Positions 1-64,000 of a DNA stretch of 64,000 bases are shown here, in pieces. The DNA comes from Serendipita indica DSM 11827 (taxonomy: Eukaryota > Basidiomycota > Agaricomycetes > Sebacinales > Serendipitaceae): contig CAJVGD010000010.1 of NCBI GenBank assembly GCA_910890315.1, positions 1,116,001-1,180,000 of the forward strand, given 5' to 3'. A program made the translations under genes and the position numbers. How positions within the stretch are numbered: the first letter of the stretch is position 1; the number at the start of each line of letters is the position of its first letter. The notes beneath the pieces are model-generated. The model was not told where the DNA came from. It was given only the letters and a program-made list of their open reading frames with translations, and did not search any database.

Positions 1-1
1 A

Positions 2-727
2 TGGATAAAGAACCCCGCCAACCGATACAAAGGACAGTCATTTGCCAACGTCAAAATGACCTGTACACTGCCAGAAGTAGCCAACAGACTAATCCTTGGC
101 CCAACTCGCATCAACGACCATGTAGTCAAAGTCCAGAAGGAACAGGCCTTTATCCCACTATGCGCTAAGTGCTCTCAGTTTGACCACCTCATAGCAAAAT
201 GCCGCGCTGACAAATTCAAATGCATGTATTGCGGGCAGGAACACAGCTCAAGAGAATGTACAAACAAGCAGAGCACAATGTGCACCCCATGCGGGTCGGG
301 AAGCCACATATCAGGTGACACAAGGTGCGTCGAATACAGGGCAAGGAGAGACAAGCTTGGAGAAAGGGCACCAGAGACATTGTCTATGTTCTACTTCACA
401 AACGACAAATGGTCTTTCGACAGCACCCAGTCCCCACCATGGAACGCGGAGGCCAATATAGCAGGTGAACCAGACAGCGAAGAGGTGCAGGGACCCCAAC
501 CAGAGCCAGCAAGCTCCAACCAAGCACCATCATACGCCGGAGTTCTACGCAAGTCGAAGAGCACAACCAACCTACACCAGACCACACTCAACTTCGGCGG
601 AACTGCACCAGCCCAAGTCCTCCAGGGAATGCACATGCAACTGCCAACAAGCAGCGCGACACCAGCAAACAAGAAGACACCACAAACCAAGATCACCAAC
701 CAAGCCAACCCCAACGCGTCAACATGA
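2..727 (+). CDS. LINE ORF1 protein, C-terminal part (three CCHC zinc knuckles)
   Basis: The frame is open from the first bases of the window, and the start of ORF1 lies upstream of it. It matches the C-terminal half of the 575-residue ORF1 at 57648-59375. Three zinc knuckles follow each other: CAKCSQFDHLIAKC, CMYCGQEHSSREC and CTPCGSGSHISGDTRC. Proteins of this kind bind the element RNA and form the ribonucleoprotein used for retrotransposition. The tail is rich in Gln, Pro, Ser and Thr and poorly conserved between the two copies. The TGA stop overlaps the ATG of ORF2. Confidence 0.85.
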   Translation, partial: WIKNPANRYKGQSFANVKMTCTLPEVANRLILGPTRINDHVVKVQKEQAFIPLCAKCSQFDHLIAKCRADKFKCMYCGQEHSSRECTNKQSTMCTPCGSGSHISGDTRCVEYRARRDKLGERAPETLSMFYFTNDKWSFDSTQSPPWNAEANIAGEPDSEEVQGPQPEPASSNQAPSYAGVLRKSKSTTNLHQTTLNFGGTAPAQVLQGMHMQLPTSSATPANKKTPQTKITNQANPNAST

Positions 728-3700
728 TCAGCAGCCAATACAGAAACTCCGTAGACAACCTGAGGATCTTCCAGATCAACACCAGGAAATCACCTGACGC
801 ACATGGCGAACTCATCAACACTCTCTCACCAGACGAATGGGACATCATTGCCATCCAAGAGCCAGCCCTCAACTCAATCGAAAACATTCGAGCGACGCAA
901 AACTGGCAAGTGTTCTATCCATGTACCAAAGTCACTGACAACCACTCCAAACTACGAGCGGTCACGCTAGTCAATGTCAAAATCAGTTATTGCGAACAAG
1001 TTAGAGTCGCATCAAGCGACATTGTAAGTATACTCATAGGACAGGAACCCAATCGCATGTATATATACAACATCTACAATGACAGTACAAACAATGACAC
1101 ACTCGAGCAACTAGCCAAGCACCTCGAAGGCCAAAGGCCAATAGAGAGGCAGACACAATCGATATGGCTCGGCAACTTCAACCGGCACCATCACATGTGG
1201 GAAGGTCATGCCAACAGGCACATCCGCAGCCCAAGGGACAAGATCACCCCCCTGCTCAACCTCATCATCGAGCATGGCATGCAACAGCTCCTACCAGCTG
1301 GCATACCCACAAGAATGGAGAACAGTAGTGAGACAAGACCAGATAATGTCTGGGCATCAGAAGGTATCGTACGGAGGACAATAGAGTGCAACACGTGGCT
1401 GGAATGGCGACCTAATACTACTGATCACCTACCAATTGTTACAATAATCGAGGCAAGGATAGAGAGAAGCCAGGAGGAAGCACGTCCAAACTACAAGAGA
1501 ACGGACTGGGAGAAGTTTCGAGAGGGAGTACAGGCAGGCATTGAAGGGATGAACATGCTAAGTCTAGAGCTAGAGAGCATTGAAGACATAGAAGATGTAG
1601 TTGACAAGCTCACAGAGTGCATGCAAGAGAATCTGAGGAAGACGACTCCAGTCAGCAAACCAGCAGGATTCCAGAAGCCATAGTGGAACAAACAGTGCAA
1701 GGAGGCTCATCGACGCAAATGCGCAGCATACACCGAATCCAGGAGATGGAGGGCATCGCCAAACCACCCATCACATCAGGTATACGCAGCCGCTCAACAG
1801 AACATGAAGAAGACGGTGAGGAACAGCAAGGAGGAACACTGGTGGAGATGGATCGAAAATGCTAACAGTGGCGACCTGTGGAATATCAACCGATTCCAGG
1901 GCCAAAGCAGCAGCGACGGCAGCAAGGAGCGCATCCCCCCACTCAAAACAAATTGCGGGCTTGCACAGACCAATGAGGAGAAAGCATCAATACTATCCAG
2001 CACCTTCTTCCCCCCACCTCCATCCCTCGCTCCAACCAAACTGCCTCTACCCTCCCAGCAGCTACCAGATTGGAGACCTTTCACGACAGAAAGGATACGT
2101 CATGCTGCTAGCCGGTTAAAACGAGACAAGGCCCCAGGGCCGGACGGTATTCCCAACGCGGCAATCCAAGAAGCCCTACCCTCAATTGTAGGCATCCTAG
2201 CAGCAGTGTTCAACGCTGCCGTCCGCCTGCGTCGGATTCCCAAACAATGGAAGGAATCTACTACCGTCGTGCTCAGGAAACCTGGCAAACCTGCGTACAA
2301 TGTAGCCAAAGCGTACAGACCAATCGCACTACTCAACACAATTGGCAAGCTCCTCTCAGCCCTACTGGCCGAGGACCTCACCTACCTCTGTGAGCAATAC
2401 AAACTCCTACCCAATACACAGTTTGGTGGACGCCCCGGCCGCACCACCACAGACGCACTCCACCTGATCACTCATGAGATTAAGAAAGCATGGAGAGCAG
2501 GGAAGGTAGCCAGCGCACTCTTCCTCGACATCCAAGCGGCCTTCCCAAATGTAGTCAAACCAGTACTGATGGAGAACATGAAGAAGAAGGGGATCCCAGA
2601 AGCATACGTCTGCACGATCGAGAATATGCTAACAAACAGATCGACACGCCTCAAATTCGATGGCTCGCAATCAGACCCAATAGCAATCACAAACGGCAAC
2701 AGCCAAGGTTGCCCTCTCTCAATGATCCTCTACCTATTCTACATATCTCCTCTACTCGAAATCAGCAATCAAAAGGATGAACTCACCATTGGGTTTGTCG
2801 ACGACAGCACAATCCTTGCGACAGGCTGATCCTTCGCCGAAACGCACAGGAAGATCAAGGACATGATGGAACGCATGGGAGGAGTCCTCGATTGGCCATA
2901 TAGCCACAATTCCCCTCTAGAAACCAACAAACTCGCCCTCATCGACTTCACACGCTCACCCGACAAGCGAAGTGAATCAACGCCACTCTCCCTAGTCACC
3001 GAGAACAGCAACGACGGACCGTCAACAGTCATCATCAACCCCAGCCAAACCTACAAGCTCCTTGGAGTCATCCTGGACCAACAGCTACAATGGAACAAAC
3101 ACCAAGAACTCGTGCACTCCAGAGCGGTAAAGTGGACAGCACTCTTCTCACGCATCCACAGAGTTGCGCGAGGACTACCACTCAGAATGGGTCGACAGCT
3201 ATACCAGTCCGTAGCAATCCCGCGTATCCAATATGCAGCGGACATATGGTTCACCCCGCCGCACAATAATGCCAGAAAGACACGAAGAACAGGTTCAGTT
3301 GCGATAATCAAGAAACTACAATCGGTCCAGAGGAAAGCGGCGATTGGCATCACCGGAGCCATGCGAACAACGGCAGGGGATGTCCTTAACACGCACATCA
3401 ACCTCCCCCCAATCGATGTCACTCTCAACCTGGCATGTCAGAAAGCAGCGGCAAGACTAATGAGCCTACCACAGTCACACCCGCTGGCCAAACCCGCCAA
3501 CCGAGCGGCCAAGGGGAAGCTGCAAAGACACAACACCCCAATGCACCAGATACTCCACGCAACCAAAGTCGACGTCGCATCAATAGAATCAATCAATCCG
3601 GCACTCAAGGACCCAAACCGACCAATGCACTTCAGGTGCACCATCGACGCCTCAAGGGAGAAAGCCATCGAACGAGACAAGGCGATACGAACACGCAGTG

Positions 3701-4650
3701 TCGCGATATACACAGACGGCTCAGGGATGGAAGGGAAGATAGGCGCAGCAGCAGTCCTCTACCAAGACGGCCGTCGAGTCAAAGCAATCCGTCATCTGCT
3801 TGGCAAAGACACGGAGCACACAGTGCATGAAGGGGAGCTAGTGGGCATAGCACTGGGCCTCCACCTCGCCAAGACAGCGCAAGGACCCATTGCGAGGATC
3901 AACATCAGTCTGGACAACCAAGCGGCAATCCTGAGTGTGGCACAATGCAACGCCAAGGCCGGGCAGCACATAACCACCACCATCCAAAGAGAGATCGCAG
4001 CCCTAAGAGCCGAACAGGAGATGAGAGAGCTAGCAGAGTCAAGTGACGATGCGCTAAGTGATAGAGTCACCTCGCGAATGGAACTTACGTGGATACCAGG
4101 GCACGAAGGAGCAGAAGGAAATGAAGCAGCAGACGAAGAAGCCAAAAAGGCAATCACGGAAGACGCAAGCAGCCGTGACGACCTCCCACATTGGCTACAA
4201 CACTCACTTCCAGCAAACCTATCGGCAGTCAAGCAAGAGCTCAAGAGGATAGCAAAGACAGAAGCGCGAGACAGATGGAGGGAATCCAGGAGATTCAAGA
4301 GAGCAGCCAAGATCGACGAGACCATGCCATCGGGAAAATACCTGGCACTCACGGACGAACTCACCAGGAGAGAAGCAGCGATGTTAACCCAGCTACGTAC
4401 AGGTCACACATGCCTCAATGGTCATCTGAATCGCATCAACAGAGCAGACACGCCATGGTGCCCGCACTGTGGCGAAAGGAACTACAAAAACCTGACACAT
4501 GTGCTCTACATATGCCCCAAGTACCGTGAAGCAAGAAGCGAATGGGAGAGAAATCTACGAGAGAGAACAGAAGACCTCTCAGAGGTCCTAGGGACCAGCG
4601 ACGGGATCAAGCAAACGCTCAAATTCCTTAGGAGAACCGGGAGATGGTGA
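724..4650 (+). pseudogene. LINE ORF2: endonuclease, reverse transcriptase, RNase H, with two in-frame stops
   Basis: A single frame runs 724-4650 (about 1,308 codons) with stops only at 1681-1683 (TAG) and 2827-2829 (TGA). The endonuclease part (724-1500) shows IAIQEPALNS, TRPDNVWAS and TDHLPI. The reverse transcriptase (about 1900-3000) shows APGPDGIPNAAIQ, the QGCPLS block and FVDDST as the catalytic aspartates. RNase H (about 3700-4170) shows YTDGSG, HEGELVGIALG, SLDNQAAI and GNEAADEE. A C-terminal CPHC...H...C motif lies near 4460-4520. At the first stop the sister copy has Trp (KPWWNKQ), so TAG is one transition from TGG. The TGA could likewise be one transition from CGA. This suggests ageing by deamination rather than frameshift loss. 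Confidence 0.88.
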
Positions 4651-4942
4651 ACAGGGGGGACGAAGGAGAAAGACAAAAGCAGTGGCAAACATCGATGAAA
4701 CAACGCAACGAGCTACGATACCAACCGAAACTAATGGAGAACCACGTGAAAGGAAATGTAGCAATAGACATGGTCACGCCCAGAGGGGGAACCTAGAGAG
4801 GACGTGACTGACTACCTGCCTGCGAGGGATCGCCTCATCTTAGGACACTAGGGATAACCCAGTAAGCGGACTATTCGATAGAATGATGTGCTATATTGGC
4901 AACGCCACTGCACAATAATACCTACCAAAAAAAAAAAAAAAA
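4651..4942 (+). other. LINE copy 1 3' UTR and poly(A) tail
   Basis: This is the non-coding 3' region of the LINE. The stretch near 4890-4922 (gtgctatattggc, then ccactgcacaataatac) recurs in reverse complement next to the T run at 53417-53443. It probably marks the 3' end recognised by the element's reverse transcriptase. The 16-base A run ends the insertion. I could not see a target-site duplication because the 5' end is outside the window. Confidence 0.75.
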
Positions 4943-5181
4943 CTATATTGGAAGAAATGAAGACGACTCCCATTGCAGGTCGAACAGAAAGGGAAGTAGC
5001 TTGAATGAGGTAATACAGGACAAAATTGACTATTTCTTGTCCGTATCTCTATTCAATTGAAGATAAGTATTGCCTAAGTTGTAGCCTTCTCGACATATCT
5101 CGGTGGCAAATCCTGCTCAGGGTTGGACTGTCCCATTGCAGCGCCTGCATAATAATCAGCCGAATAGAGAGTGTGTGTTCT

Positions 5182-6450
5182 CTACAAACTCCGAAATCTG
5201 TCCTCTGTCACCCACTTCGGCCCCACCTGCGCGGAGGCACTTTGAACATACTCCGTGAGGTAGTCGATAACGGTTTCGTAGTTGACGTTCTCTTTGCTTC
5301 CAAACCTCACAAGATCGTGGTGGTTCGCATGGAGGACAATTGAGTTTGCTTCGCGGTCCCCGGCAATCGTGGCGGAGTGATAAGGGACGAACTACCGTCT
5401 AATTAGTATCCATTGTTCCGGGCTTAGTGAGTTTACCGGTTCTCTCTGCCCCTCTGTGGCATACTCTTCATAGAAGAACATCGTATTAATCTTGTCGCTC
5501 GCCTCAAGATAGAGACTCTGCACGTTTTCAAGCTCAGATGAATTAGCCCGAAGATCTCTGAGGATCACATCCGTCGTATACATGTACACCGACGCCACGC
5601 GTTTGATGGCCTCCAGCATGTTGTCTTCCACTCCTGAATGTGGAGTTCCAAAGAACAGGATCGCATGAGTGGACACTAGTATGTTTCGAAGGTTACACTT
5701 CGACGTTACCCTCTGATTATGGCATATAACCAGGGCCTACTAGACCGTAAGCGGACGGTTGCTTATGGATCAGGCTACGAACCCATTTAAGGATAATTCC
5801 GCCCAGATTATGTGCGATGAAGATGATTGGTCGCTGTGAATGTGTCAAATGGAGTTAACCAGCGAGGCTATGCGCTCACTCGAGGAGCCTCCCTGCGTTT
5901 CCTTGCGAGCGCGTTGGCAAACCCGTCAGCATGCCGGCGCATAGTCTGAGTCGATATGCACTCCTGATCACCCGTGTTGGCATCATAACCATAGCTGAGG
6001 ACGCGGGCGTTGGGCAAGTCGGTAGACAGGAAGTTGCGTAGCCATAGAGTGCCATCTCCTGTCATCCATGTCTTTTCCCTGTGCCCATCTAAGCCGTGAA
6101 TAGCCACGATACTGAGGAGAAACGCTGAGCGGCAAGCACGTGTAATTGGGCGCGCAACTTACTCGACAACAGGATTGGTCCCAGAAGAAAATTCGCAGAA
6201 TCCAAGATCTTCTACTTTCGGTTTACGCCCTGGAGCTGGATGCAAGTCGTCCCTTTGGGAGGCCAAAGGCTTGTTCAAATTCGATGGAGGCGGAAGTGAG
6301 GATCCCAGGTTCTCTGAATTTCTGGGAGGCATATAACTTTCTGCGACTGATGGAGGTGATTGGGAGGTATCTGCGCCTCTAGACCTCCAGGCATAGGCTG
6401 GTCCATGTCGACTGAAAACGATGGGGAGGCACCCATGATGTACTTCGAAG
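5182..6450 (-). CDS. SERAC1-like alpha/beta hydrolase-fold protein A (nucleophile position is Asn)
   Basis: Minus-strand gene of about five exons. Exon 2 (about 6113-5883) encodes the domain start (AIHGLDGHREKTW). A short exon near 5830-5790 encodes RPIIFIAHNLGG. Exon 4 covers about 5720-5440 (ILFFGTPHSG), and exon 5, about 5390-5182, ends WVTEDRFRSL-stop. The fold is that of the DUF676/SERAC1 lipase-like family, often found at the N-terminus of fungal NLR-like proteins, but here it stands alone. The usual family motif is HSLGG with a catalytic Ser; this gene has HNLGG. The N-terminal exon (about 6166-6400) aligns with gene B (FSSGTNPVVE against FSSPDDPIVE), but I cannot fix its start codon. 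Gene B at 8.3-9.6 kb is the divergent paralogue. A pseudoenzyme role is inference. Confidence 0.7.
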
Positions 6451-7100
6451 CTAGCGAAGAGGTGACTCCGTTGGCGAAGGAGAAGGTAGGGAGGAAGCCT
6501 CGTTTCTTTGATACACAGAGGGGTACAAATAAAAGGTTTGTAGGGACTGGGAATCCAGGCTCCTGGCCGTTTTACATGATTAATTTTTCAATCTTGGAAA
6601 CTGCAGCCTGCCATTTTCGCATCATCTATCGATGGGGACTTCCTAGATAAGAGCGATGCCGGGACGAATCAAGTGTCGCGGCTCCAAGGACCCCGGAGTT
6701 TGGGTTGTTTCAGTCGTGTTTACGTGGAAAGGTCTAAGTTGTGAATTGATATCTGACTAGACCGCTAGGTCGATGCAATGCCCGGCGGACCAAAGTATAA
6801 ATACAAGAATGGTCCTCTATCTTACTCCCTCCTCATCTTCCATTTCTTTATCCGTGTCCTGGTTAGAGAACCCATATTAGCAGTAACAGGTTTGCTTGGT
6901 TTGGCTTGAACTCAAATGGTTCAGCAGATAAGATGATAGAACTATCAGAAGTCATGTCATGTTCCATTGACTCTGTTGGTTAACATCTGTCGACTAATTG
7001 CTCCTTTTCGCTGGTGAAATGATAATGTCCGGATCTCGCACGAAATCCAATCCATCATCCCACTCTATATTTTGGCCTTGCCGACGTACAAGGGTTAAAT
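6451..7100. other. Intergenic region with an orphan TATA-like promoter
   Basis: No convincing reading frame. A TATAAATA at 6796-6803 on the plus strand is followed by a pyrimidine-rich stretch (about 6815-6855) like a fungal core promoter and leader. No plus-strand coding sequence follows before the convergent Ohr gene, so it may be a relic or may serve a non-coding transcript. Confidence 0.35.
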
Positions 7101-7747
7101 CTAGGAAATCGTTGTCGTCGACTTGACACCGTGGTTGAGCGCGCGCGAATAAGGACACATCTGGAATGTATAAGTATATTATTCACATGTCTTGAATAAG
7201 ACATACCTGATGCGCCGCATGCGCAATCTCCTCGCCGCCTTCATCAAGACCCTTGACGATGACCTCTAGCACCAATGCGTATCCCTTGCCATCCTTTTGC
7301 ACATCTGTTGGTCCAATACTCGTCTTGACCTCGACACTCAGCTTCTCGAGCTGCTCGGGTGTCTTACCGGCACTCTTTGCGCACGCGTTGAGCGCCGTCA
7401 AGTAGCAAGCCGCGTATCCTGCGCTAAAGAGTTGTTCTGGGTTTGAGCCGGTTCCTGGTCCACCCATTTCCTTTGGCGCGCTGAGGTTGATAGTCGTGTT
7501 GAGGGGTGGTTGTGCGTCGTGGTTAATCACGACAGTTCCGGCGCGCCCGCCCTTGTTCGCTGTCGCCGATGCCGTGTACTGTAGAGAAGTCAGAATGCCC
7601 CAAAATATCCACCTCATGTCGACTTGCCTTGATCTCCGTGGGCAGCATATACGTTCGCACTCCCATTACACCTCTAGTAGCACCTGTCTGTAGAATAGAC
7701 GCTCTTAAAGCTACTCGCGACATGTTCCGGATTGCCAAAGACGCCAT
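7101..7747 (-). CDS. Ohr/OsmC-family organic hydroperoxide resistance protein, probably mitochondrial
   Basis: Three exons on the minus strand: 7747-7628, 7578-7207 and 7160-7101, giving 183 residues. Ohr proteins are thiol peroxidases that reduce organic and fatty-acid hydroperoxides with two conserved cysteines. Both are present, in AACYLTAL (exon 2) and in HQMCPYS (completed by exon 3). The family start YTASATA and the GTGSNPEQLFSAGYAA block are clear. The first 35 residues are Arg/Ser/Ala-rich without acidic residues (MASLAIRNMSRVALRAS), which suggests a mitochondrial presequence. Intron 1 (7627-7579, 49 bases) has a GC donor (AAG|GCAAGT) with a normal AG acceptor. Intron 2 (7206-7161) is GT-AG. 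Without exon 3 the second cysteine would be lost, so the splicing matters. Confidence 0.9.
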
Positions 7748-8345
7748 AGGATCGAATCAAAACCTTGTTTGTCGATTCTAGGTCAGTCCAGCTCCAAATT
7801 AGAGTATTTATCACCTACTAGGTGTATTATAGCTGTGAACGAGTGGCTCTAACAAATGGGTTCAAGTCGCTTTTGTGAGCGGGAAATCGACGCGGTGGGA
7901 TGGCGAGGTCGAAAGTGAGCGCACAAAGCAAGCTTGGCCTCAAACCCCTGCCACCACAAAATGCGAAAAGAGCATTTCAACCTATCACGAAGATCATATG
8001 ACGACTCGATGGACGTAGTTATGTGCAGTTAGTAAAAGGAGCGCGTTGACGTCGTATTCTTATTCTCAAGCTGGAGCCAGAGATCCTCGATACTACTTTC
8101 TCGGAGTATAGACCAATGGCCTGGTGCGCGTAGTCTCGGGACTCTGAAAGCGTCCAGCATTGTCCCGGCATCACCATCAAACACCACCGAGTGAGGCTCC
8201 ATCGATAACAGCAGTCCACAGCACCGGAAATCCAGGCTCCAAGTTGGCCGTCGGCCCGGATTGTCAATCTCTGTCCAACCTCTTGTTGACACCCTGCCGT
8301 TCTCCAAGAGACGAGGCTTGCTCCCAACCTTTTCCAACGGAATTT
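7748..8345. other. Intergenic region between the divergent Ohr gene and hydrolase gene B
   Basis: About 600 bases upstream of both genes. Short open frames here are not supported by codon pattern or homology. No clear TATA box or repeat was recognised. Confidence 0.4.
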
Positions 8346-9649
8346 ATGCCAAGCTTTCAATCACGGTGGAAACAGCTCGTGAACTCCTTTCGATTGTCGC
8401 AGTCAAATATGGACCCACGTGTACATCGCGCGACTCCCACAGAGGGCGCATCTCCCCAACCGCCTCCATCGAACACACATCAGACGACATATCCCGCAGA
8501 TATAGACGGCACCGATCCCTCCCGGTCAAACTCCGACCAACTTACCTCTCCGGCAGATCTAGAAAGCACGATGCAGCCTATTCCCAAGCCAAAACCAAAT
8601 GAAAAGGACTTTGGGATCAAAGCATTTTCTTCTCCGGATGATCCAATAGTCGAGTAGGCCTCCCGCTGCATATGTGTATGTGCTGGCGACTAAATTTCCC
8701 TCGGCAGCATTGTTGCTATTCACGGCTTGGATGGACACCGAGAGGAGACATGGATGGCTCAAAATGGTACCCTATGGCTACGCGACTTTTTACCTTCCGA
8801 CTTGCCCAAGGCCCGCATCCTCAGCTACGGTTATGATGCCAATACTGGCTGTCAGGAAAGCATATCGACCGAAATAATGCGCCGGGATGCTCAGAAGTTT
8901 GCGAGTACACTTGTAAGGAAACGCAGGGACGCTCCTCGAGTGAGTGTATAGCCTCACTGGTTAGCTCCTTTTAACACATTCGTAGCGACCAATCATCTTT
9001 ATCGCGCATGATCTGGGTGGAATTATCCTTAAATGGGTTCGTAATACTTATTATAATAGAAATAACTGCTAACCGCTGTGCAGGCCCTGGTTATCTGCGA
9101 CAATCAGAGGCCAAGGCCAGGACCAATACAGAGAGATGACCTTCAGAGTGTCCTAGTATCCACTCAGGCAATTCTGTTCTTTGGAACACCGCATTTTGGG
9201 GTAAAGGACGAGATAATTGACGCCATTCAGCATATGGCATCAGTGTACACGCATAAAACAGACAAAATCCTTGACCAACTTCGGGAAGATTCGTCCGAGC
9301 TCGAGAACGTACAGGAGCTGTATGCTGGGATAAGTAAAAACATCCATAGGGTGTGCTTCTATTCCGGGTGTTCGCAAGGCAAAAAAGGAGACATGGTGAA
9401 AATAGTTTATAGAATAGTCACTAATACTGACTGCACTTGTAGTCCGTTTCGTATAGATCGGCTGTGATAGCCGGCGACCCGGATGCGAGAAAAGAGTCCC
9501 TCCATGCCAGCCACAAGGAGATGGTGAAGTTAAGCAAAGATGACGAGGGTTATGATACGGTTTGTGACTATATCAAAGAATTTGCCAGGAGTGCCGTCCA
9601 AGAGGTGGGAGCAAAATGGGTGACCGAGGATAGGATTCGCAGTATGTAA
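8346..9649 (+). CDS. SERAC1-like alpha/beta hydrolase-fold protein B (nucleophile position is Asp)
   Basis: Five exons: 8346-8653, 8708-8939, 8986-9036, 9084-9395 and 9443-9649, giving 369 residues in a consistent frame. Residues 1-100 are a Pro/Ser-rich leader. The hydrolase domain follows, with AIHGLDGHREETW, WLRDFLPSDLPKARILSYGYDA, RPIIFIAHDLGGIILKW, STQAILFFGTPHFG and SAVIAGDPDA. The normal nucleophile elbow HSLGG reads HDLGG here, while paralogue A has HNLGG, so catalysis by the classical Ser triad looks lost in both. The protein ends soon after the domain, whereas fungal homologues often continue into NACHT/TPR or ankyrin repeats. The start was chosen as the first ATG in frame with the leader. 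Function unknown; a signalling or scaffold role is inference. Confidence 0.75.
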
Positions 9650-11166
9650 GTAAATTGCTCCATATACTCTGCTGATCTGTACGCAGGTGCTGCAAATGGA
9701 CGTTGAACCTATGGGAAGGTATTATGCCTGGTCGTTCCTCTCCATCTGGATGGGGATTCGTGTGTAGGAACCTGTCCCAAGTTCCTTTCCCTTGTAAGGG
9801 GCGCTTTATCGTACATTTTCCACATGAAAATATCCTCAATTTATACACCATATAAAACTAGGTGCTTCAACAAGCCTGTAAGGTTTTTGGTAAGAGTGAA
9901 GACGTTGTGAACATCGAATTGAGACTTTGTATTTGAATAATGATGAATAAAGTCGACTTAAGGCGAATAGAACCTGTGCAACGCGTGTATATTGAGGGCG
10001 GTCACCAGGGAGTACAAGTCTACCCTAAAGCTCGGAGAACAGTCAAGTACTACGGGTTATAGAGAACGTGGAAATAGATCGGAAGGAATGGAGGAATTGA
10101 ACATGTAAATCGGGACGAACAGAAGGCATCTGACTGAAGTATAGGGGTAAGGCAGTGACGATGGTCAGAGGATCGCAAGGGACAGAACAAGAACAATCTA
10201 ACGAGTGAAGATGGTAACTAGGACGAGAACTAGCGCGATGAAGAATAATTCTTGATTTGCACGAGATTGCAGCGTCATGCAGAGTAGATGCGTAAGCCTA
10301 CAGGCAGGTACTCCCTTTAAGAGTGCATCTGGACTTTGCGAAGGATCCCATCACGCTCCCTGCTAACCCTTTCACGTCGCTTTACAATGTCCTTCGGAGT
10401 CCCCAAGGAGGTCAACAAACAAGGAGTAAAGCAAAGAATAGAAAGAGACTCATTTGTTTACTGTGATAGCATTGGCCAGTCTTGACAGCATTCAAACCAA
10501 TGTCACCCGCCTCGCTTGAGCAATCAATATTTCAGAGGCTACCAGAGTGAACATGGAAGATGAAACTGTTCAAGTGACGTATTCCACAGAGTGCGTCTTC
10601 TCTTCTCATCCCGTCGCTGAAAACGTATCGGCTGACCTCAGCGTTCAAGTCGTTCTTTATCAGGCTGGAATTCACTCAGAACAACTTACGCCAGTAGGAA
10701 GAATGGCTTCATGTAGAATACGGCATTGCCAAGATGGCGCAAAGTAGGCTAAACTATGATTGCAGGCACATGTGGCTTCGATGTCGACGGCCATATATAA
10801 TAAGGGCCTATGCGTTCTTTTATCTCAACTACAGAGGAGGGGACGAGCTACTCCTATTTGTGGTGGCGATCATTATCGGCGACCAGGCGAGAAGGCCCCT
10901 GGCCTCCAAAGTTACCACCAACAGGCTTATCCGCGAGGGCTCATCGAGAGCAAGGAAAATGGGAGTCGTTCAAGCGGCTTGAGCGGCATTATTGCACGAA
11001 TTTTCCACTGCAGATAGATTCGCAACGCTGTTTATTGACATATCAGGGTTTTCCTGCAATAGTCGCCACAAATTATCCCGATTCCCTAATCAGAGGTAGG
11101 AGTTTCTTCTGTTATATACATTAGGGACTTCATATTAGAGACCATTAGACCTTGTTAATGTGCACT
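9650..11166. other. Intergenic region, nothing recognised
   Basis: About 1.5 kb between gene B and the convergent membrane-protein gene. Open frames of 60-105 codons near 10.5-11.1 kb overlap each other in several frames and show no recognisable motif, splice pattern or codon bias. I see no gene, RNA or repeat I can support. Confidence 0.4.
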
Positions 11167-12640
11167 TTATGTCTGCCCTCGCCGTCTTTGCCTCGCAGCG
11201 TACAGCTTGCGCATCCTTCCGAGCTCAAAAATGGTCACACCCCATTCCCGTCTCCACTCGTCCTCGGACAATTGATCCGGATCGTCCGTCGGCACATATC
11301 CCGCATCTTCCAACTTGCGCTCTAGTCTTTCGGGTATATACTTTCGATGCTTCTTGGCCCATTTAGCGAGTGGCGTGTTGATTCGTAGCTGGATACGCTC
11401 TTCTGTATGCTCGGGCTCGCTTGTAGGCGAATTGGATCGCGAGGGCGTCACACTTTCCGTCCCGCGGTTCCTCTCCGCGAGGTTTTGCCTCGAAGCTGTC
11501 ACAGAGGGTGTCGAGAGTGGGATACTGATAACCGACTCGTCGAGATAGGCTGGTGGAAGGCTTGCGCTATCCGAGTGATCCGCTACGCGGAAGGTGCTCC
11601 CGAATGGATTTGGATCCTGTTTGCGGTGAAAATCGGCACTCTTTGCACGGGATGAAGGTGATGTATAAGATAGGTTTGAGTATCGATATGGTGTGATGCC
11701 TTCTGCATTACTAGGCACCTCCGGACTTGGAGGATCCGGAGATGGCACTGTCGTGGGAAGCACGTACTGTTCCGGTTCAAGTTGCTCCAGTAGTTGACCT
11801 CGACGCTTCCTTCTGTAGAAGAGGATGCCAGCTGTTAAAAATGCGATGAGAATGACACCGCCCACGATTACGCCAACAATTAATGCGATGGAAGCGCCAT
11901 GAGCAGGTCCGACAGATGAGCCCTGAGCAGGGGTAGACTCCGAGTCTTTTGCCAACTGTGGGTCGATTATGTGAAAGGTGCCCCCTTCCATGCGGTAGTA
12001 CACGCTAGCGCCGTGTGGCCGACGAATTGTCAGGTCGACTGCGACTGGGATATCTCGAATCTGCGCAGGAACCGTCCCATTGAGTATGATAGAGCGTGCT
12101 ACAGTACCTTTCAATCAGCCTTTCCGCGTTGTAAAAGGGAACTGACCAGTCCTTGTCTGGCGCCTCTTCGTGATCAATCTACTGTCTTCTACAAGGAGCG
12201 GTGTAGATACTGTGTCATCTCCTACAACCGTCTTGAGGCTTGTCCTGGCATCCTGTTCGTGACTCGATGATGCCCATGTAGCAGAGTACGAGAATGAGCT
12301 AGGAAAGAGCCCGTTGAGAGGAAATTGGTTGGATTTTGAGAGGACTTACTAGTCAAGTGATTCTGATCCATTCAAATAATTAACTGGAGCGGTCCAATTT
12401 GACCAGAATCGCACATTGTACTCTAGCTCGCTTGCGTCCGGGTACACCCAGCATACGATACAGCTCGGTACACTTGTACAATCGTCTTCTTGAGAGAGCG
12501 AGCCTATCATATACCGTCCACTGCGTGAGTAAGATCAAGATCGAAGGTCCAGAAGAGGAGAGTGACATACAGTGAACATCCGTACTCGATGTATGCCACC
12601 TCCACAACGCATTTGTACCATCTACTACCAATTTTCGCAT
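11167..12640 (-). CDS. Single-pass membrane protein with C-terminal SAM-like module (cluster member C)
   Basis: Four exons on the minus strand: 12640-12571, 12503-12350, 12298-12147 and 12107-11167, giving 438 residues in one frame. Exon lengths 154 and 152 and all phases match member G exactly. The N-terminal region has a WRWHTSSTDVHC segment, then a CTSVPSCIVCWV cysteine cluster and an N-glycosylation site (NWT). A membrane helix of about 25 residues (ASIALIVGVIVGGVILIAFL) is followed by RRKRRG, so the tail should be cytosolic. After ~130 Pro/Ser-rich residues comes the shared module: LAKWAKKHRKYIPERLERKL, then AGYVPTDDPDQLSEDEW and GVTIFELGRMRKLY. The start at 12640 gives the right phase, but an earlier exon is possible. 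No signal peptide is visible. Function unknown. Confidence 0.78.
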
Positions 12641-13388
12641 CTTGAAGGTAGAGGACGGGTCCAAGTTTGACGATGGACAAAGCGCCGGCTTCACGGTAAG
12701 CTGTATTTCTATCACGGAATCGGCGTGGACATATGGGTACGATTCGCCGGCGATACACTGCTGGCTGTCTCAGTTTCCCGGCCAGCGCGGCTTTGCGCTG
12801 CAAAGAGGCGGTGCGCCGATGACCGGACTAACCCAAAGAACTGAGAAATCCAGAGTGTCTTCTAGAATGGTTTCATCTTAGAAGCGACCGGTGTTGGTGA
12901 TTCCGCGCCATACCAGGGCGAAGCGGCTGTCGAATAGGCGCTGCGCTGTCGACAGATTCAAATACAGATTCGATAAGGAATAGAATATTAAATTAGAACC
13001 ATGTTTTGCGCTTTATCCTCCGCCGACATGGGAGGATTGTAACTGTAGCACGGTTGGAGCCTTTTCGTAATCAACAATTGAAATTTACGAGCGTTACTGG
13101 ATGTCACTGTTCATTCAAATCAAACAAATATCGCACGCTGGAAGCGAGCTTGGTGCCGTTGAGTCCAGGTGAGGTGCTCAGCATCCTTGGCAAAAGTTTA
13201 TACAACCCCGTCGATTTAGAGTGGCTTGCTAGTAGCCGACAGTTGCATAGCGGTATCTACAGAGAAAGTTGATACAAGACTGGGCACCATATTCCAACCA
13301 CACGACTTAACGGTAGAGCAAATATTGACACGCTCTGCGCTGTAGATGACAATATCAGTAGATGAATGAGATTGGTGATGATATTCAC
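12641..13388. other. Intergenic region, nothing recognised
   Basis: This lies between the 5' end of member C and the 3' end of the F-box gene. An open frame at 13006-13272 has no supporting motif. No repeat or RNA gene was seen. Confidence 0.35.
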
Positions 13389-14568
13389 CTAGTGAAGCTC
13401 CTCGAATACCAGAGCCGAGTCAAGTTTCCCACAGTCCCTGGCGATTATCTCCAGAATGATAGCCCTATACCCGCGAAAGAGTCGAAATTTGATTGTCATA
13501 AAGGTTAACAGCGGTCTTCGCCCAAGGACAAGCCCGAACATTCTTAACCAATCGCCTACTTGATAAGGGGAATCAAGGTGGAGAATGAGGTGCTGTAGAG
13601 ACGCATGGGGCTCGCGTGGCTCGACGCTGTTATTGCAGATAGGATCGCCTTCCAAAGATAGGGTTTGGAGACGTGGACAGAGGTAGATGAGGTGGAGTGC
13701 CCGAGGTAGCTCCTCGTCGGCTACATCGAGGATATTGAGATGAAGGTAGGTGAGATTGGCAGAGTTACCCCACAAGAAGCCGGTGAGTCCCTTATTTGAT
13801 GGCTGGCGAAGACAAAGTCCAAGCCACTCTAACTTCGGAGAGGAGAGATGGGAAAAAACGTTATCGCAGGAGATGAAAAATCGCTTGAGTTGAGGAAATT
13901 CAACGTTTGTCCGTAGGGTGCCTTGGACGTTTCCCGGCCGCTCAGCGAGGAGAGCCAATGTCTCCAACTCGGGATTCTTCTCGGCAAGTGAGACCAGACT
14001 GTGGGTGGAAAAGGTGCGCGTCTGCAAATTCGCCTGCTTCAAATTGCGTGCCCATCCTAGGTCGATCGGGGACGCTCTACTCGGCCCGCGGAAGTATATA
14101 AAAGTAGTTACGATCCTCGAATTGGGACAGTGCTCATGGAGCTTTCCCAGTAGAGCAAAAGTATTGGCATCATCACCAGCGAGGATATCAGAGAATAGGA
14201 TAGTAATGCGCCGCGTCAGATTTCCAGGATTCCAAGTCTTGGATCCTATTCTCCAGCGTGCAGTAGAAACGCTCAACCCCCGACGAGTAGAAGATGACAT
14301 CATCCAGGAGGAGCTCTAGGATAACAGGCTCAAGCTTTTTGCAAATCATTCGCAGTCGAGCCCGCTCGCGTTGACGATAGCGAAGAGATGTCCATTTCTT
14401 CGGTAATAAACCACCACCGAAGAAATTAGTAGGCGTTAGCAGTGGAGTCGGATTGGGTGGGATTACTGTCAGAAATATCTCTCGCCATAGTTCAGTTGGA
14501 AGTAGATGTGTGGAATCTACTGGACTTTCATATGTATTTTTAACGAGGCGTGCGTCTGGAGCTTGCAT
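13389..14568 (-). pseudogene. F-box/LRR-like protein with one frame break
   Basis: The 5' part (14568 to about 14230) encodes an F-box start (LLPTELWREIF) after a short leader. The 3' part (about 14235-13389, another frame) encodes ~300 residues of irregular leucine-rich repeats (LKRFFISCDNVFSHLSSPKL, LTYLHLNILDVADEELPRAL, RLQTLSLEGDP). F-box proteins recruit substrates to SCF ubiquitin ligases, with the LRR part binding the target. The two parts overlap in different frames at 14188-14303, so a single-base indel near 14225-14235 separates them. No intron with proper GT-AG ends bridges it. It is either a young pseudogene or an assembly indel. A second F-box/LRR gene of the same style lies at 26.7-28.0 kb. 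Confidence 0.65.
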
Positions 14569-14927
14569 TTTTGTATAGCGGCGAAATCGCTGCAGATAGC
14601 GCCGGGTCCAAGGTACGATTGGAGGTGCGCGAGGTTGATCCCGTTATCTGATTATGATTCCAAATAATCCGGGAGACTGACTGGGTTTATATTCAACGTC
14701 TGTCAACCTCTTGACGTCGGGTGTCAGTGTTATTTTGGCGTCTTGGTCTTGACCACATCTGGAAGTTAGACTCAAAGTCGCCATCCAGGTCCAATATATC
14801 GAGTATTTACTCGTTATATACCAAGTACACCAGGCTGAAGCCTCATCAATCATTTGGGGACCCGTCTGGACACCAGGAGACGCCGTTTATGAGCACCAAC
14901 AACAACAAAACATTGTCCTAAACTACC
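14569..14927. other. Divergent intergenic region between the F-box gene and the orphan gene
   Basis: About 360 bases from which the F-box gene and the orphan gene diverge. I recognise no TATA box, repeat or coding exon here. Confidence 0.35.
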
Positions 14928-15836
14928 ATGTCACAATACTTCCTTCAAGAGGAACTCTATCGCATACCCGTGCCTTTGCTTCACTCTTGGCCATTCGTCG
15001 AGAGCCGCTTGAGTCCCTTTCTCACCTTCTTCACACCCCAAGATGCAAGAGTCTTATCGTCGAGAGATGATCAGAAGAAGGTCGACTTTTGTAACAACCA
15101 GCTCCGTCTGTATCTCAACAGCACCGAGTGGACTGGCTCATGGAGGATGAAGAGTGATGCGTCGGATTCGGCTGCACTTGGATTTCCAATTTGCGTCCCA
15201 GAACTCACCCTCGCAAGCTCTGCGGTGTACATCACTCGCAGCCTATACGGGTCACTCATTAGCCCCCATGACCTCATTCATCTTGTCCTCAGTCTTCTGT
15301 GAGTGTGCGCCTGCAAATTTATTCTACTCGCTCTTACCTGTGTAGGTTCTGCGTAATCTGTGGAACGATGATACATACCACACTGACTGAAGATGCGCCC
15401 ATCTTCGTTGGTTGGCGGACGATCAACACTCAAAATGTGGATGTTGACAGGCTCCAGTTGAGTACGAGGACTGTTCGTACTGGAGCATGCTCGGGCATAT
15501 GTTGACCAACACCCGTCGGCCACCATGCTTTCGTCTGACAGTAATATACACTCGATGCGTCGCAGGTACCACCGTGTTCAAGGTATACATGCCGTAGTAG
15601 CCAAGAACCGCCTTGACCATTCACATAGCGAAAGTATAGCGAACACATCAAGTACCTCGACCTCTTGGATATCTACGGCAACTTTGACTCTCAACGATTT
15701 GAGAAGTGGATACGAGCTGTCGTTCTCAATGCGATGTCAGTCCCTTATGGTTCTGCATGGGTAAGCTTTTCTCGGTCCCGGATTCCCGACTAGTACTCAC
15801 CCAACGCAGAACCTTTATCACCTCACACTAACATGA
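14928..15836 (+). pseudogene. Unrecognised orphan gene, four exons, one frame break
   Basis: I do not recognise the product. Plausible exons are 14928-15298, 15346-15582, 15629-15760 and 15810-15836, each bounded by GT-AG. They would give about 255 residues, but the total is not a multiple of three. Inside exon 2, near 15440-15450, the frame must shift to pass from IFVGWRTINTQNVDVDRL into VEYEDCSYWSMLGHMLTNT. Later exons read KRKYSEHIKYLDLLDIYGN and EKWIRAVVLNAMSVPYGSAW. No membrane segment or signal peptide was seen. It converges on the prephenate dehydratase gene, with 56 bases between the two stops. The pattern suggests a real gene that is decaying or mis-assembled. Confidence 0.5.
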
Positions 15837-15892
15837 TACCAATTTCGTTCTTCTTTCGTTCGATTATTTTTCTTTCCATTATGGCCTATGTA

Positions 15893-16943
15893 TCACCATA
15901 CACCAAGAATTACAGCCTCTGTACCCGTGCCGAGTGTTGTGATGAGGGTCGACACCTCGTTTTGGAGATTTGGCGACGGAGAAAAGTGAGTGAGTTCGAC
16001 AAAGTAAATGTCTGTCCATGGCGAGGAAGAAGGATTTGGTCGGCGGTCTATCCGTAGGATCTTTAGCTTGCTCGACCATGCGGCGCTCGTAATGGATGAG
16101 AGAAGGGAAGAGATTTCTCCTGCAATGCTGAATCGGATTAGCGCTTTTGTCGGCGCTGGGATAGTTGGAAGCGCAGGATGATGGCGGTGACCAAGGATAA
16201 GGAATCGAGTTTGGTTGTCTGGGGTTAAAGATCAGTGATAATCCAAGGGATGTTGGAAGCAGATTCACCATCCCTGTCCTGGATGCTCGGTGCCAGAATC
16301 CTAAGGCCAGAATAGATTGACGTGCATATTCGGGGGCAGATGGCGGCACATGTGTGGTCTGAGTCGAGTTCTAATAGCTGCTTTGCAGCACCAGACGTGC
16401 TGGGTGTCTTGATCTTCGCGGCGTTTGGAAGATGGCGGGTAAGCCAGGACGAACATTGTCCGAGAGCTTGCTCATGACTCCATACTGTCTTGATGCGCTG
16501 AAGCACCCCCTCGTCTTTATCATTCGTCGGTAAATCACGAATGACGAGACAATGCTCGATCTTCATCACAATTTCTCCAATAATGTGGACGTCTTTCGAC
16601 CATCGCCCGGACCTTAAAAGGTCGAGTGTTTCTATTACCTGACCATGCGTCGAGTTGGCGATGGGAAGGCAGGCGAAAGGGATCTCGGATGATAACGCGT
16701 CAAAGGACTCTATGGTCGTCAGGTGCCGTGAGTGGGACGGTGTAAATCGAGCCCACTAGCAATAGATGGTTGAGGATCATATGATACACTATCGCCAAAG
16801 TAGTTGTTTGCCGCCTAACGCTTTTATCAGTTGAAACGACCAGATATTTGAACATGGCCAGAGCCTACTTGGTGGGTATGTGTTCCACTTGGTCCTAAAA
16901 AGGCCACTTTTGATTTACTTATTCCATTCGGACTCGTCGCCAT
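15893..16943 (-). CDS. PHA2: Prephenate dehydratase (phenylalanine biosynthesis)
   Basis: Minus-strand gene. Exon 1 (16943-16869) encodes the family start KVAFLGPSGTHTHQ. Exon 2 begins at 16814 (AANNYFGDSVSYDPQPSIA). The large third exon (about 16697-16270) encodes PFACLPIANSTHGQVIETLD, IIGEIVMKIEHCLVI, VWSHEQALGQCSSWL and the ST-AA motif. The next exon starts NQTRFLILG and leads to a C-terminal ACT-like regulatory part (LKILRIDRRPNPSSSPWTDI, then YFVELTHF). The enzyme turns prephenate into phenylpyruvate, and the ACT domain usually gives feedback inhibition by Phe. The join inside the ACT region near 16100-16130 is uncertain: it needs a further intron or an indel. The start codon lies only 65 bases from that of the divergent MRPS16 gene. 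Confidence 0.85.
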
Positions 16944-17008
16944 TTTGGTCGAGGTCGCGGTAGTAGTCAAACTTGACCTCGACCGCCAGCGAGCAAAAAC
17001 ACCAAAGA
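16944..17008. promoter_or_regulatory. 65-base bidirectional promoter with a 10-base inverted repeat
   Basis: The entire space between the start codons of prephenate dehydratase (minus) and MRPS16 (plus) is 65 bases. It contains GGTCGAGGTC at 16947-16956 and its exact reverse complement GACCTCGACC at 16975-16984, with an 18-base spacer, so both genes face the same element. It could be a shared factor site or lie in overlapping 5' leaders. The role is inference. Confidence 0.55.
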
Positions 17009-17460
17009 ATGCCTGTTCGCCTTCGTCTCGCGCGTCACGGCACGACAAACAATCCATTTTATCATATTGTCGCCATTAATCAACGAAAAGCGCGCAACGC
17101 CAAACCACTGGAACTCCTTGGGACGTACGATCCTATCCCACGCGCTCCGACCATCAACAAGAAAACGTATCCGGAGATGTATGCCACGAGCTCTCAACCT
17201 CATGACGGCGTTGCGACAAAACGCGTCGAATGGAACCTTGAGAGGATACACTGGTGGATAAGCCAGGGAGCGCAGCCGTCTGATTCTGTTATGAGACTAT
17301 TTACAATGGTGAGGCTCATCTTACGACTTCTGGATGAAACTAAACTTTCTTAAAGGCGGGTATAGAGGTGCCTTTCCGGAAGGATTGGGTTGAAAAGCAT
17401 CCACCGCAAGGAACACTATATCACCACATCGAGAAACCGTCGAAGAAGACAATGGCATAG
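17009..17460 (+). CDS. MRPS16: Mitochondrial ribosomal protein bS16m
   Basis: Two exons, 17009-17308 and 17356-17460, give 134 residues. The protein starts MPVRLRLARHGTTNNPFYHI, the standard S16 N-terminus, and continues VAINQRKARNAKPLELLGTY and WISQGAQPSD. It is a small-subunit protein that helps fold the 5' domain of mitochondrial rRNA. The intron has a GTGAGG donor and TTAAAG acceptor and joins RLFTM to AGIEVPFRKDW. In-frame codons exist upstream to 16973, but the ATG at 17009 matches family length. The 3' half of this gene, intron included, was copied to 19.85-20.4 kb. Confidence 0.92.
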
Positions 17461-17990
17461 TTCTTGACTGGTCGGTCATCTGCGCGACTTACTTCACGCT
17501 CCTCGATACTTGTAGCATTGTAAGATAGCCTACCCATTAATCGCTACCCAGTCTGTTCAGACTATTTGAATGGAGGTATGTCTCTGAAAAGTGGCCATCT
17601 GTACAGGTTCGGACTGGAGGGAGAACGCTCCCTTCATTGGCAGTGCTCGCGGACACGCAGCTCGCCAAATTAGCGCCGGCCGGATACGTTCCTACAGGCA
17701 ATCCAGATAGTGTTTACAAGGACGAGTAGCTGAGCGAGGATGGAGCGACAAATTCGAGCTGGCGAGGATCTGAGTGATTTATCAGGTACCCTTTCCCGTG
17801 TTACAGCAACTTCGATTCCTAATAGGTAGATATCGTTCTAGCCCTCCACTTGCCATGGTTTATTTGGGAACGATCGTGCTCCTTGATCGCTTAGGAGATC
17901 ATACCAATACAAATTACGTCGATCTCGGAAGTGAACTACCATACTCGACCATCCACATCTTGGCACCGTGCCAGCAGTATTGAGTCATGC
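17461..17990 (+). pseudogene. Decayed C-terminal fragment of the SAM-like membrane-protein family
   Basis: At about 17640-17800 the translation LAKLAPAGYVPTGNPDS followed by degraded sequence matches the shared C-terminal module (KLASAGYVPTDNPDG in member D). The DNA continues to resemble the module (gagctggc, then tatcaggta) with stops. No matching membrane helix or N-terminal region lies upstream, only the MRPS16 3' flank. This is therefore a tail-only relic of a sixth family member, probably left by duplication or unequal exchange. The rest of the interval shows nothing I can name. Confidence 0.6.
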
Positions 17991-18112
17991 TGGATGCTGC
18001 TGGCAGACAAGAAAAGCCAAGGCGATAGTAGAGCCTAGGTCACTCAATAAAAGGGAAGACGGCTGGGTGGTGGTGCAACTGGACTCTACCCATTGGTGAG
18101 GGCCTCATTGAG

Positions 18113-19564
18113 ATGGCTTCGGTTCCATACCGCGACTTTGCTTCTCAGGGTCGCATGTTGGTCTCGGATGGAGGTGCATGGTCCGCTTGGGCAACCCATT
18201 CGGACATAACTTGTATGTTGACGGGAATATTTGCGCGTGTAGTCGTTCACCCTTTGCTTTTGTTCCTCTGTAGGTACCACGATCGAATGGGGGTGGTGTG
18301 GAAAATGTATCCAATGTCGTCACCCCTGGTCATCCATCTACGAATCGTGGTACAAAATCGTGTTGTCTGCCAACGTCTCTGTGCCCATCGACACCCATAA
18401 CCGACCCACATCGCTCACATAGTCCGTCCGCCTGGATAAATTGCTCCTCTACTGACCGCTTCTTCAGCGGGTTCTCATACACTCTCGCTTGGGCTGCCTC
18501 CGGGTCCTATTACGGGATGGATTTAACCTCAATAATGCATGTTGGCAACGATTCTTACCTTCAGACTTTTCAACCCTACGCATATTCTTTTCTCACTAGC
18601 CAAAATGAGACTGGTAAGTAACTACCACTAGGGTGACGCTACTAAGCTCCAACCAGGCCATACCATTTCTCACTGGGGTACTATTAACGTTGAGGATAAT
18701 GATTATCCCTTTGCCTACGTTCCAATGAGGATCGAAATAACGTTCCTTGGTGCCCCATATACGTATTACTTTGTGAAGAATCCCGGCTTCTTGATCACGT
18801 CTCCCACCGGATCCAATGGCCTTTTCATCGGATCTCCACCTCCTGGCCTGAATCCTGAGTCTGGGAAGACCCAGAATCGGGTAGGAGTAATTGTAGGGTC
18901 CATTGTAGGCGCTACCGTGCTCGCACTCGTTGGAATCTTTGTGTGGATTCGTCTTCGAAGGCGTACTTCAAGAGAACATGTTCAGCAACCCACAACGACA
19001 CCTGGTGTTGAAGATGCCAGGACAATGGCCAACACAGCTACAGCTCCTGCGACGTCTTATTACTATGGTGCCGATGAATCACGAATGTCTACCGTATCGG
19101 CATGGCCCATCCCCTCTTCCCCGGGGCAAACATACACAGATATACAAATCCCCAAACCAGTCCCTGCATTTTCGGGAGAGCAACAGCAACAGGATCCACC
19201 TCGTGACATGTCGGATACATCGTCCATCATAACAAGACCCCCTGCATACGACCCAGCACACCCAGTACGAACGCGGGCTACTTCGCCACCATCATGGTCG
19301 CGCCATGCTTCGACGAGTAGTGGAGCTCCTCTGCTACATCGAACTTCAACGGTGCCAGAGGAGGTGGCTGAGGAGACGGGGTTGGCGCAATGGGCGCGCA
19401 TACATCGAACCCAAATTCCAGCAAGGTTGGAAGCCAAACTTGCCTCTGCTGGGTATGTTCCTACCGATAATCCAGACGGCATCCCCGAGGAGGAGTGGCT
19501 ACAGGAATACGGAGTGACAAAGTTTGAGCTGGCAAGAGTTCGGGCATTGTATCAGAAGGTGTAA
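18113..19564 (+). CDS. Single-pass membrane protein with C-terminal SAM-like module (cluster member D, type 1)
   Basis: Four exons, 18113-18212, 18274-18421, 18468-18613 and 18657-19564, give 433 residues with all phases consistent. The N-terminal region starts MASVPYRDFASQ, has SDGGAWSAWATHSDITC, a WCGKCIQC cysteine cluster, glycosylation sites (NVS, NET) and a FSYTLAWAASGSY segment. It ends at a membrane helix of ~23 residues (VGVIVGSIVGATVLALVGIF) followed by RLRRR. A ~190-residue Pro/Ser/Thr-rich cytosolic tail with PPAYDP leads to the module: LAQWARIHRTQIPARLEAKL, AGYVPTDNPDGIPEEEW and GVTKFELARVRALYQ. Exon 2 ends with a GTCCGT donor. No cleavable signal peptide is seen, so the helix may act as the anchor with the N-terminus outside. 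Sensor or receptor function is inference. Confidence 0.82.
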
Positions 19565-19852
19565 CCCGACATCACTATATCTCGCTAGATTCTTCCTTTC
19601 TGAATCTTCCTCCTAATGGTTATTGTTCCTCGATCATGTTGATTGACTAAGGATTCCGAAATCTTCGTTATGTTAGACGCTCCGATAGCTGCGACCAAAC
19701 TTAATTTTAGAGACTAAACCAGTCAATAGCATGCCTGGGAGCTCATTTATCCTATTCTTAGCTTCTTGCGACAGTTCACTCTGACGGATTCATACCTGAG
19801 GTGCGCCGGATCCGCTCTGTATTTTGTTCGCCAGCAACAAAGATAGAAAACA
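19565..19852. other. Intergenic spacer after member D
   Basis: This is the 3' flank of member D, leading into the MRPS16 partial copy. No gene or repeat was recognised. Confidence 0.3.
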
Positions 19853-20395
19853 CATGACGGCATCACAACGAAACCCGCCGAGTGAAACCTTGAGAGGAAC
19901 AATAAGCGAGGGAGCGCGGGCGTTTGATTATGTCTTGAGACTATTACAATGATGAGGCTCATCTTACAACTTTGATGAAACTAAAATTTCTTAAAGGCGG
20001 GCATAGAGGTGCCGCTCCGGAAGGATCGGGTTAAAGCGTTCATCGCAAGAGAATACTATATCATCACATCGAGAAGTGGTGAAGAAGTGTAAGGATTGGT
20101 TCACCTTACAGGTCCGAACCCGGCCGACCAGGTTGGATTACCTGAGTAACGGGGTACATAGGGAGTGTAACGCGTCGGAGGGAAAAGAAGGACACTATAG
20201 TCTAGTGGTCTAAGGCTAAGTCGGTGCGAATCCAGCTTGTTCCATTTTCCCACGGCCAAACGTTACAAGAAGACAACGGCGTAGTTTTGACTGGGCAGTC
20301 AAACGCGCGACCTCACGCTCCTCGATACTTTTGTAGCATACTCCGCCTTTAATTCTTATCTAGTCATTTCAGGGTGTTGGATCGATGCACGTGTA
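19853..20395 (+). pseudogene. Partial copy of the MRPS16 gene (3' half with its intron), split by a solo LTR
   Basis: The sequence tracks 17200-17540: end of exon 1, the intron (gatgaggctcatcttacaac), the AAAGGCGGGCATAGAGGTGC junction, exon 2 and the 3' flank (cgctcctcgatactt). It carries many substitutions and small gaps. Because the intron is retained, it arose by DNA duplication and not through mRNA. A 180-base solo LTR (20088-20267) sits inside exon 2 with a 5-base target duplication. It lies between members D and E, so it probably travelled with the duplication that built the membrane-protein cluster. Confidence 0.75.
20088..20267. mobile_element. Solo LTR of an LTR retrotransposon (fossil)
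   Basis: 180 bases starting TGTAAGGATT and ending AAACGTTACA, with short terminal inverted ends (TGTAA/TTACA). It is flanked by AGAAG on both sides (20083-20087 and 20268-20272). The parental MRPS16 sequence has this pentamer once, so the empty site is known. No internal coding region remains. A TGTAA...TTACA border is common in Gypsy-type LTRs; that family call is tentative. Confidence 0.7.
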
Positions 20396-20794
20396 TGGAA
20401 GAGTCGCCTTCCATTCCGAATCAGCATAAATAACTCTCTCAGTCGACCTTGTGCTCTTTCTTACTACTGAATATTGGTGGACTTCCTCATTATTTGGCAG
20501 ATGGTTTGCAGTTACCGCTTGAACCGGACAAGGTCAGTGTCTATGCGCACGTGGTTAACTTCCCGCGCCCAGATGCGACTGGTGGACGCTCCGGAGACGA
20601 TCCAGGAACTAGTATGAAAACTCATTTTCCGAAGAATATAACTGGCATACAACGTAATGGGCAATGAATTCCGAAACAAGGCAGATACTTCCCAGGTGTG
20701 GAATGGCAGAGCAATACATACACGTCTTGTATACCTCTGAACAGAACCGCGCTTGGTCTCTATCTTTATTTCTTGGACTCCTACCGTGCCAATA
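20396..20794. other. Upstream region of member E
   Basis: No gene is supported. The last ~60 bases before the ATG of member E resemble the matching region before member G (cttggactc... before the start codon), so the duplicated unit includes some promoter sequence. Confidence 0.35.
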
Positions 20795-22271
20795 ATGCCA
20801 GGGGGAGTGACCTCCTACCAAGATCTCCAGACAAGTAACGGCGCGTTTGCCAACGATGGTGGACCCTGGATGGTATATAGGTCTTTTGCGGACGACATAA
20901 ACTGTAAATTTGCCTATATGGTCGCCATGTTTTTGTTTGCTGACTTCGATGCGCTTTAGGTGGAAGTCGTCAAGACGCCTGGTGCAGAGATTACGCATAT
21001 TGTCTCGCTTGCTGGGTGTTTCCAAGCGCCACACAGACTGCTTACACGTCTCCTTCTACACAAATGTCTCATTCGAACTCAATCACTTTGGAATGCTACT
21101 CACCTCGACTAGTCAGCCATTTGATTTGCTACTGGCCCATGCTGACTTATTATTCGGACAGCGCATGGAAGTATGCACCATGGTGGGGAAGCGGAAAGAA
21201 TGAAGCAGACAGTGTCCTTGCCATAAGATCGGCAGTTGGTGACCAGCAATATGTTGATACACTCAAGGTCGGAAACTGGACGCTTCTACAGGGCCTCGGA
21301 CAAGGTTGGGATGGTTCGTTTTGTTGGTCTGCTTCTTCAAAGCCTGGTTTCTTATCACCACCTCTAGGGTCATTTTTCTCCCATAATGGTACCACCGGCC
21401 TTGTCACAAATGCGGACAAAACAACTGGTTACCTCCAGATCGCAATCAACATTACCTTTTCTCGTCAGGCAGACGAGTACATCAACTACTATGTCAAAGG
21501 TCCTTCTCTCAGAATCACAACGCCTACGATAACACCAATATCTTCTGGAAGTGTATCGGTGCAGATACTCCATCGAGTACACAGAATCACACGGGCACCA
21601 TTGTCGGCGTGACCCTCGGTGCTGTGTCCATGATCATCCTAGCCGTCATTGGCTTCCTCATTTTTAGAAGACGCCAAAAGCGACAAAACCGTCAAGCAAA
21701 CGACGATGGCAATCCCAGTCGTCGAGCCCTTTCACACCCTTTCGACCAACAGCAGAACCCACTTGCATCGGTCAACAAGGATTCACGATTCACGTCTCGA
21801 CCAGGGGTTGCTATGATAACCCCCAGTAGTGATCAGAGATCATTGCTCACTTCTCTTTCCGGATCGCAGAACCCGGATCCACAACACGCCGCGCATCTCC
21901 CTGCACTGACCATCCCCGGACCATCTTGTATGAATGGGCCCCATCACTTGGATAATGCCTACATAGCGTACACCGATGACATGCCGCCAGCATACGCTTC
22001 GGCCCAGCCACTACAATCGGCGGTGGGAGGTCAAGGCCAGACGTTACCTGTAACTGGAGGCGCAGGCTGGGCGAATATGTCTCTTGCGCAGTTTGCACAG
22101 GAGAATCGTAATGCGATTCCAGAAAGTTTGGAGGCAAAACTCCAGAGATCAGGCTATGTGCCAGCTAATGATCCAGATGCACTCTCCAAGTCCCAGTGGA
22201 GAGACGTGGGAGTAACCAAACTCGAGCTCTCGAGATTGAGTCTCTATCAACGTGGACTGCAAGCTGGTTAA
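20795..22271 (+). pseudogene. Single-pass membrane protein, cluster member E (type 2), frame-broken
   Basis: The exon layout is the same as member G: 20795-20903, 20960-21111, 21162-21313 and 21368-22271. The start MPGGVTSYQDLQTSNGAFAN is nearly identical to G. The cysteine segment CRDYAYCLACWVFPS, the GDQQYVDTLKVGNWTLLQ block and the membrane helix (TIVGVTLGAVSMIILAVIG, then RRRQKRQ) are conserved, as is the module (IPESLEAKLQRSGYVPANDP and GVTKLELSRL). Exon 2 is two bases shorter than in G, with a shift near 21048. Another shift near 21545-21565 separates the N-terminal region from the helix. It is therefore probably a pseudogene of the G type, unless these are assembly indels. The module itself also lost residues in its last helix. 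Confidence 0.72.
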
Positions 22272-22874
22272 GGATCGTAACTCGGTCGGATTAGCACTAG
22301 GCAGAAGTCTCATATCAAGTAATAATGAAAGTAGACTTCTCATAGGTTACTCCTTCATACCATGGATTGCGTCCTTTATTTGGGGTACATGGGTCAGATA
22401 AAACTTAGAAACGCGTGGTTGTTTTGAGATCATGCTCAATTCTCAGGGAGATTTCGGATCAGACCATTATTAGAATAGGGGCTATAGGAATCATCAAATA
22501 CTGGTGACACTCAGAAGGGGGTTTATGATGGCCCTTCACTTACCTATCGCCCTGCTCGTCCTGATGGTCCTGCCACGCTAATGTCCTTTCGTACGGCCGC
22601 GAGACCTCTGAGACTGTAGTCCGATCGAGCTCTAATATCGATTTATCAGTAGAACGAACCTGCATGCCAGCAACTTGATATTCGACCTGCCAAGTCGCCG
22701 AGTATTCAATGCTGGTAGCTAGTGTCGACGCGGTAATTAGTCACTCCTCATTGGGCGTGTGCTCATCGTGCGTTGAAAGGGTCAGTCTCTCCCATGATTT
22801 ACAATAAATGAAGGGGCCTCTAGCCTCTTAATTCCGCCCTCTTTCTCTCCCCCTCCCGTCAGATCAGTCCGCCA
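22272..22874. other. Intergenic spacer between members E and F
   Basis: About 600 bases without a supported gene. The sequence just before 22875 (pyrimidine-rich, ctctttctctccccctccc) looks like a leader for member F. Confidence 0.3.
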
Positions 22875-24309
22875 ATGTCCACAGCCTATCGCGATTTCGC
22901 GTCTCAGAGCCATATGGTCGCCGCTAATGGAGGAGCATGGTCGGTTTATGTATCTCATTCCGACGTCTTTTGTATGTCTGCAACCTGTGCCTTATACTCG
23001 CTGATCGAGTTTTGCTATAGGTAATACCATCGAATGGTCCTGGTGCGGAAAATGCGTTCAGTGCCGTCAAATATACACTGAGCCATACCACGAACCATCG
23101 TACAAAGTCGTTTTCTCCGCTAATGTCTCTGTGCCCATCGATACTCGTAACCGGCCGCGATCGCTTACATAGTCCGTTGTTCCATGTAGACTGACGCTGG
23201 ATTGACGGTTCTCAGTGGGTTTTCCTACACTGTGGCCTGGACTGCCTATGGATTATTTCCAGGGATGGACCTCACATCGGGGGCATATGTTGGGGACAAC
23301 ACGTATCTCCAGAACTTTCAGAGCTATCCATACCCTTTGTCAACACCCAATCTGGGGCAGGTACGTATCACCTTCTGTTTCCTGCATCTGACGCTGATCT
23401 GGGACCCAGGCTATACAATTTCTCACTGGGGAATCCTCAATACCAAGGATACTGTTGATTCAGTCGTTTATGTTCCAATCAGGATTGAACTCACATTCCC
23501 GGGTAAAGAAAGCACGTTTTATTTCATGAAAGACGCCGGCTTCTTGATTACGTCTCCTGTCAACTCTGACGGCTCATTCGTTGCACCCACATCTTTAACC
23601 CATCTACATATCCAAATCTCGAATCCACCCAATCCAAGACTCGCGTGGGAGCGATTGTCGGTTCAGTCGTCGGTTTCATTGTCCTCGGCCTCGTCGTCCT
23701 CGTCGTGTACCTTCGCCTTCGAAAACGTATCTCGACCAATCGGACAGACATTGGCCAACCTGCAATGGTCGGGGCCGAGGGTGGTCGGCCATTGTCGAAT
23801 ACGGATCCATCGACGTCGTACTATGGTCGAGATGAATCTGGGAGGTCGACAGGGTCGCCATGGCGGATCCCTCTTCGCCAGCGAACACGGATGGCCCACT
23901 CCCCAAGCCGGTCTCAGCCTTGATCCACGAAGAACAGCAGCACCCACGTCGGGATGTGGCCGAGATATCGTCCATTGTCACACGGCCACCTGCGTATGAC
24001 CCAATACGGATGCATGTCTCCCCATCACCGTCGTCGCGCAATGCTTCGACACGTAGCAGTGCACCTCTGCTCAACAAGACATCACCGGTGCCAGAAGGCG
24101 TTGAAGAGGAGACGGGATTAGCAGAATGGGCACGCACGCACCGGTCTCAAATTCCAGCAAGGTTGGAGGCCAAACTGGCGGCTGCTGGGTATGTTCCTAC
24201 AGACAACCCTGATAGCATCTCGGAAGAGGAATGGTTGCGCGAGTATGGAGTGACAAAGTTTGAGCTGGCCAGAGTTCGGACGCTGTACCAAAAGTCGACC
24301 GCGGCTTGA
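22875..24309 (+). pseudogene. Single-pass membrane protein, cluster member F (type 1), frame-broken
   Basis: The exons match member D: 22875-22971, 23021-23171, 23216-23361 and 23410-24309, with the same phases and the same GTCCGT donor. The N-terminal region has NGGAWSVYVSHSDVFC, WCGKCVQC and FSYTVAWTAYG. The helix VGAIVGSVVGFIVLGLVVLV is followed by RLRKR, and the module reads IPARLEAKLAAAGYVPTDNP, SISEEEW and GVTKFELARVRTLYQ. The frame changes near 23590, between the N-terminal region and the helix, and again near 23860 in the Pro-rich tail. All three pieces still encode recognisable family sequence, so the breaks are recent or artefactual. It is the type 1 partner of member G in the second copy of the two-gene unit. 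Confidence 0.75.
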
Positions 24310-24791
24310 GAGATGCCTCGACGTGTAATCATCCTCTTGGATTTCATTTCCGAATCCAGCGTGGTTTTTTGTACCTTTTTTGGCGTCTGAAAGATTGAGC
24401 GACGGCTTGGACCTGACAATGTTGTCGTGTTGCCAGGAATGTCAAAAACCAATATCAAGAACGTTCTGAATGGCACTATTAGGTGGATCATTACCGCGCA
24501 CAGCAGTGACCGAATTGAAATGCGGAGATGAAGGCGGTCAGGGACTTGCGTGGAAGCTCATCTCGTTGAAGAAATGTGTACAATATGGAGCATAACGGCA
24601 CAAGGAATCCGCCAATCCGCCGGACCCTCCTTGTGATGAAGGGGCTGTGAGATGATTTCGAACGCTGTGTAGGCGCCATATTCTCTCACGGCGGCTATCG
24701 AGAAACAGAATTAGCAGCGGCTACTAAGTTTTGTTTGCACTTGTGTTACTTGGACTCGTACTCCACAAACCATTTGTGACCAAGTTTAACC
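24310..24791. other. Intergenic spacer between members F and G
   Basis: About 480 bases with no supported gene. The part just before 24792 resembles the upstream region of member E. Confidence 0.3.
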
Positions 24792-26348
24792 ATGCCGGGC
24801 GGTGTCATCTCCTACCAGGATTTCCAGACAAGCAACGGCGCATTTGCCAACGATGGTGGACCCTGGATGGTCTATAGATCATATTTAGACGATATAAACT
24901 GTACGTCTCCCAACTTGGTCTCAATGCCGCCCTGCTAACTTCCGCGGCTTCAAGGTGGAGCTCGCCAGGATGCCTGGTGTAGGGATTACGCGTACTGTCT
25001 TGCTTGCTGGGTCTTTCCAAGCTCGTCCCAGCCATCCTACACCGTCTCCTTGTTCACCAATATCTCATTCGAGCTCGATCGCTTTGGCAACGCCTCTCAA
25101 CTCGACTAGTCAGCAACTCCATTCATTACAAGTTCATACATACTTATGATTCATTATAGCGAATGGAAGTATGCGCCGTGGTGGGGAAGTAGCAAGAGCG
25201 AAGTCGGCAGCGACCTTGTCATGAAATCGGCAGTGGGTGACCAGCAGTACACCGATACACTCAAGGTTGGAAACTGGTCACTCCTACAGGGGACTGGGCA
25301 AGGTTGGGATGGTACGTGCTCTAACTCCGCTTCATCGGAGTTTGCTTTCTCATTGTCGTCTCCAGGGACACCGTTCTCCCATACAGGTACAGCAGCACTG
25401 TTAACAAACGCCGAGAAGACGGTTGGGTACCTTCAAGTTGCGATCAACGTTACTTTTCCTCGCCAACCCGCCGAGTACATTAATTACTATGTCAAAGGCG
25501 CTTCGCTCAAAATCACTACACCAACGACGACGCCGTTGCCGCCAGGAAATACACCTGGATCACCACCGGCTGCAAAGTCGAATACTGGCGCTATTGTGGG
25601 AGCAGTGCTCGGCGCCGTCGCCATGATTATCCTGGCCGTCATTGGTTTCCTCATCTTCAGGCGGCGCCAAAAGCGGCAAGAGGGCGAACTACACGATGAT
25701 ACCGCCCCCTCTCGCCGATCCGCTCTTCACCCAACACCCTTCCCACCGATGCAGCAAAATCCTGTAGCCTCGACAAGTAACGATACACGGTTCATCATTC
25801 CCTCAGGAGGGCCTGTGATGACGCCTGCTAGTGACCAAGGATCATTGCTCATGTCGACGTCTGCCGCCGAAAACGCCGCGCTTCTTCCACAGCGCCAAAC
25901 CGTCGTCGTCTCCCCTGAATTCTCCAACACGAATTCATCCGGCGCAAATGGATTCCGTCACTCGAACAGCGCTTATACGGCCTACACCAACGACACGCCA
26001 CCAGCCTATATAGGCCCCACCTCGCCTCGCCCACCGCAGTCGACAGTCGACAGCGGCACGCTATCCGTCACAGGTATGGGTGGAACGAGTATGTCCCTTG
26101 CGCAATTTGCGCAGGAGAATCGTGGTGTGATTCCAGAGGACCTGGAGGCAAAGCTCTTGAGGGCGGGCTACACGCCGAGTGATGATCCAGATGCAATCTC
26201 GGAAGAGGAATGGCGAAGAGACTGGGGAGTGACCAAGCTTGAGCTGTCGAGATTGCGCGCGCTCTACCAGCGAGGCGCGCAAACAGGCACGGGCTCATCG
26301 TTCAGCCCCAGCACAGGAGGCGGTTGGCAGTCGCATATCAAACGATGA
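24792..26348 (+). CDS. Single-pass membrane protein with C-terminal SAM-like module (cluster member G, type 2)
   Basis: Exons 24792-24900, 24955-25108, 25160-25311 and 25366-26348 give 465 residues with consistent phases. The N-terminal region has MPGGVISYQDFQTSNGAFAN, WCRDYAYCLACWVFPSSS, sites NIS, NAS, NWS and NVT, and GDQQYTDTLKVGNWSLLQ. The helix GAIVGAVLGAVAMIILAVIG is followed by RRRQKRQ. The ~190-residue cytosolic tail is Ser/Pro/Gln-rich and ends in the module: LAQFAQENRGVIPEDLEAKL, AGYTPSDDPDAISEEEW and GVTKLELSRLRALYQ. Intron 3 is 54 bases, a multiple of three with no stop, so a longer form with 18 extra residues is possible. No signal peptide is apparent. Function unknown; the architecture suggests a surface sensor with a protein-binding tail. 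Confidence 0.82.
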
Positions 26349-26696
26349 GAGAAGTATACCAAAGAATTCTCAGGCTCTATAGGTTAGCATTACTCGTGCA
26401 ATGGATTTGTGCTTTTACTGGAACAAGAGTCAACTTGGGCCACCAGCAGGATTTATTCGTGATACGCTATGATCCCTTCCCTTGCCTCGAGTCTCAAACA
26501 GATCCCGACACTAGTCTTCGGGATGCGCTGGGGATTCACGGATAGCGAGAAGAGAGGACCTCAGCGAGGATATCCCATCTCAGGTGGACACATAAAATGT
26601 AGAAAATACTGTACTGATTTGATATACTGATTATACCCCAACACAAATTCACGCTCGCTATCCTGCTCCTCAGTACTCCGGCCTCGCCAACTTGAG
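26349..26696. other. Intergenic region between converging genes
   Basis: About 350 bases between the stop of member G and the stop of the F-box gene on the other strand. Nothing was recognised. Confidence 0.35.
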
Positions 26697-27982
26697 CTAC
26701 ATTTCCCGAGCTTCGGAATTGTAGTAAGACGCGTCTTCAGACGTGTGATGGCTGCCTTCTTCGTCAAATATATCAATCTTGAGCTCCCTAACCATGGCCA
26801 TGAGGCGTAGCTGCGCTTTCAACTTGTTAAAGTCAAAGTGGAGGCCCCCAATTCTCTCATCCCATGTACTCTCAATCATTAATCTAAACTTGACGGGTGC
26901 TTGTGCGAGTTGCAGCACAGATCTCCGGAGCGTCTTCCAGTCTTCTGACTGGACTTCGGCAGCTATCATTTGGATCGTAAGATGGCGTTCAGGTCGACAG
27001 ATTACGTCTGTAGAAGAAGTGACAGCAGTGATCAAATGAGGAATAACGGTGCCAAGTGATCCGAGGTGGCCTGTTATGTACGTTTGCAGACGTGGGAGTC
27101 CGTTGGTGCAGGATGCGAGAAGATCAGCGTCGACTTTCGCTGCTCCATATGATGCTGTTGAAATCTTGAGTTCCTCTACCGTCCTCGAGTGACGCTGAAG
27201 AAATGGTCCTAAGGGTCCGCTGGAAGAGTTGTACTTTTCCGAAAAAGACAGGTACTGGAGTGTATGAAAGTGCCACTTTTCGAGATATTGAGCGTTGCTT
27301 TCACAGGCGTTGATACCCAGAAAACGTAATAGTGGCAAGGTGAGGTCCGGGAATGAGTTCCACGAATATTCGTCAAGGGGCGCAATATCCAAGGCTACCA
27401 ATGAGCCAAAACATGAGTTTTGGAGTGTTTCCATCCATCTCGAGTTGCGCGTCGGATGCACCCAGCGTAGGGCGAGAATGGAATGTTCGAATGGAGGACT
27501 TGGAATCACGATGTCACGATGGTAAACATGTGTAATGGGGAAGAAGGATGCGTTCTCGCCGATGATGACCGGGGATGCGTCGGTTTTCTTGTCCCATGCA
27601 AGGAGGGCCCTGGTTCGATTTTGCGTGGCCAATTGGTGTACGAAGACGATTCGCAAGCAATGTAATGCATCAGCTTGACGTTTTCAGTTTTATAGTCTAT
27701 CGGCAGCTTCATGCCCTCGTCGAGATGGAGGAAGGCAATGTCATCGCAAATCTCATCTGCTACGAGCTTCCAACGGCGCGATACCAGTCGGAGAATGCCC
27801 CTTTGCCGCTCTCTTCTCTTGTAACCGTAAATCCGAGACCCATCTTCGGCGAAGACGTGCTGTTCATATCCTCGTAAACTTGATTGTACCGGATCAGTGA
27901 GCGAGAGTCCAACGCAATGGCGAAGTATTTCCTCCCAAATTTCTACAGGAGTTCTTGAACTAGCGGCTTCAGGTTCTGTCAT
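26697..27982 (-). pseudogene. F-box/LRR-like protein with one frame break
   Basis: The 5' part (27982 to about 27650) encodes an F-box-like start (SSRTPVEIWEEILRHCV) and LRLVSRRWKLVADEICDDIA, typical of basidiomycete F-box proteins. The 3' part (about 27655-26697) is in another frame and encodes ~315 residues of degenerate leucine-rich repeats (ILALRWVHPTRNSRWMETL, LRFLGINACESN, LQYLSFSEKYN, LQTYITGHLGSLGTVIPHL). The frames meet near 27650, where no intron with proper ends fits, so one indel is likely. The product would be a substrate adaptor of an SCF ubiquitin ligase. It is related in style to the F-box gene at 13.4-14.6 kb. Confidence 0.65.
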
Positions 27983-28620
27983 GGTGTCAAGACTTTTGCC
28001 GGATGAGGTCGAAGGTCAAGCATGTGGCGGCGATTCGTGACTCCGACACAACTCGATGAGCCACTTAGCACAGTCAGAAACGCCTTTCTTGACTGTTCTT
28101 TATATCTATTGCACACCCTACTCATCTAAAGGTAGTCTCAGTTGACCATGCAAGCGACCTATTAGCCCCTCGTGAAACCAGAACAAAAACGAGCGATCAC
28201 AGGACCACTAGAATATTCGTATGTCTCCGTACAGACGCCCGGATAGCATGCTCATTTCAGTTAGTCTCCTAGCCAATAGCATCCCCCTGGCTGTCGTTTT
28301 GCGCCCCTGTTGGCTATGTAGTTGTGCGGGTTTTCACTAGGATTGGCAGGATTCATGTCGTTCATCACAATGCCCAAAACGCACGCCAACTATTATGCTC
28401 GGCAACTTAGCTTTCAAGGCATAGATGTGTTTGAGTAGTGAAGGAATACTCGTTAGCGCTCGAAATATAGTCGAATTGTGCATGAGAAGATTTCTTCAAA
28501 TTGTGGTAGCAGCTTCGGGCGTGCACCCACTCTAGGCGTACCCCTGGGAGGTTGATGGGGGGAGGTTGAGAATGAAGCGAAGACGTTGAAAATAGCCTGG
28601 ATACACACGACCGATCTCAG
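27983..28620. other. Intergenic region, nothing recognised
   Basis: About 640 bases upstream of the F-box gene. No supported gene or repeat. Confidence 0.3.
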
Positions 28621-28770
28621 ATATTACATATAGATAGTAGGCATCCGTGAGATCACACAGATCCTGTGCCTGCATGGTCCACGGCCATGTGATGAGCCGA
28701 TATACTGACAAAATATAGCCTTCCGAATCTCGACGGCAGTTCTATAACTAGCAGCGTCACATTCTGGCAT
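28621..28770 (-). pseudogene. Relic of an F-box gene N-terminus
   Basis: The minus-strand frame starting at 28770 reads MPECDAASYRTAVEIRKAIF, which aligns with the start of the neighbouring F-box protein (MTEPEAASSRTPVEIWEEIL). Only about 50 codons remain, and no LRR sequence follows. It looks like a decayed tandem copy of the 26.7-28.0 kb gene. Confidence 0.45.
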
Positions 28771-29103
28771 GGTGAACTGTGATAGCGCGATGTCGAGAGG
28801 AACAAAGTTGGTGAGCAACGCCCAAAATCCCGGCAGCAATCTGTATTCTTCGGTGATCTTTTTGGGTAAACAATTGGACTCTCTTCCGGCATCTTGCTCC
28901 GAACCTCGCCGACGCCGTAATCTGACACCCTTCACATTCATGGATCACCAATCAAGTCAAGAAAATGTAGAAATATCACATAGAAGGACAGGTTGTAATC
29001 TCTTCATCTGCAAACTGCGCCTAGATATCAAACATGGAATCTTTGAGGTTGGGATGTACGCCAACTCCCCATGCTTGCACGCATCGTTCAAATACGTCTT
29101 TCC

Positions 29104-32100
29104 TTAGCTCATCTCTGTCTCTTTGCTTCCTATAGCACCACCCACCCTCTCTACGCCGGGATTGTAAAACTCATTGAAATATAGACGACCACGCTCGCAA
29201 GCGAGATCGCTGTAGTATGCAGCGGGACAGAGACTGGTGTCTCTGGTTGCTCTCACGTATGAGTAGCTCGCGGTGTGAGTCCCTTGCTGCAGGACATCGG
29301 CATCAAGGCCAATCTCGTCATACACCACTGTGTAATGCGTCGCTTTGACGGTTCCTTCAATTCCAAAATCTGGATGGAAGCTCAGTAGGTTCTCATCTCT
29401 AGGGGGAGTAGTACTGACGAGCTTGTAGGAAGAAATCAAAACGATAGATATCGCCGACACCTTTGTCGGTGACTGTACCCGGTTTCGTGTTTCCATTCGG
29501 TGTCTTGTTGGCGTTGGTGGGGTAGAAGCGCGCGTGGTGCCGCTTTCCACAAATGCAGATTAAGAGCTTCGGTCGGATGCTGTCGCCTACATAGAGTTCA
29601 TCAAACGCCGCTTGAATCAATGGAAACTCTTTCGAAATAACGAGATCGAATTGTCCTACGTGTGTGTCAAATACAGGTTCCAAGCTTTGACCGTCTCACC
29701 TTCAGAAACCCCATCCCTCAAGAGAAGAACGCGCTCTGGTAAAACGCCTTCTTTCTTTTGCCCATATACGCTTAGACGCTCTACCATCATGTCCTTGAAG
29801 TCGGCGATCATCTGAAGCCGCATTAACTGTCTTGTCTCTCCAGGTATGTCATTACATACCTCTTCCTTGGTGTCTTGTAAGCGCATGCTGACCCAAAATT
29901 GTGCAGAATTGGAGTCGAAACTTGCGACTACTGCCGCCAATGACGGCGTCCCATCAATACTGGGAGGGCTGGCTATAACCAAGTCTCGTCAGCGCTGAAA
30001 CCAAAGCTGAAAGACACTTCGTACGATGTGTGACATCCGCCCCGACAACCATCGTTCTCTTCTCCACTAACCATCGCATACTATCCAGATCCGGCTTATG
30101 ATTAATGCCGCCTAGCTTCGTGTTCAGTTTGAGCGCTACGTTGGAAAAGTATTGATCTTCGCGTTTTGGGTTTGGATCTTTCGGGTTGTGAGCGGTATAT
30201 ACTTGCATACACACGGTATGGATTCCGAGTTCGACATCTCCGATCCTTTTGATCCCAGGATAGATAAAGTGGTCCTGGTGGCTCAGCAGAACAAGGATGA
30301 AAAACGGTCGGGGGTTGGCACCAACTAACTTCTCCATGACGTTTATAATCTCATCGAGAGCTACAGTTCGGGACGAATCCTTCTTCTTGTCGAATTTCTG
30401 GAGAACTGGGGTTTCGACAACCGTTGGGACTCCATCCGCAATCGACATCCCAGTAGAGATACATTTTTGCTTCAATCGCTGAAGAAAGTTAGTTAGGTTC
30501 GGGTCACTGTCCGTCTTCCATGGTGGAAACCTGCTTGGATCCTTCACAACCATTACGGCCCAATGAGCAATATGCGCCCCACGTTGAAACTTTGAGGCGA
30601 GGATATTCCAAGCACCATCTTTGGCGCTTAGAAACTGACCATTGGCATAGGTAATGCTGGGTGGTGGAAGGATGCGCGCCGGCACGACGGTCATCTTCGG
30701 ATCTACGGTCAAGCCGAATGCTCCCATAGTCTCATGGGGTTTCAGCAGGTACAGACGTTCCAAACCACCCTCGATCAAAGCCGAGTTTTCTTGTGGTGCC
30801 TTGCGAGCGGCCTCAAGCATATTTTGCGTTTGCTTTCCGCTAAGTCGCCCCCGGAAAGGGATCTCATCCACAATGACGCAGAGATCAGCCGGGACGTAGG
30901 TCGGCTTTCTCTGACTTCCGATATCGACGAGGGGTAGATTGTCATTGAAAGGATAGTTTGGGTATTTTGAAAGCTCTTTGTAAGTCACTTCCAGTGTAAA
31001 TGAATGCTCATACTTGATGTGAAGTATTTCTGGACAGTGACCTTTCTTCTAAACTGTGCTTCTCCCGAACATCTCTCCAAAGTGAGGGAAGTGTCCGAGG
31101 GTCCCTTTCATATACTCCTCAATGGCAGTCCCCAAGTTCTTCGCCTCGACAAACGCTGTCATACAGACATTTGGATTCACCATCAGGGTCTTCCACACCG
31201 GGCGAACGGAGGCATAGTAACCTCTCCACGCTTCAACCCCGCCACTGATCGACTGGATCCCGGGCTTGAAGAAGTATCTATTCTTGCTGACTCGAAGTCT
31301 TGCGTGCGTTGCACTGTTTTGGACGAGAAGGTTAAGCGCGGAGATGAGAGGAGTAAGGTCACCACCTCTGCTCTCTGGCTCGCCATCTACGTGTCTATTT
31401 CTTCTCTCAGTACTGGGATTATCTACGTTTTGGTTATGTCTTACCTGCTTAGTGCATCTGCGTCCCATTCCCTCGTCTTTGTGATGGTGATGGGTATACT
31501 TCTTCTTTGGTTCGGGCTGGCATGCATCGTCTTCGATAAAATCAAACTCGATGACCAGTGGCTGCTGCAGTGGTACCGCAGACACCAGACGTTGGCTGTC
31601 ATCATGGGCGACGATGCCCTTGTACGCCGCAAAGTCGGGCGTATTTTCCAACGCGCGGAGGATCTTCCCTTTCAGCCGGCCAGAGCCACTCTTTGGATTG
31701 ATCTATACATTATAGTCGTGAGTTATGAGTCCCTCGGTAAACTTCAATGCGAAGAAGTTTGCTCGGACAAGGATCTCCTCGCCCTGTTTCCCAAAGCCAG
31801 GTCTTATGGGATGAACGAAGGCACTAGATGCAGGAATTTCGGAAGTTAGCTTCTCCAAGCGTTCTTCAATTGTCTTGATGCGGGAATCGAGTTCGGCCTC
31901 TCCCTCTGGTGGTGCTTGTATGGACTCTGCGGTCGTAGGGGAGAATCCGCGGGCACGATCACGGCCTCTACGCTGGCGACTCCGACCTGTTTGGCTCCTT
32001 CGCGCCGAGGGTGCTCCACGTCTTCCTGGCGGACCAGGCGATGCTCCGCGAGTCGCCTGGCCTCCAGGGGATCCAAACAAGCCTCGATTGCTTGGTCTCC

Positions 32101-32154
32101 TCTGTTACCATGTCTACGTTGTCCACCTCTACCGCGTTCACCTCTGTTGCACAT
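29104..32154 (-). CDS. AGO: Argonaute (RNA silencing effector)
   Basis: Multi-exon minus-strand gene. An Arg/Gly-rich N-terminus (RGERGRGGQ) precedes the N domain (HPIRPGFGKQGEEILVRANF). Linker/PAZ-region sequence follows (SKNRYFFKPG, then TYVPADLCVIVDE). The MID domain reads FILVLLSHQDHFIYPGIKRI, then GIHTVCMQVYTA. The PIWI domain has GADVTHPSPPSIDGTPSLAA, LLRDGVSEGE and CPAAYYSDLACERGR. Catalytic positions seen are Asp (codon 30035-30037), Asp (29713-29715) and Asp in place of His at the fourth site (29205-29207). The glutamate-finger position reads Gln (RLQMIADF, codon 29812-29814). Argonautes bind small RNAs and silence complementary transcripts. The frame joining the RG-rich start at 32154 to FGSPGGQATRG needs a one-base change, so the 5' end is uncertain. 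It is divergent from the gene at 32.7 kb. Confidence 0.88.
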
Positions 32155-53524: not shown

Positions 53525-56500
53525 TCATTGGCACATGCATCTCCTTGAAGGCAGGCAGTTGTCGCTCTCCTCGCCGAGATCTCCCTCTGGGTGTGGCTCT
53601 GCTACGCTACTTTTGCTTGCTTTCAATCGCCTTGACTGTCTGTGAAGTTGGTTTGGTTTCGATATGCGTTGTCTCTCTGGTGAGTTGGTTACTCTCTTTC
53701 CCTTCCGTTTGTATCCTCCCGTCCTCCTGATAAACTTCAACGTCTCCTTGATTCCCTCCTTTGTCCCTAGTATCTCCGCTGGTTCTCTCGTCTTCTCACG
53801 CAATGCTCCTTCCCATTCGGCTCGCGCTGCATTGTACGCTGGGCAGATGTGGAGGAGATGAGTTATGTTTTCTGCATTTCCCTCTCCACAGTGTGGGCAC
53901 CACGGTGCATCCGCTCTGTTGATGCGGTTCAGATGCTTGTTCAGTCCGATATGTCCTGTACGTAGCTGAATAAGTGCCGCTGCTTCTGCTCTCGTTAGCT
54001 CATCTGTGATTTGGAGATATTTGTTGGATGGCATTGTCTCGTCAATGGGCCTGGTCCTGTTGTACCGTGCTGAAGATTTCCACTTGTCATGTGCTGACTT
54101 CCTTGCTGCAAGTTTGAGTTCCTGTCTGAGTGCCGAGATATTCTGCGGGAGGGTGTCCTTCGTCCATGGTGGGAGTGTTGCTGCTGTGGATGATCCATCT
54201 GTGATGGCCTTCTTGGCCTCCTCGTCCGCTGCTTCATTACCCTCGATCCCTTCGTGACCTGGGACCCATGTGAGAGTGATCTGAGTCGATCAATTGATCC
54301 TTGTCTCGTCATTGCTCGCCTCTACGAGTTCTTGTCTACGCTTTTGATCGTTGCGCAGTTCGTCTATTGCTCTGTGGATCTTGTGGATGATGTGTTGGCC
54401 AGCTTTGGCACTGACGTTCTCCATTCCTTGTATTGCTGCCTGGCTGTCGAGGCTGATCTTGATACATGGTATGATGATCCTTTCCATCTTGGCTAGCTGG
54501 ACTCCGAGTGCAATTCCAACGAGTTCTCCTTCATGTACCATGTGCTCCGTGTCTTCTCCAAGCAGGAATCTTGCTGACCTTATCCGTACTCTGTCTCTGT
54601 AGAGTACTGCACCTGCTCCTATCATGCCTTCCATTCCTGAGCCATCTGTATAAACTACTACCTGCTCGTTGTTGCCATTGCTGTTGTTGTCCGCCTCTTT
54701 CGCTAACATCCTCGACTCCTCTATTGAGATAGTGAATGGGTTAGTGGCATTGGGGTTGCGTGATGCTGGGGTGATGGTTTTGAGGTTGTCTACTTTGGAG
54801 TCGATGGAGTGGAAGATGCGATGTAGGGGGCGTTGTGCCTCTGGAGGAGTCCTCTTGATGCTCGTTTCACGAATTTGGAGAGAGGATGGGTAGCGGGCAG
54901 GCTTGCCAGCCGGGCCGCTGCCTTCTGGCATGTGAGGCGTAGAGTTTCTTCGATTGGTAGCATATTGAGGTGCGCATCAAGGGTATCTCCTGCTGTTGTG
55001 CGGATAGCGCCTGTGATACCGATGGCGGCTCTACGTTGGACGGCTTGCAGCTTCTTGGTGATGGCTACGGATCCCATCCGGCGTGCGGAGTCTGGCTTGG
55101 TGTACAGTGGGGTGTACCAGATGTCTGCAGCGTATGTGATGCGAGGAATGGCAATGGAGTTGAAGAGTTGGCGGCCTGAGCAGATTGGGAGGCCATGGAA
55201 TGCCCTGTGTATACGCGAGAATAGTGAGGTCCACTTTACTGCCCTTGTGTGCACGAGCTCCTGGTGCTTGTTCCACTGCAGTGACTGGTCGATCACCACT
55301 CCAAGTAACTTGCAACTGTCGGTGGGTTGAATCGTTACTGTTGACGTTCTGCCATTGCTGTCCTTTGCCTCGAGGACCAGGGGATGTGAGCCTTTGCGCT
55401 TTTCGGATGACATGGTGAAGTCGACAAGCCCGAGTTTGTTGTTCTCGAGTGGTGAGTGGTGCGAATGTGACCAGTCTAGTACGCCTCCTTCACGTTCCAT
55501 CATGTCTTTCAGTCCGAGGTGCATGTCGTGGAAGTTCTGGCCAATGGCGATCAGGGTAGAGTCGTCCACAAACCCGAGGGTGAGCTGGTCCTTGCCGTTT
55601 GCGATCTCCAGTAGTGGGGCAATGTAGAATAGGTAGAGGATCATCGAGAGTGGGCATCCTTGGCTGTTCCCATTGGTGATAGCGTGGGGTGCGGAGTGCA
55701 CCTCGTCAAATTTGAGGCGCGTGGATCTGCCTGTCAGCATGTTCTCGAGAGTCTGCACATACTCCTCTGGGATCCCTTTTGCTCTCATGTTCTGCATGAG
55801 GACTGGCTTGACAACATTGGGGAATGCTGCTTGGATGTCGAGAAACAGTGCGCTGGCCACCTTTGACTCCCTCCATGCCTTCTTGATTGTGCTTGTGAGA
55901 AGGTGAAGGGCATCCGTTGTTGTCCTTCCTGGTCGACCACTGAACTGAGAGTGTGGGAGCAGTGCATAGTGCTCGGACATGTAGGTGAGGTCCTCCGCCA
56001 TGAGTGCCGAGAGAAGCTTTCCGAGGGTGTTGAGGAGCACGATCGGTCGGTATGCTTTGGCTATATTGTACGCTGGCTTCCCTGGCTTTCGTAGGACCAC
56101 TGTAGTTGATTCCTTCCACTGCTTTGGAATGTGCCAGAGTCGAATGGCCGCATTGAATACATTCTTGAGGATGGGACTGATAGCTGGGAGTGCTTCCTGA
56201 ATTGCTGCATTTGGGATACCGTCCGGGCCTGGTGCCTTGTCGCGCTTGAGACGTCCAACTGCCTTGCTCACCCTCTTTATCGAGTATGGTGTCCACTGAG
56301 GAAGTGCAGTTTGAGGTGCCGGCCTTGGTCTGGGGAGTGCGAGTGCAGGTGGAGGTGGAAAGAATGCGTCGCATAGTAGCTCTGCTTTCTCCTCGTTACT
56401 TTGCGTTAGTGTGCTGTTCGGCTTTTTGAGTGGGGGGATTCTCTCGCTACTTCCATCATTGGCGCCTCGCTTGATGAAGCGGTTGATGTTCCATAGGTCG

Positions 56501-57651
56501 GTGTCGGATGCCTCGTCGATCCACTTCCACCAGAATGCCTCCTTGCTCCTTCGTACCATCTCCTTCATCTCTTGGCACAGTGCCTTGTAAAACTGATGAC
56601 TTGGGTGGGCTGGGGATGCTCGCCAGTACCGCAACTCTGTGTATGCTTGGCATTTGCATTTGTGAAGATCCTGACATTGCTTGTTCCACCACGGCTTGCG
56701 GAATGTTGGGTCCTTGCTGAGCGGGGTCGTGTCCTTGAGCTTTGTCTGCATGTAACCTGTGAGTAGCTCGACAAGCTGCTCCAGCTCCTCGGGGCGCGTT
56801 GGTTCGATTGCCAGTCTTGGGTCGTTCTTGACTGCGTCTTCCATGCCTTCCCGGAATTTCTCCCAGTTTGTCCTTCTGTAGTTTGGCCTTGGCGTGATGG
56901 CCACTTTCGCAACTGAGAGGTCGATGATGGAGGCAATTGGGATGTGGTCCGTTGTTGTTGGACAAAGGTCTGGCCATGTATTGCACTCTACGAGTCGGTG
57001 GACGATATCGTCTGATGCCCACACGTTGTCTGGCCTAGTTTGACTCCTGTTCTCCTCTCGTGTGGGTATTCCGGCTGGTAGGAGTTGCTGCATGCCGTGT
57101 TCGATGATCAGGTTGAGTAGCGGAGTGATGGCGTCAGTCGAACTGCATAGGTGACAGTTGTTGTCCCCCTCCCAGGTGTGGTGGTGCCTGTTGAAGTCCC
57201 CAAGCCATACTTTGAGCCGGTTGGCCCATGTTGACGTATTGCATGTTTCGAGGTGTTGGGTGAGCTGGTCCAATGTATCGTTGCTGGTGCCTTCGTTGTA
57301 GATGTTGTAGATGGTGCAGAGGCCCGATGCGGTACCCACTCTTATTCCTACAATGTTGCTTGAATCGACGTCTATCTGCATGCATGCACCGACGCGTGTG
57401 CTGACTAGCATTACAGCACGTATTCTGCCATGGCCTTCATGAGCCTTGGTGGATGGGTAAAATGACTGCCATTTCCTGTTAGCCCGAGTGTTGCCGAGGG
57501 AGTTGAGTGCTGGTTCTTGGATTGCAATAACGTCCCAGTCGTCCGGTGAGGCTGTGTTGATGAATTCGTCGTGGGCGTCAAAGGATTTTCTGAGGTTGAT
57601 CTGTATGATTCTTAGATAACTGCTTGTTGTGAGTGGGGTGCCGTTGTTCAT
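53525..57651 (-). pseudogene. LINE ORF2 (endonuclease, reverse transcriptase, RNase H), 3' third broken
   Basis: It is open from 57651 to 54790 (953 residues): endonuclease (VIAIQEPALNSLGNTR, VWLGDFNRHHHTWEGDNN, TTDHIPIASI), then reverse transcriptase (APGPDGIPNAAIQEALPAIS, SQGCPLSMILYLFYIAPLLE, LGFVDDSTLIAIGQ). The RNase H (VVYTDGSGMEGMIGAGAVLY, HEGELVGIALGVQLA) is in another frame beginning about 54930, so a frame change lies around 54800-54930. A stop follows near 54290. The C-terminal CPHCGEGN...H...C motif lies at about 53900-53840. The start ATG overlaps the ORF1 stop. Without the break the protein would be about 1,370 residues. Confidence 0.85.
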
Positions 57652-59375
57652 GCAGAGGGGTCGGTTGGCCGGGCATTACTGGTCGCAATGGATGGCTGGG
57701 TTTGAGCGGGGGGCAGTGAGGATGGTGGAGAGGTCATTTCTTGCGATGAATCGGGGGTGGTTTGGGTCTTGGGAGTTGGCCCGGGGTGCTGGACGCTTCG
57801 TGCGGCTTGTGTTGGGATGCCGTATTGGGCAAGTGTTATCTGTCGGTTTTTCGTCTGGTTGGTCTTTCTGGACTTGTTGGTGACTCCCTGTGAGGCGTTG
57901 GCAGCCGCCGTTGTGAGCTGCTTGCCTGCTTGTTCTTGCGAGGTCTCAGTCTCGATCTCTGGGCGCAGGTATCCCAAGTTCCATGGGGCATTGATTGACT
58001 TGTTATACGTCCATCGGTCCTTGGTGAAGAAGAATTTGGATCTCGTTTCTGGCGCATGTTCCGCTTGCCTGTCCTGTCTGGACTTGCCTTCTATGCACCT
58101 TTCGTCCCCAGAGGAGTGTCGGCTGGACCCGCATGGGGTGCATTTGGTCTGCGTTTTGTCCGGACAGTCCCGAGAGCTGTGCTCTTGTGCGCAGAATCGG
58201 CAGGTGAACCTCTCCACCTTGCATGCCGCCAGGAAGTGGTCGTGGTGAGAACATTTGGTGCAGATGGGTACTAACCGATGTTCTTTTTGCACCTTGACAG
58301 AGTGGTTACCAATTCTTGTGGGGCCGAGGATCATGCGGTTGGCTACTTCGGGTGAGGCGCAGTTGATTTTGACATTGGCGTATCCTTGTCCTTCGTACCT
58401 CCTTGACAGGTCCTTGATCCAGGATGCGGAGATGATTGAGTGTGGCGGTAGGCCGTTCTCCAATTCCACCAAGCGCAGGCTTTCCTCTTCGTGGGGGTCG
58501 AAGTCCACAGGGACGAAGCGTACCATCAGCTCGTGCACGCGAGGGATGACTTTCGTTTCTTCTTCTCTCGAGGTGTAAGCCTCCTTTACCATCTCTGCGC
58601 ACCTGTTATTCTCCTTTAGCCACTTAGCGGATTTTGCAGAGTCCAGCTCCAGGAGCGTCCCGGTGCGTATAATGCGCAAGCCTACTATCCGCTTCTTGCT
58701 TGCTCCATCCGTGAGTTTCTCTAGCGCTACGTTGAGTGTGTCCTTGTAAGCGTTGATGTTGTCCCTAGTGTACATTCCTCGTTCCTTTGCGACGGCGCTT
58801 GGAGTGTTGAATAGGACTAGTCGTTCCCTAGCATTGACTATGTTGATTGCTTTGGCGTCGTCGAGGATGAGGGATTGGCTGAGCTTGGTGCATGCATTGC
58901 TTGCTAGTGCTTGGCTGTACAGTCGATGAACTGGTGCCGCCTTGAGAGCCGCGACCGCTTCGGAAGCTGAGATGGTGAGTTCGCTGTATTTCAAGCTGAC
59001 GGCGTCCAGGTGCTTGGTGGTTGACTCGATGGTTTGGCTGAGCTTCAGCTTTGTCGCGTCGACTAGGCTATCGAGTTTTGCAGTAGCTGTCTTGTTGAAG
59101 CTTTCGAGGAGAGGGTCCACCGCTGCAGTCTCGAGCACAAAAGAGAAGGCTTTCAGCATGTGTTTCGCTTCTTGACTCACTCCCGCTTTTTCCGCTGCCT
59201 GCCGACAGATGTCCGCCATGAGCACAGTTGTGATGGTCGTGTCGTCCTCCAACCATCCTCGCTTCTTCATGTATTTGATCGCTGAATCCCTATCGTGTAC
59301 TATCTCTTTATCTATTCCTGTCATCTCCGACCTCATTTGGCTTCTTCTCGCTGCTGCGCTCCCTGTCGCTGCCAT
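57648..59375 (-). CDS. LINE ORF1 protein, complete
   Basis: 575 residues, uninterrupted, starting MAATGSAAARRSQMRSEMTG. The N-terminal half is helical with a possible coiled coil (KLDSLVDATKLKLSQTIEST). An RRM-like middle part follows (RLVLFNTPSAVAKERGMY, then RIVGLRIIRTGTLLELDS), and three CCHC knuckles (CTKCSHHDHFLAAC, CRFCAQEHSSRDC, CTPCGSSRHSSGDERC). The tail is Pro/Ser/Gln-rich. The protein would bind element RNA. Because ORF1 is open while ORF2 is broken, this copy could in principle still supply ORF1; that is inference. Confidence 0.88.
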   Translation of the reverse strand: MAATGSAAARRSQMRSEMTGIDKEIVHDRDSAIKYMKKRGWLEDDTTITTVLMADICRQAAEKAGVSQEAKHMLKAFSFVLETAAVDPLLESFNKTATAKLDSLVDATKLKLSQTIESTTKHLDAVSLKYSELTISASEAVAALKAAPVHRLYSQALASNACTKLSQSLILDDAKAINIVNARERLVLFNTPSAVAKERGMYTRDNINAYKDTLNVALEKLTDGASKKRIVGLRIIRTGTLLELDSAKSAKWLKENNRCAEMVKEAYTSREEETKVIPRVHELMVRFVPVDFDPHEEESLRLVELENGLPPHSIISASWIKDLSRRYEGQGYANVKINCASPEVANRMILGPTRIGNHSVKVQKEHRLVPICTKCSHHDHFLAACKVERFTCRFCAQEHSSRDCPDKTQTKCTPCGSSRHSSGDERCIEGKSRQDRQAEHAPETRSKFFFTKDRWTYNKSINAPWNLGYLRPEIETETSQEQAGKQLTTAAANASQGVTNKSRKTNQTKNRQITLAQYGIPTQAARSVQHPGPTPKTQTTPDSSQEMTSPPSSLPPAQTQPSIATSNARPTDPSA

Positions 59376-59470
59376 GCCGGTCGGCCTCCTACTCGAATTG
59401 CTCTACTACGTTTGGTATATGCTGGTTTGACCCCTTCGTGTTGTATGATCTAGTTTGGTCGCTGACGCCA

Positions 59471-59740
59471 CGCAGGTGGTTAGGTCCCAACTTCTTCAAA
59501 CTTCTTGGAATGCCACTCTCCTCCAAAAGCTCATCAACAAGAAGAGTAAACCCTTGTGAGCATCTACTTGGGCTCTATTTTGCATGCTAATCTATTGGCT
59601 AGGAGGCTTGAATCAAACCGTGTGTACAGGTTTGTGCAGTCTCCATTAACTGCAATTGAATTTACTGACTCTATCTCTAGTGATACTGATAATACCAGAA
59701 ACTATGAAATGTATGTGTCACATCTATATATTGTTGATTC
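59471..59740. other. Junction between LINE copy 2 and the copia element
   Basis: About 270 bases without a recognised gene. It contains the 5' flank of the LINE and possibly the outer part of the copia LTR. Confidence 0.3.
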
Positions 59741-62700
59741 CGTTGATTCTAGGACGCGTGAGGTGAGAGGCAAGACCAGTATATAGTGTGGCAAACCTAG
59801 GACGCGTGAGGTGAGAGGCAAGACCAGTAAGGTCCGGCCGCATCGTCCCGCGTCCCTAAATACATTGAGTTACGACGTGAGCTATTACTATTGGCTAAGT
59901 CTATTTAGTAAGCGCTAAGAGTCAAAGGGTAAACCTTCGACACGACCCCCTGACCGTATGACTTGAGCGCGTGAATCATGGATGGGCATGTGGATGAGGG
60001 ATAATACCAAGCATTTTTACAAACTGTTCGAACTTGATGCGGCCTAGTGGTTTGGTGAAGATGTCGGCAACGTTGACAGCTCCAGGGACGTGAGCGACGC
60101 GGATTTCATTGTTGGCAACCCGCTCGCGGATCCAGTTGAAGCTCCGGTGAACATGCTTCATTGTCGACTGGTGCTCTGGGTTCTTTACGACCTGGATAGC
60201 AGAGGCGTTGTCGACGTATAAAGTGGATGGAGTCGACGCAACGTCATAGCCAATTTCGTCAAGGAATGCGCGCATCCAGATCATCTCACCCGGTGGCGGA
60301 GGCTGTCCGATTCCGTCGACGAGAGCGACGTGTGGCGCTGGAGTCGGCTACTCCACATCACAGCGCCGCCACCAATTGACATGACAAATCCGGCTGTCGA
60401 ACGCGTGTTATCAGCATTCCCACCCAAGTCGGCGTCGCTGTGCGTCGTGAAGAGCTCGTCGGATTCCGGTTTGAGGCCGTAGGTGAGCTTGTAATTAGTC
60501 GTTTTGCGTAGATATCGTAGTACTCGTTTGAGAGCTAGCCAGTGTGCTTGTCCAGGATTCTCGCTGAACCGGCAGAGAACTCCGACTGCATATGAGATGT
60601 CGGGGCGAGTGGCCGTTGCAAGGTATATGAGCTTTCCAAGAGCTTCTCGATAAGGTATAGCTTGCATTTCGGCTTTCTCTTGCTCGGTTTGCGGTGAATC
60701 CTTTGCTGAAAGGAGTGGCTTTTCGACCATCGGTGTGTCAGCGCCATTGCAGTCCTTCATTTCATAGGCTTCAAGGATCTGTTCGATGTACGCAGGTTGA
60801 GAGAGGGAGATTGTATGGGATTGGCGATTGCGCTCGAGCTTGACACCGAGTAGGAATGAGGTAGGGCCTTGGTCATGAATCTTGAAGCGTGCTTTGAGCT
60901 CATCCTTTACCGTTTGGATGGCTTTGGATGACTTTGATGCAAGCAGTAAGTCATCAACATGGACTGGTACAATGATCTTCACACTGTCACGTTCATAGAT
61001 GAAGACACTGTGGTCGCTTTCGAGACGTTTGAATCCAATTTCGGATAAGACAGCGTGTAGCTTCACAGACCAGATTCGAGGACCTTGTTTGATTCCATAG
61101 AGACCCTTGAGAAGTTGAAGCACCCAGCTTGTACCTTCATAGCCCTCGAACTCAACTCCTTCTGGCTTTCTCATGTAGACCTCCGCATCAATCTCGCCAT
61201 TGAGAAAAGCGGTTGATATGTCTACTGACTCTAGCTCCCAGTCTTCGAGTGCTGCAAGTGCTATGATGGTGCGAAGGGCGCCAAAGCGAGCCGTCGGTGC
61301 AAAGGTCTCTGTGTAGTCGATTCCCTCTCGCTGTGCATATCCCTTGGCCACAATGCGTCCCTTGTATTTGCTAATAGACCCGTCAGCATCACGTTTGATT
61401 TTGAATACCCAACGTGAGCCGATAGCCTTTTTGCCTTGTGGGAGTCGCACAAGCTTCCACGTGCCATTTTCCAGGTGAGCTCTGACCTCTTCTATAGCCG
61501 CTTGGACATACTTGTCGCCGTCAGGGCGTTTCAGAGCTTCTCCCAGTGTTGTTGGCTCGCGGATTGTAGATGTGTTTAAAGCAGCTTCAACACCATCAAC
61601 AATGGGAATCAGGATATGGTCAGGCGCTTCGAAGTTGGGCTTGGGTCTCCAGCGTCGAGCTTTAGTTGGCACATAAGAGCTGGAAGTCGAGGGTAGGGAT
61701 GCATCTTCTGTGGCTAATTGAACGTTATCTTCATCGAAACTCTCATTTAATTCGAGATCCGAATCAGATTCAGTCAAAGTGCCTGGCTGACGCGCAACTG
61801 TGTGTCGTCGCACTGGTAGATTTGTAGGAGCCTTCTCGAAATTGGTTTTGTCAGTGAGTGCTCGAAGCTCACGACTCAGTCGCGCCGGAGCTGTGGGTTT
61901 AGGTTGCGCTTGAGCTGGTGCTGGTGGAGGGACAGGCTCGTGTGCAGGCTCAGGTGGTATAGGTGTAGGTACAGGTCGTCCTGCAACGTGAACAGCAGGG
62001 TGGGGGTTTGGAGGTGGAATGGATGATGGAGATACAGTGGCTTCTTCGAGATCTGGTAGCTGGACGTAGTCGGAGAGGTTTGGAATCGATTCCTTTGCAA
62101 GTGATGTGCCTGGAAAGACTCTCTCATCGAATACAGCACTGTCACTGTGTATAATCTTTCGTGTCTGTGGGTTCCAGAACACCCAGCCAGGGCGGTCGGA
62201 TGGATACCCAACGAAGATACACTTGTCAGTGTGCGAATCGAGAGCATCACGCTGTGATTTTGGGACAAAGACATAGGCGAGACATCCAAATACTCGAAGA
62301 TGATCGACACTGGGAGTTTCACCATGCCAGTGTTCATATGGCGTCTTTCCATTGTGAACACGGGCACGGTTGAACTCATGGACAGTGGCAAGGGCAGCAA
62401 AACCCCAAAAGATGGTGGAAGATTTGCTTCTGTGAGTTTAGCAATTGTCCCTTCAGCTATCCATCGGTTTGCTCGCTCAACCCGTCCATTTTGCTCTGGT
62501 GTGGCAACTATGGTGCGTTCCCTTGTAATCCCAGCAGAGATACAGTACTGTTCAAACTCTTTCCCACTGAACTCGCCACCTTTATCGTCTCGCAGGTGTA
62601 CCAAGTGCTGGCCGGTCTGATTCTCAGCGAGCTTATGGAACTCGCAGAATGCTCTGAACGCCCCATCTTTTGAGTGAAGAAGTGACAGCGTGACGAAATT

Positions 62701-64000
62701 AGATGCATCGTCTACCATGGCCATCCAGTACTTGGCACGGTGCGGCATGGACTCGACATTGATTGGGCCTTTAAGATCAATAAAGACACGATCTAATGGA
62801 GTTGTAGCTCGAGTTGCTGGCGTGGTGTGAGGGGCTCGAGTCTGTTTCCCTGCGATACATGGAGCACATATAGGGTCGGGCTTTGCATTGGAGTCCAGCT
62901 TGATTCCATTAACCAGATTATGACGGATAAGAGTGTCAACTCCATCGTGATGATAGTGGCCTAGGCGTCGATGCCATAGCTCTCGGTCAAGTTTGAGTGT
63001 ACTGGCAGCATGCGCTTGTTCGGATGTGAGAACGCGTCCATTAAGGTAAGCAACGCAGTCGTCATCGATACGAGCTGTCATTTGGAGTTTACCATCAAGG
63101 TAGAACTCCATTTGCTTCGGATTAATGCGAATGTCATATCCTTCTTTGCGTGCCATTGAGAGAACTGAGACGAGATTCGATTGTAAGTCGGGAGCAAAGA
63201 GGACATTAGGGAAAGTAACGAGATCAGAACTAAAGTAACCATCTATCCACGGCTGAAACACAACGTCCCCTTCTCCAGTGGAGAAGATCCTTTCACCATT
63301 GGCCAGTTTGATCGACCTGACCAAGGGGCGGAGCATAGTAAAGTAACTTTCGTCACTCATCATTGTCCGAGTAGCCCCTGTGTCGGCGTTCAGGTCAGAT
63401 CTAGCCGTGGATGGTAAGGAGAGGGTACTTGCATGAGCGGCATGGGCATTTGGTACAGTAGTTGATCCGTCTGTAGTGCTGGCAACACGTGCGGCCTCTT
63501 GCTTGCGACGAGTCGCTTCAGCCTTCGACCAGCACTGGGCGGCTGTATGGTTCCGTTTGCCACAATGATCGCATATGGCACCTGGTGTGCGTTCAGCGGC
63601 CGTGGGCTTTGGTCGTGAGGAGTGGGGAGGTGTACTGCGATAAGTAATGGGCTGGGAAGTGGCTGCCCGGAGTGCGATGGCTGGCTGCGAGTTCCTGCGC
63701 TGCTGATTGTCCTCGTTGACGAGAGCTGCATCTATTACATCTCGGGTGAGATTTGGCTGGCAGAGTAGCGAAGTTCGGACGTGAATTGATTCAGGCGGGA
63801 TCATGCGGAGGCTTGACATCATAGCGAGGTCGTTCAGTAGTGCGTCTACATCGTAGTCTGTCGTCCAGAGTGATCTAAATTGCTCCTCGAGGGCATTGGT
63901 GGCGGCTGTGATCGACGCCAAAGGCTCTCCTTCGGCCTTCGTCTTGGTGAAGAATGCCTCAAGCGCATTGAAGCGGGTCGCTGATGTCTTTGCATTGTGA
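59741..64000 (-). mobile_element. Ty1/copia retrotransposon, broken, running off the right edge (fossil)
   Basis: Minus-strand element. From right to left: Gag end with a CCHC knuckle (CDHCGKRNHTAAQC, about 63.55 kb), protease (DTGATRTMMSD, about 63.38 kb), pre-integrase zinc region (ELWHRRLGHYHHDG, then CAPCIAGKQ), integrase (DKGGEF and PEQNGRVERANRW), reverse transcriptase (KGRIVAKGYAQREGIDYTET, VDDLLLASKS) and RNase H (about 60.4-59.98 kb). The order PR-INT-RT-RH defines copia. The 3' LTR starts TGTCGAAGG at 59942 next to a G-rich tract, and its outer edge is uncertain. The coding region has about two or three breaks. The 5' LTR lies outside the window. Confidence 0.88.
59749..59829. repeat. 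Direct repeat of 33 bases, 48-base period, in the copia LTR region
   Basis: The sequence beginning ctaggacgcgtgaggtgaga and ending gaccagta occurs exactly at 59749-59781 and again at 59797-59829. It may be a small tandem duplication inside the LTR or two overlapping LTR ends. It makes the outer LTR border hard to place. Confidence 0.7.

Follow-up and report, generated by a model that had tools for sequence, protein, structure and literature searches.

A cluster of receptor-like single-pass membrane protein genes with a conserved C-terminal module in Serendipita indica

A 15-kb stretch of the Serendipita indica genome holds five copies and one relic of a gene family whose members share a common plan, in which an ectodomain leads through one membrane helix into a Pro/Ser tail, followed by a C-terminal module of ~60 residues. 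The cluster lies in a window of 64,000 nucleotides (contig C10, positions 1116001-1180000; feature coordinates below are window positions unless a contig or locus is named), and genome-wide searches covered the 24.7-Mb assembly of 55 contigs. We propose, with about an even chance of being right, that the family consists of receptor-like single-pass surface glycoproteins of Serendipita in which the module would dock or oligomerize and a PY motif would control ubiquitin-dependent sorting.

A module profile built from six typed seed rows matched six places in the window, five of them in full (E-values from 6e-24 to 2e-38) and one in part (1e-5). Four of the seed rows are themselves window copies, which leaves the copy at 22077 and the relic as the only independent matches there. 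A first, sequence-only reading had described five genes and one tail fragment; five copies and a relic are indeed present, but only R, A, and D are intact, each with an open four-exon model, and B and C have broken frames. Gene R (438 aa) occupies 12640-11167 on the minus strand (exons 12640-12571, 12503-12350, 12298-12147, and 12107-11167), with its PY motif, PPAY, placed by the gene model at 11545-11556 and its C-terminal module at 11191-11376 (E 4e-37, a seed row). Its start codon is uncertain and its N terminus is shorter than those of its relatives; in the alignment, the four cysteines and the sequon are present at the family columns. The relic, ~30 module residues followed by a stop, is the partial match and lies on the plus strand at 17637-17726. 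Gene A (433 aa, plus strand, 18113-19564) has exons at 18113-18212, 18274-18421, 18468-18613, and 18657-19564, a PPAY placed by the model at 19238-19249, and a seed-row module at 19376-19561.

The remaining copies are all on the plus strand. Gaps relative to D and A break the frame of copy B (20795-22271) within exon 2 and again ahead of the membrane helix; its PPAY is at 21984-21995, and its module, the non-seed match at 22077-22256 (E 6e-24), is two codons shorter than that of D. The database record CCA71988.1 (P0003) is a gene prediction across copy B. When the S. indica proteins P0003 and P0007 (CCA76550.1) were compared with the genome, their best pieces matched at 100% and 99%, with lower values for pieces adjoining introns. 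Copy C (22875-24309) is broken, by the same comparison with D and A, ahead of the membrane helix and again within the tail, and has a PPAY at 23986-23997 and a seed-row module at 24112-24297. Gene D (465 aa, 24792-26348; exons 24792-24900, 24955-25108, 25160-25311, and 25366-26348) encodes a protein that shares 462 of its 465 residues with database protein P0001; the other 3 differ. By hydropathy, its membrane helix and basic stop (residues 213-243) map to 25587-25679, with a peak of 2.94 and seven K/R in the next 20 residues vs one before. The gene model places the PPAY of D at 25998-26009, and the module, a seed-row match with a modeled SAM-like fold, is at 26091-26276. A tRNA scan of the window found none. 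On the minus strand, two long open frames, one inside the cluster and one next to it (13389-14643 and 26697-28015), have, by eye, an F-box-type look with leucine-rich stretches; Pfam scans of two stretches gave no match at E <= 0.01.

Among nine family proteins (36 pairs for each part), mean pairwise identity fell from 0.70 for the module to 0.46 for the ectodomain, 0.42 for the membrane segment, and 0.31 for the tail, which bears out the earlier claim that the module is the best-conserved part. For R, A, and D only, identity was 0.60-0.62 in the module vs 0.25-0.31 in the ectodomain. Module dN/dS was 0.06 for A/C, 0.15 for B/D, and 0.16 for R/D, and synonymous distances were 1.2 to 2.7 for usable pairs; the A/D and R/A pairs were saturated at synonymous sites and could not be used for dN/dS. 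Because the ratios are low and the synonymous distances large, the likeness of the modules reflects constraint, neither chance nor recent copying. In the ectodomain, dN/dS was 0.14 for A/C exon 1, 0.06 for B/D exon 1, 0.15 for B/D exon 3, and 0.30 for R/D as a whole, and dS ranged from 0.9 to 2.75 across the dN/dS comparisons. Positive selection in the N-terminal region had been suggested, but values of 0.06-0.30 in the ectodomain and 0.06-0.16 in the module in usable pairs give it no support. From these sequences, we infer that even the broken copies B and C were probably under constraint through most of their history.

The resemblance to SAM domains that had been read from the end of the module holds, at most, for a predicted fold and is not backed by sequence. 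The predicted structure of the D module is SAM-like, but it is also like the RAD51 N-terminal domain and other SAM-like domains, and its matches in structure comparison fall below the safe level of the tool. Pfam scans of 16 module copies (alignment A2) and of P0014 and the D module matched no SAM family at E <= 10, with filters that drop most matches above about 0.1. Pfam scans of window sequences and of longer family proteins likewise yielded no SAM match. Searching the genome itself with PF07647 (E <= 10) returned four places, none of them a module copy. Membership by sequence was rejected on these scans and on profile comparison, where the module scored at chance level against four SAM stretches from the same genome: the real SAM profile scored 10.5 against the module and 7 of 40 column-shuffled SAM profiles scored as high or higher, compared with 44 (E 6.6e-9) and 23 (E 3.2e-4) for SAM-to-SAM controls. 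The nine sequences returned by a profile search of solved structures (E 0.57-0.66) all belong to one bacterial O-GlcNAcase and were set aside as chance matches. The NCBIfam scan gave no match over the cut-off, and weak matches below the cut-off in Pfam and NCBIfam fall mostly on the membrane segment. In these two libraries, both the whole protein and the module are unnamed above the cut-off. The likeness to SAM domains is a weak one of predicted fold, and kinship lacks sequence backing.

An alternative that we consider possible, at clearly less than an even chance, is that the module is not an oligomerizing SAM but a small helical domain of another kind, SAM-like or convergent, that does something else; it could serve as a docking site, for example, or bind in the manner of helix-hairpin-helix domains. 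Against this, these single-pass surface proteins carry the module at their end or close to it, a position known for SAM domains, as in Eph receptors, but a strange one for nucleic-acid binding.

The other parts of the protein agree with the plan proposed earlier. All nine proteins examined have one membrane helix each, followed by a basic stop, and the N-terminal region bears cysteines and a glycosylation site, in keeping with the earlier description, with a sequon column kept in nine of nine proteins and four cysteines in eight of nine. The sequon is absent at the family column from P0004 and P0009, both outside those nine, and P0009 is without one family cysteine. Residues 1-190 were modeled as a beta-sandwich in the predicted structure of P0001, which is 3 residues off D; this predicted fold, which resembles that of carbohydrate-binding modules (CBMs), did not figure in the sequence-only reading. 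No signal peptide is apparent on the beta-sandwich family proteins, so the membrane helix is probably a reverse signal anchor, N-out and C-in. An ectodomain of ~200 residues without a signal peptide is unusual, and an upstream exon that was not recognized or another membrane route is possible.

Eighteen module copies were found in the genome by single-protein search, or 19 when the window relic is counted. Nine are on C10 (at 1086, 1102, 1104, 1106, 1127, 1135, 1138, 1140, and 1142 kb), four on C1, two on C13, and one each on C11, C47, and C46, the last of them partial. At C29:35k and C10:1231k lie two genes that have the ectodomain and the membrane helix and whose frames both end in LPPY; the module profile found no module on the stretches around them. 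Ectodomain genes of this kind, in which no module was detected and LPPY stands at the C terminus, are at L067 1696-2580 and L068 1380-2258.

One gene model on C1 joins the module to a different ectodomain. In this model, L064 (6093-4948), a hydrophobic N terminus that may be a signal peptide is followed by a CFEM domain (PF05730, E 6.1e-8, 33 bits vs a cut-off of 22), after which a Ser/Thr stretch leads to a membrane helix and, beyond it, the module. The model was read by eye, with introns that have GT-AG ends. When its CFEM exons were searched by tblastn against nine loci, only this gene and one first-exon remnant matched, so the join rests, as far as these sequences go, on one gene model. 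The gene was unlisted in a genome-wide CFEM search, probably because an intron splits the domain. Three further segments, L065 (C47), L066 (C11), and C46:22424, resemble one another: in each, a CFEM match lies ~0.75 kb downstream of a module copy. These CFEM matches have an identical score and apparently belong to separate neighboring genes, and the segments may represent one recently copied segment. The module-CFEM join, absent from the sequence-only reading, suggests that the module acts as a portable cytosolic output module. A tentative extension, which we think somewhat unlikely, is that it is a lineage-specific SAM-like cytosolic signaling domain that shuffling combined with two unrelated ectodomains, one a lectin-like beta-sandwich and the other CFEM, feeding different outside cues of the root endophyte into one shared pathway. 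If true, the family would offer a fungal counterpart of lectin-membrane-SAM receptors.

The tails carry a further short motif that the earlier description had not mentioned. Exactly one (L/P)PxY lies between the helix and the module in each of nine proteins, and a PY motif is present in all five full window copies. Counting 18 tails (16 module-bearing and two without a module, with C11, C46, and the relic left out and the 1086-kb tail taken from P0007), we found the motif in 14, including 12 of the 16 module-bearing tails, where shuffling predicts 1.25 per 18 tails. Neither C13 copy has it, nor do two C1 copies, which read PPxF. As a control, we took the 12 loci among L001-L060 that are single-pass proteins with neither module nor ectodomain. 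Eight of these carry a PY motif (1.57 expected by shuffling). A family hallmark is thereby ruled out, since a motif so common on other single-pass proteins is not specific to the module family. In L017, L021, L022, L027, L051, L055, L056, and L060, the motif follows the membrane helix, in several cases at or near the end of the frame. Judged from its sequence, the motif probably recruits an Rsp5/NEDD4-type ubiquitin ligase, and it is possibly a general ubiquitin-sorting tag of single-pass proteins in S. indica. The frequency of PY motifs on such proteins suggests that ubiquitin-dependent sorting may generally control these surface proteins in this fungus.

These counts bear on a second alternative, that the proteins are transmembrane adaptors of an Rsp5-type ligase, like the PY-bearing adaptors of yeast, with the ectodomain and module picking cargo for ubiquitination. 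It is encouraged by the finding that every one of the nine C10 module copies tested has a PY motif between helix and module, by putative WW-HECT genes in the genome (profile matches to WW and HECT adjoin at three places; a putative three-WW ligase lies at C44:204.6k), and by the yeast protein Sna3p, reported to bind Rsp5 through PPAY (PMC2171029). However, the eight PY-bearing control proteins fit a general sorting signal better, and 4 of 16 module-bearing tails have no PY motif, and we regard the adaptor role as unlikely.

Turnover through local duplication and decay of copies, as had been suspected from the tandem array, is supported by repeat analysis and by the frame-changing gaps in B and C relative to D and A. 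Copy B resembles D at a spacing of ~4.0 kb and A resembles C at ~4.75 kb; these spacings fit the duplication of an A-B block into C-D. The stretch at 16988-17311 belongs to a gene for ribosomal protein S16 (PF00886, E 1e-22), and decayed fragments of the S16 region (17.2-17.4 kb) recur between A and B at 19848-20035, a trace of local duplications. That the whole cluster consists of decaying duplicates with little present function is very improbable. In its favor, the frame is broken in two of the five full window copies, a relic accompanies them, and elsewhere there are the C1 remnant exon, the partial C46 copy, and the C47 copy with its membrane stretch and module in different frames. Against it, R, A, and D are open across four exons, module dN/dS is only 0.06-0.16, and relatives occur in several other Serendipita strains.

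Three database searches (7994 candidates scored, 9 matches at E <= 0.001; 48 scored, 6 matches at E <= 10; 7995 scored, 11 matches at E <= 1) returned species-named matches that were all from Serendipita; P0001 and P0013 bear no species name. Search sensitivity was limited to shared short words, and the 48-candidate search missed the module-bearing P0001, so restriction to Serendipita is unproved. A literature search directed at the family found no paper on it among those listed. The genome paper describes S. indica as a mutualistic root symbiont, and CFEM has 0 occurrences in its main text (PMC3192844). The PY motifs on the module tails and the CFEM-module join in one gene model are new here.

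Under the receptor reading that we prefer, the CBM-like beta-sandwich (residues ~1-190, predicted to hold one or two disulfides and a mostly conserved N-glycan site) would face outward and contact a glycan or protein as a surface sensor, held by the helix as a reverse signal anchor. The disordered cytosolic Pro/Ser tail would recruit an Rsp5/NEDD4-type ligase through its one PY motif, setting sorting and turnover, and the terminal SAM-like helical module would oligomerize the receptor or dock a common cytosolic partner. Few surface receptors have been described from root-dwelling basidiomycetes, and the family, if this reading is true, would be an entry point to the partner of the module and to what the ectodomain senses.

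Several known systems resemble these proteins in part. The modeled ectodomain is likened to the beta-sandwich fold of carbohydrate-binding modules of families 4 and 61, but a Pfam scan of P0001, P0005, and P0007 matched no CBM family by sequence at E <= 1. CFEM-domain membrane proteins (PF05730) share their domain only with the C1 module-bearing model; neither the window sequences scanned nor P0001, P0005, and P0007 gave a CFEM match. The sterile alpha motif (SAM) domain (Pfam PF07647 and PF00536) has no Pfam match in the module. Sna3p, a yeast PY-motif membrane protein sorted by Rsp5, has its PPAY in the cytosolic tail, as these proteins are predicted to, and is not known to have the ectodomain or the module of the Serendipita proteins. 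Eph receptors combine a beta-sandwich ligand domain, one membrane helix, a kinase, and a terminal SAM. They differ in the kinase, for which our Pfam scans gave no match here, and sequence kinship is without support; by analogy only, the order of parts is alike, and the EphA7 ligand domain is among the Foldseek matches of the modeled ectodomain (E 2e-4).
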